A stretch of 64,000 nucleotides of DNA from Bacteroidia bacterium (GTDB taxonomy: Bacteria; Bacteroidota; Bacteroidia; J057): contig JAUIKF010000003.1 of NCBI GenBank assembly GCA_030430575.1, positions 186,001 through 250,000 on the forward strand, given 5' to 3'. Both the position numbers and the translations under genes were made by a program. Shown here in pieces: positions 1 to 64,000 of the stretch; position 1 is the stretch's first letter, and every line of letters starts with the position of its first letter. The notes under the pieces are model-generated. The model made no database searches. It was not told where the DNA came from and worked only from the letters and a program-made list of their open reading frames with translations.

Positions 1-469
1 GAAATACATAAGGGATAAGGAAATTACTACTTACTTTATATTCGATATAGACTGGAACAAGGACTACTCGGGTGAATTTTTCCTCTTGCGACATGATCTG
101 CAAGTAGGTTTTCCCCGGTGTGAGTAGGAAATCCTCATCACGATGAATCTTACTGATTCTGTCTATCCGATTTTTGGGAGGGAGGAATTCGTTATTGGAC
201 CAGCTGACTAGTTTTCCAGAATCATCATATAGCAACTCACAAGTGGTACAAAAGTCAGAAGCATTAGGCTTGTAATGGAGGGAAGTGTCATACCGTGCGG
301 CGCAGGCATTTAGGTCATCTTGGATAGCGGATTCAGCGGCAATGAGTAGCTCATCATCAGATAAGCCCCAATCATATAGGTATAGTCCAAGGCTTGCGGC
401 CAGGCACAGAATGCAAAACAGCAATCCAAAAAAGTATGGAATTTTTTTCCTAAGAGGGGAGTTTTGCAT
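1..469 (-). CDS. Membrane-anchored sensor-like protein, N-terminal part (truncated by window edge)
   Basis: An uninterrupted minus-strand frame starts at an ATG at 467-469 (MQNSPLRKKIPYFFGLLFC) and runs off the left edge, giving 156 residues. A short basic N-terminus is followed by one hydrophobic segment at about residues 9-29, then an extracytoplasmic domain (from about 30 to the edge) with the motif LLYDDSGKLVSWSNNEF and, further on, LVPVYIEYKV. In Bacteroidota that arrangement is common at the N-terminus of membrane sensor histidine kinases, where a second membrane segment and HisKA/HATPase domains follow. The kinase part is outside the window, so the role is an inference. Two overlapping plus-strand open frames are shadows. 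Confidence 0.7.
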   Translation of the reverse strand, partial: MQNSPLRKKIPYFFGLLFCILCLAASLGLYLYDWGLSDDELLIAAESAIQDDLNACAARYDTSLHYKPNASDFCTTCELLYDDSGKLVSWSNNEFLPPKNRIDRISKIHRDEDFLLTPGKTYLQIMSQEEKFTRVVLVPVYIEYKVSSNFLIPYVF

Positions 470-531
470 ACGTCTAGAGCAGGGATAAATGCATACTTAT
501 GTTTCCACTCAAAACCCTTGCCAAACACAGG

Positions 532-1170
532 TCAATTTTCAGAAAACTTGCGTTTACTGGTTTCAGACTGGGACTGCCCACTGCTCACACTGTTCATCTT
601 TTGTTCTAATAAAGCTTCAAATTCGTCTCTACAATAAACAGGGACGCGAAGTGTTTTCCGTTCAAAACGCATGGGTTCTCGTTGCAAAATCAGGGTAAAG
701 ACTACATTAGGATAATCAGATTTTACATAATAATCAGAAATCTCATACCACTTGATCATATTGCGAAAATCTGGTATTCTCAGGTATCGATCATTAATGA
801 CGATCCCTTGATCTATGACCACTTGAACTAGCAAGGTACGGATTGCGAGGTAGACAAAGATCAGGCTGATATTGAATAAGAAACACGCGAAGCCTATTGT
901 CAAAAAGCGCTCTCGGGTAGAAGCATCTATCTGAGTAGATTCCAGGTATCCATAATGGGTGAAAAAGCTAGACAGCCCCACGATAAAAAGAATCAGGGTA
1001 ATGACGGAGAAGAAAATGGTAATGATAACTAATTCAGGTTTTTTCCAAACCATCAAAGGATTGGGCAACTGCTTACGGTACCAATGTGCCATAAGAATAA
1101 ATGATGGGGTGATGAGCATAGCAGCAATCAACCCAAAATTCAGAATAAGTTTTGAAAATTCAATTACCAT
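532..1170 (-). CDS. Unknown inner-membrane protein with C-terminal cytoplasmic domain
   Basis: 212 residues. Three hydrophobic segments are visible at about 8-28, 47-70 and 90-112, followed by a roughly 100-residue soluble C-terminus beginning near VVIDQGIVINDRYLRIPDF. The alternation of short strands there (IVINDRYLRI, YYVKSDYPNVVFTLIL) resembles bacterial PH-like domains of membrane proteins, but this is a fold impression only. It lies 62 bp downstream of the left-edge gene on the same strand, so the two may be co-transcribed. I do not recognise the family and assign no function. Confidence 0.7.
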   Translation of the reverse strand: MVIEFSKLILNFGLIAAMLITPSFILMAHWYRKQLPNPLMVWKKPELVIITIFFSVITLILFIVGLSSFFTHYGYLESTQIDASTRERFLTIGFACFLFNISLIFVYLAIRTLLVQVVIDQGIVINDRYLRIPDFRNMIKWYEISDYYVKSDYPNVVFTLILQREPMRFERKTLRVPVYCRDEFEALLEQKMNSVSSGQSQSETSKRKFSEN

Positions 1171-1241
1171 AGCTTTCTCCAGATTGCATAAAGATACACA
1201 ATAATAACTGCTCGGACAAAGGCAATGTTATCGGAAATTAT

Positions 1242-2207
1242 TCACATATATCCATGTTGGCTGAGGTACTCTCGCACATACTCCTGCACACCTGACTCAA
1301 GACTTGTGAAAGGCGTCTGATAGCCAGCCTCATAGAGTTTTCCCATGGTTGCTTCAGTGAAATATTGATAGGTATCACGGATGTCCACAGGGGTATCAAC
1401 AAAGTTGATTTCTGTCGGTGCGCCCATCCCCTCAAACACATTCACGACGAGGTCTCTGAAGGTGCGTGCCTGCCCGGTACCGAGGTTGAAGATGCCTGAT
1501 ATATTCCGTGTTTGCATCAAAAACCAGACCACATCCACGACATCTTTGACATAGATAAAGTCTCGCTTCTGCTCTCCATCCTTGATTCCAGGCTTATGAG
1601 ACCGAAAAAGATTAAATCGTCCCGTTGCTTTAATTTGTCGAAAGGCATGGAATACCACACTCGCCATTCTTCCCTTATGGTACTCATTGGGACCATATAC
1701 ATTAAAAAACTTGAGGCCTGCCCAGAAAAATGGGCAATCCTTCTGACCCAAAACCCACTCATCAAACAACTGTTTACTTTGCCCATAAGGGTTTAAGGGC
1801 TTCAGATGGGGGATAAGCACTTCGTCATCATCAAATCCTTGATCACCTCCTCCATAAGTAGCAGCACTAGAGGCATAGATTAAGGGTACCTGATGCTTGA
1901 CACAGAGGTGCCAAATTTGCTTAGAATATGCCAGATTAAGTTCGTCAAAAATGCCCCAATCCGACTCCGTCGTATCCGTACGAGCACCGAGGTGTACAAC
2001 AAATTGCAAGAGATGCTCTTTGCCCTTCACCCACTCAAACAATTGGGTGCGATCAATTAACGTTTGATACTGCTTTTTCACATAATTCTCGGCGCGGTCA
2101 GGCCGCGAAAAGTCATCCACTAATACAATATCTTGAAAGCCTTCTTCATTCAACCGAGCCAGCATACAGCTCCCGATAAATCCGGCTGCGCCTGTAAGAA
2201 TAATCAT
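1242..2207 (-). CDS. hldD: ADP-L-glycero-D-manno-heptose 6-epimerase
   Basis: 321 residues, the usual length for HldD/RfaD, which epimerises ADP-D-glycero-D-manno-heptose to the L-glycero form used in the LPS inner core. The N-terminus has the NAD(P)-binding Rossmann motif GAAGFIGSCMLARL (residues 6-19); the short-chain-dehydrogenase catalytic pair appears in NPYGQSKQLF (Tyr-x-x-x-Lys); the HldD signature FFNVYGPNEYHKGRMASVVF is present in the middle and separates it from general UDP-sugar epimerases. The ATG at 2205-2207 is preceded after only 4 nt by a perfect TATCTTTG promoter box. No other LPS gene is adjacent. Confidence 0.95.
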   Translation of the reverse strand: MIILTGAAGFIGSCMLARLNEEGFQDIVLVDDFSRPDRAENYVKKQYQTLIDRTQLFEWVKGKEHLLQFVVHLGARTDTTESDWGIFDELNLAYSKQIWHLCVKHQVPLIYASSAATYGGGDQGFDDDEVLIPHLKPLNPYGQSKQLFDEWVLGQKDCPFFWAGLKFFNVYGPNEYHKGRMASVVFHAFRQIKATGRFNLFRSHKPGIKDGEQKRDFIYVKDVVDVVWFLMQTRNISGIFNLGTGQARTFRDLVVNVFEGMGAPTEINFVDTPVDIRDTYQYFTEATMGKLYEAGYQTPFTSLESGVQEYVREYLSQHGYM

Positions 2208-2211
2208 GGCG

Positions 2212-2219
2212 CAAAGATA
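2212..2219 (-). promoter_or_regulatory. Candidate -7 box for hldD, implying a leaderless transcript
   Basis: Minus-strand TATCTTTG matches the Bacteroidota -7 consensus TAnnTTTG in all fixed positions. Only four bases (CGCC) separate it from the ATG, so transcription would start at or beside the start codon. No clear TTTG -33 box is seen 19-21 bp upstream. Confidence 0.5.
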
Positions 2220-2225
2220 GGAAAG

Positions 2226-2239
2226 TTCTAGGTTCTAGG
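2226..2239. repeat. Heptamer tandem repeat, (TTCTAGG)x2
   Basis: Two perfect copies of TTCTAGG upstream of hldD. The same 7-bp unit recurs as six copies on the other strand at 62515-62556. Confidence 0.7.
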
Positions 2240-2291
2240 TTATATGTTTGGGGTTTGAAGGGGGCAAGGTTAGCACCCGCCTTCTATAATT

Positions 2292-3296
2292 TTATAGGCT
2301 ATCTATATACTCCATGATCAAGTTAACCCCTTCTTGATCCAACATCGTTGTGCCAATAAATGGCATTTCTCGATCCAATAAGGCATTGATGATCTTATCT
2401 TCTTCAAACAAGATTCCAGATTGAGATAAGGGCGTTTCATACCTAAAATCGAATTCTCGTTCAGTGGCTCCCTCCCAACCATTGGGATTGTGACAATGTG
2501 CACAATTCATGTCGAGATATGCACGACCTCTTTGTGACAATGAAGCACTAGCGTCGTTGTAATCCACCATTTGAGCGACTTGACTCACTTCAAAATTATT
2601 CAACACGCCTACTGCCTGCAAATGAGTAAGTTGGTTGAGACTTGCCCCATTTCGCTCCACCATTCGATTTAAATTCCTCAAATTGGGCCCGATGGGGGTC
2701 ATGGTTGAATTTGACTGATGGCAAGTCATACATTCGTTTTGGCTTGGAACATAATAAAGGGTTGATTGGCTACTTCCATCAGCTGTAATCCAACTGACTT
2801 GTGTATCAATGCCATTTAAGGCTAACGTAGCATCAGTTTGTTCTTGGTTCCATAGATATGTGGCGATATTCCATATCCCACTTTCTTTGATAAGCAGGCG
2901 GGTTTCGATGATCCTTTTGCCCAAACTGGTATCCCTTGCATCATTTTGATAAAAAAAGGTTTTCGTCAAAATAGTCCCATCTGGATAATCAATTACCCCA
3001 TCATTCATTCTTGTCATTTGGGTTCCCGCAGGCACTTTCACTAGCCGTTGTTTATGAGCATAATCCGTAAATAAGATCGAACTAAGTTCTAATAAATGAA
3101 AATCGTTGGCTGGGATCAGATCGGCAGGGGTGCCCTCGAAAATACTATAGGCTGAGAGATTTTGTTCAAAAACTACTGTTTCGGGGAAGTCGAATTCGGG
3201 AATTTCCACATCCACATTGGGTCTCAGGTTGTCTTCGTTACAAGCAACTACCATTAGCAAAACGAGTCCGGCTGCATAAATTTGTATTCCTGTCAT
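2292..3296 (-). CDS. SO2930/HNE_0200-family diheme c-type cytochrome lipoprotein
   Basis: 334 residues. A signal peptide ends in a lipobox-like VVAC (Cys19), so the protein is probably lipid-anchored outside the inner membrane. Two c-type haem motifs are visible, CMTCH near residue 190 and CAHCH near residue 265, spaced as in the family named after SO2930/HNE_0200. The haem context (QNECMTCHQ, DMNCAHCHNPNGW) fits that family. Function is unknown; an electron-transfer role is inferred from the haems. Family members usually sit beside a secreted parallel beta-helix protein; none is present here. The 217 bp upstream contain no gene I can support. Confidence 0.8.
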   Translation of the reverse strand: MTGIQIYAAGLVLLMVVACNEDNLRPNVDVEIPEFDFPETVVFEQNLSAYSIFEGTPADLIPANDFHLLELSSILFTDYAHKQRLVKVPAGTQMTRMNDGVIDYPDGTILTKTFFYQNDARDTSLGKRIIETRLLIKESGIWNIATYLWNQEQTDATLALNGIDTQVSWITADGSSQSTLYYVPSQNECMTCHQSNSTMTPIGPNLRNLNRMVERNGASLNQLTHLQAVGVLNNFEVSQVAQMVDYNDASASLSQRGRAYLDMNCAHCHNPNGWEGATEREFDFRYETPLSQSGILFEEDKIINALLDREMPFIGTTMLDQEGVNLIMEYIDSL

Positions 3297-3513
3297 TGAG
3301 GAGATTGTCTAATAAGGTTTTCTTGGTATCGGTTATTCAAATGTATAGAACAGGTGTAATCTGTGGCATTTTAATTAACTGAATCCGCCATTTGAATAGC
3401 TAAAGTGGTCATTTTATTGTCCAAACTAGGAAACCTCCTTCCGCTTTATCTCCTTCAACAGAACACACGCTGAAGGCCAAACCAAATCTTGTTGACAGTT
3501 TTTATGGGTTATT

Positions 3514-3750
3514 CTATGGCTTTAGCACAATTCTCCCCTCCTTATCATATTCTTTTTTATACACCATTTCCCCTTCTTCAAAGGCCGTCTCTGCCCATAA
3601 GGTGCCATCGCCGTACCATCGTTTAAAAACGCCATTAATGTTGAATGATTGAATGAGGAATTTTGAATACTTGTCCTGAGTATGTCGAAGGAACGAGCTA
3701 TAAACAAGCCGTTTTAAAAAAATGGTTCCATCATTAAAAAATCCGTGCAA
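3514..3750 (-). pseudogene. Probable remnant of a MORN/YwqK-type repeat protein
   Basis: The C-terminal half of this 78-codon frame (WYGDGTLWAETAFEEGEM, then YDKEGRIVLKP) resembles the DG-rich repeats of MORN or YwqK-type proteins. Upstream the frame runs through non-coding repeats: a REP-like palindrome at 3675-3691 (CCTGAG...CGAAGG) and the ATCCGTG repeat at 3739-3770, and its first codon would be TTG. This suggests the tail of a former gene whose 5' part was lost or replaced by repeats. A genuine small gene with a late start cannot be excluded. Confidence 0.35.
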
Positions 3751-3770
3751 ATCCGTGTAATCCGTGGTTT
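3739..3770. repeat. Dispersed ATCCGTG intergenic repeat, copy 1
   Basis: Three iterations of (A)ATCCGTG with short spacers ending in TAATCCGTGGTTT. A second copy in the same orientation lies at 10388-10420. Confidence 0.6.
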
Positions 3771-3793
3771 AATTCTTCTTCTCATTGCATTTT

Positions 3794-3816
3794 CCCAAAA
3801 CCCTAAACCCTAAACC
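3794..3816. repeat. Heptamer tandem repeat, CCCTAAA/CCCAAAA type
   Basis: Three adjoining 7-bp units (CCCAAAA, CCCTAAA, CCCTAAA) just downstream of the response regulator stop codon. Same period and composition as (TTTTGGG)3 at 19424 and 48363. Confidence 0.65.
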
Positions 3817-3827
3817 TTCTTACTCAA

Positions 3828-4532
3828 TCACCCCTCCTCCTCTACCAGCATAAATCCCACCCCAAACACATTTTCAATGCGAACATTGGGTTCATCTTTG
3901 AGGTATTTTCGAAGTTTGGCGATAAAGACGTCAAAGCTTCTTCCTAAGAAATAGTCATCTGTTCCCCAGATGCGTTCAAGGGCATCTTGGCGGCGGAGGA
4001 TGTTGTTTTTGTTGAGGCAAAGCAAGCGCAACACTTCGCTTTCGCGTTCAGTGATTCGGCGGGATTTCCCCTTGACCTGCAAGGATTGAGTAGCATAATT
4101 AAACTGCGCATCCCCTATCGTAAATATCTCAATATCAACAGGTTCTGGCTCTGCATCTGATACCCTTCTAAGGATAGCTTGAATACGACACAGCAGCACA
4201 TCTTCGTCAAAAGGTTTGACGATATAGTCATCCGCTCCCAAGCGAAATCCTCGGAGCTTATCTTCTTTCCGGGTACGGGCAGTCAAGAATATGATCGGTA
4301 GGTCCTTGCGGTATTTCCGAATTTGCTCCCCCAAACAAAACCCGTCGATCATGGGCAACATGACATCCAAGAGGCAGAGGTCAAACTTTCCCGCCCGAAA
4401 GGCCCTAAGCCCTTCTTGCCCGTCCTTGCACAAGGTCACGTCATATCCCGCCATGAGCAAAAATTCTTCTAATAAGAACCCCATGCTAGGATCATCCTCA
4501 ACCAGCAAGATATGTGCGCGTTCTGCCATCAT
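3828..4532 (-). CDS. OmpR-family response regulator (RprY-like)
   Basis: 234 residues. The receiver domain spans about 5-125 with the acidic pocket EDD near residue 12, phosphoacceptor Asp56 in LLDVMLP, Thr in LTART and Lys in VKPF. A winged-helix DNA-binding domain occupies about 135-230 (TERESEVLRLLCLNKNNILR, then SFDVFIAKLRKYL). It overlaps the upstream kinase by 4 bp (ATGA), so the pair is translationally coupled. Sequence and arrangement resemble the Bacteroides RprXY pair. Its likely operator is the four-fold 11-bp repeat at 5839-5882, upstream of its own operon and of a divergent Cys-rich secreted protein. The start may be either of two consecutive ATGs. Confidence 0.93.
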   Translation of the reverse strand: MMAERAHILLVEDDPSMGFLLEEFLLMAGYDVTLCKDGQEGLRAFRAGKFDLCLLDVMLPMIDGFCLGEQIRKYRKDLPIIFLTARTRKEDKLRGFRLGADDYIVKPFDEDVLLCRIQAILRRVSDAEPEPVDIEIFTIGDAQFNYATQSLQVKGKSRRITERESEVLRLLCLNKNNILRRQDALERIWGTDDYFLGRSFDVFIAKLRKYLKDEPNVRIENVFGVGFMLVEEEG

Positions 4533-5797
4533 GCAAAAGGAATAAAGAGGGTAAAATGACTGCCTTTTCCAAGTTCACTATGGAGTCGGATATGTCCCCC
4601 ATGTGCTTCTACGATGCTTTTCACATAAGCCAACCCAAGGCCAAAACCCTGATTACCTACCCGATGGGTGGCGCGGTAGTACTTGTCAAAAGCGCTCACT
4701 TGATCTTGAGGACCCATGCCAGGTCCATTGTCTATGAAATGGATTTCCATGCCGTCAGCAAACACTTGGCTGCTTATTTCTACCATAGGAGGGCCTTCAG
4801 TGAATTTGATGGCATTGTCAATCAGGTTGTCAAAAACACGACGCAGGTGAAAGGGGTCTCCAATCACAGTTTGGTTGGTAGTGACAAAAGACGAATGAAA
4901 GGTCCCCCCTTGCTCTGAAATCCTAAGGGCAAATGCTTCCATGGCAGCGTAGAGTAGCTCATGTACGGCTATGGGTTGGAGATTTAACTGAAAATCGCCG
5001 CGCTCAATACTCGCCATTTGAAGCATGCGATCTACTTGCTCTTTGAGTCGTTCATTTTCACTTCGAATTAAGGCCAGGAACTGGTCTTCTTTGGAATGGG
5101 TTTCAGGAGAAAGTTTGTGGTCGAGCAAATGAGACGCAAGGCCGATGTTGGCCAGGGGCGTCCTGAATTCATGCGCCATGTGATTAAAAAAGTCTACGTT
5201 TCGCTCGTGAAGCTGCTTTTGTTTTCTAACGGTATGAATCGTTAGAATAAAACATAATGTCACAAAAATGATCAATATGGTGGAAGATCCCAGCATAAAG
5301 CCCATTTGTCCCAAAATATAGCGTCCTTTTCCTGGGAAAAACAGCTCCAAATCTATGTCTGAATTCGTTGATAAGGGATTAACGGAGCAAGAATACGCGC
5401 AAGGAATTTGAGAAAGTCCTGGCAATAAGACAGGGTTCGAAGGCATCGGTGAAGGGACTTTTAGTTGATAATAAAAGTCTTGTGGGAGGTGATACCGCGC
5501 CAGTGCGGCATGGAGCAATGTATCCAAGCGCTGACGGTCAACCTGCGGGCCAATAGTGGTTCCACATAGCAGACCTCCTCCTGCATTAGCAGGTTCACAG
5601 CTGGGATTTCCCATACAACTGAGGGGATTCTCCTCCAGTTGCCCTACTGCGTAGCATAGCGCAAGGCTCACGCGATGGTCAAACTGGGATGCCCGCAGGG
5701 CATGCGCTTCTGAAATCCACTGGAACTGAAAGATCGTCAAAGCGATCAACGCCAGGGCAGAAAGGATCACGATGCTGAGTACATAATTTCGTTTCAC
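4529..5797 (-). CDS. Sensor histidine kinase with Cys-rich extracytoplasmic domain (RprX-like)
   Basis: 422 residues, GTG start. TM1 is at about 7-27 and TM2 at about 168-190; between them lies a 140-residue sensor domain with Cys at about 48, 61, 67, 78, 133 and 137. The HisKA phosphoacceptor is His209 in NHMAHEFRTPL. HATPase boxes follow: N box DNLIDNAIKF, G1 IDNGPGMG, F box FDKYYR, G2 GFGLGLAYV. The partner regulator overlaps its 3' end by 4 bp. Six cysteines in the sensor suggest redox, disulfide or metal sensing; that is inference. A TACTTTG box sits 4 nt before the GTG. Confidence 0.93.
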   Translation of the reverse strand: MKRNYVLSIVILSALALIALTIFQFQWISEAHALRASQFDHRVSLALCYAVGQLEENPLSCMGNPSCEPANAGGGLLCGTTIGPQVDRQRLDTLLHAALARYHLPQDFYYQLKVPSPMPSNPVLLPGLSQIPCAYSCSVNPLSTNSDIDLELFFPGKGRYILGQMGFMLGSSTILIIFVTLCFILTIHTVRKQKQLHERNVDFFNHMAHEFRTPLANIGLASHLLDHKLSPETHSKEDQFLALIRSENERLKEQVDRMLQMASIERGDFQLNLQPIAVHELLYAAMEAFALRISEQGGTFHSSFVTTNQTVIGDPFHLRRVFDNLIDNAIKFTEGPPMVEISSQVFADGMEIHFIDNGPGMGPQDQVSAFDKYYRATHRVGNQGFGLGLAYVKSIVEAHGGHIRLHSELGKGSHFTLFIPFA

Positions 5798-5801
5798 ATC
5801 T

Positions 5802-5808
5802 CAAAGTA
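5802..5808 (-). promoter_or_regulatory. Possible -7 box of the kinase/regulator operon
   Basis: Minus-strand TACTTTG, one base short of TAnnTTTG, 4 nt before the GTG start. It would give an essentially leaderless mRNA, with the four TAACA repeats lying upstream. Confidence 0.3.
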
Positions 5809-5838
5809 CGCAAAAGGAAGCGATGCTTTCCCATTTTT

Positions 5839-5882
5839 TAACAACTCGTTAACAAGTCAATAACAGCTCACTAACAGCTACT
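5839..5882. promoter_or_regulatory. Four direct repeats TAACArsTC at exact 11-bp period, probable response-regulator operator
   Basis: TAACA begins at 5839, 5850, 5861 and 5872, giving four consecutive 11-bp units: TAACAACTCGT, TAACAAGTCAA, TAACAGCTCAC, TAACAGCTACT. OmpR-family regulators bind direct repeats about one helical turn apart. The array lies between the kinase start (5797, minus) and a TAGATTTG promoter box (5898, plus) of the Cys-rich gene, so it could act on both sides. The binding protein is inferred from adjacency. Confidence 0.65.
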
Positions 5883-5897
5883 TCCCACCTCCCTGTA

Positions 5898-5905
5898 TAG
5901 ATTTG
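5898..5905 (+). promoter_or_regulatory. -7 box of the Cys-rich secreted protein gene
   Basis: TAGATTTG matches TAnnTTTG. The last TAACA repeat ends 15 bp upstream, covering the -33 region, as expected for an activated promoter. The predicted leader to the ATG at 6045 is about 135 nt and contains the octamer-like TCATCTAATCATTTTC repeats. Confidence 0.5.
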
Positions 5906-6044
5906 TATCACAATACTTTCAAGGGATCTTTTATTCAAAATTCATTGATCCTTCATTCAACATTAAAACGCCCTAAAGCCAATCCTTTTATCATTTACTC
6001 ATTTTGTCATCTAATCATTTTCTTAATCATCTAATCATTTTCTC

Positions 6045-6344
6045 ATGAAAAACCTGATTCTTCTCATCGCCTTCAGCATCTGTCTTTCTGTCGCAGGGCT
6101 CGCTTTGCAAAACACCCCTCCTTCCAAAACTGACAGCAAAGCTAAAGTAGAGCAAACTTCCACGACAGCTACTGCTTCTTGCACACAGACACAGGCCAAG
6201 GCTACGTCAAAGGCTTGTTGTGCACCTAGCTCATGCTGCCCTTGGTTGCCTATTTGCAAGCCATCTGACTGCTCTCCAGCAAAAGCTACCTCTTGCAACA
6301 AGGCCACGCAGTCTAGCTGCAAAAGCGGCCCACAGGAGCAATAG
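6045..6344 (+). CDS. Small secreted cysteine-rich protein
   Basis: 99 residues. A signal peptide (about 1-20, LLIAFSICLSVAGLA) precedes a low-complexity Ser/Thr/Lys/Gln segment and then nine Cys in about 47 residues: positions 46, 58, 59, 64, 65, 71, 76, 84 and 92, including two CC pairs (KACCAPSSCCPW). No family is recognised. It is transcribed divergently from the Cys-rich sensor kinase system, behind that system's probable operator, and ends at its own terminator (6373-6409), so it is likely a monocistronic target. Metal binding or thiol buffering outside the inner membrane is plausible but unproven. The minus-strand frame across it is a shadow. Confidence 0.8.
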   Translation: MKNLILLIAFSICLSVAGLALQNTPPSKTDSKAKVEQTSTTATASCTQTQAKATSKACCAPSSCCPWLPICKPSDCSPAKATSCNKATQSSCKSGPQEQ

Positions 6345-6372
6345 CCTCTAAGTCATTGATTATGAACAAATT

Positions 6373-6409
6373 GTAGCGGCGTGCTTTTGCATGTCGCTAC
6401 TGTTTTTTT
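6373..6409 (+). terminator. Rho-independent terminator of the Cys-rich gene
   Basis: GTAGCGGCGTGC, loop TTTT, GCATGTCGCTAC: 12 pairs including two G-U, followed by TGTTTTTTT. It begins 29 bp after the stop codon. Confidence 0.9.
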
Positions 6410-6481
6410 AGGAAAATAATCCCCTGGATTCCTTGGGTTAGCGGTTCTTTTTTGAGAGCTTTGGGGCGAAAATAGCTCCCT

Positions 6482-7519
6482 ATGCAACTAAAGCCTGCCA
6501 CAAGTTATAAGCTGTCCCTCGTACTGCAATACGCAGTGCTGTTTCAGCTACTAACGATCTTTTTTTATGTAGTATACTTCCTAACAGATCGGCGACATAC
6601 TGTGGGTCTGGAAGATATTGATCTACGCCTATTGCTTGCGGTCTTTCCTGGCGCATTAGTAGGGTTTGCTGATGAATTCATCCTTAGGCGAAAATTTAAG
6701 CGCGACCCCTTTATCCTGGCCCTTTTTTACCGCACCTTTATTAATACCCTAATTCTCGCATTTGCCTTGCTGATTTTAGGGCTTCTTGTGGGCTATAAAT
6801 CATGGACGGGTTTCTTCAAAATATCTTTATTCTATGCCTTACAGATTCTTGTGGCGATTAGTATATTTCAAGTAAGGCGGTACGTTGGAAGAGGGCGAAT
6901 CATTCAATTTCTGACTGGGAAATATATTCACCCTACCTGGGAGAATAACCTTATCATGTTTGTGGACCTCAAGGCCTCCACTACCCTTGCTGACTCCCTT
7001 GACACCAAGATTTATAGTGAATTCATTCGGGACTTCATTTCTGACATTTCTGAGCCTATCTATCTCTACCATGGTCGTATCTACCAATATGTAGGGGATG
7101 AAGTGGTCGTGTATTGGAAATTGAATAAAAATAAGCGCAAGAATACCCGTCCTATTCGGTGCTTTGTTGGAATGATGGACATCATTGACAAACGAAAAGA
7201 CTATTACCTAGAACGGTATGGATTAATTCCAGAATTTAAAGCAGGGATGCATGGCGGTCCGTTGATAGTAGCAGAAGTAGGCGAATTAAAAAAGGAAATT
7301 GCCTTTCATGGGCGCGTCATGAATACTACGGCGCGTATCCAAGAAAAATGCAATGAGTTGAAAACCAATTTTTTAATTTCAGAAAACATCCTTTCTGAAA
7401 CAGAATTAGCCCCAGATTTTGTTCCTTTTTCTCAGGGCAAATTCCTTCTCAAGGGGAAAGTCGAAAAAATTGAACTTTTTACTGTAGAAAAGGCGGACAG
7501 TGTGGGGGAGAAGAAATGA
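6482..7519 (+). CDS. Membrane-bound class III adenylate/guanylate cyclase
   Basis: 345 residues. The N-terminal third has four hydrophobic segments (about 13-34, 48-64, 78-105, 112-130). The catalytic CYCc domain covers about 155-335. Metal-binding aspartates are visible in MFVDLKAST and in YQYVGDEVVVYW; AFHGRVMNTTARIQ corresponds to the region carrying transition-state residues. It probably makes cAMP, but the base-specifying residues cannot be assigned confidently by eye. The gene stands alone between two two-component systems; a 24-bp inverted repeat of 8-bp units follows it. No sensor domain other than the membrane segments is visible. Confidence 0.88.
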   Translation: MQLKPATSYKLSLVLQYAVLFQLLTIFFYVVYFLTDRRHTVGLEDIDLRLLLAVFPGALVGFADEFILRRKFKRDPFILALFYRTFINTLILAFALLILGLLVGYKSWTGFFKISLFYALQILVAISIFQVRRYVGRGRIIQFLTGKYIHPTWENNLIMFVDLKASTTLADSLDTKIYSEFIRDFISDISEPIYLYHGRIYQYVGDEVVVYWKLNKNKRKNTRPIRCFVGMMDIIDKRKDYYLERYGLIPEFKAGMHGGPLIVAEVGELKKEIAFHGRVMNTTARIQEKCNELKTNFLISENILSETELAPDFVPFSQGKFLLKGKVEKIELFTVEKADSVGEKK

Positions 7520-7525
7520 TAATAT

Positions 7526-7602
7526 GATAAAATGAGTAAATGATAAAATTGGGCAGCTTACCATTTCATCATTTCATCATTTCATCATTTACTCATTTTA
7601 TC
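7526..7602. repeat. Inverted repeat built from 8-bp units, likely transcript end
   Basis: The left arm (7526-7549) is made of GATAAAAT-GAGTAAAT-GATAAAAT. The right arm contains five octamers of ATTTCATC type at 7563-7602, and its last 24 bp are complementary to the left arm with one mismatch. The hairpin follows the cyclase gene by 7 bp and could act as terminator or stabiliser. The octamer is related to the unit at 42392-42439. Confidence 0.6.
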
Positions 7603-7622
7603 ATTTTCAATTACTAACTCTG

Positions 7623-7630
7623 TACAGATT
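7623..7630 (+). promoter_or_regulatory. TACAGATT site upstream of the second response regulator
   Basis: A perfect copy of the octamer found twice at 9694-9712; a weaker copy (TACTAACT, 5 of 8) lies exactly 11 bp upstream at 7612. It suggests autoregulation of the two-component operon starting at 7670. TTAATTTG at 7655-7662 is a near -7 box only 7 nt before the ATG. Confidence 0.4.
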
Positions 7631-7669
7631 TTACCATTTTCTTTAGGGAAAATCTTAATTTGCCACTAG

Positions 7670-8347
7670 ATGAAAGTTCTCCTGGTTGAAGATGATCCGG
7701 TATTGGGAAAAAATATCCACCAATACTTGCAAAGCGAAACTTATGTTTGTGAGGTTGCTGATTCTTTCCAAGCTGCTGAAGAAAAAGCGGCCCTCTATTC
7801 CTATGATATAGCCTTGCTCGACCTCACCCTACCAGGGGGAGACGGCCTGGATTTGGTTAAGAAAATACGGCTTGCAACCCCTGAAACAGGCATTATCATC
7901 ATATCAGCACGCAACGCAGTCAATGACCGCGTCACAGGCCTCGAACTCGGCGCAGACGACTACCTTAGCAAACCCTTTCACCTCCCCGAGCTCAACGCTC
8001 GGATCAAGGCACTTGCACGCCGTAGGCTTTACAAAGGCGAAAGCCAATTGACCTTTGCAGAGATCCGGATTTTCCCAGAAAGAAGGAAAGTAATGGTGCA
8101 TGATACCCCCATTAGTTTGAGGAAAAAGGAATACGAGTTGCTGCTTTTTTTTGTGGTAAATCGCGGGAAAGTCTTGTCAAAAGTGGCTATTGCTGAGCAC
8201 CTATGGGGAGATTATATGGACGAGGCAGACTCTTATGATTTTCTCTACAACCACGTCAAAAACCTGCGCAAAAAGATGAAGAAGGCTGGAGCGTTAGATT
8301 ACATCCAAACGATCTATGGATTGGGGTATAAATTTTCTCGTCCATGA
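7670..8347 (+). CDS. OmpR-family response regulator (QseB/CzcR type)
   Basis: 225 residues. Receiver domain about 1-115: acidic pocket VEDD (6-9), phosphoacceptor Asp51 in ALLDLTLPGGDG, Ser/Ala in IISARN, Lys in LSKPFHLPEL. A C-terminal winged-helix domain spans about 125-225 (LRKKEYELLLFFVVNRGKV, YNHVKNLRKKM). The stop codon overlaps the kinase start by 4 bp (ATGA at 8344-8347). Likely targets are its own promoter and that of the PepSY-like lipoprotein at 9781, both of which carry TACAGATT sites. Confidence 0.93.
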   Translation: MKVLLVEDDPVLGKNIHQYLQSETYVCEVADSFQAAEEKAALYSYDIALLDLTLPGGDGLDLVKKIRLATPETGIIIISARNAVNDRVTGLELGADDYLSKPFHLPELNARIKALARRRLYKGESQLTFAEIRIFPERRKVMVHDTPISLRKKEYELLLFFVVNRGKVLSKVAIAEHLWGDYMDEADSYDFLYNHVKNLRKKMKKAGALDYIQTIYGLGYKFSRP

Positions 8348-9624
8348 AACTCATCACCGCCACACTTCGGGCCTATTTGCTGTTCACCTTACTCGCTTTT
8401 GTGGTGGGAGGCGCCATTACGATTGTTTTGTTAAAGGCTTTAGTGGTAGAGGAAATAGATGAAAGCTTATGGAGAGACTTTGAAAAGATCCAGGAAACCA
8501 TTGAAACAGAAGGCGAAATGACGTTTGGTAGCCCTACATGGGAGCGCGAAATACACTTTCAGGCTACTCCCCTCCCCGCTTCTATCAATTGGAAAGATAC
8601 TGTCATCATCGGAGTCGATGATGAGGACGACGAAATGGAGGAAATCCCCTTTCGGCAGCTAACAGTCAATCAAACGATCAATGGCTATGGCACACAAGTA
8701 ACCTTGCGTGCTTCTCTGATAGAAACAGATGACTTGGTCGAAGTAGTCTCTATTTCCTTAATTATTCTCTTCATCATTTTGTTGGCTGGCTTGATTCTCA
8801 TCAATAGGCAAGTACTTCGGAAAATATGGCACCCCTTTTTTCAGCTACTCGAATCCTTTCGCTCTTATCGTGTCACAGACCAGCAGCCCAAGAAGCTTCC
8901 TGAATCCAAGATTTATGAATTTAGCCAGCTCAAAGAAGCTTTTTTATCCCTTACCCAGCAGGCCGAAACAGATTATAACAGCCTCAAAAATTTCACCGAA
9001 AACGCTTCTCATGAAATCCAGACACCGATAGCAGCTGCCAAAACAGCGCTTGACATGCTCTTGCAAAATGAGCATCTGGAAGAAAGCCAGCAAGCCCATC
9101 TACATACATTATATAGTTCCTTGAATCGACTGAGTCGGTTGAATCATGGTTTACTCCTATTAACCAAAATCGAAAACCGGCAATATACGCTTGATGAGGA
9201 AATAGCATTAAATGCGGTACTTCAAAAAAGTGTGGAACATTTTGGGGAAATGGCAGCGCTCAAAGATATGCGGCTTCACTTTCATTCAGAACATCCATTT
9301 TCCATTAAAGGAGCCAAGGCATTACTCCAAATCCTCTGTGACAACCTGCTCAAAAATGCCATTCAACATGGGCATGCAGGTAGCGTTATTTCCATAATAT
9401 CCGATGGTCAGTCTTTTAGCATCTCAAACCCTGGGAATCCTTTCCCGATAGAAAGTAAAAAACTCTTTGAGCGATTTACTAAAGCGAATCCCGCTTCTGG
9501 CTCCTTAGGACTTGGGCTAGCCATTTGTCAGCAGGTCTGTTTACTGCATGGATTATCTTTGACATACACCTATTCAGATGCACATCACCATTTCATGATA
9601 AGAAAGGCATACCCTTCTCTTTGA
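8344..9624 (+). CDS. Sensor histidine kinase, partner of the 7670 regulator
   Basis: 426 residues. TM1 is at about 9-31 and TM2 at about 134-154; the roughly 100-residue extracytoplasmic loop includes a strongly acidic run VDDEDDEMEE (91-100). The HisKA phosphoacceptor is His223 in NASHEIQTPIAAAK. The HATPase region has DNLLKNAIQHG (N box), SNPGNPF as a degenerate G1 box, FERFTKA, and SLGLGLAICQQVC. The HATPase domain is compact, as in QseC/CzcS-type kinases of Bacteroidota. The acidic loop parallels the acidic tail of the neighbouring lipoprotein, hinting at cation or antimicrobial-peptide sensing; this is inference. Confidence 0.92.
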   Translation: MKLITATLRAYLLFTLLAFVVGGAITIVLLKALVVEEIDESLWRDFEKIQETIETEGEMTFGSPTWEREIHFQATPLPASINWKDTVIIGVDDEDDEMEEIPFRQLTVNQTINGYGTQVTLRASLIETDDLVEVVSISLIILFIILLAGLILINRQVLRKIWHPFFQLLESFRSYRVTDQQPKKLPESKIYEFSQLKEAFLSLTQQAETDYNSLKNFTENASHEIQTPIAAAKTALDMLLQNEHLEESQQAHLHTLYSSLNRLSRLNHGLLLLTKIENRQYTLDEEIALNAVLQKSVEHFGEMAALKDMRLHFHSEHPFSIKGAKALLQILCDNLLKNAIQHGHAGSVISIISDGQSFSISNPGNPFPIESKKLFERFTKANPASGSLGLGLAICQQVCLLHGLSLTYTYSDAHHHFMIRKAYPSL

Positions 9625-9693
9625 GCTAATAAATACCTGATTCCCAAATCCCATTCAAAATTCAACATTGAATCATTCAACATTCATTAACAT

Positions 9694-9727
9694 TACAGAT
9701 TGACTACAGATTCATTCATTAACTTTG
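9694..9727 (+). promoter_or_regulatory. Two TACAGATT direct repeats plus -7 box of the PepSY-like lipoprotein
   Basis: TACAGATT occurs at 9694-9701 and 9705-9712, an 11-bp period, followed 7 bp later by TAACTTTG (9720-9727), a full TAnnTTTG match. The repeats occupy the -33 position, typical of an activator-dependent promoter. The same octamer precedes the adjacent response regulator gene. Confidence 0.6.
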
Positions 9728-9780
9728 TACCATGAAAAGAATTTCCCTCCCTTTCACATGCATAGCTACTTCCACACAAA

Positions 9781-10326
9781 ATGAAAACACTTAACACATT
9801 TACCCTTCTCCTCATTCTGTCCTTGGTCATCCTCTTTGCAGGATGTGCCAAGGAGTCAGTAGATTCCGCTGCTGATGCACTGAAGTTGCCTCAACAAGTC
9901 GAAGATGCCTTCAAAGCGGACTTCCCTGACGCCAAAGCCGTCGAATGGCACAAAACAGGGGAATACTTCGCGGCGACTTACGAGGAGAATGACCTAGACC
10001 GGGTTGTTTATTATGATACAAAAGGCCAAGAAATTGCCAGAGAGATGGAACTAAACCCAACGGAATTGATGCCTGCCATTAGTGCCTATATTACCCAAAA
10101 CTACCCCTCCCATACGATCACCGAAGCTGAACTATCCAAAGTCCCTAAAGGCACTTTTTATGAAGTGGAACTCGAAGCAGATGACGAGGAAGTAGAGTTG
10201 ATTTTTGATGAACATGGAGGCTTTATTAAAGTTGAAAGCGAGGACGAAGAGGAAGAAGACGAGGAGGAGGGAGAAAACGACCACGATCATGATGACGATG
10301 ATGGGGAACACGACTATGAAGAATAG
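9781..10326 (+). CDS. PepSY-like lipoprotein with acidic/histidine-rich tail
   Basis: 181 residues. A lipobox (LFAGC, Cys22) ends the signal peptide. Two PepSY-like units follow, about 36-80 (LPQQVEDAFKADFPDAKAVE, then VVYYDTKGQEI) and about 95-150 (ISAYITQNYPSHTITEAELS, then LIFDEHGGFI). The C-terminal 30 residues are almost only Asp, Glu and His. PepSY-like lipoproteins are frequent neighbours of two-component systems in Bacteroidota. Here the promoter carries direct repeats also found before the regulator gene. The tail could bind divalent cations; that is a guess from composition. Confidence 0.85.
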   Translation: MKTLNTFTLLLILSLVILFAGCAKESVDSAADALKLPQQVEDAFKADFPDAKAVEWHKTGEYFAATYEENDLDRVVYYDTKGQEIAREMELNPTELMPAISAYITQNYPSHTITEAELSKVPKGTFYEVELEADDEEVELIFDEHGGFIKVESEDEEEEDEEEGENDHDHDDDDGEHDYEE

Positions 10327-10387
10327 CCAATGATTGGGATGTTCCCTTAGAATTAACATTCACCCCAGATTTGCACAGATAAAGAGG

Positions 10388-10420
10388 AAATCCGTGTTAA
10401 TCTGTGTAATCCGTGGTTTT
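10388..10420. repeat. Dispersed ATCCGTG intergenic repeat, copy 2
   Basis: AAATCCGTG, TTAATCTGTG and TAATCCGTGG in succession, same orientation and ending as the copy at 3739-3770. Confidence 0.6.
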
Positions 10421-10464
10421 TCTTTTTTTGAACTTGAATTTGCAATTGATTCTTCCAGCCCACT

Positions 10465-11475
10465 TTATTCAAACTGCGCCTTGTCCAAATTCAGCCATTC
10501 CAAGGCTGAGCGGTAGTATAGGTCCTTGCGCTCCTCTGGGGTCACCTCCATTTCGTCAACCAATTTGCCGATGGTTAGGTCACCTAAGGGGAAAGGATAA
10601 TCGGAGCCAATAGATACTCTATTAGAACCAATTCTATTCATCACATAGCGAAGCATGATAGGATCGTGCGTGATGCTATCTGTCCAGAAATGGCCTAGGT
10701 ATTCTTTGGGCGGTACGGCATTATCGATCGCCACGAGGTCAGGGCGGCAGTCAAAACCATGTTGCACGCGCCCTAGGGTTGCCAGGAATGAACCACTCGC
10801 ATGGCCAAAGCTCACCCGCATCTTCGGGAATTTTTCAAACACCCCCCCAAACAACATCGAGCAGATCGCCCGAGAAGTCTCTCCAGGCATGCCTACCAAC
10901 CATGGAAGCCAATAACGCTCCATATACTTCTTGCCCATCATGTCCCATGGGTGAACCATCACTGCCATATCAAGCTGCTCACAGGCTTCCCAGATCGGGT
11001 AAAACTGTTCCTCATTGAGGTTGAGGTTATTGATATTGGAACCAATCTGAATCCCAGGCAGGTTGAGTTCTTCTTTGCATCGTTGCAATTCCTTCACTGC
11101 AAGCGCTGTGTCTTGCATGGGGATCGTTCCTAGCGAAATGTAGTTCTTCGGATGGTTTTTCTGGACTTCAGCAATGTCGTCATTGAGGAAACGGGCCAGT
11201 TCTAATGTGTCTTTGGGCTTGGCCCAGTAACTAAACATGACAGGGATGGTACAGACTACCTGCACCTGAGTCCTATTTTTTCTATACTCCTCAATCCGCT
11301 CTTCAGCAGCCCAGCAATTGGATTCTATTTCCCTAAAAAAGACATCTCCTTTCATCATCCGGGCAAAGCCCTTCCGATGATGGTCTAGGTGAATAAAATC
11401 GCCATACCCAAACTTCTCAGCAAATCGGGGCAAATTCTTGGGGATGATGTGGGAGTGTGTATCTATTTTGAGCAT
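10465..11475 (-). CDS. 2-amino-3-carboxymuconate-6-semialdehyde decarboxylase (ACMSD)
   Basis: 336 residues, the same length as human ACMSD, which decarboxylates ACMS in the kynurenine branch of tryptophan degradation and so diverts it from NAD synthesis. It is an amidohydrolase_2 zinc enzyme. Visible ligands and catalytic residues: THSHI (His7, His9), MVHPWDM (His175), FGHASGS (His225), GSDYPFPLG (Asp292), with Arg48 and Arg244 at family positions. Long stretches match animal ACMSD, for example IPVMFSYWAKP and YWLPWLVGMP. No other kynurenine gene is in the window; the gene appears monocistronic. Confidence 0.92.
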   Translation of the reverse strand: MLKIDTHSHIIPKNLPRFAEKFGYGDFIHLDHHRKGFARMMKGDVFFREIESNCWAAEERIEEYRKNRTQVQVVCTIPVMFSYWAKPKDTLELARFLNDDIAEVQKNHPKNYISLGTIPMQDTALAVKELQRCKEELNLPGIQIGSNINNLNLNEEQFYPIWEACEQLDMAVMVHPWDMMGKKYMERYWLPWLVGMPGETSRAICSMLFGGVFEKFPKMRVSFGHASGSFLATLGRVQHGFDCRPDLVAIDNAVPPKEYLGHFWTDSITHDPIMLRYVMNRIGSNRVSIGSDYPFPLGDLTIGKLVDEMEVTPEERKDLYYRSALEWLNLDKAQFE

Positions 11476-11548
11476 ATAGAGGTATGGGAATAATTTTGAA
11501 GCACATTCGAAAGACAGAGCTGCAAATAAGGAGAATTATCCCAAACCA

Positions 11549-12727
11549 TCAACCCTCAAATACAATCCCTGGAGACCCAGGCGGGGGAAATTTACAGGAA
11601 AAATTAAATTCCCCCATTTCTTCTTCCGAAAAGATACTCGTTAGGGTCTCATTATGGTAATTGAAAATAAACTGGATTGGCCATTTGGGAGGGCGAAATG
11701 GATTAAGCAGAATCCTGGCAAGTGCTTCTTTATTGGGCAAGTGGTGGCGGCTTCCATCCGTGCTGATGACAAAGTGTTGACAGGATATCAAGGAAAGCAG
11801 TTCATACGTAATGCTGGCTTTACTGGCATGATGGGACAATTTGACGCAGTCAAGTTGGAGGGGAGCTTTTGGCGTATATCCTAATTGCTTCAGCGAATCT
11901 GCAATGAGGGAAGGATGCGCATCTCCTAAGAGCATAATCCGCTTTTTCCCCAACTCAAACACAAAACTTATGCTGCTTCCATTGGCCACGGAATGATCTT
12001 CTTTTTCCGCCCTTTCCCCCAATTCTGAGATACTCACATGATAATCATTATCCAGACTTCGGGTGGTCACCTCCCCTTCTGTCCACTTCTCATATAGCTC
12101 TTTGAGGCCATTTTCATCAGGAGAAAGAAGGGTAATAGATGCGCCGCCAACCTCAAAGGTCTGAAAGCGAAGCAATGGCATATCATGCCAGATACCCATT
12201 TCTTCAAGCAGGTCCTCCAGCTTTTTCCCTTGCCGGATACTCCGTGATTGCGTGGGGTCTTCAGACTCAGGTAAGGCCACTGCACGGGAGCCATCAAAAG
12301 AAAATCCAAAACGTTTGGCAATCAGTTTTCCCGAATTGAACCAAAACTGCTTTATAAATTGCTTGTCTTGAGACTCGTCCTTCATAAAGGCCAATATACC
12401 TCCTATGTGATCTTGATCGATATGAGTGACCACCATCAAGTCCAGGTCGTGCCCTTCTTGGCGAAGCATCTCTAGGATATGCTTTCCTGTCGTTTCGTAT
12501 GACCTTGATAAACCTCCATCCACCCAGATATGATGCGGATGACCATCCATTCCGTCAAATACCAATAATAGGGAATCCCCATTATCTGCTGGCATCGCAA
12601 AAAGTTGAACGGAATAATTCTTCCCAGAAATCAAGGGAGGGACTTGATCGCTAAGCTTTTCTCTCAGGGCATTCTTCCAGCCGATGAAGCGATTCAATAA
12701 CGTTAATAGATGGGAAAAAATACTCAA
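11549..12727 (-). CDS. ComEC/Rec2-type metallo-beta-lactamase-fold hydrolase
   Basis: 392 residues, TTG start overlapping the upstream kinase stop by 4 bp (TTGA). The metal-binding motif is THIDQDHIGG (His102, Asp104, Asp106, His107); a further ligand region is LLGDAHPS, and KLSHHAS carries a late His. This pattern matches the soluble hydrolase domain of ComEC-like DNA-uptake proteins, but no ComEC membrane domain is attached and no signal peptide is seen, so it is probably cytoplasmic. The substrate, possibly nucleic acid or nucleotide, is unknown. Translational coupling to an orphan histidine kinase is unusual. Confidence 0.82.
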   Translation of the reverse strand: MSIFSHLLTLLNRFIGWKNALREKLSDQVPPLISGKNYSVQLFAMPADNGDSLLLVFDGMDGHPHHIWVDGGLSRSYETTGKHILEMLRQEGHDLDLMVVTHIDQDHIGGILAFMKDESQDKQFIKQFWFNSGKLIAKRFGFSFDGSRAVALPESEDPTQSRSIRQGKKLEDLLEEMGIWHDMPLLRFQTFEVGGASITLLSPDENGLKELYEKWTEGEVTTRSLDNDYHVSISELGERAEKEDHSVANGSSISFVFELGKKRIMLLGDAHPSLIADSLKQLGYTPKAPLQLDCVKLSHHASKASITYELLSLISCQHFVISTDGSRHHLPNKEALARILLNPFRPPKWPIQFIFNYHNETLTSIFSEEEMGEFNFSCKFPPPGSPGIVFEG

Positions 12728-14172
12728 GCTGTAACAGGGATATTGATGGTAAAGGTACTCCCTTTGCCTTTCTCGCTATGTACATTCACTTTTCCATTCA
12801 GGAGGTTTACATAGCCACTTACAAGCGCCAAGCCTAGTCCCATGCCATCAAAATTACGGGAAATCCCTTCGCTTTCTTGCCTAAATGGGGAAAATAGATC
12901 CTGGATAAATTGCTCCTTAATGCCAATACCTGTGTCGGAAACCTTGAGGATAATCTCATTATCCAATCCATTTGTTCCATTCAGCTGGTAGTCAACTTGT
13001 ATTTCTCCCTTTTCTGTGAATTTGATGGCATTATCTACCAGGCAGAAGACTATTTGCTTCAATATCTGCTTATCTATATTCACTGGCTTTTCTTCCTCAG
13101 GTATATTTACCTGGAAAGAGAGGTCTTTTTTTGCCGCTAACTCTTTGAAGTAATCGACTTCATCCTTAATCGTTTCTCCAACAATGACCGGTAGTGGGTT
13201 CAGTTCTACCATATTGGCCTCAAGGTGAGAGAAGCTTACAATCCCATTCAGCGTACGCGCCAGATGTGTGCCACTTTCCTTTAAAATTTGCGCATCTTCA
13301 GCAATCAGTTCAGGGTCAGTCTCGAAGGTAAGCAATTCGGCAGCTGCAGTGATATGATTCAGAGGGGTCACGAGCTCATGACTGATACTGGAGAGCATGA
13401 TTCCTTTTAGGTAGTTCATCTGCTCAGCATCTTGCTTGGCAATAGCCAGTTCCTCTGTTCGTTTTGCGACTTCACTTTCCAGGTGCTCTTGATGTTTGAG
13501 CAGTTCCTGCTCCGCAATTCGACGACGCCCCACTTCTTGGGTCAGGTCTTTTTCGCTGATTTCCAGCTTCTTACGTGCCGTAAATTCCAATTTCTCCAAC
13601 CGTGTTTGGCGGTTACTTAGGACAATCGCAATTCCAGCTGCCAGAATCAGGTTGGTGAGAAATACCCAGTCAATAGGTTGGGGTTTACCCAGGATAGCCA
13701 ACGCACCCAAAGCGGTAAGCAAAGGGATAGGAAGCAAGTATTTAAGCAGCGGCCTTGCCCCACCAGCCAGCACAAATACGCCAAAAATGGAGACAATATA
13801 TCCTGCTATTACCCCAAATTTCAAGGTGGTATCAGCATCCGCCTTGGTAAAAATCACAAACGTGAGTCCCGCCATCATCACCTCAATGCCGAGGATATCC
13901 ATAGCATGGAGTTGGGTGACATTGGTACTTTTTTGTGAAAAAATGCGAGAAGCAAATAGAAGGAAAAATATACAGGGTAAGAAACCTATAATCCGCCAGG
14001 GGATGGTTATCGTAGCATCCAGTTGTAGTACTTGGATGTCTTGGATAGCAAATAGCAAAATCGCAGGAACAGCAATCAGTGCCATTAGCTTTCCAGACTT
14101 GAGGCTAGCTTCGGCCTTTTGATGGGCATATGCCTCATCAATGATTTGTTGCAGGGACGTGACGGCTTCCAT
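12724..14172 (-). CDS. Orphan membrane sensor histidine kinase
   Basis: 482 residues. Six hydrophobic segments lie between about 30 and 186, with very short loops, so sensing may occur in the membrane as in MASE-type domains. A coiled coil follows at about 190-255 (VGRRRIAEQELLKHQEHLES). The HisKA phosphoacceptor is His265 in SSISHELVTPLNHIT; HATPase boxes are DNAIKFTEKG, VSDTGIGIKEQF, FSPFRQ and GMGLGLALVSGY. No response regulator is adjacent; instead the next gene, overlapping by 4 bp, is a metallo-beta-lactamase-fold hydrolase. The ATG at 14170-14172 has no competing upstream start. Confidence 0.9.
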   Translation of the reverse strand: MEAVTSLQQIIDEAYAHQKAEASLKSGKLMALIAVPAILLFAIQDIQVLQLDATITIPWRIIGFLPCIFFLLFASRIFSQKSTNVTQLHAMDILGIEVMMAGLTFVIFTKADADTTLKFGVIAGYIVSIFGVFVLAGGARPLLKYLLPIPLLTALGALAILGKPQPIDWVFLTNLILAAGIAIVLSNRQTRLEKLEFTARKKLEISEKDLTQEVGRRRIAEQELLKHQEHLESEVAKRTEELAIAKQDAEQMNYLKGIMLSSISHELVTPLNHITAAAELLTFETDPELIAEDAQILKESGTHLARTLNGIVSFSHLEANMVELNPLPVIVGETIKDEVDYFKELAAKKDLSFQVNIPEEEKPVNIDKQILKQIVFCLVDNAIKFTEKGEIQVDYQLNGTNGLDNEIILKVSDTGIGIKEQFIQDLFSPFRQESEGISRNFDGMGLGLALVSGYVNLLNGKVNVHSEKGKGSTFTINIPVTA

Positions 14173-14297
14173 ATTTCTACCTTGATAGTCCTGGTCAAAG
14201 GGGAACTAAACTATCCTACTGACACAATAATACTATTTTCTCAATAATTTAAAAAAAATATTCTTAGTATCTTAGGCGCCGATTCAACCCATTTCTC

Positions 14298-16376
14298 ATG
14301 GCAAAAAAAAGCAATAAACGTGCCTCATCTCCTAGAAGGTACTCTTCCTCTTCCAAAAAGGCTAAGAAGCAAACTCCAGCGCCTAAAGCTCATACTGGTC
14401 CTCTCTTTTCAATACATGAGGGTTTTTGGCAAAAAAACTGGCCAGCGATAGCCATTTTAGTGCTTATGAGCTTCATTCTGTATGGGCAGTCGATGTCATA
14501 TGAATATGTCTTGGACGACAAAATGGTTGTCACCGAGAATGCCTATACCCTGGAAGGCTTTGCTGGAATCGCGGATATATTTGCCCATGACAGCTTCAAA
14601 GGATATCTGGACAAAATAGGCTATGGAAATAATAGAGACCTTGTGGCAGGGTCCCGCTATCGTCCTTTATCCCTTGCTACATTTGCAATTGAAACAGCGA
14701 TTTTTGGTCAGAAACCAGCCATCAGCCATTTTTTCAATATCCTTCTCTATGCACTGACAGGTATCCTATTGTACCAAATATTATTGGCCCTTTTTCCCCT
14801 AAAAGATCCCAAGAAGTGGTACCAAAGTGTGGCCTTTATAGGTGCATTGCTCTTCCTATTGCACCCTATTCACTCAGAAGTGGTAGCTAATGTCAAAGGA
14901 CGCGATGAAATATTGGCACTGCTTTTCTCTTTAGCCGCTTTATATTTTGTGTTAAAAGCAGCATCTACGGAAAGTAATAGGTGGAAATGGGGATCTGGGT
15001 TAATGCTTTTTATCGGGTTGATGGCCAAAGAGAATGCCATTACTTTCTTGGCGGTTGTTCCTTTTACCCTCTACTTCTTTACAAAAGCTGATATTCGACA
15101 AAGCCTTAGCTATACCTTGCCTGCCCTGGTAGCGACGATCCTTTTTGTAGCGATTCGCTATAAGGTTGTAGGAACCCTCCTGGGCGGAGATAAGGTGATC
15201 ACCGAGATCATGAACAATCCCTTTGCGGGTACTACAACAGGTGAAAGGTTTGCCACTGTGTTCTATACTTTAGGTGTTTATGTAAAGCTCCTTATTTTCC
15301 CCCACCCGCTTACGCACGACTATTACCCCTATCATATTCCTATCCTTACTTGGGCTGACCCAAGGGCCTGGTTATCGCTCATCCTCTACTTAGGGATGGG
15401 TGCTTATGCGTTGATGAAATTGAAGCAAAAGACGGTACCAGCCTATTGTATCATTTTTTACCTCGCTACCCTTTCTATTGTCTCCAATCTCTTTTTCTCT
15501 ATAGGAGCGTTTATGAATGAACGATTTGCCTATATGCCATCTGTGGCTTTTTGCCTCCTCTTGGCTTACCTGCTCATGGATCGATTGCCTACATGGACAG
15601 CCAAAAAAGATATGAAGGTAGGCTGGCTAGGGTATGTACTGGTAGGGGTATTTGCGGTTGGATTTATGGTAAAAACTTTTGAAAGACTGCCTGCCTGGAA
15701 AGATGCCTTTTCCCTTAATGTGGCAGCTGCCAAGGTCTCTGTCAATAGTGCCCGGGCCAACAGCTATTATGCCTACGCCCTATACCAAAAAGCCCTCAAA
15801 GAAACAGACCCAGAAAAAGAACAAGCGCTTTACCAAGAGGCACTTCCCTACGTCACACGTGCATTGGAAATCCATCCCCGGTACGATGATGCTTTCACCA
15901 CAAAAGCTGGGGTGGTAGCAGGTCTTTACAAAAAAGACAAAGACCTCGATCGGCTATTGCAAGTCTTCTATGATATTCTCAAAGTCAAGGAAATCCCATT
16001 TATCTGGAAGCAATACTTACCTTTCCTCAATAAAAGGGCTCCAGACATGCGCAAATTGATGAATTTCTATCATAACATTGGCTATGAATGGTTCCTCAAA
16101 ACCAAAAGACAACCCCAAGGAGCCATTAAGTACTTAGAGCTTGGCAGAGAGGCTTCTCCCAATGATTCACAACTCTTAGCCGACCTTACAGAGGCGTATT
16201 ATCTGAATAAAAATTATACTAAATCCATCAATGCAGGCACCAATGTCCAGCAAAGAAGGCCCAATGACGCTCGCGTATTTTACTTCGTCGGGAAGTCCTA
16301 TGAGAAAATTTCTGATACGGAAAATGCAAAAGCCTACCTAGACCTTGCTTACGAGATGGATCCTAGTCTGCGGTGA
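14298..16376 (+). CDS. TMTC-like GT-C membrane glycosyltransferase with C-terminal TPRs
   Basis: 692 residues. A Lys/Ser-rich cytoplasmic N-terminus (1-30) precedes about ten membrane segments (50-475). The first outer loop has the acidic pair VLDDKMV (Asp73-Asp74) and later HPIHSEVVANVKGRDEI, both typical of TMTC/PMT-like GT-C enzymes that transfer sugar from a lipid donor. From about 490 to the end, TPR-like helices are visible (ALYQKALKETDPEKEQALY, QLLADLTEAYYLNKNYTKSI, VFYFVGKSYEKISDTENAKA). Bacterial substrates of such proteins are mostly unknown. The following gene encodes a secreted TPR/ankyrin protein on the same strand 95 bp away. Confidence 0.8.
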   Translation: MAKKSNKRASSPRRYSSSSKKAKKQTPAPKAHTGPLFSIHEGFWQKNWPAIAILVLMSFILYGQSMSYEYVLDDKMVVTENAYTLEGFAGIADIFAHDSFKGYLDKIGYGNNRDLVAGSRYRPLSLATFAIETAIFGQKPAISHFFNILLYALTGILLYQILLALFPLKDPKKWYQSVAFIGALLFLLHPIHSEVVANVKGRDEILALLFSLAALYFVLKAASTESNRWKWGSGLMLFIGLMAKENAITFLAVVPFTLYFFTKADIRQSLSYTLPALVATILFVAIRYKVVGTLLGGDKVITEIMNNPFAGTTTGERFATVFYTLGVYVKLLIFPHPLTHDYYPYHIPILTWADPRAWLSLILYLGMGAYALMKLKQKTVPAYCIIFYLATLSIVSNLFFSIGAFMNERFAYMPSVAFCLLLAYLLMDRLPTWTAKKDMKVGWLGYVLVGVFAVGFMVKTFERLPAWKDAFSLNVAAAKVSVNSARANSYYAYALYQKALKETDPEKEQALYQEALPYVTRALEIHPRYDDAFTTKAGVVAGLYKKDKDLDRLLQVFYDILKVKEIPFIWKQYLPFLNKRAPDMRKLMNFYHNIGYEWFLKTKRQPQGAIKYLELGREASPNDSQLLADLTEAYYLNKNYTKSINAGTNVQQRRPNDARVFYFVGKSYEKISDTENAKAYLDLAYEMDPSLR

Positions 16377-16471
16377 GACCACTCGGTTCAATCCAGCTTT
16401 TTGCGGGTTCATACCCACTTATTGGCGAAGCTATATGGGCTTACTTAGTATGCAAAAAATTGCATACTGTC

Positions 16472-19393
16472 ATGACACTTATCCATCGACTTATCCTTTC
16501 GGCTATTATGCTCATAATAGCAAGCCCACTAGCATCGGCAGCAAACTATCGAGGCAGCCTCGACCTGATAGACTGGTCTCCTCCTGAAGGATTTAACTCT
16601 CCTGAGATTAGAGCACTCAGCCTGAAATGGGAACTCCAAGATGGCAATTCTGGGCCATTAGGCCTATTTTACATGCAATGGTATTTGGGAGACCATTATT
16701 TTTATCAAGCAGAAAAGATCAACATTCGCGACCTGAGAGAGGAAGCAAAACTTCTCAGTTTTAAGACGTTGGTGCTTCACGCCAGGGTTTATTCCCAGGG
16801 AAGCTGGATTGGGAACATCCGGTTCGACATGGGAGCTACGCCGCCTCATGGAGGGGTATGGGGGCAACAAGTGAGGCTAACTTTTCCTTGGGAAGCCACC
16901 TTCCTTATGAGAGGAAGTGATTCTGGGGAAATGCTTTCTGCGGAGCAAACCCAACAGTTTTTTCGAGAAGGCATCGAACTCAAAAAGCTCGCTATTTACA
17001 AAGTAGGATTTGGAGGGACTTTTGAAATAGAGCGGGCTATTGAAGAGAGGAAACTGGAACAAGCTTACCAATCCCAAATTGCACAAGCAGCAACTGCTCT
17101 TTCAAACGGTCAATTTGATCAATCCCTATCCTTTTATCAAGAAGCATTAACCATAAAGCCCCATGCAACCCACCTCAATGATCAAATCCTCGAAGTAAAA
17201 TACCAACAACGATTAGCTTCTGGAGATTCTGCTTTTGATCAGGCGAATTACGAAACAGCAATAACTCAATTTGAAGGGGCCCAACAATTAATTCCTAGCG
17301 ATTCTAGGGCGCCGCTTCGAATAGAAAAAGCCCAACAAATGATAAGCCTTCGTACAGCTTACCAAAAGCGTATAGGAACTCTCACTACAGCTTTTGAAGA
17401 GTCCCTCCGTGAAGCGCGAGAGGCAGCCTCTAATGCCTTAATGGCTGCTGCTAATGCATTTCAAGCCGAGGCAGAAGCGTGCCATTTAAACCGGTTAACT
17501 TTCTACCAATGTGAAGTAGATTATCTCCAAAAGAAATTGGGGCAAGTAGAGGAACAAGCCAAGTTTGAGGTATATGGAGCGTTGTACGAGGGGAATTACA
17601 CCGCCCTTGAACACCCATGCACAGCTCCTTCATGCGATGTGAAGGATATTCTGCTCCCAGATTCTACACAATCTGCAGACTTACTGTTGTCCACTGCTGA
17701 GCGAAAGTATGGGGTTTACCAAAATACCCTATTTGAAGCCTTTCTTGCCGAAAGTCATGCATTGCTTGACCAAAGTTTACAGATAGATCCCAAACTGGGC
17801 AAAGCTTACTTTTTCAGGTCAAAATTTGCCCAAGACATGATCGAGCAATATCATGACCTATCGCTTTGCTTGCTGTATGATTCCCTACATACAGAAGCGC
17901 TAGCTACTTTAGGCCAATTAAAACTACCCTTTCATGATGAATTGTATGCTAAGATTGCCGAAGGGAGTACTGAATATGTCGCCAAAGCCCTTAAATATGG
18001 GCTTTTGTCAGCAGCAGATAGACATAGAGGAGAAAGTCTAATAGATCAAGCGCTTAAGTACGACCAAGCAGAGGTACTTGCCCTTTTGCTCGAAGAGCTT
18101 CCTCCGCAACAATCCGCACAACTCTTGTTGCATCGTGCTGCTGGGGAAAACAAAGTAAATAGTGCCCGCTATTTGATGACAAGGGGGGCAGCTCCCGACA
18201 AACTAGATGCTACGGGGGAAAGCCCTCTGCAAAGAGCCACGGAGAATGGCTCAGAGGCCATAGTCAGGCTTTTTCTGCGCGAGAAGCCCGAGTTAACAGT
18301 AGGCCCATCTGTATTGCGTGCTACAGAAAAGGGAGATGCCAATCTCCTCCATGCGTTTTTGGAGACAGGTTCGCATGTCAATAATGCTGACCACAGAGGA
18401 GACAATCTATTGATGATTGCGATACGAATGGAGCACCTCCACCTGATCGATCAGTTACTCGCCGCAGGGGCTGATGTCAATCATACCAATAAAGAAAAAA
18501 TGACAGCCCTCGGCTATGCTGCCCAAAAGGAATATGCTTCCATCATCAGGAAACTGCTTGATCATCAGGCCGATCCTCCACTTTCGCTGGAAGTGCTTTC
18601 CGAAAAAGATCAAATTGCCACCACCTTTCTCTGCGCGCAATTAATGGAGTATGCATTTGTTCATACAAGTGAATCGCATGCTGAAAGCAGCATAGCCTAT
18701 GACAAGAAAATTGCGCTAGCCCAGCATACTTCTGGCAAAGCATTTATCACCGAAGCCCTGAACCAAAACCTTCTGAGTTTGGCGGACTTGATGTTGGAAA
18801 GTGAGGTAGATTTTGGACAAAAAATTGATGGTCAATATTTGCTTTTGACCGCATTGCAAGCCAAAGCAACGAGCATCGCCACAAAATTGATTGCAGAATA
18901 TAAGGTTCCAACAGACATCCGAAATCGAAAGGGGGAAATGCCTCTTCACCTAGCTGTCCACGCTGGCAGTAAAGAAATTATTTCCCTTTTACTCAGGGCC
19001 AAACACCCACTCAATGAGCAGGATCACCTGGGGAATAGCCCCCTTTATATTGCGCTAATCGAGAAACGTGCTGCTATTGCTGACATGTTACTTGATGCGG
19101 GAGCTGATATTTTTATTGCAAATGAAAAAGAAATGCAAGGCCTGCACTTGGCTGTAGAGTTAGGAGATATCGTCCGAACTCGTCAGTTTTTAAATATGGG
19201 GGCAAAAGTAAATGAAAGAGGAGAAAATGGAATGACCCCGCTTCATTATGCTGCCAAAAACACGGATAGGCATATGGCCGAATTCTTATTGGCGGAAGGT
19301 GCAGATCGCGAAATAAAGGATTTCCTCAACCGCACGGCTAGTAAGCTTGCCAGGAAATCACGTGATCCACAATTAGCGAAGTTATTGAAATAG
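16472..19393 (+). CDS. Secreted TPR and ankyrin-repeat protein
   Basis: I place the start at ATG 16472, which gives a clear signal peptide (MTLIHRLILSAIMLIIASPL...ASA); the frame is open back to a GTG at 16373 but that extension has no signal character. The mature protein is about 950 residues. It has a beta-rich N-terminal domain (about 25-195), TPR-like helices (about 205-300), a helical region with paired Cys, then ankyrin repeats over the last 450 residues (LDATGESPLQRATENGSEAI, NRKGEMPLHLAVHAGSKEII, NGMTPLHYAAKNTDRHMAEF). A periplasmic or surface scaffold or binding role is likely. It ends at a bidirectional terminator. Confidence 0.82.
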   Translation: MTLIHRLILSAIMLIIASPLASAANYRGSLDLIDWSPPEGFNSPEIRALSLKWELQDGNSGPLGLFYMQWYLGDHYFYQAEKINIRDLREEAKLLSFKTLVLHARVYSQGSWIGNIRFDMGATPPHGGVWGQQVRLTFPWEATFLMRGSDSGEMLSAEQTQQFFREGIELKKLAIYKVGFGGTFEIERAIEERKLEQAYQSQIAQAATALSNGQFDQSLSFYQEALTIKPHATHLNDQILEVKYQQRLASGDSAFDQANYETAITQFEGAQQLIPSDSRAPLRIEKAQQMISLRTAYQKRIGTLTTAFEESLREAREAASNALMAAANAFQAEAEACHLNRLTFYQCEVDYLQKKLGQVEEQAKFEVYGALYEGNYTALEHPCTAPSCDVKDILLPDSTQSADLLLSTAERKYGVYQNTLFEAFLAESHALLDQSLQIDPKLGKAYFFRSKFAQDMIEQYHDLSLCLLYDSLHTEALATLGQLKLPFHDELYAKIAEGSTEYVAKALKYGLLSAADRHRGESLIDQALKYDQAEVLALLLEELPPQQSAQLLLHRAAGENKVNSARYLMTRGAAPDKLDATGESPLQRATENGSEAIVRLFLREKPELTVGPSVLRATEKGDANLLHAFLETGSHVNNADHRGDNLLMIAIRMEHLHLIDQLLAAGADVNHTNKEKMTALGYAAQKEYASIIRKLLDHQADPPLSLEVLSEKDQIATTFLCAQLMEYAFVHTSESHAESSIAYDKKIALAQHTSGKAFITEALNQNLLSLADLMLESEVDFGQKIDGQYLLLTALQAKATSIATKLIAEYKVPTDIRNRKGEMPLHLAVHAGSKEIISLLLRAKHPLNEQDHLGNSPLYIALIEKRAAIADMLLDAGADIFIANEKEMQGLHLAVELGDIVRTRQFLNMGAKVNERGENGMTPLHYAAKNTDRHMAEFLLAEGADREIKDFLNRTASKLARKSRDPQLAKLLK

Positions 19394-19395
19394 AA

Positions 19396-19427
19396 AAAGG
19401 GCAGCCTGAGCTGCCCTTTGTTGTTTT
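19396..19427. terminator. Bidirectional rho-independent terminator
   Basis: AAAGGGCAGC, loop CTGA, GCTGCCCTTT: a perfect 10-bp stem with T-rich tracts on both sides (TTTGTTGTTTT on plus, TTTTTCTATTTC on minus). It lies between the convergent ankyrin and T9SS cargo genes. Confidence 0.92.
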
Positions 19428-19444
19428 GGGTTTTGGGTTTTGGG
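19424..19444. repeat. Heptamer tandem repeat (TTTTGGG)x3
   Basis: Three perfect TTTTGGG units directly after the terminator stem and 4 bp from the end of the T9SS cargo gene. An identical array is at 48363-48383. Confidence 0.8.
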
Positions 19445-19447
19445 TTA

Positions 19448-22390
19448 CTATTGTACGACTACCTTTCGGGCAATAATGTGTTGCGCTGTTTGTAATTGTA
19501 AATAATAGACACCAGCAGGCAATTCATTGACATTTAGTTCGATACGACGATCTGAATGAATATCTCCAATTTGGTTAGCCAATAATCTTTTCCCCTTCAA
19601 ATCATATAAGGTAAGGTTGACATCATTCAGGGTAATTCCCTGGAAATCAATGTACAATCGCTCGCTTGTAGGCACAGGGAAAAGCGTAATATTTTCGGCA
19701 AAAAGTTCCCTTTCCAATCCCGTATTCCCGGTCATAATGGTATCACAGTGTTGTCGATCTCCACAAGCATTAATAGCCGTCATACAGACAACATAATTTC
19801 CAGGTACAGGGAAAGTGTATAGTGGACTGGTGCTAGAACTGGTATTTCCTCCCCCAAAATCCCAGGTATAGGAAATCCCAAACTGGGTAGAATTCTGGAA
19901 GGCAAATCGCTGCGGATTACCTGTTGGGACCACTGTAAAATTGGGAACTGGCAGGGGGTTTTCTGTTACAACAACCGTATCAATTCCTTGGCAAACTCCA
20001 TCAATAACAGTCACAGAATAGGTCCCGCCCGTAGTAACGGTAATGGATTGATTTGTACTCCCAGTTGACCAAATATATGCTCCAAACCCTGCTCCAGCAT
20101 CCAGCACAGCACTTCCTCCCTCGCAAATGGTGGTATCTGCTCCCAAATTCACATCTCCCCCTCCTATAAATACATTCACCGTATCACTACCGCTACAACC
20201 ATTAGCATCTAACACGGTAACCCAATAGGTCCCAGAAGAAGAAACCATCAGGTCAGCCATCGCAGAGCCATCGGACCAACTATAGCTTTGAAAGCCCAAA
20301 CCAGCCATTAATGTAAAGACATCGCCCTTACACCCATCCAGGTCTTGTCCCAAATCAATAGTTGGATTCAGGTTTACGGCTACAATGACATCATCTGTAG
20401 CTGTACACCCATCGGTATTTGAAACTGTCACAGAATATACGCCTGTCAATTTCACCGTCAAAGACTGGTTTGTAGTCCCGTCTGACCAAAGGTATCCTGT
20501 GTGACCAGCCCCTGCATCTAGAATCACGCTATCTCCATCACAGAAAGAATGATCTGGGCCAAGATCTACTGTAGGAGAAGGTAAAAGGCCTACAACAATA
20601 GTATCAGTACCTGTACAGAAAACGGAATCTTCTACATCCACATAATAAGTACCTGGGGTAGTTATTGAAAGGGTTCTAGAAGAAGAACCATTTGACCAGG
20701 AATAGTTGGCAAGGCCAGCACCAGCGTCTAGCACAAGGGTATTCCCAGAGCAAAGCATCGTGTCTAGACCTAAGTTAACAGGAGTTTTCACCTGACAAAT
20801 CTTATCTGCATTTACCCTCACCATAGGATCCTGGCCAGAATTGGAACGATAATCTGCCCAAGCATTGTTGAGGATTTCATACCCTCTATTAGCCAATGGA
20901 CCTACTGTTTCCATTCCTAGGTTAATTGTAGACCCTGTCTGGTACCAACCCACATAAAAACCACCGGAGTCTATCCGAATAGGAGAGGAAAATGTCACTC
21001 TATTCCAATTATTCGCAGCAACTCCAGTACCTACAAAAAACTGACTTCCCAAAAGAGTGCCTTGCCCAGGAGGGCCATCATCATCATAAATCCTCACTTC
21101 AAAAGCGTTGGGGCCAACTAAATTGATAGCTGAAGTAATAAATGCGTCCACACTAGTGATTTCTATAGATTCGATAGGAGGCTCCATATACATCCCAATC
21201 CCATGGGTAGAGCCACCGGAGGCCCAATTGATACTCGCCCCTGCTGTGGTGGTAAAACCATTCCAATAACTCAATGTCATCGATTTCTGCGTCGTATCGA
21301 TAACAATCATTTCCAAGTCCAATGAATCATTGGTTCGGTTGATATCTCCTGTTGTGGTGGCAATAACTCGGTATGAATAGTGGTTGGGGATGGTTGGGGT
21401 ATACCCTAAATTAAAGCTCGCCCCAGTACTTCCACCAATTCCCAAGCTCCCAATCGATGCGGCATCGGTATGGAGTACCGTCAAGCCAGGATCGAGAACT
21501 TTGAGTTGTACCCCAATGATTGAATTGATGGCTACATTTCCCACATTGTCGATCTGGGCAAACCCTTTAAAAGGTGCTCCGCCTCCAGGCACAAAAAAGC
21601 CTGCATTTTGAGGGTTAACTACATAACCCGTAGCTACATCTTTTGCGACAAACGTAACATTTTTGGGGTAATAGAACTTAATAGCGCTACTAGCAACAGG
21701 TCTTGTGTTATTTGACACTTGTAGGCCGATCGTACCTGTCATGTTTTCTATCCCTACTACCCCTGGATTCAAGCGCCCATTATAGGTAGGGTCCCATGAA
21801 CCCGTCTGGGTCTTGTATTGAAAGAGGATAGAACTATCCACTTTTGACATGATGACCTGAAAAGTATTCGACCCTGACCATTGTTGGGTAATATTGGTCC
21901 AAAAGGGTACATTTTCATAGGTAATGATACAAGTGTCTTGATTATTGCTATACATATAGCATCGCCCAGGATTCGGGCTACTAGTTTGAGCCGTAGCGAA
22001 ACTAAGGTCTGTCAGAAAGGGGGCAATCAATTTATCTTTAGAGTCAGCTGTGGGTAGGGTTGGGAATCCGATGGTAGTAGAACTAATATTAATAAAATCG
22101 AAAGAAATATACCCATTGGATCCGATGCTGAGTGAATTGAAGGTAACCCAATAGAAAGGGAAATCGAACCCTATGCTAAAGGGACCTACTACATTGTCAT
22201 CATCCAACCCAGCAATCGTATCAGTATCTGGCAATCCGATTATGTCAATCCAACTGTAAGTGGGAGCATCCGCTGCAGTGTCTGCATGACTCTTCCAGGT
22301 ATAGCCATAGGTATCTGGCCCTCCTGACGTCTGAGCCTTTACCAGAAAGCAACTACATAAGGCAAGGAGAAAAAGTGTAATCTGTTTCAT
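19448..22390 (-). CDS. Type IX secretion cargo protein with repeated Ig-like adhesion domains
   Basis: I choose ATG 22390 (MKQITLFLLALCSCFLVKAQ, a good signal peptide) over an in-frame TTG two codons earlier; 980 residues. A beta-rich N-terminal region is followed by at least four repeats of about 80 residues, each of the form DLGxDxxxCxGxxxxLDAGAG...YxWSxGSxxxSxxVxxxGxYxVxV (for example VNLGADTTICEGGSAVLDAG). A PKD-like domain comes next (YTWDFGGGNTSSST). The last 80 residues form a type A sorting domain (LFPVPTSERLYIDF, LPAGVYYLQL, ARKVVVQ), which directs export by T9SS and surface attachment. Role: adhesin or surface protein, inferred. Confidence 0.9.
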   Translation of the reverse strand: MKQITLFLLALCSCFLVKAQTSGGPDTYGYTWKSHADTAADAPTYSWIDIIGLPDTDTIAGLDDDNVVGPFSIGFDFPFYWVTFNSLSIGSNGYISFDFINISSTTIGFPTLPTADSKDKLIAPFLTDLSFATAQTSSPNPGRCYMYSNNQDTCIITYENVPFWTNITQQWSGSNTFQVIMSKVDSSILFQYKTQTGSWDPTYNGRLNPGVVGIENMTGTIGLQVSNNTRPVASSAIKFYYPKNVTFVAKDVATGYVVNPQNAGFFVPGGGAPFKGFAQIDNVGNVAINSIIGVQLKVLDPGLTVLHTDAASIGSLGIGGSTGASFNLGYTPTIPNHYSYRVIATTTGDINRTNDSLDLEMIVIDTTQKSMTLSYWNGFTTTAGASINWASGGSTHGIGMYMEPPIESIEITSVDAFITSAINLVGPNAFEVRIYDDDGPPGQGTLLGSQFFVGTGVAANNWNRVTFSSPIRIDSGGFYVGWYQTGSTINLGMETVGPLANRGYEILNNAWADYRSNSGQDPMVRVNADKICQVKTPVNLGLDTMLCSGNTLVLDAGAGLANYSWSNGSSSRTLSITTPGTYYVDVEDSVFCTGTDTIVVGLLPSPTVDLGPDHSFCDGDSVILDAGAGHTGYLWSDGTTNQSLTVKLTGVYSVTVSNTDGCTATDDVIVAVNLNPTIDLGQDLDGCKGDVFTLMAGLGFQSYSWSDGSAMADLMVSSSGTYWVTVLDANGCSGSDTVNVFIGGGDVNLGADTTICEGGSAVLDAGAGFGAYIWSTGSTNQSITVTTGGTYSVTVIDGVCQGIDTVVVTENPLPVPNFTVVPTGNPQRFAFQNSTQFGISYTWDFGGGNTSSSTSPLYTFPVPGNYVVCMTAINACGDRQHCDTIMTGNTGLERELFAENITLFPVPTSERLYIDFQGITLNDVNLTLYDLKGKRLLANQIGDIHSDRRIELNVNELPAGVYYLQLQTAQHIIARKVVVQ

Positions 22391-22545
22391 GAACAAGGTA
22401 GGTTTAAAGAGTGGTAATAAGTAAAGTGTTCGGAAAAAGCCTGTAACCTAATTAACTCATTTTTAAGAAGATGTCAAAAACTATTCTTACCCCTAGCCAA
22501 CCAATATGGCAATTGATGCGCCTCAATTAGGTGGGATATAAAGTA

Positions 22546-22577
22546 AAAGGGGACCTGGAAAGTATTCCAAGTCCCTT
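22546..22577 (-). terminator. Probable terminator of the alpha-2-macroglobulin gene
   Basis: On the minus strand AAGGGACTTGGAA, loop TACT, TTCCAGGTCCCCTT with one bulge, followed by TTACTTT. It is about 100 bp after the 22680 stop. The rest of the 22391-22679 gap is AT-rich with several TTACTAATT-like words and no gene. Confidence 0.5.
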
Positions 22578-22679
22578 CTAAAGAATTACTAATTGACTGA
22601 TTACTAATTATTACGTATTGACTATCAACCTTTTACAATTATTCAATCAATAATCTGTCAATTAATCATTCTAAGATCG

Positions 22680-25600
22680 CTAGTTGCCACTTGAAGCTAC
22701 GATATCCACCCACTTACCACGTTTTCGTGCATGAATGGTATGGTCATACATGGCCTCTACCTTGATCGTAGGCAGGTAATAGCGACCTAGATAACTCGCA
22801 TTTAGTTTTATATTAAATGATTTTGCTCTGCCTTGATCCAGGTCAAAAAAGGTGTAAACCCTGTCATCCCGAATATCCTGATATTCAGGTTTGGTGCCAC
22901 CAGGATCACTTCCATCTAAGCGATGGTTGTGTATCTCCCATCCAGAAGGAAACACCTGGGCAATGGCCAACTCCTCATATTTGCCAGTCCTTCCACTATG
23001 GATTACCGTTACCTTTGCCACAAAATCAGTTCCTTGTTCCAACTTGGTAACATCCACATCATTGCCTTCCATATCCTTATAGGCTACCAACAGGCTCAGT
23101 CCGTGCGAAGCATCAGTCGTATCTCCAACTGCAGGAACTCCATCCAGAATCACCCGAGGGAATAACAAGCCACCATCTTTATTTTTGAATTCAAACATGG
23201 CGACATCTTCGGCTGGGAGATCGCCTTGCCATATAGGAGAAGAAGTAGCTATTTCCTTCCACTTGCCACCACCTACTCGATAGGCAAATGCGTAATTTTC
23301 TCCCACTCCACCTAGGCCAACATATTTTGAGATTGCCACTAATGACCAGGCAGTTGAGTGGGTACTATGCCAATTCTTAGACCCAATTTTATCAGAAATT
23401 GCTTGCAATAAGTCACGTCCTTCAGCCCGTTTTCCCATTACTCCCATAGCATGGAGGATCATCGCACGATCGCGCAACCCTGAGCCATAAGTGTTCCCTA
23501 ATTCCCTATAGTCACGAATATTGAGGCTTTGTCCAGCAAGGATTTGGTTGGCTACATTTTTCTGACCAATCTGATGGTAAGCAGCCGCGAGGTAGTACTG
23601 AGCCACAGAGGCCATAGAAGTCGTTTGTTGGCGCATGCGATTCATTGCACCCAACTCCTCTGCTCCTGCAAGGGCGAGTAAGTACAGGCGATAGGCTTGT
23701 GTCAAGTCATTATTATTTCGCGTACTTCCTCCCCAATTCTTGGCTTGCTCTTTTTGATATTTCTTCCAACTTTTCAAAAAGTCGTTCGAAACAAAATAGC
23801 CCGCTTTCTCTGCTTCCAACATAAAGTGCCCAGCATAGTTTGTTCCCCATTCACTAGCATTGGCATTCCCTGGCCAATAACTCAGACCTCCATTTCCTAC
23901 TTGGAAGGTTGTCAGGCGCTGAATACCTGCCTTTACATTTTTGTCAATCTCTGCTTTCTGAGTAGGAGAAAGTTTTAATAGATTGGCGAGGAATAATTGC
24001 GGAAATGCACCTGAGGTGGTCTGTTCAATGCATCCATAAGGATAACGGACCAGGTATTTGAGACGCCTCTCAAGGTTCAATGGAGGAATGGAAGATACTT
24101 CTAGTACACCGTTATTGGTCCCTGCTATTCCTACAGGTCGGATTCGCTGGCGCCAGTCGAGTCCTGACTCCACAATGGCATCGTGGATGTCCACCACGCG
24201 CGGATTTGGGGCACGCACCTCTACATCAGTCTCATAAGTAGCCACTTCACTGCCACTTTTGGCCGTGATCCTCACTTTAGCTTTGCCCACCATATTATTC
24301 ACTTGGAGGCCAAAATTTGCCATTTTCTCCCCCACATCTGTGAATTGCATGGAACGACTATTCCCTCCAATGGCGGAAATAGCGCCCCCAGTCTCAACCG
24401 AAATGGAGACATCCTTCACATAGTCTTCCATGGCAAACACTGTGACTGGAAGATTAAGCGTTTCGCCTGGACCGAGAACTCTTGGCAATGATCCAAGAAC
24501 CATTAATGGCTTTTTCACTGGCGTTTCTTTCTCCGCAAAGCCATAAGCACCATTATTACCTGCTACGACCATGGTCCTCACAGCGCCAACATAATTGGGC
24601 ATCATGAATTTATGTGTATTGGTTTTCCCAGCAGCCAGAGAAAAGGGACCGAACACTTTTACTACAGGCTTAAAGCGATCTTGCTTTTTCCCATCGGGAC
24701 CAATTCCCCCTTCACCTCCACCAATACTCAACAAGCTATTAAACTCTCCACCGTAGGCACCAACAACATCGTTAAACAAATCCCAAGTCTTCACCTGTAA
24801 AGCTTGTCGTTTGTAAAATTCAGTATGAGGATTGGGCGTCCGAAAGCGAGTAAGTCCTAACAATCCTTCATCTACTACGGCCAATGTGTAGGTCATCGGG
24901 CCCCCATTTCTTTCATTTACTTTGATCTCAACTTCTGCCATAGGTTCCAGGACATCAGCCATAGTGATTTGCGGAGAAAGGATAGTCGCAGGGTTTTCTA
25001 CCTTGACAGGCATAACTCCATAAAGACGCATAGGAAGGTCATTGGCAGTTTGGGCATGAGGTTGGAGCAAAGTGACGTGTACATATGCATTTGGCGACAT
25101 CGCAGGGATTGTCGGCAAGCTAAAGCGTGTTGCCCCTTTCTGGGTCTTGACCCAATAGGTGTTGAGCACTTGCGTGCCAGATTCAACACTTACCAAGGCT
25201 CTTCCTGCCCCACTACTAGGGATGGTTAGGGTTATGTCTTCGCCTAATTGGTAGATAGGCTTATCAGTAGAAAAGCTCAGCATTTGAGCGCCCCCAGGGT
25301 TATCTCCTTGCGCACGCCCTGCCCATCCCGGCCAATCAATATAGACAATCTTCCCCGTGCTATGGCCACCTGGGTCAGTAACTCTCACCAAATAACGCCC
25401 CCAACTCGGGTACTCCACACGTAGGGTATATTTTCCCTTGCCATTAGTAGTCGAAACTGTTCCAGAAGAGATTGATTCACGATGTTGTTTCCCTACATAA
25501 GCCCCTAAATCATCATCTGACGACTTATCCCACCACCATTTCCAATTGATTTGATAGACTTCAACTTGGACGTCTTGGCGAGAAACTGGTTTTCCATTTT

Positions 25601-28262
25601 TGTCGAGTGTAACAATATCTACCGTATGGTCTATATCTGTCAAAAGCATTCCTCTAGCAGCATCTCCTTTTGGCAATTTTACCCCGACATAGGTATCGTA
25701 AGGATGAAATGGCATACTAAACCGATCGGTACTGGCATTTCCGCCTGGCTCATAGACACGCCCCACGACATTGGCTGTGAGCATGCCTGGGGCTTCCCCA
25801 TTTACAGCGAGGTCTGCGGTGAAACTCGCCAAGCCTTTTTCATCCAAAAATCCGTCAAGAAGTGTTTTTTCCTCAGATCGGAAACGGCGAACCGGATCAT
25901 CAAATTCATAATCAGAAAAGGTGCTAAAACGTGTTTTAGCTTGCTTAAGGGTAGCCTTGACTTCCGCTTTCAAGTTTTTTGCAATAGCGCCATGCAGCCA
26001 TTTCACCTCCAATTCAATTTCACGGTCGCGCGTCTCATTGGATAAAGCTCCTTCTCCAAAATCCATCATAAGTTTTAAGCGATTGGGCATAATCGTTTCT
26101 ACTTTTAGCGTCTTTTGAAACTCTGCCCCGCCTACTGAAACCTTCGCCAAGTAGTTACCCGTGGGGGCATCTTGAGCCGTTTTTGTAGCAAAATTGTAAA
26201 AGCCATTTACACTCTCTGTTCTGACAGTTTTGGCTACTTGCTGACCTTGAGGGTTAAACAACTCAAATGTCACGGGATGGCTAGCAGGAAGTTGCCCATC
26301 TTTATCCTCCAGAATAAAATTGAGATACATTTCATCCCCAGGACGCCATACGCCTCTTTCTCCATATAAGAAACCTTTGATTCCCTTATGGTAAGTCGCT
26401 CCCTGAACGTCAAATTGGCTCAAAGAAAGGGATGTTCCATCATCTAAGCGGAGGTATCCACGCTGGTTCCCAGCAGTTGCAATCAGCAAATAAGGCTTTT
26501 CCTTTATATTGATCTCTGCCATTCCATCCGCATCAGTTCTTGTACTTTCCATCAACTGCTGTTGGTAGTTGAATATCTCCACTTTAACTCCTTCCTTCGG
26601 AGCAGTCGTTTTGAGGTCTGTCACAGCAACAAATGTGTTACCCGAACCACGTTTCGCAATTACCCCTAAATCAGACGCCAATACATTCCGCTTAATAGCT
26701 CTCTCATCGTGATAAAAAGCATTTTTACAAGGGTTCTCACGGTCCTCATAATAGCCATCATACCACCAATCCCAATAGCTTGATTCGGCACTTTGCTCAT
26801 ATGTATCCCAGTCCCACCCCACTTCGAGCATGCCTTTCTGTTTTTTCTTGGGAGGCCCCCAACGGCGGTTTGTTTCCTCTGCCACGACTTCTTCTTCACA
26901 AGCTTCTACATAATAAGCTTTTTGGAAACCAATAGCGACTTGATAAATAGCCCCTGGCTCAGCAGCTATTAATTTACCTAAATCGATGGCATGTGTATTC
27001 CAACTTCTTAAGTCTAGTTTTCCCGATTCATTCAGAGGAACTCGCTGGGATGCGACAATTCGCCCTACACGTTTCAACTCTTTTTCTTCTCCGATCCGGT
27101 TTACTTGCAAGAATTGAGGGATGTCATTTTCAAAAATGCGAATGATTCTCACATCAACGGCATTGAGGCCAATCGCCTCAAAGAGGAATGGGAGCTCTTT
27201 AGATTGGGGAATGATTACCCCTTGGCGAACGAGTTTAAGTTGTGGGTTTATTTTGGCAAAATTGACAACTGCCCGTTGAGGCTGTTGGATCTTATGTCCC
27301 TCATGGTTTTTGATCCCAGCGGAAATATTCACCTCCACATCGCCTTGTATCCTGGTTTTAGGGAAAATCTTGATCCGATTTCTATGGATGGAGAAAGTGG
27401 CTTTGTGTCCATTGAGGCGAACCAAGCCCTCCAAGTTTTGCTTTCTATCCAATCTATCAGAAAACTCCACCAACAGATATTGGTTATCGCCATTAAAAGG
27501 AAGCACCTTGGAAAAGGTGAAGTTCCCTAAGGCTGGAATTGAAACCGTCTCTGACCCTTTACTATCTACTCCTATCTTCTTGCCATCCCACTCTAGCATT
27601 ACATCTGTAGGATCAACAGACCGAGGAATGCTATCTAATTTAAAATAATGCTTCTGACTTCCTTTTTCGTGCGTCCATTTTACTTTGAGGGCCTTCTTCT
27701 TCATTTTTGCAGAAAAAATTTCCTCAACATTAGCAGCGGACTCAATATCTGTAGTTACCAAATTTCCTTCAATGGCATACCATTGATCATCTGAGTTTTC
27801 AGCGGCCGTACTCCCTAAAAGCTCCAAACTAATATGCTGAGGCTTGGCTCGGAAATGGAAACTGAAGTCACTCAATTCTGGGGCTATTTCTGGAAAAAGC
27901 TCGGTCATTTCCATTTGGGAGATATATACTTCCCCAGAAGTAAGCACGGTGGTCGGTTCAAAAACTAAGGTCTTCGCATCAATCCATTTGGCAGAACCGT
28001 CAATCGCTGGTTCAAAGGTAAATGGATGTTTTTCGAGGGTGTTGCCTACAACCGCTTCATCTACCATTTCATCCTGAAAACGGACTTTTATGGACGATTG
28101 CTTTGAAATCTCTCCAACCGTGAATGCAGAGAGGTAGGCGTTAAAGGCGGGATTGTAAACAGGCAATCGCTTGTGCGCCATAGAAGAATTGACAAACACA
28201 AGACTGATGATTGCAGTCGCAATCACGATACCTGAAGCAAATAAGATTTTTGATTTGTTCAT
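22680..28262 (-). CDS. Bacterial alpha-2-macroglobulin family protein with thioester motif
   Basis: 1860 residues, typical of large bacterial alpha-2-macroglobulins (protease traps of the periplasm or cell surface). A signal sequence or signal anchor spans about 5-28 (ILFASGIVIATAIISLVFVN); there is no lipobox Cys. MG-type beta domains fill the N-terminal two thirds, including GVWRPGDEMYLNFIL, a segment typical of the MG3/A2M_N region. The thioester motif GCIEQ is intact (Cys at about 1411, in YPYGCIEQTTSGAFPQL), followed by the alpha-helical TED domain. PbpC, the usual companion of the PbpC-linked class, is not next to it. Many short frames inside it are shadows. Confidence 0.93.
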   Translation of the reverse strand: MNKSKILFASGIVIATAIISLVFVNSSMAHKRLPVYNPAFNAYLSAFTVGEISKQSSIKVRFQDEMVDEAVVGNTLEKHPFTFEPAIDGSAKWIDAKTLVFEPTTVLTSGEVYISQMEMTELFPEIAPELSDFSFHFRAKPQHISLELLGSTAAENSDDQWYAIEGNLVTTDIESAANVEEIFSAKMKKKALKVKWTHEKGSQKHYFKLDSIPRSVDPTDVMLEWDGKKIGVDSKGSETVSIPALGNFTFSKVLPFNGDNQYLLVEFSDRLDRKQNLEGLVRLNGHKATFSIHRNRIKIFPKTRIQGDVEVNISAGIKNHEGHKIQQPQRAVVNFAKINPQLKLVRQGVIIPQSKELPFLFEAIGLNAVDVRIIRIFENDIPQFLQVNRIGEEKELKRVGRIVASQRVPLNESGKLDLRSWNTHAIDLGKLIAAEPGAIYQVAIGFQKAYYVEACEEEVVAEETNRRWGPPKKKQKGMLEVGWDWDTYEQSAESSYWDWWYDGYYEDRENPCKNAFYHDERAIKRNVLASDLGVIAKRGSGNTFVAVTDLKTTAPKEGVKVEIFNYQQQLMESTRTDADGMAEINIKEKPYLLIATAGNQRGYLRLDDGTSLSLSQFDVQGATYHKGIKGFLYGERGVWRPGDEMYLNFILEDKDGQLPASHPVTFELFNPQGQQVAKTVRTESVNGFYNFATKTAQDAPTGNYLAKVSVGGAEFQKTLKVETIMPNRLKLMMDFGEGALSNETRDREIELEVKWLHGAIAKNLKAEVKATLKQAKTRFSTFSDYEFDDPVRRFRSEEKTLLDGFLDEKGLASFTADLAVNGEAPGMLTANVVGRVYEPGGNASTDRFSMPFHPYDTYVGVKLPKGDAARGMLLTDIDHTVDIVTLDKNGKPVSRQDVQVEVYQINWKWWWDKSSDDDLGAYVGKQHRESISSGTVSTTNGKGKYTLRVEYPSWGRYLVRVTDPGGHSTGKIVYIDWPGWAGRAQGDNPGGAQMLSFSTDKPIYQLGEDITLTIPSSGAGRALVSVESGTQVLNTYWVKTQKGATRFSLPTIPAMSPNAYVHVTLLQPHAQTANDLPMRLYGVMPVKVENPATILSPQITMADVLEPMAEVEIKVNERNGGPMTYTLAVVDEGLLGLTRFRTPNPHTEFYKRQALQVKTWDLFNDVVGAYGGEFNSLLSIGGGEGGIGPDGKKQDRFKPVVKVFGPFSLAAGKTNTHKFMMPNYVGAVRTMVVAGNNGAYGFAEKETPVKKPLMVLGSLPRVLGPGETLNLPVTVFAMEDYVKDVSISVETGGAISAIGGNSRSMQFTDVGEKMANFGLQVNNMVGKAKVRITAKSGSEVATYETDVEVRAPNPRVVDIHDAIVESGLDWRQRIRPVGIAGTNNGVLEVSSIPPLNLERRLKYLVRYPYGCIEQTTSGAFPQLFLANLLKLSPTQKAEIDKNVKAGIQRLTTFQVGNGGLSYWPGNANASEWGTNYAGHFMLEAEKAGYFVSNDFLKSWKKYQKEQAKNWGGSTRNNNDLTQAYRLYLLALAGAEELGAMNRMRQQTTSMASVAQYYLAAAYHQIGQKNVANQILAGQSLNIRDYRELGNTYGSGLRDRAMILHAMGVMGKRAEGRDLLQAISDKIGSKNWHSTHSTAWSLVAISKYVGLGGVGENYAFAYRVGGGKWKEIATSSPIWQGDLPAEDVAMFEFKNKDGGLLFPRVILDGVPAVGDTTDASHGLSLLVAYKDMEGNDVDVTKLEQGTDFVAKVTVIHSGRTGKYEELAIAQVFPSGWEIHNHRLDGSDPGGTKPEYQDIRDDRVYTFFDLDQGRAKSFNIKLNASYLGRYYLPTIKVEAMYDHTIHARKRGKWVDIVASSGN

Positions 28263-28457
28263 GGGCTGGAACAGCTAAAAGGTTGAATATTGGAATGATA
28301 GAAAGATAGCGATTTTTTACTATCTCGGCAATGACTTTAGGACGTTTAGCCCAAAATTACCCGCTTTCCCTGGCTTCATTTCATAGATTGGATAAGAGTT
28401 CCTTTGCTCCAAGAATTGGCAGGAACAAATCAATTTTCCGTCAAAATGAAGTCCTTT

Positions 28458-29738
28458 CTAAAAATCACCTAGCCACACTCCTAGTTTTCCCAAAACCTTC
28501 GATGTGAGGACTATTTCAGATGATTTTATCTGAAGCATTTCATGACTTATCTGAATTCCTTGTCCTCTGAGGCTTATATGGGGGGACAATCGTTTATCCA
28601 ATAGTTCCTTGGCAACTCTCTGTTTTACTGCTTGGTCCAATGAGTAGATGGTAGAAAGCATAATTGCTTTTATCTGCTGTGGCAAAGCTTCTTTCCAAAA
28701 GCCTAACATCAGTTGAATCCACCAATTTTTAGCTTTCAATTTTACTTCAAATTCGTCTATCCAAAAATCTTGCGCTTCATCATCCCAAATAATTTGCGAC
28801 AGGATTTCTCCTTTCACCATTGCTTTTAGCCATTTGCTTTTTCTCCATTGAACAGTAAAATCTAAATCTAATAAAAGCTTCCCATCGACATGTGAAGCTT
28901 TAGCTTTCAGAAGCGCTGCCTGGAACTGCCTAAACCCAATATTTAGATTTTCTTTTATTAATAATCGCTCCAATTCGCCAAAGGCAATGATGGATGAGAG
29001 CGCCAATTCAAAATGATCATTCAATTGATCAATGGGAGAAAAAGGTGCCATTGAAATCGGCTCAAAAGGTTCGGCTTCTGGCGAGATGAGCGCTTTCACT
29101 GTAGCGGGCACGGCGACAGTCGTCTCAATGGCTGTTGCATTACAGGTCAAGCGAGTAGCCAACAACTCGGTTGCTGCGGGGCGAATAGTTAGCCATATAT
29201 GGGGATCATCTTCCAATAAGATGGGCATCTGCATTTCACGCCAAAATTCTTCTACTCGACTTTCTAATGCTATTTCTTGTTGGATATAATGATCTATTTG
29301 TTGAGTAATTTTGTCCAGTTCTGCGACGACTTGTGGCCTGATCAGGCTCGCAGCATTAACACTCAACAAGCTGAGTCCTAGTTTGGGTTTGCGATCCCAT
29401 CGAAAATCTACAGATGTTCTTGAATTAAGCGACCATAGCTCTGTTGCGGCCAATTCGATTTCAAACCTCACCGTAATTTCAAAATCGATCTGATCGAGTT
29501 GAGGCATGAAATGCAAAGCGCCCATCAAGCGTTCCCGCCATACCACTTTAGCCCATACCTTTACAGGGACTTCTACTAATAAGTATTTCCCCTCCCCCCA
29601 AACTTTGAAGGAATCTCTTTTATTTACCTTTACTTCGACCCCTACTGCTTCATTAATCCCTTCAAATACCACGTCTGGATAGACGTGATTTAGTTTCTTG
29701 ACGATTTCCGCAGTTGGTAGGATAAAGGGAAGATTCAA
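28458..29738 (-). CDS. DUF4403 family protein
   Basis: 426 residues, similar to DUF4403 proteins of Bacteroidota, which consist of two similar halves rich in alternating strands. The segment IWLTIRPAATELLATRLTCN and the closing GQGIQISHEMLQIKSSEIVL region support the assignment. No signal peptide or lipobox is obvious at the chosen start (MNLPFILPTAEIVKKLN), whereas many relatives are lipoproteins, so it may be cytoplasmic or the start may be misplaced. Biochemical function is unknown; a lipid- or hydrophobic-ligand-binding role is only a suggestion from the fold type. Last gene of a likely four-gene minus-strand operon. Confidence 0.7.
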   Translation of the reverse strand: MNLPFILPTAEIVKKLNHVYPDVVFEGINEAVGVEVKVNKRDSFKVWGEGKYLLVEVPVKVWAKVVWRERLMGALHFMPQLDQIDFEITVRFEIELAATELWSLNSRTSVDFRWDRKPKLGLSLLSVNAASLIRPQVVAELDKITQQIDHYIQQEIALESRVEEFWREMQMPILLEDDPHIWLTIRPAATELLATRLTCNATAIETTVAVPATVKALISPEAEPFEPISMAPFSPIDQLNDHFELALSSIIAFGELERLLIKENLNIGFRQFQAALLKAKASHVDGKLLLDLDFTVQWRKSKWLKAMVKGEILSQIIWDDEAQDFWIDEFEVKLKAKNWWIQLMLGFWKEALPQQIKAIMLSTIYSLDQAVKQRVAKELLDKRLSPHISLRGQGIQISHEMLQIKSSEIVLTSKVLGKLGVWLGDF

Positions 29739-29756
29739 TAGGAGAAAAATTGAGGA

Positions 29757-30977
29757 TTACATAAACAACAGAAGAAGTTGGCAAACACCTGCAATAGCCC
29801 CCAAAAATGCGCCTACGGCAATAAGCTTTGCTTCATCTTCCTGGAAAACAGGCCGCAGAAAAGCTTCAAATTCCGTAGGAGACAGGGCACACATCCTATC
29901 CCTGAGGGTATTTTCTATATCTAAAGCCTGTTCAGCATAGTTAAACATATACCGGAGGGAAGTAGGAAGTTCTTCCACAAACCGATCTGCGATATGGGCC
30001 TTAATCCGCGCATAGCGCTTTGCGCCACTTGCTAGCTGGAATAAGGGCTTGCTAAGACCAGCAGCGGCATCTATTGCCCGCTTGACATGGTGCTGAATCA
30101 TATCGATCAGCCGATCCGAAGCAGGCCCTTGAATCATATTCTCAAATATATTCTGAGAGGTCAGAATCTTCTCCGCTATGATTTTAGCGTAGGCGGCGGC
30201 TACCTCGCGTTGACGCTTAATGAATAATCCTTGAACCACCCAAGGCCCATATTTTCGGGGGTTCTGCGGCTCAAAAATCATCTTAAGCGCCAGCCAATTT
30301 GTTGCCCATCCTACGATAAGGCCTGCTAGTGGCAATAGCCACCAAGGCTGCCCTAACACCGCAAAGAGCACTGCTTGTATGATGCCAAAGGCAAACCCAA
30401 AATAAAATCCTGATCGTTCGATAAATTTAAATTCCTTCTCCCCTACTCTTTGGAAAATTTGATTCAACAGTGGTTTGTCATTTTCCAGTTCTTCAACTAC
30501 CATTTTTTTGAGGTCAAAAAGTTCATTGATATTGTTTTTGACATCCAACATCAGGCCTTCCACAACTTCTGGAATGTCATCCATTGCTTTCTGCATGACT
30601 CGTCTCTTGAGAATTGGCGGGGCTGTCTCCCAAACTAAAGGCGCCTCAGCCGTCATGGTCTCTTCCAAAATTTTCCCTGTCAGGGTGTGCAATGCTGGCC
30701 CCATTTCATTAGCGACGCGAATAGGTTCTATCCGCGCAAATTGTTCCTCAATTCGAACTAGTTTTGCAGTCATAAGGTCCACAGCCTTTTCTGCCATATT
30801 ACTTGCCTTTGAAGGAATGATTCCTTGCCAGCCCAGGCGCCAGCGCTTAATGCCCCAAAATTCGATGGGCAAAAAGGTCATCTTCAAGGCAATCAGATTG
30901 GTCACCCATCCTACAAAGCCACTGATAAAGGGGATGGCGATATATTTTAAAATCTCTAGGAGTTCTGGCGTACCCAT
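29757..30977 (-). CDS. DUF445 family membrane protein
   Basis: I start it at ATG 30977 (MGTPELLEILKYIAIPF), 406 residues; the frame is open to 31070, but that would overlap the preceding gene and adds a polar stretch. Two copies of the DUF445 membrane signature are visible: GFVGWVTNLIALKMTFLP near the N-terminus and GLIVGWATNWLALKMIFEP around residue 220. Each is followed by a soluble helical region. A further hydrophobic helix ends the protein (AFLGAIAGVCQLLLLF). Family function is unknown; envelope roles are suspected. It sits 18 bp before DUF4403 and 52 bp after the GH3/serine-hydrolase gene. Confidence 0.88.
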   Translation of the reverse strand: MGTPELLEILKYIAIPFISGFVGWVTNLIALKMTFLPIEFWGIKRWRLGWQGIIPSKASNMAEKAVDLMTAKLVRIEEQFARIEPIRVANEMGPALHTLTGKILEETMTAEAPLVWETAPPILKRRVMQKAMDDIPEVVEGLMLDVKNNINELFDLKKMVVEELENDKPLLNQIFQRVGEKEFKFIERSGFYFGFAFGIIQAVLFAVLGQPWWLLPLAGLIVGWATNWLALKMIFEPQNPRKYGPWVVQGLFIKRQREVAAAYAKIIAEKILTSQNIFENMIQGPASDRLIDMIQHHVKRAIDAAAGLSKPLFQLASGAKRYARIKAHIADRFVEELPTSLRYMFNYAEQALDIENTLRDRMCALSPTEFEAFLRPVFQEDEAKLIAVGAFLGAIAGVCQLLLLFM

Positions 30978-31029
30978 CAAATATTGGTAGTTGGCAAGTG
31001 AGGAGAAAGCCAAATCTACAAAGGAGTGA

Positions 31030-33954
31030 TCAACTCTCCAATCCTGCCTCGATGGCATCGTATATCGCATCGTGAATTCGCTGGCGGATGCGAAGGCGGT
31101 TGATCCGCCAATTTTTTTCTGAGGGGTAGACGCGATTAGAAAGAAAAATATAAACTAGCTGATGTTGAGGGTCGACCCAAACACAGGTTCCTGTGAAACC
31201 TGTATGGCCATAAGACCGCCTACTGGCCTGCCTGCCTACAATACTCGGCGGTCGGTCAAACCCAAATCCACGATGTCCTTGTTGGGGAGAGGTAAAAAGC
31301 TTTATCGTCTCAGGTTCCAGGAACCTTTTTCCTCCATAAACGCCTCCATTAAGAAGCATTTGATAAAGGACTCCCAGGTCATTGGCAGTAGCGAAAAGGC
31401 CTGCGTTGCCTGAAATCCCCCCCATCAGCGCAGCTGAAGGATCATGGACATGTCCATGAAGCAGTTGGCGTCGCCAGTTGAGGTCATGAGCACTCGGAAT
31501 AATCCGATCTTTCTTGAACCGATCCAGTGGTTTATAACAAATCGCATTTAACCCTAATTCTCGATAAAAAGTAGCTTCCAAATAGTCGCTCAAATTCGCA
31601 TCATTGATGGTATCTATCGCCCGCTGAAGCAGCACCATATTGACATCACTGTACTGATATATTTTTCGGTTGTAGCGACGCATATACTTCATCGCCAACC
31701 AGAGAGAATCTGCTAAATCATTCCTCATATAAAAATTCCGAGCAACTTCAATGGAAAACGAATCTGTCTTTTCGGGGCTGTAATAGGCCCCAAAACGACT
31801 CCCACTTGCATCTCGGTGGTTGAGGTATGGCAAAATAGGCAAAGCAGGTTGAAGACCAGAATGATGGGTGAGCAATTCACTGATCCGCACGGCAAAAATA
31901 TTTGACGTCACTGATAAAGTCATTCTAACAGGGTGATGAACTGCGATCAATGTATCATTCAACAATTCTGCCCATAATTTGGTGCTGTCATCTGTCGCTT
32001 TTTGGGGCAAGCTATCTCCAACCACAAGTACATCTGTAGCCTCCCAAACCCTCAAAGAGTCAGCAAATTCCGCAAAGGAAAAAGTGTCAGACAAAATCGC
32101 ATGTTCATCAATGGGAGCATCTAGCTCGATGAAGGTATCTTCAAAGAATTCGCCTAAACTGGCCGATAAGGGGAGTTTTTTCTGCTCATAAAGCTTCATT
32201 GCAGCTAGGGTAGTAGCGGCAACTTTGGTTACAGAAGCGATATCATACAGGTCCGTTGTTCTTACAGGTCTTCGACGGTCGTAGGTATGATGGCCAAAGG
32301 CTTTAGAATAAATGACCTTTCCATTCTTTGCCACAAACACCTGACAACCAGGCAGTGCTTTTCTCCCAATGGCAATCCGGGCAATCGTATCGATCCGCTT
32401 CATCAAGTCAGAGCGAATGCCTACCGCCTCAGGCTGTTCATATCCCAACCTCGCCAATGGCGTCCGCACGCCTGTGCCTTCCTCAAGCCTGCCTACAGCC
32501 ATCGGCAGTCGAGCCCTTGCCCTAGCTCCCCCCATAAGCAGTTGCGCGGGAAGGTCCTGAACGGAAGGGTGTGCATTGTACACATGGAGAATCGTAGGCA
32601 GGTCAGATACCGCAGCCAACTGAGAAAGGGGACCAATATTAAGTAGAATGACTTTGGTGCGCTTAGCGAGTTCGCCCAAAGATTGGAGAAAGGTAGAATC
32701 AGCTATTGAATCAAGTTCTACATGATTCAAGGCTACAATTACAGGTTCATTTCCTTGAAGACGAGACACCTTGAGGGAAGGCCAATTCTCCGAATCTTCT
32801 TTTTTGAGATAGCGTGTATCGAGGTGTGTATAATAGGAGAAAAAAGTTTCGAATCGAGGGAGTCGCTCGCCTAAGGTTATCAGCAAAGGAGCCTTTTCGG
32901 CAAGTTTGGTCAGGGGAATCTGCTTGAGGTCGTCTTTGACAACCGTGAGGGTCGCTTCATTGAAGCGGCGATTGAGCTGATTGAACCGAATGCTATCTAG
33001 AGCGGGTGTATAATGGGGACGACTCCAGTATTTGGCAAGCATGAGTTTCTTCAATCGTGGACGCACATTCACCCCTCCATTTGCCACCAACTGCGTCAAA
33101 CTTGCATGGAGGCTTTTGACTGAATCCCTTACGATCAACATGTCCGCACCAGACGCCAGTGCCTGGGTCAGTATTCCTAGATCTGAAGCTAGGCTATCTG
33201 GAAGCGTCATGAGGATCAATCCCTGAAAGGCATTTCGCATGGCAATCAACGTACTGTCATCCTCTAAAATGCTGGACGAGACAATCGCGCTAGTAAGTCC
33301 ATCCTGGCTGAAGGCTTTGAGCTTTTCTTCCTTGAATATTTGGTCAAACTCATTGCCTTTACAATCGCATTCCATCCCTGAGAGAAGATGGGACCTCACT
33401 ATAGGCCTAAAAATCTGGACAGATTTCTCAATCATCTCAGGGGTATACCCCTTACACATCAGGCTTTTACTGATTTGAAGCTGGGCGCCTAAAGTTCGGG
33501 CCTGTAAAGCCAATCCTGTCCCTATAAAATTGATTTGACTATCGGTAGCGACGCTAGCCAATGCCATCGGGTCTGGGAAACCCAAGCCCTGCAGCGGTTC
33601 ATCTATGGCAATCAGTGCTGGAACCGCCATCCGATGCTGAACCCACTCGACGAAGGTCGTCTGCGTCTGAAACGGAAATCCAGATAGCCAGACCCCACCA
33701 GGCGACCGTCCATCCAATCGGGTGATAAAGCTGTCAATTGATTCCACCCCTCGTGTCTGAATCATCATCAGCTGAGCAGCTTGCTGGGACGCGTCTAACT
33801 CGCTGAGCACTGAGTCAGCCCATTCACTTTCTATGTAGAGGTAGGGAATTGGAGTAATATAAGCAGCCTCACGCTTTGACCCAAGGTAAAGCGATACCAT
33901 CAATACCGTGATGCTAAACACCACGCTTGCCAAAATAATGGGTTTAACCCGCAT
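31030..33954 (-). CDS. GH3-like / class C beta-lactamase-like serine hydrolase fusion
   Basis: 974 residues with one N-terminal membrane anchor (about 5-24). The region 45-370 has GH3 outline features (PALIAIDEPLQGLGFPDPMA, FQGLILMTLPDS, ALASGADMLIV) but lacks the KH-F-PGHG motif and the Asp of the usual (S/T)D-(A/D) nucleophile. The region 540-960 is a beta-lactamase/DD-peptidase fold: SxxK in ASVTKV (Ser574, Lys577), tyrosine motif YSDVN, and GHTGFTG near the end. Such fusions act on peptidoglycan fragments in Bacteroidota. The hydrolase looks intact and the GH3 part looks inactive. First or second gene of a minus-strand operon. Confidence 0.85.
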   Translation of the reverse strand: MRVKPIILASVVFSITVLMVSLYLGSKREAAYITPIPYLYIESEWADSVLSELDASQQAAQLMMIQTRGVESIDSFITRLDGRSPGGVWLSGFPFQTQTTFVEWVQHRMAVPALIAIDEPLQGLGFPDPMALASVATDSQINFIGTGLALQARTLGAQLQISKSLMCKGYTPEMIEKSVQIFRPIVRSHLLSGMECDCKGNEFDQIFKEEKLKAFSQDGLTSAIVSSSILEDDSTLIAMRNAFQGLILMTLPDSLASDLGILTQALASGADMLIVRDSVKSLHASLTQLVANGGVNVRPRLKKLMLAKYWSRPHYTPALDSIRFNQLNRRFNEATLTVVKDDLKQIPLTKLAEKAPLLITLGERLPRFETFFSYYTHLDTRYLKKEDSENWPSLKVSRLQGNEPVIVALNHVELDSIADSTFLQSLGELAKRTKVILLNIGPLSQLAAVSDLPTILHVYNAHPSVQDLPAQLLMGGARARARLPMAVGRLEEGTGVRTPLARLGYEQPEAVGIRSDLMKRIDTIARIAIGRKALPGCQVFVAKNGKVIYSKAFGHHTYDRRRPVRTTDLYDIASVTKVAATTLAAMKLYEQKKLPLSASLGEFFEDTFIELDAPIDEHAILSDTFSFAEFADSLRVWEATDVLVVGDSLPQKATDDSTKLWAELLNDTLIAVHHPVRMTLSVTSNIFAVRISELLTHHSGLQPALPILPYLNHRDASGSRFGAYYSPEKTDSFSIEVARNFYMRNDLADSLWLAMKYMRRYNRKIYQYSDVNMVLLQRAIDTINDANLSDYLEATFYRELGLNAICYKPLDRFKKDRIIPSAHDLNWRRQLLHGHVHDPSAALMGGISGNAGLFATANDLGVLYQMLLNGGVYGGKRFLEPETIKLFTSPQQGHRGFGFDRPPSIVGRQASRRSYGHTGFTGTCVWVDPQHQLVYIFLSNRVYPSEKNWRINRLRIRQRIHDAIYDAIEAGLES

Positions 33955-33957
33955 TTT

Positions 33958-34773
33958 TTATTTATCGGCATCCACATTTAGCTGAATGGAAAGCGATTTA
34001 TCTTTCAAGCTATAGGTGGAAATATAGGTCTCTGTAATCAGAAAATGGACATGAAGCTCTTTTTGAGAAGAATACAGGAGTAAATTGCAAATCTCAGTTG
34101 GCAAAAGATAGGGGCGCTTTTTGTCTGAAAGGGTCTGAATCGTCACTACTTTCCCTTGCTCGTCTGGTGCTTGAATATTGCTAATTCGGGCAAAAGGATG
34201 TAACTGAGTATAGTAATCTAATTCTCCCTTCTTGGTATAAAAAAACACATAATCATTGCCCAAAGGGATAAAAGAAGTATCTCCTGTAATGGGGCGAACA
34301 TATCCTTTGATCCATTTTTTATCCTCTACAAAAGAAAGACTCAATTGGGTACCTTCGGGCGCCTTGAAGATAGGGTCACTTTTGATATATAACAGGGCCT
34401 CCATTTTGATGTCATATAGGAGCTGTTCCTTCTCCGTAAGCTTGCGTTCATGAGAGTCTATGTCAAGATTTCCAGAAATTTCGGGGTTTCCACTACTAAA
34501 GGTATAGACAATTCCCAGATTGTCATAGGCTCCGTTCCAATATACACATTTATATATTCCCTCTTCTTCATAAGATAAATACCCTCTTAACCCTGTCATT
34601 CCACCATTGGCATACAAATACTCTGCTGATGCACGGGTAAGGCGCTCCAGGTTGTACAAGATTTCCCCTTCTTTGGCGAGTCCCTGTGTCAGTGCTTCGC
34701 TCATATTTTGAGCGGGTAAAAAAGAAATAGATAAAAGTGAGGTGAGTAAAAAAATGAGAAGCTTATGTCGCAT
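33958..34773 (-). CDS. Secreted protein of unknown function
   Basis: 271 residues with a clear signal peptide (MRHKLLIFLLTSLLSISFLPAQ). The mature part is mixed beta/alpha (YLSYEEEGIYKCVYWNGAYD, LQLNVDADK-like C-terminus) with no motif I recognise. It ends 3 bp before the GH3/serine-hydrolase fusion, so the two are almost certainly co-transcribed; a TATCTTTA promoter-like box lies 4 nt before its ATG. A role in the envelope with its neighbour is inferred from operon position only. Confidence 0.75.
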   Translation of the reverse strand: MRHKLLIFLLTSLLSISFLPAQNMSEALTQGLAKEGEILYNLERLTRASAEYLYANGGMTGLRGYLSYEEEGIYKCVYWNGAYDNLGIVYTFSSGNPEISGNLDIDSHERKLTEKEQLLYDIKMEALLYIKSDPIFKAPEGTQLSLSFVEDKKWIKGYVRPITGDTSFIPLGNDYVFFYTKKGELDYYTQLHPFARISNIQAPDEQGKVVTIQTLSDKKRPYLLPTEICNLLLYSSQKELHVHFLITETYISTYSLKDKSLSIQLNVDADK

Positions 34774-34777
34774 AGAT

Positions 34778-34785
34778 TAAAGATA
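34778..34785 (-). promoter_or_regulatory. Candidate -7 box of the 34773-28458 operon
   Basis: Minus-strand TATCTTTA, 7 of 8 match to TAnnTTTG including both variable positions, 4 nt before the ATG, the same spacing as at hldD. Confidence 0.35.
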
Positions 34786-34873
34786 GGTTAAGAAATTGGA
34801 TTTTGACAGGAACTTAGGAAATGTTCAAATACAAACTCAAATTACCTAGGGTAAGCCACTTTAATGCCACTTC

Positions 34874-36652
34874 TTAATTTTCCTTCAAATAAGCAAATAT
34901 TTCCTTGCGCATATTTAAAAATCCTGCTTCTGTGGGTTCATAAATCACGTGGCGGTATTTTTTGAAGTCAAAAGGAATATCGCCAGAACGTTGTGTCAAG
35001 ATCACTACTTTTTTGCCTAAGGTATGCGCAATGCCAAGTATATAAAATACTTCCGGAGATTTTTCTGAAACATCCGCCAGAATAAAATCAGCTTTACTGA
35101 CTTCATCCCAAATTTTCTCCAAGACCACATACTCAAAGATGGAAGTAGCTTGCCAGCAGGTAAACCCAGCGGGTGTCAAGGCGTGTTGTAACTCTTTCCA
35201 GACTGATTTTGCATCCTCCCCTTCAGAAGGTACCACCACCAAACAACTGTTTTTCACCAACTCTATTCGCCTACGTTTAAAGATAGGTCGCACCAAAATT
35301 CCTCCCTGCTGAACTAGTGCCGAGGTTTCAACCTCCTGCTTTCTGGGAACATTATAGGTTTTCAGTCTCAACCTTTCCCATAACAAATCACTCAGCCGTT
35401 GCTCCTTCATGTTATCTCCTAACAAGAGGGAAAAACTCCCTGAACCCGTCCCGAACTCAAACACAATATTGATGGTTTGCCCCGTTATCGGCCGGGTGAG
35501 ATATAGAGAAAGCATGCTCACTGCCCGTTGGTAGAGATAAAACAAGTCTTTGAGTTGCTCCATCACTACGTCGTGGTAATGGTCGCCTTCCTTACTAGAT
35601 AGGAAAGCCATAGCTTGTGCACTTTTGAGAAAATCTTGATTTATCTCAGCTACCAATTTCAACAAATCCTCTATTACAAAAGTATCAGGATCAAAGTTGA
35701 AAGTCTCTTTCGTCGCCTCCAAGCTGAAGCCAGTATCTCCTTCGGGCATAGATAACTGACTGATTATCAAAGACGCCATATCTTCGTTAGAGTCAGTACA
35801 CACCCTTAATTCGCTATCCGCTTCCAACGGCAAAGGAGAATAAGACAAGTCCAATTCCAACTTTTTCCCATCTGCACCATCCATACGGATATAGAGCTTA
35901 TGAATGTCTCCCTTGAGTTGGTAGAGGTTTTCCCTTAATTCATCTGCCTTAAGCCCCATCATCAGATCCCCTCCATAAGTCAGGATTCTAAGGTCAAAAG
36001 TAGCATCGTCTAGGTATTGGATAAAAAGGTCATAAATAAAATCGACCAGTGTATCTACCTGGATCTCTTTATTAAAGATAAATTTCGTCTCATATACAGC
36101 GTATGTTTTAGGCTCAGTTGGCACAGGTTGTCCCATAATTCCCATAATCGGCGCTGCCTTTGCCTTTTTTTCACCAGCCTCTGCAATCTCTTGCAGGAGG
36201 TCTCCCAATTGCTCGCTGAGGGCTTCCTCTGCAGGCTCAACTGTTGGTGGCACTTCTTCTTGGATTTCTGGTTCTGGTCGAGGTTCCCAAATTCCAAGCA
36301 GCATATCTCTGATTTCCTCATTTTCAGCTTTGCTTCCAGCAACTATGACAAATTGGCCATCTCCTTCTCCACTCCCCTTTGCAAATCTTATATTAATATT
36401 TAGCCCTTTTCCTTTCTCAGTGCTACTGGAAGTAGAGATAGTACTGATTTTTTGCGGATACTTGGCATATAAAGCCTTCAACTCCTCATACTCCAACCCA
36501 TAATGACTTTCTCCTTTGGTGGTTTTGAGGTACGAATTGAAGATCCGGTCTTCCAGGAAATGTGCGGAAATCTGCGAAAGACGTTCGATGAGGATATCAA
36601 TCGTCACTTCATTTCCAAAAGAGAAGCTGCCATATAGGGGCTTTATTTTCAT
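34874..36652 (-). CDS. Three-repeat protein with C-terminal nucleoside-deoxyribosyltransferase/TIR-like domain
   Basis: 592 residues, no signal peptide or membrane segment, so cytoplasmic. Three similar units of about 120 residues lie at 1-122, 183-303 and 308-432. Each has a strand, a helix pair (VTIDILIERLSQISAHFLED; VDTLVDFIYDLFIQYLDDAT; VIEDLLKLVAEINQDFLKSA), a strand pair ending in NINIRF, LELDLSY or NIVFEF, and a closing helix. A Pro/Glu-rich linker (125-180) joins units 1 and 2. The C-terminal domain (463-592) contains ADFILADVSEKSPEVFYILG and IAHTLGKKVVILTQ, the core of nucleoside 2-deoxyribosyltransferase-like folds, but the usual Glu of YELG is Ile here. No characterised homologue is recognised. 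Confidence 0.8.
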   Translation of the reverse strand: MKIKPLYGSFSFGNEVTIDILIERLSQISAHFLEDRIFNSYLKTTKGESHYGLEYEELKALYAKYPQKISTISTSSSTEKGKGLNINIRFAKGSGEGDGQFVIVAGSKAENEEIRDMLLGIWEPRPEPEIQEEVPPTVEPAEEALSEQLGDLLQEIAEAGEKKAKAAPIMGIMGQPVPTEPKTYAVYETKFIFNKEIQVDTLVDFIYDLFIQYLDDATFDLRILTYGGDLMMGLKADELRENLYQLKGDIHKLYIRMDGADGKKLELDLSYSPLPLEADSELRVCTDSNEDMASLIISQLSMPEGDTGFSLEATKETFNFDPDTFVIEDLLKLVAEINQDFLKSAQAMAFLSSKEGDHYHDVVMEQLKDLFYLYQRAVSMLSLYLTRPITGQTINIVFEFGTGSGSFSLLLGDNMKEQRLSDLLWERLRLKTYNVPRKQEVETSALVQQGGILVRPIFKRRRIELVKNSCLVVVPSEGEDAKSVWKELQHALTPAGFTCWQATSIFEYVVLEKIWDEVSKADFILADVSEKSPEVFYILGIAHTLGKKVVILTQRSGDIPFDFKKYRHVIYEPTEAGFLNMRKEIFAYLKEN

Positions 36653-36660
36653 GTAGTTAA

Positions 36661-36742
36661 CAAATGATTGAATGATAGAAGGAGAGAATGATAGAATAGA
36701 AGAAGAATGATAATATGAGTAAATGAATAAATGATAAAGTGA
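36661..36742. repeat. Octamer-like AT-rich repeat tract
   Basis: Imperfect tandem units of AATGATAG, GAATGATA, ATGAGTAA and AATGATAA type, the reverse complement of the ATTCTATC and ATTTACTC octamers at 42392 and 7563. It fills the gap between two minus-strand genes. Confidence 0.5.
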
Positions 36743-36775
36743 ATGCCGATTGGGAAATAAACTTCTTTCTAGCTC

Positions 36776-39700
36776 TTAATTCCCTGTACATCCACATGTT
36801 GGGCCATAAAAGCCGTGGGTAGTCCCATGCCAATCAAAAAACTCTGACGTACGGCCATTTTCCCAGAAAAATGGCTGCCGTCTCTTGGGGTGAGCTCCCA
36901 CCTCATTCATGGTATTAGGGTCGTATACCCGTCCGTTTTTGACGACCATGTAAATATCTTCTGTGTGTTGGATATCATCCAGTGGATTGGCATTCAAGAT
37001 GACGATGTCTGCCATCTTCCCAGGAGCCATCGATCCTAATGCATGTCCCATGCCGATGTAGTCGGCACCGTGCTGTGTAGCTGCGCGAAGAGCTTCATAA
37101 GGAGTCATACCTCCCTGAACCAGCATCCATAACTCCCAATGAGCACCCAGCCCCTGAAGCTGTCCATGTGCCCCTAATTGCACTTTGGTGCCGCCGCCGA
37201 GCAGTTTTTTACAGCCCTCGGCATTAGTGATATGCCCAAACTCTGTGTCAGGGACCATCGTCCTACGACGAGACCGGGCATCCACAATCGCTCGTGGCGT
37301 GAATGTCAGCAGGCGCTCCTTTTCCCATACATTGGTCTTTTGGTACCAATAATTCTCTCCCCATAAGCCGCCGTAGCCTACCACTAGGGTGGGGGTATAT
37401 CCTGTTTGACTATTGTTCCAAAGATTGGTGACATCCGCATAAAATGGATTCACGGGGATGGAGTGCTCTACCCCAGTATGACCGTCCAGAATCATGGTCA
37501 TATTGTGCAAAAAGGTGGAACCCCCTTCTGGATACACCATCATTTCCAATTCACGCGCAGCCTGAACGACCTGCTGACGCTGTTCGCGTCTAGGTTGGTT
37601 ATAACTTTTCACAGAAAAGGCACCCACAGCCTTTAATCGGCGTAAGTGAGACCGCGCATCATCAAGGCTATTGATGACTGCTTTGAAGTCTCCTTCTGCT
37701 CCATAGAGAATGGTTCCAGTAGAATAGATTCTTGGGCCTACCATAAGCCCTGCTTCTACCATCTCCCTTTGGGAAAAGACCATCTCAGTGCTGATCGAAG
37801 GATCATGGGTAGTCGTCACGCCATAGGCGAGATTCGCATAATATGACCATTGCTGTTGAGGAGACAAGCCATTCCAGCTCGCTCCTAAATGGGCATGTAC
37901 ATCAATTAAACCTGGAATAAGGGTCTTTCCCGTGCAATTCATCACATAGGCTCCTGCAACCTCCGGCGGGGCTCCTTCCCCAATCATTTTTATTTTATTG
38001 TCCTTTATCCAAACATATCCTTTTTCAATCACCTCTTCTCCGCGCATGGTGATTATTCGTCCATGTGTCAAGATCAAATCTCCTTTAGGAATATCAGTTG
38101 AGATTTTCAATCCGATGTCTAGCCCCTTTTCAGCGACAGGAGGCAACTCGGAGGGTGCGCCTTCTACAAAATCAAAAGAAGTTTTGATACTCCTAGTGAA
38201 ATATTCTGGGCCTAGCACCCAGTGAAGGTTTTTGCTATCGCCAGACCAGTGAAGGGAGGTGCCAGCATCGCGGGAAACTTTTGTTATCGGAAGGGTAGAA
38301 GACTTAGCAGATAGGTCAATTTCTTTACCGATCTGAGGCATAGGCGCGACGTAGGCATTAAACAGTTCCGTAAAGGCAAACCATTTACCATCGGGACTTG
38401 GGACAAATTGGGTTGCGTATTTTGAGGAAAAAATGGTCTGTACTTCGCGGGATTTTACATCAATACATTTAAAAAACTTTTTGATACTTCCCATTTGAAC
38501 CAAATAGTACACCTTACGGCTATCCGCACTGAACTGGGGCATGGTACCATGGTCAACAAGCAGTTCATTTTCACGAGAAGCAAAGGTGTGCAGATAAATG
38601 CCTGTATTCTTTCCATGCGTTCTCCCCAAAACGATATTCCCCGCGCCTTTTTCAAAAACAAGGGACAGACCATCGGGACTGAACCTTGGATGGTGGTAAT
38701 AGCCTTTTTCTTTTGTCAGGCGGTAGAGCCTCGTTATGACACCTGGCAATTCGCTCAAGGAGGCCATGTATACGTGCCCCATGTCCTGATCATCCCATGT
38801 CGTGAAAGCGATGTAATCCCCTTTTGGGCTAAAAGTGGGGTAATACTCAAAATCGTCATCATTTGTCAGTCTTTGTGGCTTTCCATTGGGTAATTCTTTT
38901 AAGTAAATATGCCCTAATGCATTGAATGCCAGCCATTTGCCATCGGGAGATGTCGTGGCGTGGCGAATCATCTTAGCCTGAAGGGTCGGGGGAGCCACTT
39001 CCTGACGGAAATTCACGGCATCCTGAATCACTTGCTTGACAGGAGCTTCGAAAGGAATGACCACAGTTTTGAGGGTTTTTAACATCAGTTTCCTGATTTT
39101 TCCCTTTGCCCAAAAAACTACTCCGCTTGCATCAGGCAACCAGGCAAATCCTGGATAAACGCCGTGGATCGCCCAGGTCTCTTGCTGATCATGAGAGAGG
39201 TCATCATAGATAGGCCACTCTTCGCCAGTAGCAAGGTCATGGATATAAAGGACACTTTTGGTACGAACACGCTTCACAAAGGCCAGGTATTTGCCATCAG
39301 GAGATGCCTGAGGTCTACAAGCCCCGCCAGAACCACCTGTGACATTGGTCAGTTTTCCCGTTTCTCGATCGTACCGACGGATCATATATATCTGACCATT
39401 AGGGTCTTTATTATACTGAAATATGCGCCCGCCACTCATGTCTTCACTGAAGTAAACATATCGTCCATCAGGCGAGATAGAAATATCATTAGCGGCATCT
39501 TGCTGATCGTTTTTGCGCTTGGTGAGCTGAATGCCTTTAGCCCCTGATAGATGGTACATCCACAGTTCTCCTGCGCCCAAAGAGCGCCCAGAGGTGAAAT
39601 GCTTACGGGTGATGAGGTAATGCCCATCTGGAGTAGGTACAGCTCCATTAACGAGACGAAAGGATTCCTTGGTTAATTGGTTCAAATTGGAACCATCTTT

Positions 39701-40048
39701 GTCCATTATCCATATATTGTCACCGCCTCCTCGATCACTTGTAAATAATATCTTTTTCCCATCAGGCATGAAACGGGGTTGAAATTCATAAGGCAGTCCA
39801 CCAGAGAGCAGATTGGCTTTTCCTCCTTCAATCGGCATGGAATAGATATCCCCCAATAGATCAAAAACAATGGTTTTTCCATCGGGACTCACATCGAGAT
39901 TCATCCAGGTGCCTTCATCTACAACAAATGAAGCTTCTGTAAAAGGGCCTTGTGGCGTTGCCACCTCCCATTTATCTTGGTCTTGGGCAAATGTTATTAC
40001 AGGCACCAGCAATATGGACCACAATACAGCGTTTAGCGTTCTGATCAT
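36776..40048 (-). CDS. Secreted PD40 beta-propeller / amidohydrolase fusion
   Basis: 1090 residues with a signal peptide (MIRTLNAVLWSILLVPVITFA). The N-terminal 650 residues carry repeated PD40/TolB-like blades (SPDGKTIVFDLLG, SPDGRYVYFSEDM, SPDGKYLAFVKRV, SPKGDYIAFTTWD). The C-terminal 400 residues form an amidohydrolase: GLIDVHAHLG (first metal His pair), HTGVEHSIP, GAHGQLQGLGAHWEL and the closing APGKMADIVILNANPL. It probably hydrolyses a cyclic amide or peptide-like substrate in the periplasm. A cysteine-containing tail (PTCGCTGN) ends it. A TATATTTG box lies 34 nt upstream. Transcribed divergently from the LysM pair. Confidence 0.9.
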   Translation of the reverse strand: MIRTLNAVLWSILLVPVITFAQDQDKWEVATPQGPFTEASFVVDEGTWMNLDVSPDGKTIVFDLLGDIYSMPIEGGKANLLSGGLPYEFQPRFMPDGKKILFTSDRGGGDNIWIMDKDGSNLNQLTKESFRLVNGAVPTPDGHYLITRKHFTSGRSLGAGELWMYHLSGAKGIQLTKRKNDQQDAANDISISPDGRYVYFSEDMSGGRIFQYNKDPNGQIYMIRRYDRETGKLTNVTGGSGGACRPQASPDGKYLAFVKRVRTKSVLYIHDLATGEEWPIYDDLSHDQQETWAIHGVYPGFAWLPDASGVVFWAKGKIRKLMLKTLKTVVIPFEAPVKQVIQDAVNFRQEVAPPTLQAKMIRHATTSPDGKWLAFNALGHIYLKELPNGKPQRLTNDDDFEYYPTFSPKGDYIAFTTWDDQDMGHVYMASLSELPGVITRLYRLTKEKGYYHHPRFSPDGLSLVFEKGAGNIVLGRTHGKNTGIYLHTFASRENELLVDHGTMPQFSADSRKVYYLVQMGSIKKFFKCIDVKSREVQTIFSSKYATQFVPSPDGKWFAFTELFNAYVAPMPQIGKEIDLSAKSSTLPITKVSRDAGTSLHWSGDSKNLHWVLGPEYFTRSIKTSFDFVEGAPSELPPVAEKGLDIGLKISTDIPKGDLILTHGRIITMRGEEVIEKGYVWIKDNKIKMIGEGAPPEVAGAYVMNCTGKTLIPGLIDVHAHLGASWNGLSPQQQWSYYANLAYGVTTTHDPSISTEMVFSQREMVEAGLMVGPRIYSTGTILYGAEGDFKAVINSLDDARSHLRRLKAVGAFSVKSYNQPRREQRQQVVQAARELEMMVYPEGGSTFLHNMTMILDGHTGVEHSIPVNPFYADVTNLWNNSQTGYTPTLVVGYGGLWGENYWYQKTNVWEKERLLTFTPRAIVDARSRRRTMVPDTEFGHITNAEGCKKLLGGGTKVQLGAHGQLQGLGAHWELWMLVQGGMTPYEALRAATQHGADYIGMGHALGSMAPGKMADIVILNANPLDDIQHTEDIYMVVKNGRVYDPNTMNEVGAHPKRRQPFFWENGRTSEFFDWHGTTHGFYGPTCGCTGN

Positions 40049-40082
40049 AAAAAAAGGTATTGGATTGTACTTTGGATTGTGG

Positions 40083-40090
40083 CAAATATA
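40083..40090 (-). promoter_or_regulatory. -7 box of the PD40/amidohydrolase gene
   Basis: Minus-strand TATATTTG, full TAnnTTTG match, 34 nt before the ATG. Confidence 0.45.
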
Positions 40091-40151
40091 CTATCTTTTG
40101 CCTATCTTTTTGGTGAAACAATTCCAAGTAACCAAAATATTTATCATATCC

Positions 40152-40159
40152 TAACTTAG
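40152..40159 (+). promoter_or_regulatory. Candidate -7 box of the LysM pair
   Basis: TAACTTAG, 7 of 8 to TAnnTTTG, 5 nt before the ATG at 40165; implies little or no 5' leader. Confidence 0.35.
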
Positions 40160-40164
40160 CAACC

Positions 40165-41169
40165 ATGAAACTATTCCCTATCAAATCTTTGAGTTTTATC
40201 CTTCTACTTGTCCTTTACTTTCCCCTAAAAGCCCAGGAACCAGTCCTGGTGCAAGCCATGAAGCAGATTGAAGCCTTTGAAACACGGGTTTCTGCCTTAT
40301 TGGGATTTGGCGGTGCAAATGGGCTTGAAGCTACCGATACCCGATCTCTCAGCGACCTTTTCCTCACAGAGGAGGTGACCATCGGCTGGGAATGGCGCAA
40401 GAATGGAGGCCTTCAAGCCTTCACTCACCCTGCCAAAGGCTTGGCCGTAGCCCTACGTGCCAAAGCTTCTGGGCAGCGGATTTTTAGTGATCACGCGATT
40501 GTTTTTCGAACGCTGGAAGTCTTCCAACTCAAGGGGTTTCAAAATCTTGATGGCAACTCATATCTAGCTATTGGGAATCTATGGAAATTTCAGGCAGATA
40601 ATTCAGGCAAGGTCAATCTTACCGGCTACGAACGCCCAGAAGAGGTTGCTGTCAAGGTCTCAGCAGCTGAGCGGGCACGGCTACTGATTCAGCCTTCTGA
40701 GGTATTCTTGGGAAAAACCGACATGGTCATTTCCCTAACATCTTCCCTTGCAGCTTCCGATGACTCAGGCAGCAGCCCAATCAGCAACCAAAGATTGGAA
40801 AACATAGAAAAAATACATTTTGTCCAAAAAGGAGAGACTTTGTACGGCCTCGCCCGAAAGTATGGCCTGGAGATTGAAACGCTTAAAAGACTTAATGGCC
40901 TGACAGACAACCTTATCCAGCCTGGCCAGCGACTGATGGTGCAAGGAGGCATAGCCAGCAAGATGGAAGAACCGCCGATAAACAATACCGAAGGCACGCG
41001 GGATATAGAGAAACGGAAACAGCAAAGCGCCCAGAAACTCTACCAAGTAGAAGAAGGAGATAATCTCTTCACCATTGCAGATAAGCATGGCCTATCTATT
41101 GTAGATTTGGTGGATATGAATCCCAATTCCAGTTTTGATGTAGGGGATAAAGTGGTGGTAAAAAAGTAA
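40165..41169 (+). CDS. Secreted LysM protein (first of two paralogues)
   Basis: 334 residues with signal peptide (about 1-23). An N-terminal domain of about 190 residues, without recognised family, precedes two LysM modules: VQKGETLYGLARKYGLEIET...DNLIQPGQRLMV (about 216-262) and VEEGDNLFTIADKHGLSIVD...VGDKVVV (about 292-333). LysM binds peptidoglycan or other GlcNAc-containing glycans, so the protein is expected in the periplasm or envelope. The next gene encodes a protein with the same architecture 23 bp downstream, indicating tandem duplication. Confidence 0.88.
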   Translation: MKLFPIKSLSFILLLVLYFPLKAQEPVLVQAMKQIEAFETRVSALLGFGGANGLEATDTRSLSDLFLTEEVTIGWEWRKNGGLQAFTHPAKGLAVALRAKASGQRIFSDHAIVFRTLEVFQLKGFQNLDGNSYLAIGNLWKFQADNSGKVNLTGYERPEEVAVKVSAAERARLLIQPSEVFLGKTDMVISLTSSLAASDDSGSSPISNQRLENIEKIHFVQKGETLYGLARKYGLEIETLKRLNGLTDNLIQPGQRLMVQGGIASKMEEPPINNTEGTRDIEKRKQQSAQKLYQVEEGDNLFTIADKHGLSIVDLVDMNPNSSFDVGDKVVVKK

Positions 41170-41192
41170 ATTTTGAATCCTATACAAAAGCT

Positions 41193-42203
41193 ATGAAACC
41201 TTACCAGAACATATCCGTCGCCCTCATCATTGCCCTGGCCTCCATTTTTCCTGCCATTGCCCAGCAAACCTCTCCGCTTGAAACAGGGCAATATCAGCTC
41301 CAAGATTTTCGAAAGAAACTGAAGGATGTCATGGCTGTGAGTCGGAGACTAGATAATAGCAACAATCCCGCTATCCGTAGCGATCAAATGGTCAACTTCC
41401 TGGTAGAAGGGAATTTTTTGACAACTAATGAAATAATAAATGTTGAATGGTTGGAGGGGGGGCGCCATATCAAGGAGCAAATTCCAGCAAACACTTTGGG
41501 TGCTATTCTTCAGAAAAAGAAAGCTCAAAATGCTTCTTCTGCTTACAAAATGCGCGTTTTGGCAGTAGATATTTTTCAATTGACCAATGTAGGGAAGGTA
41601 GCTAGCAGAAATTATGCAGAAGGCATTTCTTGGCGTCATGCCGTAGGGGATGATGGGTGCTTGGAACTATTGAATAAAACGCCTGTCAAAATCCCTTTGC
41701 GTACAGACACAGAGCGCTTCAATTTGTCTAATAAAATAGGAAAAACATTTCTTACAAATTTGACAGTTGAAATGCGAGAATCCTCTCCATTTGTTTCAGG
41801 AGGTGCCCCCAGTATGAGAAGTGCTGATACCGACTCCAAAGTCATTCACAATGTCCAAAAAGGAGAAACGCTCTACAGCATCGCTCGCCACCACCAAATG
41901 ACCGTCAAAATGCTCAAGGAGCAAAATCAGTTGACAGACAATGTCATATATCCTGGGCAGGTGTTGACGGTAAGAGCTGTCTCTCTTTCCAGTGAAAGTA
42001 CCCGAAGAATCTCACCTAATTCAGGCACCTCTTCGCCCTCACCTGTCGTTACAAGTTCAGATTCGCACTATATCGTTCTTCAAGGCGATGACATGTTCAG
42101 CGTCGCCAATAAATTTAACATTACCATCCTTCAATTGATGGACCTAAATCCCGAAACTACGTTCCCGTTAGAAGCGGGAAATCAAGTGAGGATAAAACCT
42201 TAG
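41193..42203 (+). CDS. Secreted LysM protein (second paralogue)
   Basis: 336 residues: signal peptide (about 1-23), an N-terminal domain similar in layout to that of the upstream protein (ETGQYQLQDFRKKLKDVMAV, EGISWRHAVGDDGCLELLNK), then LysM modules at about 219-265 (VQKGETLYSIARHHQMTVKM, DNVIYPGQVL) and 289-335 (VLQGDDMFSVANKFNITILQ). A Ser/Thr-rich linker separates them. Together with its paralogue it precedes an OstA-like envelope gene, but a repeat element intervenes. Function beyond glycan binding is unknown. Confidence 0.87.
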   Translation: MKPYQNISVALIIALASIFPAIAQQTSPLETGQYQLQDFRKKLKDVMAVSRRLDNSNNPAIRSDQMVNFLVEGNFLTTNEIINVEWLEGGRHIKEQIPANTLGAILQKKKAQNASSAYKMRVLAVDIFQLTNVGKVASRNYAEGISWRHAVGDDGCLELLNKTPVKIPLRTDTERFNLSNKIGKTFLTNLTVEMRESSPFVSGGAPSMRSADTDSKVIHNVQKGETLYSIARHHQMTVKMLKEQNQLTDNVIYPGQVLTVRAVSLSSESTRRISPNSGTSSPSPVVTSSDSHYIVLQGDDMFSVANKFNITILQLMDLNPETTFPLEAGNQVRIKP

Positions 42204-42390
42204 AGATTGTTCGGGGCTATCGCCCCTCTCTGTCAGACCGCTCAGGCTGCGCCTTCGCTTTCAGATCGTTCGGCCCAAAGGCCTCACTGTCAGACCGCTC
42301 GGCTCGAAGACTCGCCTCGCTATGAGACAAGAGAAGAAACTGAACTTTAGTCTGACAGTGAGGTCCGTCCGCAGACCGAACGGTCTCACA
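42204..42390 (-). repeat. GAGACCGCTCGG palindromic intergenic element, copy A
   Basis: The tract is built from repeated modules AGACCGCTCGGCTCGAAG, ACTCGCCTCGCT and GTTCGGCCCAAAGGCCTC, ending in GACCGAACGGTCTC. Read on the minus strand its core (GACTAAAG, TTCTCTTGTCTC, then GCGAGGCGAGTCTTCG) aligns with copies B (54645) and C (57350). No coding potential that I trust. Confidence 0.8.
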
Positions 42391-42391
42391 T

Positions 42392-42439
42392 ATTCTATCA
42401 TTCTATCATTCACTCATTCTATCATTCTATCATTTACTC
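42392..42439. repeat. Six tandem octamers (ATTCTATC and variants) abutting a start codon
   Basis: ATTCTATC, ATTCTATC, ATTCACTC, ATTCTATC, ATTCTATC, ATTTACTC, then AT and the TTG start codon of the OstA-like gene at 42441. The 8-bp unit is not a multiple of three. Confidence 0.75.
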
Positions 42440-42440
42440 A

Positions 42441-44063
42441 TTGCCTTCCGTTAATCGCTTTTTTTTACTCCTTAGCCTGATGACAGGCATTTGGTTCTCA
42501 GGGCTGAGTCAGCCTCTTACATCTGATCAGGATAGCACCAAAAAGATCAAGATCCTCCAAGCGCGCTCTTTGAGTTTTTCTAAAGAAAAACTAGATGCAC
42601 AGAAATTCAAAGGAGATGTCATTATCCAACATGATTCTACCTTGATCTACTGTGACAGCGTGTATTTTTTTGATAAGGACAACAGAATAGAAGCCTATAG
42701 CAATGTCCGCATTGTGATGCCTGATAGCGTCGTGATGGTCTGTGACCGCATGGACTATGATGGCACCACGCGGATCGCGGATGCCTTCAGGAATATTACC
42801 CTGACCGATGGCGAAGCCATTTTGGAAACCAGTCGTTTGTCCTATTTCCGAAACGAAACCTATGGAGAATACCGCAATGGCGGGACCCTATACAATGGAG
42901 ACGATACGCTTACTAGCAAACTGGGCTATTTCTACCCCAATGATGACATGGCCTATTTTCGAAAAGATGTAGTGCTATGGAATCCTGATTACAGGCTTGA
43001 AACCGATACTTTGGGGTATAATACCAAAGACAAAGTTGCGCTATTCATGACAGAAACCTTTATCACCAATAAGGATGGCGAACTCACCACCAAACAGGGC
43101 GAATATCATACGGAGTCCAATGAACTGTTTCTTTTTTCGCGTAATGAGTTGCAAAATGAGGACTATAAAGTTGTCGCTGAGAACCTCAATTTTGACAATA
43201 AAACCAGTATAGGCGTTGCCAAAAAAGATGTTGTCATCGAGCCTAAGGATAGTTCCATGACGATCACTGGGCAATATGGATGGTTCAATCAGGAGGACAA
43301 AATCAGCTTTGTCACGGATACGGCGGTGGCAGTGCAGTACTTGGACGATGATACCCTATATGTGACCGCAGATACACTTTACACCCTTGAAGACAGTGCT
43401 GAACACAGGACATTCAAGGCATTTTATCATGTGTATTTCTTCATGAATGACATGCAAGGCCAAGCCGACTCCATGATCTATCGATATAGTGATTCTCTGA
43501 TTGAACTATATGGGAATCCCATGATCTGGGCAGATAGCAGCCAGATTTCGGCTGATACCATTCGCTTATATCTCGCTAATGACAAAGCAGACTCCATGAG
43601 CCTATCCAAAAACGCCTTTGTCATTTCCTTGGCCGATAGCGTAGGATTTAACCAAATCAAAGGGCGAAACATCCAAGCACGGTTCCAAGACAATTCCCTA
43701 CGTCATCTCCACGTCACAGGCAATGCTGAGACCATTTATTTTGGGAAGGATGAAGAAACGGGAGGCTACCTCGCTATGAGTCAATCGAGTTCTCAGGAAA
43801 TGGACATTTTTATGGAGAACAATCAGGTGGTTAAGGTCAAAAACATCAAAGATGTTCAAGCAGTCCTTGAACCTTATTGGAAGATCATGTATGAGACGAA
43901 TCAGCTAGGGGGAGTTAATTGGCGCTATGAAGAAAGACCTCAGAAGCCGGAATCCGCCAAGGCATTTGGGATGAAATATGCAATGCCATTGGCTGTGATG
44001 AAGCCTGCAGAGATGACTGAAGAGTCTGAAGAGGAACCTATGCTAGATGAAAATAAGCCATAA
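42441..44063 (+). CDS. OstA-like (LptA/LptD N-terminal fold) envelope protein
   Basis: 540 residues. A TTG at 42441 gives a convincing signal peptide (NRFFLLLSLMTGIWFSGLSQ); the next ATG (42483) would leave only its last part, so I prefer TTG. The mature protein is a long run of beta-jellyroll repeats of the OstA type (LDAQKFKGDVIIQHDSTLIY, IEAYSNVRIVMPDSVVMVCD, DMAYFRKDVVLWNPDYRLET). In Bacteroidota such proteins are thought to take part in periplasmic LPS transport. The start codon directly abuts an octamer tandem repeat. A strong terminator follows the stop. Confidence 0.85.
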   Translation: MPSVNRFFLLLSLMTGIWFSGLSQPLTSDQDSTKKIKILQARSLSFSKEKLDAQKFKGDVIIQHDSTLIYCDSVYFFDKDNRIEAYSNVRIVMPDSVVMVCDRMDYDGTTRIADAFRNITLTDGEAILETSRLSYFRNETYGEYRNGGTLYNGDDTLTSKLGYFYPNDDMAYFRKDVVLWNPDYRLETDTLGYNTKDKVALFMTETFITNKDGELTTKQGEYHTESNELFLFSRNELQNEDYKVVAENLNFDNKTSIGVAKKDVVIEPKDSSMTITGQYGWFNQEDKISFVTDTAVAVQYLDDDTLYVTADTLYTLEDSAEHRTFKAFYHVYFFMNDMQGQADSMIYRYSDSLIELYGNPMIWADSSQISADTIRLYLANDKADSMSLSKNAFVISLADSVGFNQIKGRNIQARFQDNSLRHLHVTGNAETIYFGKDEETGGYLAMSQSSSQEMDIFMENNQVVKVKNIKDVQAVLEPYWKIMYETNQLGGVNWRYEERPQKPESAKAFGMKYAMPLAVMKPAEMTEESEEEPMLDENKP

Positions 44064-44074
44064 ATTTTTAAGAG

Positions 44075-44126
44075 AGACCTCGGAAGTTTAATTATCACAA
44101 TGGTCAAAAACTTCCGAGGTCTTTTT
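44075..44126 (+). terminator. Rho-independent terminator after the OstA-like gene
   Basis: AGACCTCGGAAGTTT pairs over 15 bp with AAACTTCCGAGGTCT, separated by an 18-base loop, followed by TTTTTCTC. It lies between convergent genes. Confidence 0.85.
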
Positions 44127-44131
44127 CTCAA

Positions 44132-44557
44132 TTACTCACATTTCTCAATCCACTCCTCCACTTCCTTCCGGCTACTTTTCTTCCCCACATTTCCCCAAGC
44201 ATTCCGCACATAATGAATCAGGCTCTGAACCTGAGATACCGAAAGCTTGTCGTCACCAATGCCTGCCATCGGTAAGTTATATTCAATGCCATTAACCCTA
44301 ATAGGCCCATCCAAGCCATTGATAATCACGCAAGGGAGTTCTTCTAAGTGGGATTCAAGGTAATCAGCCGCTGCGAGGGGAGGAATCATTTGCAAAAAAC
44401 CTTCCCCATTTTCTCCATGGCAGTTCATACAATAAGCTTCATAGAGGCGCTGTCCTTCCCGCATGGTAGGATCTCCCATCCACTGACGAGCCATCAGCAA
44501 GCCTGCGATGATCACCACAGGCCATAATAAATGGAACCATCTCCGATTAATTGTCAT
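44132..44557 (-). CDS. Membrane-anchored monohaem cytochrome c
   Basis: 141 residues. An N-terminal hydrophobic segment (about 8-24) anchors it. The haem motif CMNCH is at about residue 43 (YEAYCMNCHGENGEG), and the likely axial Met lies in YNLPMAGIGDDKLS. This is a class I cytochrome c fold. It overlaps the 3' end of the Sco gene by 11 bp, so the pair probably functions together in respiratory electron transfer or oxidase assembly. Confidence 0.9.
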   Translation of the reverse strand: MTINRRWFHLLWPVVIIAGLLMARQWMGDPTMREGQRLYEAYCMNCHGENGEGFLQMIPPLAAADYLESHLEELPCVIINGLDGPIRVNGIEYNLPMAGIGDDKLSVSQVQSLIHYVRNAWGNVGKKSSRKEVEEWIEKCE

Positions 44558-45266
44558 CTGGATTGTCTAGCAGCCAATGAATGTCCCGAATCAATTTGTC
44601 TACCGATTTGGGGTCAGTCCCATCATAGCCAATGCGATAATGTGTATTCCCGTCCTGATCCAAGATCTTCTCCTGACGGCCCCTGAGGCGGCCTTGTTGA
44701 TCTACCAAGTGGAACTTGCCATCGTGGGAGATATTGCCAGGAATCTCGGCATCAGGGGTGGGAAGGCGTTCCCAATACTTGACGGGCATCATATAGAGGC
44801 TATCGCGGTTGCCTGTCATGAAGTGCCATTTCTTCGAATCTATTTCCCCTAAACGGGAAGCATAAACCTTAAGGCGTGCTACAGAATCTCTTTCCGGGTC
44901 AATGCTGTGGGACAAAAAAACTACCCGATCATCCGTTTCAAATTCCTGATAGATACGGTACATCTGTTTCTTCATCACATGGCATATCGTAGGGCAGTGA
45001 GAGAAGAAAAAATCAGCTACATAGACCTTTCCCTCTACATCCTTCTTCGTCACTATGCTTCCATCTTGATCATAAAACCGAAAGTCGGGAATGGCTTGGT
45101 CTAGCGTATCTGTCACTTGTTCGCCATCAAGCATCCGGACCTCAATATCCTTGTCCTTAAGAACAGGAAGTGGGGGCATTTCTTCGTTGGCCACCTCACT
45201 GCCGCCAGCGCAAGCTGTGAAGAACAGAAAAAGGCCAATCAAATAAGGAAATTGTTTATTCATCAT
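44547..45266 (-). CDS. Sco1/SenC/PrrC-family copper chaperone lipoprotein
   Basis: Start placed at ATG 45266 (MMNKQFPYLIGLFLFFTAC, lipobox TAC), 239 residues; the frame is open further upstream but that part is not signal-like. The thioredoxin-fold domain carries the copper-binding CPTIC (FFFSHCPTICHVMKKQM) and the distal His in ISHDGKFHLVD. Sco proteins deliver copper to the CuA site of cytochrome oxidase or act as thiol reductases. No oxidase gene is in the window; a cytochrome c gene overlaps its 3' end. Confidence 0.92.
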   Translation of the reverse strand: MMNKQFPYLIGLFLFFTACAGGSEVANEEMPPLPVLKDKDIEVRMLDGEQVTDTLDQAIPDFRFYDQDGSIVTKKDVEGKVYVADFFFSHCPTICHVMKKQMYRIYQEFETDDRVVFLSHSIDPERDSVARLKVYASRLGEIDSKKWHFMTGNRDSLYMMPVKYWERLPTPDAEIPGNISHDGKFHLVDQQGRLRGRQEKILDQDGNTHYRIGYDGTDPKSVDKLIRDIHWLLDNPDDN

Positions 45267-45393
45267 GATTCCAAGGCTATACTTATTTTTTGGAGGGCAA
45301 ATGTAACCAAAACGCACAAGAATAAAGATAGTTGGTTTTCGAAAATGAGAAATGTACCCTATCTTTTCACCCTAATCCCTACGTATTCCTACT

Positions 45394-45969
45394 ATGAGAC
45401 TACAATATAATAGCCCCGTTATCCTCACCTTTGCGATTATTTCCGCAATTGTCACTTTTTTAGGAAGTGAGGAATTCATGAACATAGACGCTTTCAAAGG
45501 CCTTTTTTCGGTATGTTCAGAAATGAATTGGAGCAATCCCCTTACTTATCCACGTTTTGTCAGCCATATTTTTGGCCATCAAGGCATGGGTCATTTTGTG
45601 GGGAATTTCACCCTGATTTTATTGATAGGGCCGATTCTGGAGGAAAAATACGGGTCACGTGACCTCCTGTTGATGATGGCAGTTACGGCGATTATTACCA
45701 GCATTCTCTGGATTGTCTTATTTGATGGTCAATGTTTACTGGGCGCCAGTGGGATTGTATTTATGTTAATTGTCTTAAGTTCTCTTACCAATTTTCAGTC
45801 TGGTAAAATCCCTTTAACCTTTATCCTTGTCATTCTCCTGTTTTTAGGAAAAGAGTTACTAGATTCTTTTGGCCAAGATCAAGTATCCCAGTTTGGACAC
45901 ATTATCGGTGGGATATGTGGAGGCCTGTTTGGCTTTCTAATGGAAGGCAATAAAAAGAAATCGGCGTAA
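45394..45969 (+). CDS. Rhomboid-family intramembrane serine protease
   Basis: 191 residues, a compact six-helix rhomboid. The catalytic Ser119 is in LLGASGIVF and His169 in QFGHIIGGICGG; HFVGN (His67, Asn71) matches the loop residues of GlpG-type enzymes. It is predicted to cleave membrane proteins within the bilayer; the substrate is unknown. The alpha/beta hydrolase follows 12 bp later, so they may be co-transcribed. Confidence 0.9.
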   Translation: MRLQYNSPVILTFAIISAIVTFLGSEEFMNIDAFKGLFSVCSEMNWSNPLTYPRFVSHIFGHQGMGHFVGNFTLILLIGPILEEKYGSRDLLLMMAVTAIITSILWIVLFDGQCLLGASGIVFMLIVLSSLTNFQSGKIPLTFILVILLFLGKELLDSFGQDQVSQFGHIIGGICGGLFGFLMEGNKKKSA

Positions 45970-45981
45970 CCTTTAGCTCTT

Positions 45982-46848
45982 ATGCGTGCAAGCAACTGGC
46001 AAATAAATGGGCAACAAGTTGAGCTCAACGGCCACCAAATTTTTTACCGCGATTCTGGAGGCGAAAAACCTGCCTTGTTGATTTTGCATGGCTACCCTAC
46101 TAGCAGTTATGATTATTGGAAGGTCTGGGATTCACTCTCCCAGACCTTTCGCGTAATTGTTCATGACCATTTAGGGTTTGGTTTTTCTGACAAACCACAA
46201 GGATATTCCTACTCCCTGATAGACCAGACCGATATCGCCATCCAACTATGGCAACACCTCGGCATTACGCATGCGCATCTTTTGGGACACGACTATGGCA
46301 CAAGCATTGCCACTGAGCTGATCGCAAGGCGAAACATGGGCTATGAGCCGATACGGCTCGATTCTCTAACCCTCTGCAATGGCAGCATGCACATCGAGAT
46401 GGCCAAGCTCCGCTTCATCCAGGTATTGCTGAAAAGCAACCTCACAGGCCCACTTGTGGCACGCCTCAGCAGCTTTCGCCTATTTCAGCGAAATATTCGC
46501 AATATATTTCACGACCCTTCCCAAATCACCGCCGCAGAACTCCAAGACCAATGGGCTATGCTCATTGGTAATGGCGGGCGGGCTGTCCTGCCACGCATTA
46601 CCCAATACATCGAAGAGCGCAAGCGCTTCTGGCATCGCTGGATTGGCGGCTTACAGCAGTCGGATTTACGGACAAACATCGTTTGGGCCACGGAAGACCC
46701 TGTAGCCGTGGTGGGTATGGCACATGTCCTCCACGAAGAGATTGCCAATAGCAATCTCCAGCTTCTGCCTGAAGCAGGGCATTTTCCGATGTTGGAGATT
46801 CCTGAACGGTGGAAAGATGCGGTCACTGGGTTAATTTTGAATGATTGA
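45982..46848 (+). CDS. Alpha/beta hydrolase with Asp nucleophile (dehalogenase/epoxide-hydrolase type)
   Basis: 288 residues. The oxyanion-hole motif HGYPTSSYDYW is at about 36, the nucleophile elbow is GHDYGTS (Asp104, not Ser) and the catalytic His lies in EAGHFPMLE near the end. An Asp in the elbow is typical of haloalkane dehalogenases and epoxide hydrolases. A helical cap follows the elbow. No signal peptide, so cytoplasmic. The substrate cannot be told from sequence. Confidence 0.88.
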   Translation: MRASNWQINGQQVELNGHQIFYRDSGGEKPALLILHGYPTSSYDYWKVWDSLSQTFRVIVHDHLGFGFSDKPQGYSYSLIDQTDIAIQLWQHLGITHAHLLGHDYGTSIATELIARRNMGYEPIRLDSLTLCNGSMHIEMAKLRFIQVLLKSNLTGPLVARLSSFRLFQRNIRNIFHDPSQITAAELQDQWAMLIGNGGRAVLPRITQYIEERKRFWHRWIGGLQQSDLRTNIVWATEDPVAVVGMAHVLHEEIANSNLQLLPEAGHFPMLEIPERWKDAVTGLILND

Positions 46849-46894
46849 ATGTTGAATTTTGAATGTAGCAGGTTTATTAGAAGTTGAATTTGAA

Positions 46895-47136
46895 TACACT
46901 GTAAACAAAGTTTCTTACCATAACAGTCTTACTGTCATTTCGACGACCGGAGGCTTTGTGAAGGGAGGAGAAATCTAACACGCCCTTTTGTACTGGCTAT
47001 ATAATGTTTAGCCCATGCGCTTCGATTTATTTACTAGACCAGCATGTTAGATTTCTCCCGTTGGTCGAAATGCATGCCCTGAGTATTCCGAAGGGACAAC
47101 TTAGTTGTAAAGACAAGAAATTTAATTTACACTGTA
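46895..47136. mobile_element. MITE-like insertion with 9-bp flanking duplication
   Basis: TACACTGTA occurs at 46895-46903 and 47128-47136 as a direct repeat. Just inside, AACAAAGTTTCTTACC (46904-46919) and the reverse complement of 47112-47127 match at 11 of 16 positions. Internally GGAGAAATCTAACA (46967-46980) pairs perfectly with TGTTAGATTTCTCC (47045-47058), and ATTTCGAC/GGTCGAAAT arms extend it. A REP-like palindrome CCCTGAGTATTCCGAAGGG lies at 47077-47095. No transposase is encoded. It fills most of the 329-bp gap before the oxidoreductase gene. Confidence 0.5.
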
Positions 47137-47177
47137 TTGAGCGACAATCCCCCAACTCAAAACATAAAGCTTCCTCA

Positions 47178-48359
47178 ATGGATGATTTTCTCATCATAGG
47201 CGCAGGCATCTTTGGCCTGACCACTGCCATAGAACTCCAAAAACGAGGATACCAAGTCTCCTTACTGGCTGGTGGACCTATCCCCCACCCTAAGGCAGCC
47301 TCCACAGACATCAGTAAGATTGTCCGCATGGAGTATGGTTCAGATGCCTTTTACATGGACATGGCGGACCGCTGTATCGATGAATGGCATGCCTGGAATG
47401 ATTTGTTTCAAGAAGAATTGTATCGCGAAGTTGGATTTCTGTTGGCTTGTAGCAAGCCAATGGAGGCTGAGACTCAGCCTTATGAGCACAGCAGTTTTCA
47501 CCTGCTTCAGGCACGGGGCCATCAACCAGAACACCTTGTAGGTGATTTGATTTCAAAGCGGTTTCCCGCATTTGCTTCAAGAAGATATGTGGATGGATTT
47601 TATCACAAAAGAGCAGGATATGCCCTGGCAGGACGGACGATCGAAGTATTGGCAAAGTATGCACAATCGTTGGGTGTTGAGGTAAAAGAAGCTATAAGGG
47701 TAAAAGAATTATTAATAGAAAATAGCCAGGCTAAAGGAGTAACTTCAGAGAAAGGAGAAAAGCACCTGGCTGGCCATACCATTGTATGTGCAGGTGCACA
47801 TACGGCATTTTTAGTCCCTGACCTTCAGCCGTTTATGCAAGTCACGGGTCATCCCGTTTTTCACTTACGCCCTCGAAATTCTTCGTTATTCGAATCCCCT
47901 AAGCTTCCCGTCTTCGCTGCTGATATCTCCCATTCAGGCTGGTATGGGTTTCCCTACCATCCCCATGAACACGTCGTCAAAATCGCCAATCATGGCGTAG
48001 GGCAGGTCCTCCACCCAGACCGAGATCCCCGGGAGGTGAGGGAAGCAGATGTGCAACACCTACGTACTTTTCTACAGACTGCCTTTCCCAAACTGCATGA
48101 TGCCCCCATTGTCTATACCCGCCGTTGTCTATACATGGACACCCTTGATGGTCATTTTTGGATCGACCGACATCCCAGGATCGGCAATCTCATGATAGGT
48201 ACAGGCGGCAGTGGACACGGCTTCAAAATGGGCCCCGAATTGGGGAAACTGATTGCCGCAGCGGCGCTGGGCGAGAAAAGAGAAGGCGCGGAGCGCTTTC
48301 GCTGGCGGGAGTTGGGAGGCCAAGTGAAAGGGGAAGAAGAGGCCAGGTTTAGGGAGTAA
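47178..48359 (+). CDS. FAD-dependent oxidoreductase, DAO/sarcosine-oxidase type
   Basis: I place the start at ATG 47178 (MDDFLIIGAGIFGLTTAIEL), 393 residues; the frame is open to 47004 but that extension crosses the MITE-like element and would bury the nucleotide-binding motif. GAGIFG binds FAD; the C-terminal IGNLMIGTGGSGHGFKMGPE is typical of the DAO family (sarcosine oxidase, N-methyl amino-acid oxidases). It oxidises an amine substrate, identity unknown. Monocistronic. Confidence 0.87.
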   Translation: MDDFLIIGAGIFGLTTAIELQKRGYQVSLLAGGPIPHPKAASTDISKIVRMEYGSDAFYMDMADRCIDEWHAWNDLFQEELYREVGFLLACSKPMEAETQPYEHSSFHLLQARGHQPEHLVGDLISKRFPAFASRRYVDGFYHKRAGYALAGRTIEVLAKYAQSLGVEVKEAIRVKELLIENSQAKGVTSEKGEKHLAGHTIVCAGAHTAFLVPDLQPFMQVTGHPVFHLRPRNSSLFESPKLPVFAADISHSGWYGFPYHPHEHVVKIANHGVGQVLHPDRDPREVREADVQHLRTFLQTAFPKLHDAPIVYTRRCLYMDTLDGHFWIDRHPRIGNLMIGTGGSGHGFKMGPELGKLIAAAALGEKREGAERFRWRELGGQVKGEEEARFRE

Positions 48360-48362
48360 GCG

Positions 48363-48383
48363 TTTTGGGTTTTGGGTTTTGGG
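48363..48383. repeat. Heptamer tandem repeat (TTTTGGG)x3
   Basis: Three perfect units between two convergent genes, as at 19424-19444. Confidence 0.8.
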
Positions 48384-48393
48384 AAAATTCTTC

Positions 48394-50295
48394 TCACCCA
48401 AATTTCTCAATAAACGCCTGCAAGTTCTCTGACTCGTGAAGGGCTAGCTTCTTCCTAAGGCGGTAACGCCCTTTTTTCACACTCTCGGGAGAGATCCCGA
48501 GGATATTGGCGATTTCTGAGGACGACAGGTTGAGTTTGAGTAACACAAACAGACGGCGCTCTGCCTTGGTGAGATCAGGATGTTGAGCACGTAAGCGATC
48601 AAAAAAGCCTACATATACGCGGTCAAAGTGCTTTTTGAAAGTCACCCAATCTTCATCAGTCAAGATTTTGAGTTCCAGCAGTTCATCTAATTTTACTTTT
48701 CGCTCCAGTTCTACGTCTTCTCCCTGCAACTTCATGGCTTGCAATTTGGCCTCCAGCTCTTCTACCAAAGCATTTTTACTCAATACATTTTGCATATATG
48801 AAGTCAGCTCGCTCTTATGATGCGCCAGTTCCGCCTGTGTCATCCGCAAATCTTTCGCTGTAAGCTCTTCCTTAGCTTTGAGGATCTGCAATTCCTTTTC
48901 ATGTAGGATGCCATCCTTCCGTATTTTAAGGCGCTGTCGACTGATAATCAGAATGGTAATGATGAGCACTGCCAACAGCCCAAATATCAAATTGATACGC
49001 TGCTTTCGTGCTTGTTCGTTTTTCGCCTCCAGGTCTGCAATTTCTCGCTCTCGTTCCTCGGCCTTATATTTCGCCTGCATGTCTTCGATAATGCGCGTTT
49101 TCTCTTCATTAAATAGGCTATCGCGAAGACTGTGGTATTTAGATTGGTGAAAAAGAGCCTTTTCAAAATTACCCAACTCCTTGTATAAGTCCGTGATTTT
49201 CTCATGGGCCTTGGCCTGAGTATGCTTACCACCATGACCTTCTGCCATTTCGATAGACTGCTGATAGAAGCTCAGGGCTTCTTGCTCCTTACCTAATTCT
49301 CGTTTCGCATCCCCAATATTTCCTAGGATTTTGGGGATCTGACGGTAGTCTTGTACCTCCTCCATTACCCCAATAGATTGCTCCAAAAAACTGGCTGCAG
49401 CTGCCCAATTGCCTAGCGCCATATGGGGAAGCGCCATATTATTGAGGGTTTCCCCTAATCCCCTGACATCGCTGATTTCCTTGCGAATTTTGTAAGCCTC
49501 TTCGTGGTGAAAAATAGAGCTTTGGTAATCTTTTAACTCGTAAAAGGCAACCCCAACCAGGTTATGGGCATAAGCCATATTACCTGAGTCCTGAATAGCC
49601 GTATAGGCTTGCAATAGTTCTTGGAAAGAAGCCAAGGCTTCTTCATGGGCCCCCAAAAGGAAATGGACAATGCCCATTTCTTCTTTCACATAATTGATAT
49701 TATCCGTATCCCCTTCTTCCTGAAAGATCGCCGTAGCTTTATGGAAATGTGTGATAGCCTCATCATAATTTCCCATGTAGCGATAATTGGTAGCTAAGTC
49801 TCGGTGCGCACCAGCAATCTCCGTTTTAGTGCCAGATTCGATGGCCCATTCCAGCGTCTCCATAAAGGGCTTTTCTGCGAGGTCATATTTGGCCATCAGG
49901 AAATAACAAAGGCCTTGTAACCCCTTAACCTCAGCTTCTTGAGAAGTTGAAAGTTTTGGGAATTTTTCTGTTAATTCGCTAAGCATCTTTTCAGCCTCCT
50001 CAAACCCTCCCAAGTCTGTCATTTTACTGGCTAAATGCAATCGGCAATCGATTTCCAGTGATGAATTAGAAATGGTTTGAGCATATTCCAATGCCTGTTG
50101 GCTAAAGGTTATGGCTTCGGGATTGCCTTCTTGGATGTACAGATCACTAATTTGATGGAGTAACATTACCTTCTCTTCCCCACTTGTATTTTCTGCTTTT
50201 TTCGTCAAAGTCGTTACCTCTACCGGGTCCACAGCAAAAAGTACTAAAACTGAAAAAATAAAAAGCAAAAGGGTATTTATCACTTTCAAGTTCAT
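48394..50295 (-). CDS. TPR sensor with membrane helix and LuxR-type HTH
   Basis: 633 residues. Signal peptide or first membrane helix (about 5-22), then eight or more TPRs (ADKP-type repeats such as GNYDEAITHFHKATAIFQEEG and LGKEQEALSFYQQSIEMAEG) to about 395. A membrane segment (INLIFGLLAVLIITILII, about 433-450) and a coiled coil follow. The C-terminal 65 residues are a LuxR/GerE-like helix-turn-helix (LTKAERRLFVLLKLNLSSSE, IANILGISPESVKKGRYRLR). This architecture is a common Bacteroidota membrane-bound regulator; target genes are unknown. It is transcribed divergently from the motor pair at 50421. Confidence 0.88.
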   Translation of the reverse strand: MNLKVINTLLLFIFSVLVLFAVDPVEVTTLTKKAENTSGEEKVMLLHQISDLYIQEGNPEAITFSQQALEYAQTISNSSLEIDCRLHLASKMTDLGGFEEAEKMLSELTEKFPKLSTSQEAEVKGLQGLCYFLMAKYDLAEKPFMETLEWAIESGTKTEIAGAHRDLATNYRYMGNYDEAITHFHKATAIFQEEGDTDNINYVKEEMGIVHFLLGAHEEALASFQELLQAYTAIQDSGNMAYAHNLVGVAFYELKDYQSSIFHHEEAYKIRKEISDVRGLGETLNNMALPHMALGNWAAAASFLEQSIGVMEEVQDYRQIPKILGNIGDAKRELGKEQEALSFYQQSIEMAEGHGGKHTQAKAHEKITDLYKELGNFEKALFHQSKYHSLRDSLFNEEKTRIIEDMQAKYKAEEREREIADLEAKNEQARKQRINLIFGLLAVLIITILIISRQRLKIRKDGILHEKELQILKAKEELTAKDLRMTQAELAHHKSELTSYMQNVLSKNALVEELEAKLQAMKLQGEDVELERKVKLDELLELKILTDEDWVTFKKHFDRVYVGFFDRLRAQHPDLTKAERRLFVLLKLNLSSSEIANILGISPESVKKGRYRLRKKLALHESENLQAFIEKFG

Positions 50296-50420
50296 GTGTT
50301 AAAATTACAAAAACTTCCTACCGAATATGAATAAACTTCAAACTTCTTCATATTCGTTGCACAATGCCAAAGCTTTTCCCATTTTTGCCTACAATCTATA
50401 CTAATTGACTCATAACGCTC

Positions 50421-51779
50421 ATGTTTGAAAAAATTGATACCATCCTGTTAGTGGAAGTAGCCATTGTTGCGACAATCATTATAGCACAGTTGATTGTTTT
50501 TTTTAGAAACAATGCTACCATCTCTCAACTCAGGCGAATATACCCCAGTGCTAGCACCCTCGCCATCAATGAGGGGGGGGCTAATAAAAAAGGCGAAAAA
50601 GCACCTGTCGCCGCCGCTCAGATCGAGCTCGGGAAACGCTATAGTGGTACTTTTAAAGAGATTGTCACTTCTTCAAATGCCTATCTTCGAAAAAATCCTT
50701 CCACCCCAGACATAGAACTCCTTCAAGAAATTGCTTCCAGTAAGGATCAATCAACTGAGAAAGCCATAGAAGCCAATATCAGCTTGCCGCTTTATTTAGG
50801 GCTTTTGTGCACTTTTACCGGGGTAATTATTGGATTGGTTGATATTTGGCAGGAAGATATTTCCAATGAAGCTATCAGGTCATTTATTGGAGGTGTCCTG
50901 ATAGGAATGTTAGGCAGTGCGATTGGCCTTGGGCTCACAGTCCGTAGCAATTTCATCTTCAAGGAAGCCAAGAAAAAGCGCGATCGCGGCCAGTTCAACT
51001 ATTTTGCTTTTCTACGCACACATTTCATTCCTACCGGCGAAGGCGCAAAGGGAAGTGAGCTTTCCGTTTCATCTGAAAAATTCCGTGAAGACCTGGGTGC
51101 CTTCCACGAGCATTTCGCTAGCTACCAACACCACACCAATGAATCCCTCAAAGAGACTTTGCGCCTCTTTGGCGAGCTAAAGACTGTCTTTCAAGGCATT
51201 CGCAACCTGGAAACGGGCCTCACCAGTATTGGCAATGCCATCGGAAGCAATGATCAATTGCTGGAGAAGCAAGTCGCTTATATCGACACCTATTCTCAAA
51301 AGGTGGAAGCCTTTACGCATGTGCTTAATGACCATGTGACTACAGTCGATGGTCGCTTGACCAAGATGGTAGATGAAAGCATGGAGCGCCTGCAAAATGA
51401 CATCAACGCCGCCTATTCCAAGATGGATCAATACATGGCCGATATGGGAGAAGAAGGCAGCAAGCAGTTTGTAGATGACCTTCGTGGGAATATCGCTACC
51501 ATCAAGCAAGACGCTGCCAAGCTTCAGGAAAAGTCTATTGAGATCAATGGAGAGCTTCTAAAACGCATCGAGCAAGATGATAAAATCAACCATCGCATCT
51601 CCCAGCAAATGGAGGCCATGAATGCCAACCTCAAACAGGTCTTATTGGGGCAGGCAGATGCCAAAAAGAGCTTCACTAACTCTTTTGGCTTTAAATTATT
51701 TGCCGTTTCTGGGGCAATCGCCTTTATTCTCGCCATCGCCGGCGGAATCGCTTACACCTTTATGAATGTCATCCAATGA
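50421..51779 (+). CDS. MotA/TolQ/ExbB-family proton channel subunit with long tail (ZorA-like)
   Basis: 452 residues. TM1 lies at about 8-28; the characteristic MotA/ExbB helices lie at about 122-141 (LYLGLLCTFTGVIIGLVDIW) and 153-177 (FIGGVLIGMLGSAIGLGLTV). A long helical tail (about 180-420) has coiled-coil character (DQLLEKQVAYIDTYSQKVEA, DAAKLQEKSIEINGELLKRI). A fourth membrane helix ends the protein (about 422-448), which is unusual. The long tail and the partner gene resemble ZorA of Zorya anti-phage systems more than flagellar MotA or GldL. Overlaps the MotB-like gene by 4 bp (ATGA). Confidence 0.85.
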   Translation: MFEKIDTILLVEVAIVATIIIAQLIVFFRNNATISQLRRIYPSASTLAINEGGANKKGEKAPVAAAQIELGKRYSGTFKEIVTSSNAYLRKNPSTPDIELLQEIASSKDQSTEKAIEANISLPLYLGLLCTFTGVIIGLVDIWQEDISNEAIRSFIGGVLIGMLGSAIGLGLTVRSNFIFKEAKKKRDRGQFNYFAFLRTHFIPTGEGAKGSELSVSSEKFREDLGAFHEHFASYQHHTNESLKETLRLFGELKTVFQGIRNLETGLTSIGNAIGSNDQLLEKQVAYIDTYSQKVEAFTHVLNDHVTTVDGRLTKMVDESMERLQNDINAAYSKMDQYMADMGEEGSKQFVDDLRGNIATIKQDAAKLQEKSIEINGELLKRIEQDDKINHRISQQMEAMNANLKQVLLGQADAKKSFTNSFGFKLFAVSGAIAFILAIAGGIAYTFMNVIQ

Positions 51780-52576
51780 GAAAGTCCGAAGGAAATTTAT
51801 TTTGGGTGAGCTATGCTGACCTGATGACTGCGCTGTTTATCGTGATGTTGGCGCTCTTTATCCTGAGCTATAAACTGTTCAAGGATAAGGCGGATATTGT
51901 GGCAGCGAGAGATGTAGAGCTTGAATTGATAGAAGATCGCCTCAATGCGAAAGAACGAGCCATTCTTCAACTCCAATCAAAACTATCGGTTGAGGAAATG
52001 AATGCAGCTTCATTGATCGAAGAACTCAATCTCGAAAAAGCACGGCTGGTCGTGATGGAGGCCGAATACCTCAAGCTTCGCGAGATTCTCAAAGCGATCG
52101 AGAAACTCGATCAGCGCTATTTTGTCTACCAACCCGAATACAAACGACATGTCCTCAGGCGGCAAGTTCAATTCCCAAAAGGCAGCGCAGTGATCAATGC
52201 TGATTATCAGGCAGAATTGCGTGCGGCGGGCCAGGAACTTCTCCGTCTAGTCAATGAAATAGAGCTAGAAGGTACCAATATCAAGTACCTGCTGGTCATC
52301 GAAGGGCAAGCTTCTGCCGACAATTATTCACGGAATTATGAACTGAGCTATGAAAGGGCGCTGTCCCTTTCTCGCTTATGGAAAAACCAAGGAATCAACT
52401 TTGATCCCAATCGGGTAGAGGTGATCATCTCGGGAAGTGGCGAAGGCGGTGTAGGGCGAAATACGGACAATGAAGCCCTCAATCAGCGCTTTTTGATCCA
52501 AATCATTCCGAAGATTGGGGAGTTGAAAGACATTCCTCCTCGTGCAGAGTCAGAACCAGATAGCCTGAACAATTAA
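51776..52576 (+). CDS. MotB/OmpA-family stator subunit (ZorB-like)
   Basis: 266 residues. A short N-terminus leads into one membrane helix with the MotB proton-binding aspartate in WVSYADLMTALF (Asp15). A coiled coil (about 45-110) connects to an OmpA-like peptidoglycan-binding domain (about 128-255: LLVIEGQASADNYSRNYELS, YERALSLSRLW, GEGGVGRNTDNEALNQRFLI). The two proteins should form a proton-driven stator anchored to the cell wall. No flagellar gene, ZorC, ZorD or ZorE is adjacent; the next gene is convergent. A hairpin follows the stop. Confidence 0.87.
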   Translation: MRKSEGNLFWVSYADLMTALFIVMLALFILSYKLFKDKADIVAARDVELELIEDRLNAKERAILQLQSKLSVEEMNAASLIEELNLEKARLVVMEAEYLKLREILKAIEKLDQRYFVYQPEYKRHVLRRQVQFPKGSAVINADYQAELRAAGQELLRLVNEIELEGTNIKYLLVIEGQASADNYSRNYELSYERALSLSRLWKNQGINFDPNRVEVIISGSGEGGVGRNTDNEALNQRFLIQIIPKIGELKDIPPRAESEPDSLNN

Positions 52577-52577
52577 A

Positions 52578-52653
52578 ATGAAAATAGAAATGAAAGTTAA
52601 AATAAGCCCTTAGGGTTCTATTTTGATTTTCATTTTAACTTTAATTTTCATTC
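52578..52653. terminator. Inverted repeat between convergent genes
   Basis: ATGAAAAT and AAAGTTAAAAT on the left pair with ATTTTAACTTT and ATTTTCAT on the right (19 bp with a bulge) around CCCTTAGGG. Probably a bidirectional transcript end for the motor operon and the CBS-HEPN-like gene. Confidence 0.5.
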
Positions 52654-53849
52654 TACAAATCCATCGTCAAATACTGGTTGTGGCTGGAGACGATCTTCAG
52701 TGCCACTTCCAGCGCACGCTGCTGGCGGTAGAAAGCCGCAAATGATTTAAAATCATAAATGAGGTTAGATCGAGTACCATCCACCAACTCCACTAAGTCA
52801 TTGGAGTGGGCAATGCGGTTGCGGAGCATGTTGATGATATTGGGATGTTGGATGGGACTCCAATTGATAGGTTCATGGTCCCTTCGATAGTTGTACAAGA
52901 CAAGCAGTGTCTTGAGGTAAAGCTTCTCTAAGTCAGAGTATTTGAGGATGGCCTCAGAATCTCCATTTTTTCGCTGGCGGGTATCCTGAACTTCCCTCTC
53001 AGAGACGGGTGGTTGATCCATATTGCGTAGCACATATAGGTCTTTCAGTTGCACCTTGCGCATGGTTAATGCCTTGACCATTTCACGCTCCAGGTGATGG
53101 AGTCGCTGGAAAGTTTGGGTAAAGACTGGCAGACGGTTGTAATCGGAGAAATGAACCATCCCTACTCGTTTTCCCCTATCCATTACAAATAATAGGGAGC
53201 TATAGCGCAATTTTTCATACACATCATCCTTAAATAAGGCTTCACTCGGATGAACTGTTTTTAACTCATCCATCAATTCCCTCCGTGTTTTATACACCAA
53301 AATAGGGGTGATAGAATACACGATTTCAGAATCTAGCTGATGGAAGAAAGACGCTGTAATCTCCTCCCAGTCAGCATCAGTAAGGCTTTTGGGGAGCTTC
53401 TGTCGGAGCCTACGTAGCAGTTCATCGGCGATTTTTTTCATAAAAACCCCAACAATCTCATTCACCAATTGCGAATTGATAAGGGAACGGGTTTTCATTT
53501 TCTCTTTGATCAACCCCTTAAAGGCATTCCCCATATCCACCACCACCTCAGTCACTGTTGGATAGGTATCATAGTTCAGTTTATCAGCCGTCAGGATTCG
53601 TAGCTTACGGATCACCTCTCCATTAAATTTATAGAGAACGTCCTGGACAAGCTCAGCCTTCCGGTTGGGATCTACCAGCTCTTTTTTAGCAAATGTACCA
53701 TCTCTTTGCAACTGGTAATACACATAATCGTCTTCGGCGGAAGGCATGTAAAAAATTTTTCTTTCCTTACAGAAAGACACGCATATATCCACATGCGCGG
53801 GATCAAAATAGGCGACCTCTTTGGTCATTATATCTGCAATCGTAAGCAT
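52653..53849 (-). CDS. CBS-like protein with C-terminal HEPN-like RxxxxH domain
   Basis: 398 residues, cytoplasmic. The N-terminus looks like a CBS half (TIADIMTKEVAYFDP...FCKERKIFYMPS); a second CBS-like strand-helix unit is near 225-260 (LLFVMDRGKRVGMVHFSDYN), with a helical insert between. The C-terminal 110 residues are helical with Leu-Arg-Asn-Arg-Ile-Ala-His (Arg343, His348) in NMLRNRIAHSNDLVELV, the RxxxxH pattern of HEPN RNases and related proteins. CBS domains bind nucleotides, so a nucleotide-controlled HEPN effector is conceivable; this is inference. Convergent with the motor pair and 76 bp from it. Confidence 0.65.
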   Translation of the reverse strand: MLTIADIMTKEVAYFDPAHVDICVSFCKERKIFYMPSAEDDYVYYQLQRDGTFAKKELVDPNRKAELVQDVLYKFNGEVIRKLRILTADKLNYDTYPTVTEVVVDMGNAFKGLIKEKMKTRSLINSQLVNEIVGVFMKKIADELLRRLRQKLPKSLTDADWEEITASFFHQLDSEIVYSITPILVYKTRRELMDELKTVHPSEALFKDDVYEKLRYSSLLFVMDRGKRVGMVHFSDYNRLPVFTQTFQRLHHLEREMVKALTMRKVQLKDLYVLRNMDQPPVSEREVQDTRQRKNGDSEAILKYSDLEKLYLKTLLVLYNYRRDHEPINWSPIQHPNIINMLRNRIAHSNDLVELVDGTRSNLIYDFKSFAAFYRQQRALEVALKIVSSHNQYLTMDL

Positions 53850-53952
53850 ACAACAAATTTAAGCGTTGTCGCGAATTATGGAAATCGGAAAAGTTTGGAT
53901 GTTTAGGAAATAATGCGTCTATTTCGGCATACAAATTAGCCAGTACTTTTTC

Positions 53953-54645
53953 ATGAAACAAACGCACCTTTGGCAACTTTGCCTAGCCATCACTTTAATG
54001 GCCTTCACAGCATGTACCCCCGCTAGTACTGAAAGGTCCAAACTGGAAGACAAAACAGGTATTCCTGACACCTTGTATTTCGGCGATCAGCCTATTCCCT
54101 TATCTCAAGGCGATAGCACTTGCCTCGCACAGCCAGCCGCTATCTGTGAATATGGGTTACAAATCGCATTTTTGGGAATGCCTTTGTCAGCATTGCACGT
54201 CGACGACGAAGGTGTACAAATTACGGACCGCAAATTTTCAGAAGGTGGGTATGAGTGGATGGGAAAGGAAATCAGCTTCCCTGATGGCGGCAAAATCATG
54301 CTTGAAGGGGAATTTGTGGATGCGGGTGATCCTGCAAAGCGTTTACCCAATAGTACGATCAATCGCATTCGAATAGAAAGTGAACAGTTCCGTACCCTCA
54401 ACGGTATCAGCGTTGGCAGCGCCATTGCCGAACTGCGAAGCCAATATCCAGACTCGGCATTCCGAGCTTATTATATCCCTGAGTACGAGATGGTTGACAT
54501 CAGCCTTCCAGAGCTGAGTCGTCTGCATTTCAACGTTCCAGGCAACGACACCATCTCCCAACAGGCCAATGGGGAATTGCTTATTATTCCCATTGAACAA
54601 CTCAATCAGGATCAAGCAATCAAGGCAATTGTAGTGGTTATGTGA
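53953..54645 (+). CDS. Lipoprotein of unknown function
   Basis: 230 residues. Lipobox FTAC (Cys21) after a hydrophobic signal (LCLAITLMAFTAC). The mature part has mixed strands and a late LSRLHFNVPGNDTISQ segment; two Cys in STCLAQPAAICEYG may pair. No family recognised. It stands alone: the CBS-HEPN-like gene is divergent upstream, and palindromic element B follows the stop. Confidence 0.75.
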   Translation: MKQTHLWQLCLAITLMAFTACTPASTERSKLEDKTGIPDTLYFGDQPIPLSQGDSTCLAQPAAICEYGLQIAFLGMPLSALHVDDEGVQITDRKFSEGGYEWMGKEISFPDGGKIMLEGEFVDAGDPAKRLPNSTINRIRIESEQFRTLNGISVGSAIAELRSQYPDSAFRAYYIPEYEMVDISLPELSRLHFNVPGNDTISQQANGELLIIPIEQLNQDQAIKAIVVVM

Positions 54646-54916
54646 GAAGTGAGACCGCTCGGGTTCGAAGACTCACCCTCGCTACGAGAACCGAGATCGT
54701 TCGGCTTGAAGGCCTCACTGCGAGACAGTTCGCCTTTCAGGCTCGCTTCGAGACTAAAGGCATGATATCTTTTCTTTTCTCGCAGCGAGGCGAGTCTTCG
54801 AGCCGAGCGGTCTCGCAGTGAAGGCGAGTCTTCGAGCCTGAACGGTCTCGCAGTGAGCCCTTTAGGGCGAACGATCACGCAGCGAGGGCTGAGCTTGCCG
54901 AAGCCCGAGCGGTCTC
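54645..54916 (+). repeat. GAGACCGCTCGG palindromic intergenic element, copy B
   Basis: Left half: GACCGCTCGGGTTCGAAGAC, GATCGTTCGGCTTGAAGGCC and similar. Core: GACTAAAGGCATGATATC then TTTTCTTTTCTCGCAG. Right half: inverse modules GGCGAGTCTTCGAGCCGAGC and GGTCTCGCAGTGA repeated three to four times. The halves can fold into a long hairpin. A palindrome GGGCTGAGC...CCGAAGCCC is at 54886-54906. Frames crossing it are artefacts. Confidence 0.85.
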
Positions 54917-54917
54917 C

Positions 54918-57278
54918 CTAATACTTAATCGTAACCCCTAAACTTGGCAGAATAGGCAATTGATAGATCGGGCGGAAACGCACCCGATCAAAATAGAAGA
55001 TATTATCTCGGTCGTAGGTATTGACAAAGGTTAAATTGGCTTCGAGAAGCCAATCGTTTTTGATGAGCCAGCGACGCTTAAAGGAGACATCCATTCGGTG
55101 ATAATAGGGCAGTCGTCCACCATTCAACTCATCTGCCAATAATAGACCTAATGATCCATTCTGAGTAGATATATCTGTTTGAGCCCCATCATCCTGGAAG
55201 TCTAATCGCTCAAAATATCCTTGTGTTTGGGTAAATGGGAATCCAGATCCTAGGCTCCAGCGGGCACTGATTTCCCACGCATGTTCTCTGAACTTAGGGG
55301 CCCGTTTACGCCCTTCATCATCTTCTACATACTTAAACCGATTGAAGCGATAAGAACCCACCAAATTGACGTTATGCCTCCGGTCAAATACTGTTGGGTA
55401 TATGCGAATGGGGTCTTCCCTGGTTACTTTAGCCCAGCCATAAGTTCCATATAAGTACCACTCTGGCGTTTGGTATTTGAGCATTAGGTCAAACCCATAC
55501 GCCAGCCCAGTTTCTGTGATGAAATTCGGCTCATCAGGAAATAGTTTGTCTCGATTGATATTGGTCAATTGGGTAAAATCCTTTACCCATCCCTCCACAC
55601 TTGTGGCGAGGTTGGAGGCAAGTTCTAATTCCATTCCTCCTACAAAATGAAAAGCTGTCTGAAGGTTATGATTTTTTACTGGATTATCTAGCCCGGTAGG
55701 GGCAGATAAAATCCCTTGGAAAAAATTCACCACATCTCGGTCAGAGGCGGCTGACATCAAGTTTTGGGTATAAAGCCCTGTTGCTGCACTGAAACTGACG
55801 CGTGGAAGATTTATTTTAAGGCGAAGTCGTGGCTCTAAGGCAATTTGCGCTTGATCATTATAATAATGGACCCTTAAGCTTGGCTCTAAAACGACCAGGT
55901 CCCACAAAGAGTCTGGCCCCGTTTGGTAAAAAGCTCTGGACCGGAAGACCTTTTTGTAATCAGCATATACGGCCAGTTCACTATTACTCGCTGTAGACCT
56001 AGTCACAAACCCTAGAGAATTGGTGAACTGATAGTCGGTACTAAAACCAAGGAAAATGATCCCAGCAGAGACTTCGTCAATGGAATTCACAATGTAGCTC
56101 ACATCTAGCCCCCCATTAAATCCGCTAATGCTACTATTTCGCGGGAACTGTTCTGAGGGCGTATTGAGCCCCACATCATACCGTGACCAGGCAAAATTGG
56201 CCTGGATGATGGCACCAGCTTCTTGTGGAAGCAGCATAAAGTTGGCACCGCCCCCAGCAGCACTCCAGCCAATATCCGCGGCTGATATACCATAGTTGAC
56301 ATTGTCGGTATTATAGAATCCAAAGATATTGGCAAAGTTCACGCCATCAGAGAAAGTCAATTTCCCATAAAAATCCGTGAAATTATAAGGCAATCCCAAT
56401 GTATCATCGATATAGGGATAAAAGGTGGTACTGGTTTGATCAATATAATTTTTACGATAAGACACCAGAAAGCTAGAACCACTTCCCAGCCGACGGGATC
56501 GCTTGAGCGGACCTTCAACCATTGCATTCACTGAGAAGGGGTTGATGTTTAATTTCCCCCTTACCTTATTGAAGTTTCCATTTCTGGTTTTGATATCAAT
56601 TACAGAAGAAATACGCCCACCAAATTTGGCAGGGAAGCCCGCAGAATGCACGTCCACACTTCTGATATAGTCTGGGTCAAAAGTGCTAAACAGCCCAATC
56701 GAGTGAAAGGGCGCATACACGATCATCCCATCCAACATGGTCATGTTTTGAATAGGAGTCCCTCCTCGAATGTATACTTGCCCTCCCTGGTCTCCAGTAA
56801 ACACAATTCCTGGAACTACTTGCAAGTACTGGATGAGGTCAGGCGTACCAATAGAAGGCAACAGGTTAATGTCCTTAGCAGAGACTTCTATTTTTCCCAA
56901 AGTCACCTTCTTCGTCTGTATTTTGCCATTGGTTTGCGCCGTGATCTCTACCTCTTCCAGGTATACAGCCCCTTCTTCCAAGACAAACCTAGGCGTAAGT
57001 TTTTGATTCTTTTCCAGGGTAATGGATTGCTTCAGGGTATCAAAACCCACATAATAGGCCCAAATCCTATACCGCCCAGCTGGGATTTGGGTGATACTGA
57101 AAATACCCTGATCGTTGGCATAAGCTCCCTTTCCCAAATCGGGCATGTATACACCAGCCCCTGACAAAGGCTCCCCATTGACGTCAATGACAGTTCCCCG
57201 CAATTGACCATTCTGGGCCCATAGGCTTACCATGCCCATGAATAAAAAGATAAGTAATGTTGTTAAAGTACGCCTCAT
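54918..57278 (-). CDS. TonB-dependent receptor with carboxypeptidase-like N-terminal domain
   Basis: Start at ATG 57278 (MRRTLTTLLIFLFMGMVSLW), 786 residues; the open frame to 57326 crosses the promoter. A CarboxypepD_reg-like domain covers about 24-100 (GTVIDVNGEPLSGAGVYMP), a plug domain about 125-235 (LLPSIGTPDLIQYLQVVPGI, VYIRGGTPIQNMTMLDGM), then the 22-strand barrel ending in an aromatic residue (LGVTIKY). It imports an unknown ligand across the outer membrane or serves in signalling. A perfect TTTG-N19-TATCTTTG promoter precedes it. No SusD-like partner. Confidence 0.9.
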   Translation of the reverse strand: MRRTLTTLLIFLFMGMVSLWAQNGQLRGTVIDVNGEPLSGAGVYMPDLGKGAYANDQGIFSITQIPAGRYRIWAYYVGFDTLKQSITLEKNQKLTPRFVLEEGAVYLEEVEITAQTNGKIQTKKVTLGKIEVSAKDINLLPSIGTPDLIQYLQVVPGIVFTGDQGGQVYIRGGTPIQNMTMLDGMIVYAPFHSIGLFSTFDPDYIRSVDVHSAGFPAKFGGRISSVIDIKTRNGNFNKVRGKLNINPFSVNAMVEGPLKRSRRLGSGSSFLVSYRKNYIDQTSTTFYPYIDDTLGLPYNFTDFYGKLTFSDGVNFANIFGFYNTDNVNYGISAADIGWSAAGGGANFMLLPQEAGAIIQANFAWSRYDVGLNTPSEQFPRNSSISGFNGGLDVSYIVNSIDEVSAGIIFLGFSTDYQFTNSLGFVTRSTASNSELAVYADYKKVFRSRAFYQTGPDSLWDLVVLEPSLRVHYYNDQAQIALEPRLRLKINLPRVSFSAATGLYTQNLMSAASDRDVVNFFQGILSAPTGLDNPVKNHNLQTAFHFVGGMELELASNLATSVEGWVKDFTQLTNINRDKLFPDEPNFITETGLAYGFDLMLKYQTPEWYLYGTYGWAKVTREDPIRIYPTVFDRRHNVNLVGSYRFNRFKYVEDDEGRKRAPKFREHAWEISARWSLGSGFPFTQTQGYFERLDFQDDGAQTDISTQNGSLGLLLADELNGGRLPYYHRMDVSFKRRWLIKNDWLLEANLTFVNTYDRDNIFYFDRVRFRPIYQLPILPSLGVTIKY

Positions 57279-57296
57279 TGTTTGAAATATAAGCTT

Positions 57297-57327
57297 CAAA
57301 GATAGGCCCGTATATTGACATTGCAAA
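57297..57327 (-). promoter_or_regulatory. Strong Bacteroidota-type promoter of the 57278 receptor
   Basis: On the minus strand TTTG (57324-57327), 19 bp spacer, TATCTTTG (57297-57304). Both boxes are perfect to the consensus; the ATG is 18 nt downstream of the -7 box. Confidence 0.75.
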
Positions 57328-57349
57328 AGGACAAAGAAAGGATTCAGTT

Positions 57350-57637
57350 ACATGAGATCGCTCGCCCTTCGGGCTCGCTGCGAGAGGCGAGACCGTTCGC
57401 GCCTTCGGCACTCACTGCGAGACCGCTCGGCTCGAAGACTCGCCTCGCTGTGAGATTCACCCTGAGCTTAGTCGAAGGGCTAAAGGCAGGTCATTTTGCC
57501 TCTTCTCTCTTGTCTCGCAGCGAGCGATAGCGAGCGGTCTCGCAGTGAGGAGCGCAGCGACGAACGATCTCGCAGTGAGCGACAGCGAACGGTCTCGCAG
57601 CGAAGGCGAGTCTTCGAGCCTGAGCGGTCTCATTTCC
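57350..57637 (+). repeat. GAGACCGCTCGG palindromic intergenic element, copy C
   Basis: Left modules GAGATCGCTCGCCCTTCGGG, GAGACCGTTCGCGCCTTCGG, GACCGCTCGGCTCGAAGACT; core CTAAAGGCAGGTC then TTCTCTCTTGTCTCGCAG; right modules GAGCGGTCTCGCAGTGA, GAACGATCTCGCAGTGAGCG, GGCGAGTCTTCGAGCC. It fills the space between the two divergent TonB receptor promoters and includes a palindrome at 57460-57479 (CCCTGAGCTTAGTCGAAGGG). Confidence 0.85.
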
Positions 57638-57664
57638 AATTCTCCTTCCACTGCCTTACATTTG
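57633..57664 (+). promoter_or_regulatory. Promoter of the TPP riboswitch transcript
   Basis: TACATTTG (57657-57664) is a full TAnnTTTG match; TTTC 20 bp upstream is a partial -33 box. The riboswitch P1 stem begins 29 nt downstream. Confidence 0.55.
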
Positions 57665-57693
57665 CACCACAAAATTTTTCCTTCATAGGAAAA

Positions 57694-57783
57694 ATTACCA
57701 GGGGTGCTCCAAAAATGGGGCTGAGATTATACCCTAAGAACCTGCTCTCGGTAATGCGAGCGAAGGGAGAACGGTATGGTAAT
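57694..57783 (+). ncRNA. TPP (THI-element) riboswitch
   Basis: The conserved cores GGGGTGC, GGCTGAGAT, ACCC, GAACCTG and GTAATGCGAGCGAAGGGA appear in order. P1 is a perfect 7-bp pair, ATTACCA (57694-57700) with TGGTAAT (57777-57783). It lies in the leader of the TonB receptor at 57872, 88 nt from its ATG. When thiamin pyrophosphate is bound, expression is expected to fall. Confidence 0.95.
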
Positions 57784-57791
57784 TAATATTC

Positions 57792-57811
57792 AAAGGGCTC
57801 CCCTGCCCTTT
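57792..57811 (+). promoter_or_regulatory. Hairpin between riboswitch and start codon
   Basis: AAAGGGC, loop TCCCCT, GCCCTTT: a 7-bp stem 8 nt after P1. It has no following T-run, so it is not a simple terminator; it may be part of the expression platform. Confidence 0.45.
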
Positions 57812-57871
57812 AGAGATCAAGAATTAATGGATTGAAAGATTATTAATTCGCCATTTTTAACAACTATTTAC

Positions 57872-60280
57872 ATGCGATTTTTAAGTTTAATGACAGCATT
57901 TTTGCTGTTACCTATTTGCTTGTTTAGTCAAAACAACCACTCCCTCGAAGTTCAAGTAGTAGCGCAAGGGAGTAAAGAGAATATTTCCTCTGCCAAAGTA
58001 TCTATCGTAGAAATAGGACAGGAGAACCCTTCTAATTTGCAAGGGAAAGTCAGATTTACGGGTCTAAGTACTGGAACCTATACTGTGATTGTGGAGAAAG
58101 AAGGCTATATCGATTGGGAGCAAACAGTGGAATTGGACGGTAATGTTACAGTAAAAGCAATCCTGTTGGCGGAATTTGCAGAGATAAGTGAAATCCTCAT
58201 TTCCTCCACACGCGCTACTGACCAAACAGCAACCACTTATTCAGAACTAACCAAAAAAGAGGTTCAAGAACAGAATTTTGGACAGGATTTACCCTTTCTC
58301 CTGAATCGAATGCCCTCAACGGTAGCTACCTCTGATGCAGGCGCAGGCATAGGATACACCGCCTTGCGAATTCGAGGAAGTGATCCTACGCGTACCAACA
58401 TCACCATCAATGACGTACCGCTCAATGACCCAGAATCTCACTTTACCTTTTTGGTAAATTTGCCTGATTTTGCCTCTTCTGTCCAGAGCCTCCAAGTGCA
58501 GCGAGGCGTAGGCACTTCTACCAATGGCGCAGGCGCTTTTGGGGCTAGTGTCAACATTCAGACTACCAACCTCAGCCTTCAGCCATACGCCGAATTCAAC
58601 AACAGCTATGGCTCGTTCAATTCCTGGAAAAACACGCTCTCAGCAGGGACAGGACTGATTGAAGACAAGTTTGCCTTAGATGTCCGCCTATCAAAGATCA
58701 CTAGTGATGGATTTGTAGACCGCGCTTCTTCCGATCTCAAGTCATTTTTTGTTTCAGGGAGTTATTTGGGTAAAAAAAGCCAATTGAAGCTGAATATCTT
58801 TTCGGGAAAAGAAGTGACCTACCAGTCTTGGTATGGCTTGCCAGAAAGTAAACTCACTGACGACCGCACCTACAATTTCTACACTTATGACAATGAAGTA
58901 GACAATTACCAACAGGATCACTATCAATTGCAATACACTGCCAACCCTTCAAATGATTTTACTCTCAAGGTGGGGCTACATTACACAAAAGGGAGAGGAT
59001 ATTTTGAGCAATTTCGTGCGGATGATGACCTCGCCGATTACGGACTGGCCAATATCGTATTAGGAGACACTTCTATTTCTTCCTCCGACATTATTCGTCG
59101 CAGGTGGTTGGACAATGACTTTTATGGAGCGACGTATGCCTTCAATTATCAGGCAAATGAGAAGTTGAAATTCACCTTAGGAGGAGCGTGGAATCAATAC
59201 GATGGAGACCATTTTGGAGAAGTGATCTGGGCGCGGTATGCCAGTTCGAGTGACATCCGAGATCGCTATTACGAAAGCAGAGGCTTCAAGACAGACTTCA
59301 ACACCTATTTTAAAACTATTTTCCAAGCCACTGATAACCTCAGCGCCTATATTGATCTCCAATATCGTCTAATAGGCTATCAGTTCGGGGATAGTACCCT
59401 ACTTGCGCCAGGGAAGGACAATGACGGGCAAGCTATCCTGGGAGACTATACCTATCAATTCTTCAACCCTAAATTTGGCCTTACGTACCAACTTTCGCCC
59501 CAACAACAGGCTTACGCTTCCTTTAGCATCGGAAATCGCGAACCAGTCCGCAATGACTTCACTGATGCACCAGAAGGACGGACACCAGAACACGAGACAT
59601 TGCGCAACCTGGAAATCGGCTATCGCATGCAGCAGAAGAAAGTAGCCCTCCAGGTCAATTATTTTTTGATGGATTACACCAATCAGCTGGTGATCAATGG
59701 AGAACTCAATGATGTAGGAGCCGCCCTCCGTCAAAACGTTCCTGACTCCTATCGCATGGGCGTAGAAGTTGACGGAAAAGTTGACATCACCCCTACCCTA
59801 TCTTTCAGCGCCAATGCAGCCATTAGCCAAAATAAAATCAAGGAGTTCTCTGAATTGATCTACCAATATGATGCGGATTTTAATTTTATCGGTACACGAA
59901 CGGTGACTTATGAGGATACCGATATTGCGCTTTCTCCTAACCTGATTGGCGGGGCGACATTGAGTTATCGACCTATTAAAGGGCTGGATATCAGCCTATT
60001 GAGCAAATACGTCAGCCGACAGTACCTCGACAATACTAATCAGGAGTCACGGAGCATTGATCCCTTTTGGGTCAATGACCTTCGGATTTGGTACAGCTTC
60101 CAGCCTTCCTGGGCTAAGGAAATCCGCATCGGATTTCTCCTCAATAACTTCCTCAATGAAACATTTGAGGCAAATGGATATACCTACAATTATGAATATG
60201 CGGGGCAATTGGTGGTGGAGAATTTCTATTATCCACAGGCTGGGACGAATTATTTTGTGAATATAGGGGTGCGCTTTTAG
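57872..60280 (+). CDS. TonB-dependent receptor under TPP riboswitch, probable thiamin importer
   Basis: 802 residues. Signal peptide (about 1-20), carboxypeptidase-regulatory-like domain (25-105), plug (about 108-225: LPFLLNRMPSTVATSDAGAG, LRIRGSDPTRTNITINDVPL), barrel to the terminal Phe (YFVNIGVRF). The TPP riboswitch in its leader is direct evidence for thiamin-related regulation; riboswitch-linked receptors of this type have been predicted as thiamin transporters in Bacteroidota. TonB-driven uptake of thiamin or a precursor across the outer membrane is therefore the best call. The inner-membrane partner (PnuT-like) is not in the window. Confidence 0.9.
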   Translation: MRFLSLMTAFLLLPICLFSQNNHSLEVQVVAQGSKENISSAKVSIVEIGQENPSNLQGKVRFTGLSTGTYTVIVEKEGYIDWEQTVELDGNVTVKAILLAEFAEISEILISSTRATDQTATTYSELTKKEVQEQNFGQDLPFLLNRMPSTVATSDAGAGIGYTALRIRGSDPTRTNITINDVPLNDPESHFTFLVNLPDFASSVQSLQVQRGVGTSTNGAGAFGASVNIQTTNLSLQPYAEFNNSYGSFNSWKNTLSAGTGLIEDKFALDVRLSKITSDGFVDRASSDLKSFFVSGSYLGKKSQLKLNIFSGKEVTYQSWYGLPESKLTDDRTYNFYTYDNEVDNYQQDHYQLQYTANPSNDFTLKVGLHYTKGRGYFEQFRADDDLADYGLANIVLGDTSISSSDIIRRRWLDNDFYGATYAFNYQANEKLKFTLGGAWNQYDGDHFGEVIWARYASSSDIRDRYYESRGFKTDFNTYFKTIFQATDNLSAYIDLQYRLIGYQFGDSTLLAPGKDNDGQAILGDYTYQFFNPKFGLTYQLSPQQQAYASFSIGNREPVRNDFTDAPEGRTPEHETLRNLEIGYRMQQKKVALQVNYFLMDYTNQLVINGELNDVGAALRQNVPDSYRMGVEVDGKVDITPTLSFSANAAISQNKIKEFSELIYQYDADFNFIGTRTVTYEDTDIALSPNLIGGATLSYRPIKGLDISLLSKYVSRQYLDNTNQESRSIDPFWVNDLRIWYSFQPSWAKEIRIGFLLNNFLNETFEANGYTYNYEYAGQLVVENFYYPQAGTNYFVNIGVRF

Positions 60281-60359
60281 GACAGGATAAACATGATTTT
60301 CAGGATGGACAAGATGAAAATTACTTTTCCTGTTTATCCTGAAAATCCAGTCAATCCTG
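60281..60359. repeat. Inverted intergenic repeat (ACAGGAT...ATCCTGT)
   Basis: GACAGGATAAACATGATTTT at the left and GAAAATCCAGTCAATCCTGT at the right are near-complementary, with GATTTTCAGGAT/ATCCTGAAAATC as the strongest arms. It lies between convergent genes and overlaps the last bases of the DUF1460 gene; it may terminate both transcripts. Confidence 0.65.
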
Positions 60360-61199
60360 TAATTCCTCCAACCTACTCACGATAATCCCCGTCTGACGAC
60401 GATTGCCTGCCAGATATTCTGCTAGGGGTAGTTTGCTGATTTCAACTTCATTGGAGCCAGTGGAGGCATGCATGAGGTGTAACCGCCCGTTTTTCCAAAC
60501 TGCAATGCCCGTATGAGAGACATCAAGTCCATCAATACTGGTGGTGATAGCGATGAGATCACCTCCTTGGATATTCTCCTCGTGAATCCGGAGTGAATCC
60601 TTAGGAATATAACAACGGTCTTGTTGATTTAAGGCGGCTTCAACTTGCTGTATTTCAGCATAATAACCATCATTTGATAGCTGTGCATACGCTGACCGAT
60701 GGGTTGACATGAAATTGATTTGTTTGGGGTATGGAATGCCTCCGACTTCAGCTGTCACGTCTCTGACAATCCCCTTTTGTGTGTTATTGTGGATCCATTC
60801 GGTAAAATAATGTAAGCGCGAGGCGTAGCTTTCCATTTCACCATCTCGATAGCGTAGTTGCCGCAATTCATTCTGAAATTCCTCAAAGGTCAAGCTATCG
60901 CGCTTGACGAGGCGCGAAAAGACCACGACGTTTTCTAAGAAAGTAGTACAATCTAAGCCATCAAGGTAAATGACGAGTTGTTCTTCATTGCCTTTTTCCA
61001 GCGTTTTGGCTTCGTAGGGTGTACCAATAAAGCGTTTGCCTACATAGACTGCGAGGTCTCCGATAGGCATTTCTACTAATTCAGGCTTATTAAGCATCTT
61101 GAGGTAATGCTCACAGAGTTCGTGATCTGCCTGAGTGCAATGGACTTGGGCATGAAGGCTTGTAGCTAACAGAAACAGAAGGGGGAAGATGAATTTCAT
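60351..61199 (-). CDS. DUF1460 family putative N-acetylmuramoyl-L-alanine amidase
   Basis: 282 residues. Signal peptide (MKFIFPLLFLLATSLHA). The NlpC/P60-like catalytic Cys lies in YLDGLDCTTFLENV and the His in LDVSHTGIAVWKNGRLH, followed by LMHASTGSNEVEISKLPLAE, a typical DUF1460 ending. Members cleave peptidoglycan-type amide bonds in the periplasm or on the surface. Transcribed alone, convergent with the thiamin receptor. Confidence 0.92.
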   Translation of the reverse strand: MKFIFPLLFLLATSLHAQVHCTQADHELCEHYLKMLNKPELVEMPIGDLAVYVGKRFIGTPYEAKTLEKGNEEQLVIYLDGLDCTTFLENVVVFSRLVKRDSLTFEEFQNELRQLRYRDGEMESYASRLHYFTEWIHNNTQKGIVRDVTAEVGGIPYPKQINFMSTHRSAYAQLSNDGYYAEIQQVEAALNQQDRCYIPKDSLRIHEENIQGGDLIAITTSIDGLDVSHTGIAVWKNGRLHLMHASTGSNEVEISKLPLAEYLAGNRRQTGIIVSRLEELQD

Positions 61200-61363
61200 G
61201 GGGAGGATGAATTGAAATTGGAGAATTAAAATTGAGACTTGAATTTATCCGATAAGAAACCCTATTTTTGCGGGGCTATAAAAAGTCGATTATCGCTTCT
61301 AATAGCACTAAATAGGCAAAATACTTTAACAAAACCTTAACAAACGGTTCAGAATTTGCCTTT

Positions 61364-61371
61364 TATTTTTG
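61364..61371 (+). promoter_or_regulatory. -7 box of the MoxR-Bat operon
   Basis: TATTTTTG matches TAnnTTTG, 37 nt before the MoxR ATG at 61409. No clear -33 box. Confidence 0.45.
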
Positions 61372-61408
61372 TGATTCATCAAACGCTTGTATAAAACCTG
61401 ATTTACCT

Positions 61409-62452
61409 ATGACAGAACTGGAACAGCCTGTACCTAATCCACAAGCAAGTGCACCAGCGGCAGCCTCTACCGATATTCGTGCACTCAACGAAAAAATTAA
61501 GGAAAAAAGTCAATTTCTGGACTTGATCGACATGGAGCTTCGCAAAGCCGTAGTTGGTCAGAGTTATATGATCGAGCGCCTATTGCTAGGCTTATTGTCT
61601 GGGGGACACGTCTTACTCGAAGGCGTGCCTGGTCTTGCGAAGACCCTCTCCATCAAGAGCTTAGCTTCTGCTGTGGACGGAAAGTTCAGCCGAATCCAAT
61701 TCACGCCGGACTTGCTTCCTGCCGACTTGATCGGTACCCTGATCTATAACCAAAAGACAGCAGATTTTGCTGTCAAAAAAGGACCTGTCTTCGCCAATTT
61801 TGTCTTGGCAGATGAGATCAACCGCTCTCCTGCCAAAGTACAATCTGCCTTGCTGGAGTCCATGCAGGAACGCCAAGTGACGATCGGAGAAGAGACTTTC
61901 CAACTAGATCGACCTTTCCTGGTCTTGGCTACCCAAAACCCTATAGAACAAGAAGGAACTTATCCCCTGCCTGAAGCACAAGTTGACCGATTCATGCTGA
62001 AATGTGTGGTGGGCTACCCTTCCAAGGAAGAAGAGCGCGAAATCATGCGCCACAGTGTCAATAATACATTCGGCAAAGTAAAACCAGTTGTTAGTTTAAC
62101 TGATATTCTAGAAGCGCGAAAAGCTGTACGCGAAGTTTATATGGACGAGAAGATTGAGCGCTATATTCTCGACATCGTTTTTGCTACCCGTAATCCCAAA
62201 GAAGCGGGGCTCGCTAAACTTGCCAACCTCATCACCTACGGTGGTTCTCCTCGTGCTTCCATCAATTTGGCGCTGGCTTCTAAGGCCTATGCCTTCATCA
62301 AGCGCCGTGGCTACGTCGTCCCAGAAGACGTGCGCGCCATCTGTCGTGACGTCATGCGTCACCGCATAGGCTTGAGCTATGAAGCTGAAGCTGAGAACAT
62401 TACAACAGAAGAAATCATCAGTCAACTCCTTGACACCGTTGAGGTACCTTAG
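61409..62452 (+). CDS. MoxR-family AAA+ ATPase
   Basis: 347 residues. Walker A is in LLEGVPGLAKTLSIKSLA (about 72-80), Walker B in FVLADEINRSP, sensor 1 in LVLATQNPIEQEGTYPLPEAQ-like region, arginine finger region in PEAQVDRFMLK. MoxR ATPases act as chaperones for VWA-domain partners; the next gene encodes a DUF58 protein with a VWA domain, the standard partner. First gene of a Bat-type (aerotolerance) operon. Confidence 0.95.
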   Translation: MTELEQPVPNPQASAPAAASTDIRALNEKIKEKSQFLDLIDMELRKAVVGQSYMIERLLLGLLSGGHVLLEGVPGLAKTLSIKSLASAVDGKFSRIQFTPDLLPADLIGTLIYNQKTADFAVKKGPVFANFVLADEINRSPAKVQSALLESMQERQVTIGEETFQLDRPFLVLATQNPIEQEGTYPLPEAQVDRFMLKCVVGYPSKEEEREIMRHSVNNTFGKVKPVVSLTDILEARKAVREVYMDEKIERYILDIVFATRNPKEAGLAKLANLITYGGSPRASINLALASKAYAFIKRRGYVVPEDVRAICRDVMRHRIGLSYEAEAENITTEEIISQLLDTVEVP

Positions 62453-62465
62453 GGGAAAAGAATAG

Positions 62466-62556
62466 TTCTATGTTTTAGGTTCTAGGTTTTATGTTAATGT
62501 ATATAATCCCTAAACCTAGAACCTAGAACCTAGAACCTAGAACCTAGAACCTAGAA
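62466..62556. repeat. Heptamer tandem repeat (CCTAGAA)x6 with inverted left arm
   Basis: Six perfect CCTAGAA units at 62515-62556, preceded by a less regular reverse-complement arm (TTCTATG, TTTTAGG, TTCTAGG, TTTTATG) at 62466-62493. The arms can form a hairpin between the MoxR and DUF58 genes. Confidence 0.85.
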
Positions 62557-62568
62557 CGGTTTTTAGCT

Positions 62569-63480
62569 ATGGACAAAACCACTGAATTACTCAAAAAAGT
62601 AAGGAAGATAGAACTCAAGACTCGAGGGCTTTCGAATCAGCTATTTTCAGGCAGCTATCATTCGGCCTTTAAGGGGAGAGGAATGTCTTTTAGTGAGGTG
62701 AGGGAGTACCAATTTGGGGATGATGTGCGGAATATTGACTGGAATGTCACTGCACGTTTGGGAGAGCCTTATATCAAAGTGTTTGAAGAGGAACGAGAGT
62801 TGACAGTGATGCTTCTGATTGATGTAAGTGGCTCTACTTTTTTTGGGACCCAAAAGCAGAAAGATGGATCAGCACAGATGAAGAATGACATACTGACAGA
62901 GATCTGTGCGGTACTTTCCTTCTCAGCGATTAATAATAATGACAAAGTAGGGGTAATTTTTTTCACCGATCGGGTAGAGAAATTTATTCCTCCCAAAAAA
63001 GGCAAGAATCACATCCTACGTATCATTCGTGAACTCATAGATTTTCACCCAGAAGGCACTGGCTCAGACCTGACAGGCGTATTGCGCTATTTGTCCAATA
63101 TGATGAAAAAGCGCGCCATCGTCTTTCTGCTCTCAGACTTCATGCATACGGGTGACACACCGTATAAGGATGCCCTAAGCATCGCGCGTCGTCGCCATGA
63201 CATGGTGGGCATTCATCTCTACGACGACCGAGAAGTTTCTTTGCCCAATATGGGTCTGGTGCGTGTACAAGATGCTGAAAGCGGGCAGATGGTCTGGATT
63301 GACACTGCCAACAGTGCTACGCGGCAAGCCTATCAAGACTGGTATCAAGAAAACCTACAGCATACGCGCCAGACATTTTTGAAAAGTGGGGCCGACCTGG
63401 CAAGCATCAACATCAAAGAATCATACATCACAGCCCTCATGAACTTGTTCAAGATGCGGGAAAAGCGAATGGCAGAGTAA
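62569..63480 (+). CDS. DUF58 (VWA-like) protein of the Bat operon
   Basis: 303 residues, cytoplasmic. DUF58 signature near 48-65 (FGDDVRNIDWNVTARLGEPY), then the VWA MIDAS motif DVSGST in MLLIDVSGSTFFGT. VWA proteins of this type work with MoxR. The 116-bp gap to MoxR is filled by a heptamer repeat; the next gene starts 3 bp after the stop codon. Confidence 0.94.
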   Translation: MDKTTELLKKVRKIELKTRGLSNQLFSGSYHSAFKGRGMSFSEVREYQFGDDVRNIDWNVTARLGEPYIKVFEEERELTVMLLIDVSGSTFFGTQKQKDGSAQMKNDILTEICAVLSFSAINNNDKVGVIFFTDRVEKFIPPKKGKNHILRIIRELIDFHPEGTGSDLTGVLRYLSNMMKKRAIVFLLSDFMHTGDTPYKDALSIARRRHDMVGIHLYDDREVSLPNMGLVRVQDAESGQMVWIDTANSATRQAYQDWYQENLQHTRQTFLKSGADLASINIKESYITALMNLFKMREKRMAE

Positions 63481-63483
63481 GTT

Positions 63484-64000
63484 ATGCGAATCATCACTAT
63501 CATATTGCTGGGATGGATCAGCTTGGGCATGCTTCAAGCGCAGGGGGTGAAGGCCACGGCGCGTGTGGATAGCACCCACCTGGTGATCGGCGATCATTTA
63601 GGGTTTGAAGTTCAAGTCAACTGCCCTACTGGCATCGAAGTCAGTCTTCCCTTGATTGGCGAAACGCTAGGAAAATTCGAAGTATTGGAACAACAAGCTA
63701 TTGACAGTCAGACAGTTAACGGCGAGAAGCAAGTCATCCAACGCTTATTGTTGACAGCTTTTGACTCAGGATTTTATCAAATCCCTCCCCTCACCATCGA
63801 ATACAACCCAAAAGGCAGTCAACAAATCCAGCAGGTCAAAACCAATCCCATTTCAGTTGAAGTATATACCGTAGTGGTAGATACCGCACAAGCTATTCGA
63901 GCAATCAAGGCACCTGTAGATGCGCCCTATACATTTCGTGAAGCATTACCTTACCTGGTGTTGCTAGCCATTATTGTGGGGATAGGGTTAGGCATTTATT
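63484..64000 (+). CDS. Bat-operon membrane protein (BatD-like), N-terminal part, cut by window edge
   Basis: From ATG 63484 the frame stays open for 172 codons to the edge. Signal peptide (MRIITIILLGWISLGMLQAQ), a beta-rich Ig-like periplasmic domain (VKATARVDSTHLVIGDHLGF, SGFYQIPPLTIEYNPKGSQQ) and the start of a membrane helix (PYLVLLAIIVGIGLGIY, about 155 onward). Proteins of this shape follow DUF58 in Bacteroidota Bat operons, usually before BatA and BatB. The rest is outside the window. Confidence 0.8.
   Translation, partial: MRIITIILLGWISLGMLQAQGVKATARVDSTHLVIGDHLGFEVQVNCPTGIEVSLPLIGETLGKFEVLEQQAIDSQTVNGEKQVIQRLLLTAFDSGFYQIPPLTIEYNPKGSQQIQQVKTNPISVEVYTVVVDTAQAIRAIKAPVDAPYTFREALPYLVLLAIIVGIGLGIY

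Follow-up and report, generated by a model that had tools for sequence, protein, structure and literature searches.

In a 64,000-nucleotide stretch of DNA from a Bacteroidia bacterium (here called the window), four 11-bp direct repeats followed by a −7 box lie between the genes of an OmpR/PhoB-type two-component system and a divergent gene for a small, exported, Cys-rich protein. Judging from sequence conservation, these elements very probably make up a promoter that is regulated by the adjoining kinase-regulator pair. A sequence-only reading of the window had proposed a single regulatory unit made of these three parts; array and −7 box are indeed conserved at a fixed geometry in other genomes, mostly divergent from an orthologous kinase. 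Across these genomes, the cysteines in the periplasmic part of the kinase track those of the exported protein (hereafter, the cargo), an association that favors a thiol chemistry that sensor and cargo would share.

Layout of the unit in the window genome

The features of the unit are listed in Table 1. The regulator and kinase genes overlap by 4 bp. They belong among OmpR/PhoB two-component systems, with a receiver plus winged-helix regulator beside a HisKA/HATPase kinase and all four domains above the Pfam cut-offs. Because the regulator scored 263 bits against the NCBIfam RprY model (NF051850), for which the cut-off is 370, we call it RprY-like only. Scores against the models of the heavy-metal sensor pair TIGR01386/TIGR01387 were likewise too low (103.2 bits versus a cut-off of 292.55, and 135.6 versus 279.2).

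TABLE 1 Features of the regulatory unit, in window coordinates
Feature	Position	Strand	Basis
OmpR/PhoB-type response regulator, RprY-like	3828..4532	-	Pfam Response_reg, 97.9 bits; Trans_reg_C, 54.5 bits
Sensor histidine kinase, 422 aa, GTG start	4529..5797	-	Pfam HisKA and HATPase_c above cut-off
Periplasmic sensor domain of the kinase, about residues 28-165, between two membrane helices	5303..5716	-	AlphaFold2 model; limits approximate
Cys-bearing loop of the sensor, residues 48-78 (C48, C61, C67, C78)	5564..5656	-	Alignment columns; model confidence low at residues 74-81
Operator (candidate), four 11-bp direct repeats of the type TAACANSTCNN	5839..5882	+	Sequence, genome scans
−7 promoter element TAGATTTG, 26 bp (start to start) past the fourth repeat	5898..5905	+	Same spacing in other arrays
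Exported Cys-rich protein (cargo), 99 aa	6045..6344	+	Signal peptide judged by eye, about residues 1-20
Intrinsic-terminator-like stem and T run, 3' of the cargo gene	6373..6408	+	Stem at 6373-6400

Between its two membrane helices the kinase has the six cysteines that the earlier reading had counted, at residues 48, 61, 67, 78, 133, and 137; C182 lies inside the second membrane helix. An AlphaFold2 model of residues 1 to 216 (mean pLDDT, 82.3) has a helix at residues 3 to 56, a helix at 84 to 101, three strands, and a helix at 157 to 212, and in the predicted sensor the Cys-bearing stretch is a poorly modeled loop between the sensor's two helices. A Foldseek search with the model returned 47 matches, none with an E value of 0.001 or better, and the best matches in a second structural comparison (Z of 6.3) were unrelated chains.

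Translation also bore out the divergent 99-residue secreted protein with nine cysteines past its signal peptide; a tenth lies within the peptide. The protein matched no family above the Pfam or NCBIfam cut-offs and had no CpxP/Spy-family or metallothionein Pfam match at E values up to 1, and these candidates were dropped along with the known heavy-metal pairs. Among the neighbors of the unit, we recognized no metal or redox gene. Being small, exported, and Cys-rich, the protein might be taken for a bufferin-like modified peptide that chelates metal, but this identity is practically excluded because the MNIO enzyme (PF05114) was missing from all seven genomes searched (in the control, it was found in 2 of 14 named genomes).

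TAACA begins at 5839, 5850, 5861, and 5872 and is followed by TAGATTTG, as the reading had it. The pattern TAACANNTCNNTAACA, with at most one mismatch, has four matches in the window, three of which are this array; 100 shuffles of the window averaged 0.28 matches, and none reached four. The 8.16-Mb genome that contains the window has no second place with three TAACA at 11-bp spacing. Both the full pattern with at most two mismatches and a three-repeat version with at most one mismatch found only the array site, although the reversed control of the latter also gave one match there. Thus, none of the three scans revealed a wider regulon of array sites in the window genome. The three-repeat version at the same stringency gave 11 sites in total (one in the window genome and one to three in each of seven others; control, two), and with so few sites per genome the regulon would be very small.

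The terminator-like stem 3' of the Cys gene has 12 pairs, 7 of them G-C, with a loop of 4 followed by TGTTTTTTTA; 800 bp contained three terminator-like sites versus 1.0 in shuffles. Because so strong a stem follows the small Cys gene, the transcript is likely to be one gene long. The stem and the fixed spacing between array and −7 box are additions to the earlier description of the locus.

The array and its −7 box across genomes

We searched a set of 60 genomes with a pattern of two and a half repeats, allowing at most one mismatch and using the reversed pattern as a control. Six places in five genomes were found (control, one). Those in the window genome, G000 (two, overlapping), and in its sister species, G001, are upstream of the Cys gene; those in G032 and G038 are upstream of the orthologous kinase; and the one in G047, at the end of a contig, has none of these genes beside it. 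In all four genomes that have the genes, a TAnnTTTG box stands 26 bp from the fourth repeat; TAnnTTTG has been described in flavobacteria as the −7 box for sigma-A (PMC9723704). Of the 13 genomes in this set that belong to the window's own family (G000 to G012), only G000 and G001 have the array.

To avoid circularity, 395 genomes of the class were queried with the array alone, leaving out the −7 box. This query gave 18 sites in 16 genomes, versus one for the reversed-pattern control. At the identical spacing, 17 of the 18 sites have an exact TAnnTTTG and the other (in G068) has it with one mismatch; a query that included the −7 box recovered the same 18 sites. The kinase is directly divergent at 15 of them. 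When up to two mismatches were allowed in the whole pattern, 37 places were found in the 395 genomes, 17 of them exact, and the reversed control, whose mismatch level is not given, found 10.

An exact scan of the genomes of 84,980 species found 70 places, 69 in entries whose titles name Bacteroidota taxa and one in an entry titled only "bacterium" (L122). (Some loci occur under two names because they come from two genome collections.) Sixty-three of the sites have 900 bp or more of upstream sequence. A directly divergent kinase is present at 55 of these (54 recognized by motif and L140 by inspection), and at L139 the kinase is 1.7 kb away behind another gene. Of the remaining seven, L115, L117, and L124 are additional sites in genomes that also have a linked copy, L176 belongs to the sister species, and L126, L149, and L177 fit neither case. 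The class-wide and 84,980-species scans rule out the array as a lone curiosity. Nevertheless, the exact array is uncommon: even the richest genus has it in 15 of 36 genomes (17 matches versus 0 for the reversed control), and many other orthologous two-component pairs, among them pairs next to presumed DUF1573-like genes, have no clear array. The cargos of L050, L053, and L056 are presumed to be DUF1573-like as well. The consensus over 71 promoters is TTAACAAGTCATTAACAAGTCAATAACTACTCAATAACAAAAT, and in the rows shown the DNA-binding stretch of the regulator, YFxGRSxDVFIxKxRKYL, is close to identical among relatives. This conservation marks the array as a genuine promoter element.

OmpR/PhoB regulators bind as tandem dimers to direct repeats next to a promoter and activate it, and the fixed distance from array to −7 box fits this mode of activation. 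The promoter could instead belong to the kinase-regulator operon, with the Cys gene a mere neighbor. The array is some tens of base pairs from the kinase start, and P. gingivalis RprY is described as binding its own promoter (PMC3646045). However, the −7 box is directed at the cargo in all 18 arrays of the class-wide search, and arrays without an adjacent kinase precede other exported genes (L094, L098, and L203). In the sister species, whose kinase is 48% identical to that of the window, the Cys gene and its own four-repeat array are together, 8.3 kb from the two-component genes, which argues that the array belongs to the cargo. Autoregulation as the purpose of the array is thus very improbable.

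Cargo types and the cysteines of the sensor

By visual inspection, almost every gene directly behind an array starts like that of an exported protein. If a Cys-rich cargo is defined as a protein of less than 150 amino acids with at least six cysteines after residue 20, such cargo is found at 16 of the 70 exact places and is 76 to 109 amino acids long. The other cargos are heme-motif lipoproteins, small lipoproteins ending in Cys, propeller lipoproteins, FKBP, DUF4920, and TonB-C-like proteins, and others. A relative of the window Cys protein, 43% identical, is present in just 1 of the 59 other genomes of the 60-genome set (G001). G005, another member of the window's family, likewise has a Cys-rich exported protein encoded divergently from the kinase; this protein has no detected similarity to that of the window, and the array in front of it is degenerate.

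The three-part arrangement that the sequence-only reading had suggested looking for in relatives recurs in other genera, with Cys-rich exported proteins that look unrelated. The unit can exist without the Cys protein, since 39 of the 58 systems counted have another, exported-looking cargo. To that extent, relatives with the two-component system and without the Cys protein or the repeats, which the reading had held would speak against it, do exist. In the sister species the Cys gene is apart from the two-component genes, which also counts against the unit as first described, but it has been kept with its array.

We counted cysteines in 58 systems, 54 from the 70-site scan plus the window, G001, G005, and G189 (the same as L102); in the added rows, the cargo of G001 is unlinked, the array of G005 is degenerate, and that of L102 has two mismatches. 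Kinases of the 17 systems with Cys-rich cargo have four to six periplasmic cysteines versus one to four in the 41 others (Mann-Whitney P = 1.3e-9, ignoring kinship). Cysteines in the kinase domains are alike, 28 in 3,998 residues versus 75 in 9,215 (P = 0.67). The sensor limits were set by motif, and in L129 and L162 the sensor stretch starts too early; in L135 and L136 the second gene was scored as cargo, but the first genes would likewise be scored as "other." In the set used for trees (L139 and L140 added and the short-kinase rows L120 and L161 dropped, reducing 60 rows to 58), at least four periplasmic cysteines are present in 18 of 19 kinases with Cys-rich cargo versus 1 of 39 others. The exceptions are L140, with Cys-rich cargo and three sensor cysteines, and L134, with other cargo and four. 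Near-duplicate rows are present, e.g., L125/L159, L144/L164, and L112/L121. Six further loci outside the counted set fit, with four and four cysteines where the cargo is Cys-rich and two, one, one, and one where it is not, but L046, L101, and L104 had been inspected before and L209 and L213 are nearly identical.

In the alignment, the columns of the window's sensor cysteines differ in how closely they follow the cargo. The column of C78 is Cys in 13 of 14 sensors with Cys-rich cargo and in 0 of 29 others, whereas that of C61 is Cys in 14/14 and 20/29 and that of C67 in 12/14 and 12/29, respectively. We think thiol or metal chemistry is probably the signal. If the regulation were the same and the signal unrelated to thiols, the sensor would read the general state of the envelope and the cargo would be a fast-evolving protein that is Cys-rich by chance in some lineages. 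The diversity of the cargo, from FKBP, DUF4920, and TonB-C-like proteins to propeller and small lipoproteins and heme-motif lipoproteins, agrees with this explanation, as does an operator and regulator common to most of the non-Cys systems. It is nonetheless unlikely, because the sensor cysteines track the cargo cysteines and those of the kinase domain do not, and because the column of C78 is Cys only where the cargo is Cys-rich.

The association could also have been inherited without functional coupling, from one old Cys-type lineage and one younger lineage, each with its own cargo. The tree of the kinase domains (58 rows) needs seven changes of cargo, of which supported branches force one; the tree of kinase plus regulator, in which bootstrap values had not settled and several rows have long branches, needs four, of which supported branches force two. 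In the latter tree the window is within a supported clade of six rows, all with Cys-rich cargo. One or two old origins followed by inheritance are thus a possible source of the association, but we consider it rather doubtful that inheritance is the whole explanation. The best trees need four to seven changes rather than one or two, and both cargo types occur within one genus, g37 (Cys-rich in L093 and L096, other in L092 and L097). Moreover, in nearly all draws of independent pairs the sensor trait went with the cargo; otherwise the pairs did not differ, and the opposite direction was never seen. The association did not reach phylogenetic significance: the trees contain too few independent switches, and no sign test can attain 0.05 on either.

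Proposed mechanism and comparison with known systems

On balance, we are a little more inclined to accept than to doubt that the unit is a dedicated envelope-stress module with a CpxP-like layout, one that senses thiol-disulfide state or soft metals and has its own Cys-rich buffer. The kinase would read the thiol-disulfide or soft-metal state of the periplasm via its Cys-bearing loop (C61, C67, C78, and others) and phosphorylate the RprY-like regulator. Tandem dimers of the regulator are predicted to occupy the four repeats, immediately before the −7 box, and to bring RNA polymerase to the one promoter, whose output would be a single exported Cys-rich protein, followed by termination. By buffering the same chemistry, the protein may also damp the signal, whether it removes that signal or contacts the sensor in the manner of CpxP and CpxA; we give this damping feedback an even chance.

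CpxP is described as a small periplasmic protein whose gene is divergent from the two-component genes and driven by their regulator, and its overproduction as inhibiting CpxA (PMC6737893). By its sequence the window has a similar layout, an exported-protein gene divergent from two-component genes and behind a candidate operator of the regulator. CpxP, however, is a helical chaperone of the Spy type and belongs to a large regulon, whereas the window cargo is Cys-rich, has no Pfam match, and has the one array site in the genome. ZraSR-ZraP, too, is an envelope stress system whose accessory protein is periplasmic and binds metal, but ZraR is an NtrC-type regulator and that of the window is OmpR-type. 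OmpR/PhoB regulators are known to bind 11-bp direct repeats close to a promoter, as in the pho box of PhoB; the window array has another sequence, four repeats, and a Bacteroidota −7 box.

RprX/RprY of Bacteroides and Porphyromonas, OmpR-type and from Bacteroidota, is the nearest named family by regulator score. The rprX/rprY genes are reported to be essential in B. fragilis (PMC4072883), and RprY is described as mostly a repressor, with a part in stress and sodium responses (PMC3646045, PMC6032018). The terms "consensus," "motif," "direct repeat," and "binding site" do not occur in the texts of the latter two papers. TAACTGA direct repeats, which also contain TAAC and are intergenic, are reported from Beggiatoaceae, Cyanobacteria, and some Bacteroidetes; they are close to start codons, and a posttranscriptional action was proposed for them (PMC4679880). 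These are heptanucleotide repeats and lack the 11-bp spacing of the window array. We found no description of the operator or of the sensor-cargo link in the open-access library searched.

The candidate operator is now defined in sequence, as four 11-bp repeats at a fixed 26 bp from the −7 box, and it gives an RprY-like system what appears to be a single-promoter regulon. If the sensor reads thiols or metals as proposed, cysteines 61, 67, and 78 should matter only in systems with Cys-rich cargo. A broader idea, which we regard as speculative and unlikely as it stands, is that the Bacteroidota have a family of such switches in which operator and regulator stay constant and sensor and exported cargo are exchanged together, each cargo pairing directly with the sensor that controls it. 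Where the cargo is Cys-rich, the partners would share disulfides or a metal cluster, and the cargo would thereby signal its own loading to the kinase. A joint exchange of sensor and cargo would make these systems a natural series for the study of how kinases gain new signals.

Neighborhood and expected leader of the Cys-rich protein gene

The unit made up of the two-component system and the Cys-rich exported protein is adjoined by genes for a membrane protein that carries a guanylate-cyclase-type domain, for a PepSY-like exported protein, and for a further two-component pair, the second in addition to the unit's own. A leader of ∼135 nt is expected for the Cys gene, which exceeds most of those in relatives, where the distance from the −7 box to the ATG is mostly <70 nt. 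ATCATTTT-like words are repeated within this leader, and similar words reappear elsewhere in the window.

Another exported Cys-rich protein (118 aa, 6 Cys) is encoded in the same genome (G000, contig C24). Its similarity to the window's Cys protein is weak (40%, E 0.046), and a pattern search of the class genomes found no full array with a −7 box at its gene.

Locations of features and loci of recurring cargos
Feature	Location
Genes adjoining the unit	window 6482-10326
Expected Cys-gene leader	window 5906-6044
Similar words	window ∼7520-7610
Second Cys-rich protein	L059:3518-3874
∼60-80-aa lipoproteins, C-terminal Cys (..GC or ..NC)	L113, L122, L123, L130, L136, L154, L156, L171, L203
∼130-145-aa lipoproteins, one CxxCH each	L092, L101, L110, L133, L157, L167, L206-L208, L210-L212

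Arrays apart from the kinase and recurring cargos

At locus L139, the array and kinase are separated by a gene whose start resembles a PAS-type sensor. Elsewhere, arrays occur with no kinase alongside, upstream of genes for a DUF4920 lipoprotein (L094/L117), a further lipoprotein (L098/L115), a 63-aa lipoprotein (L203), and another exported protein in Emticicia (L177), whose match to thioredoxin was weak and below the cutoff. Two types of exported cargo were seen repeatedly behind arrays, both of them lipoproteins.
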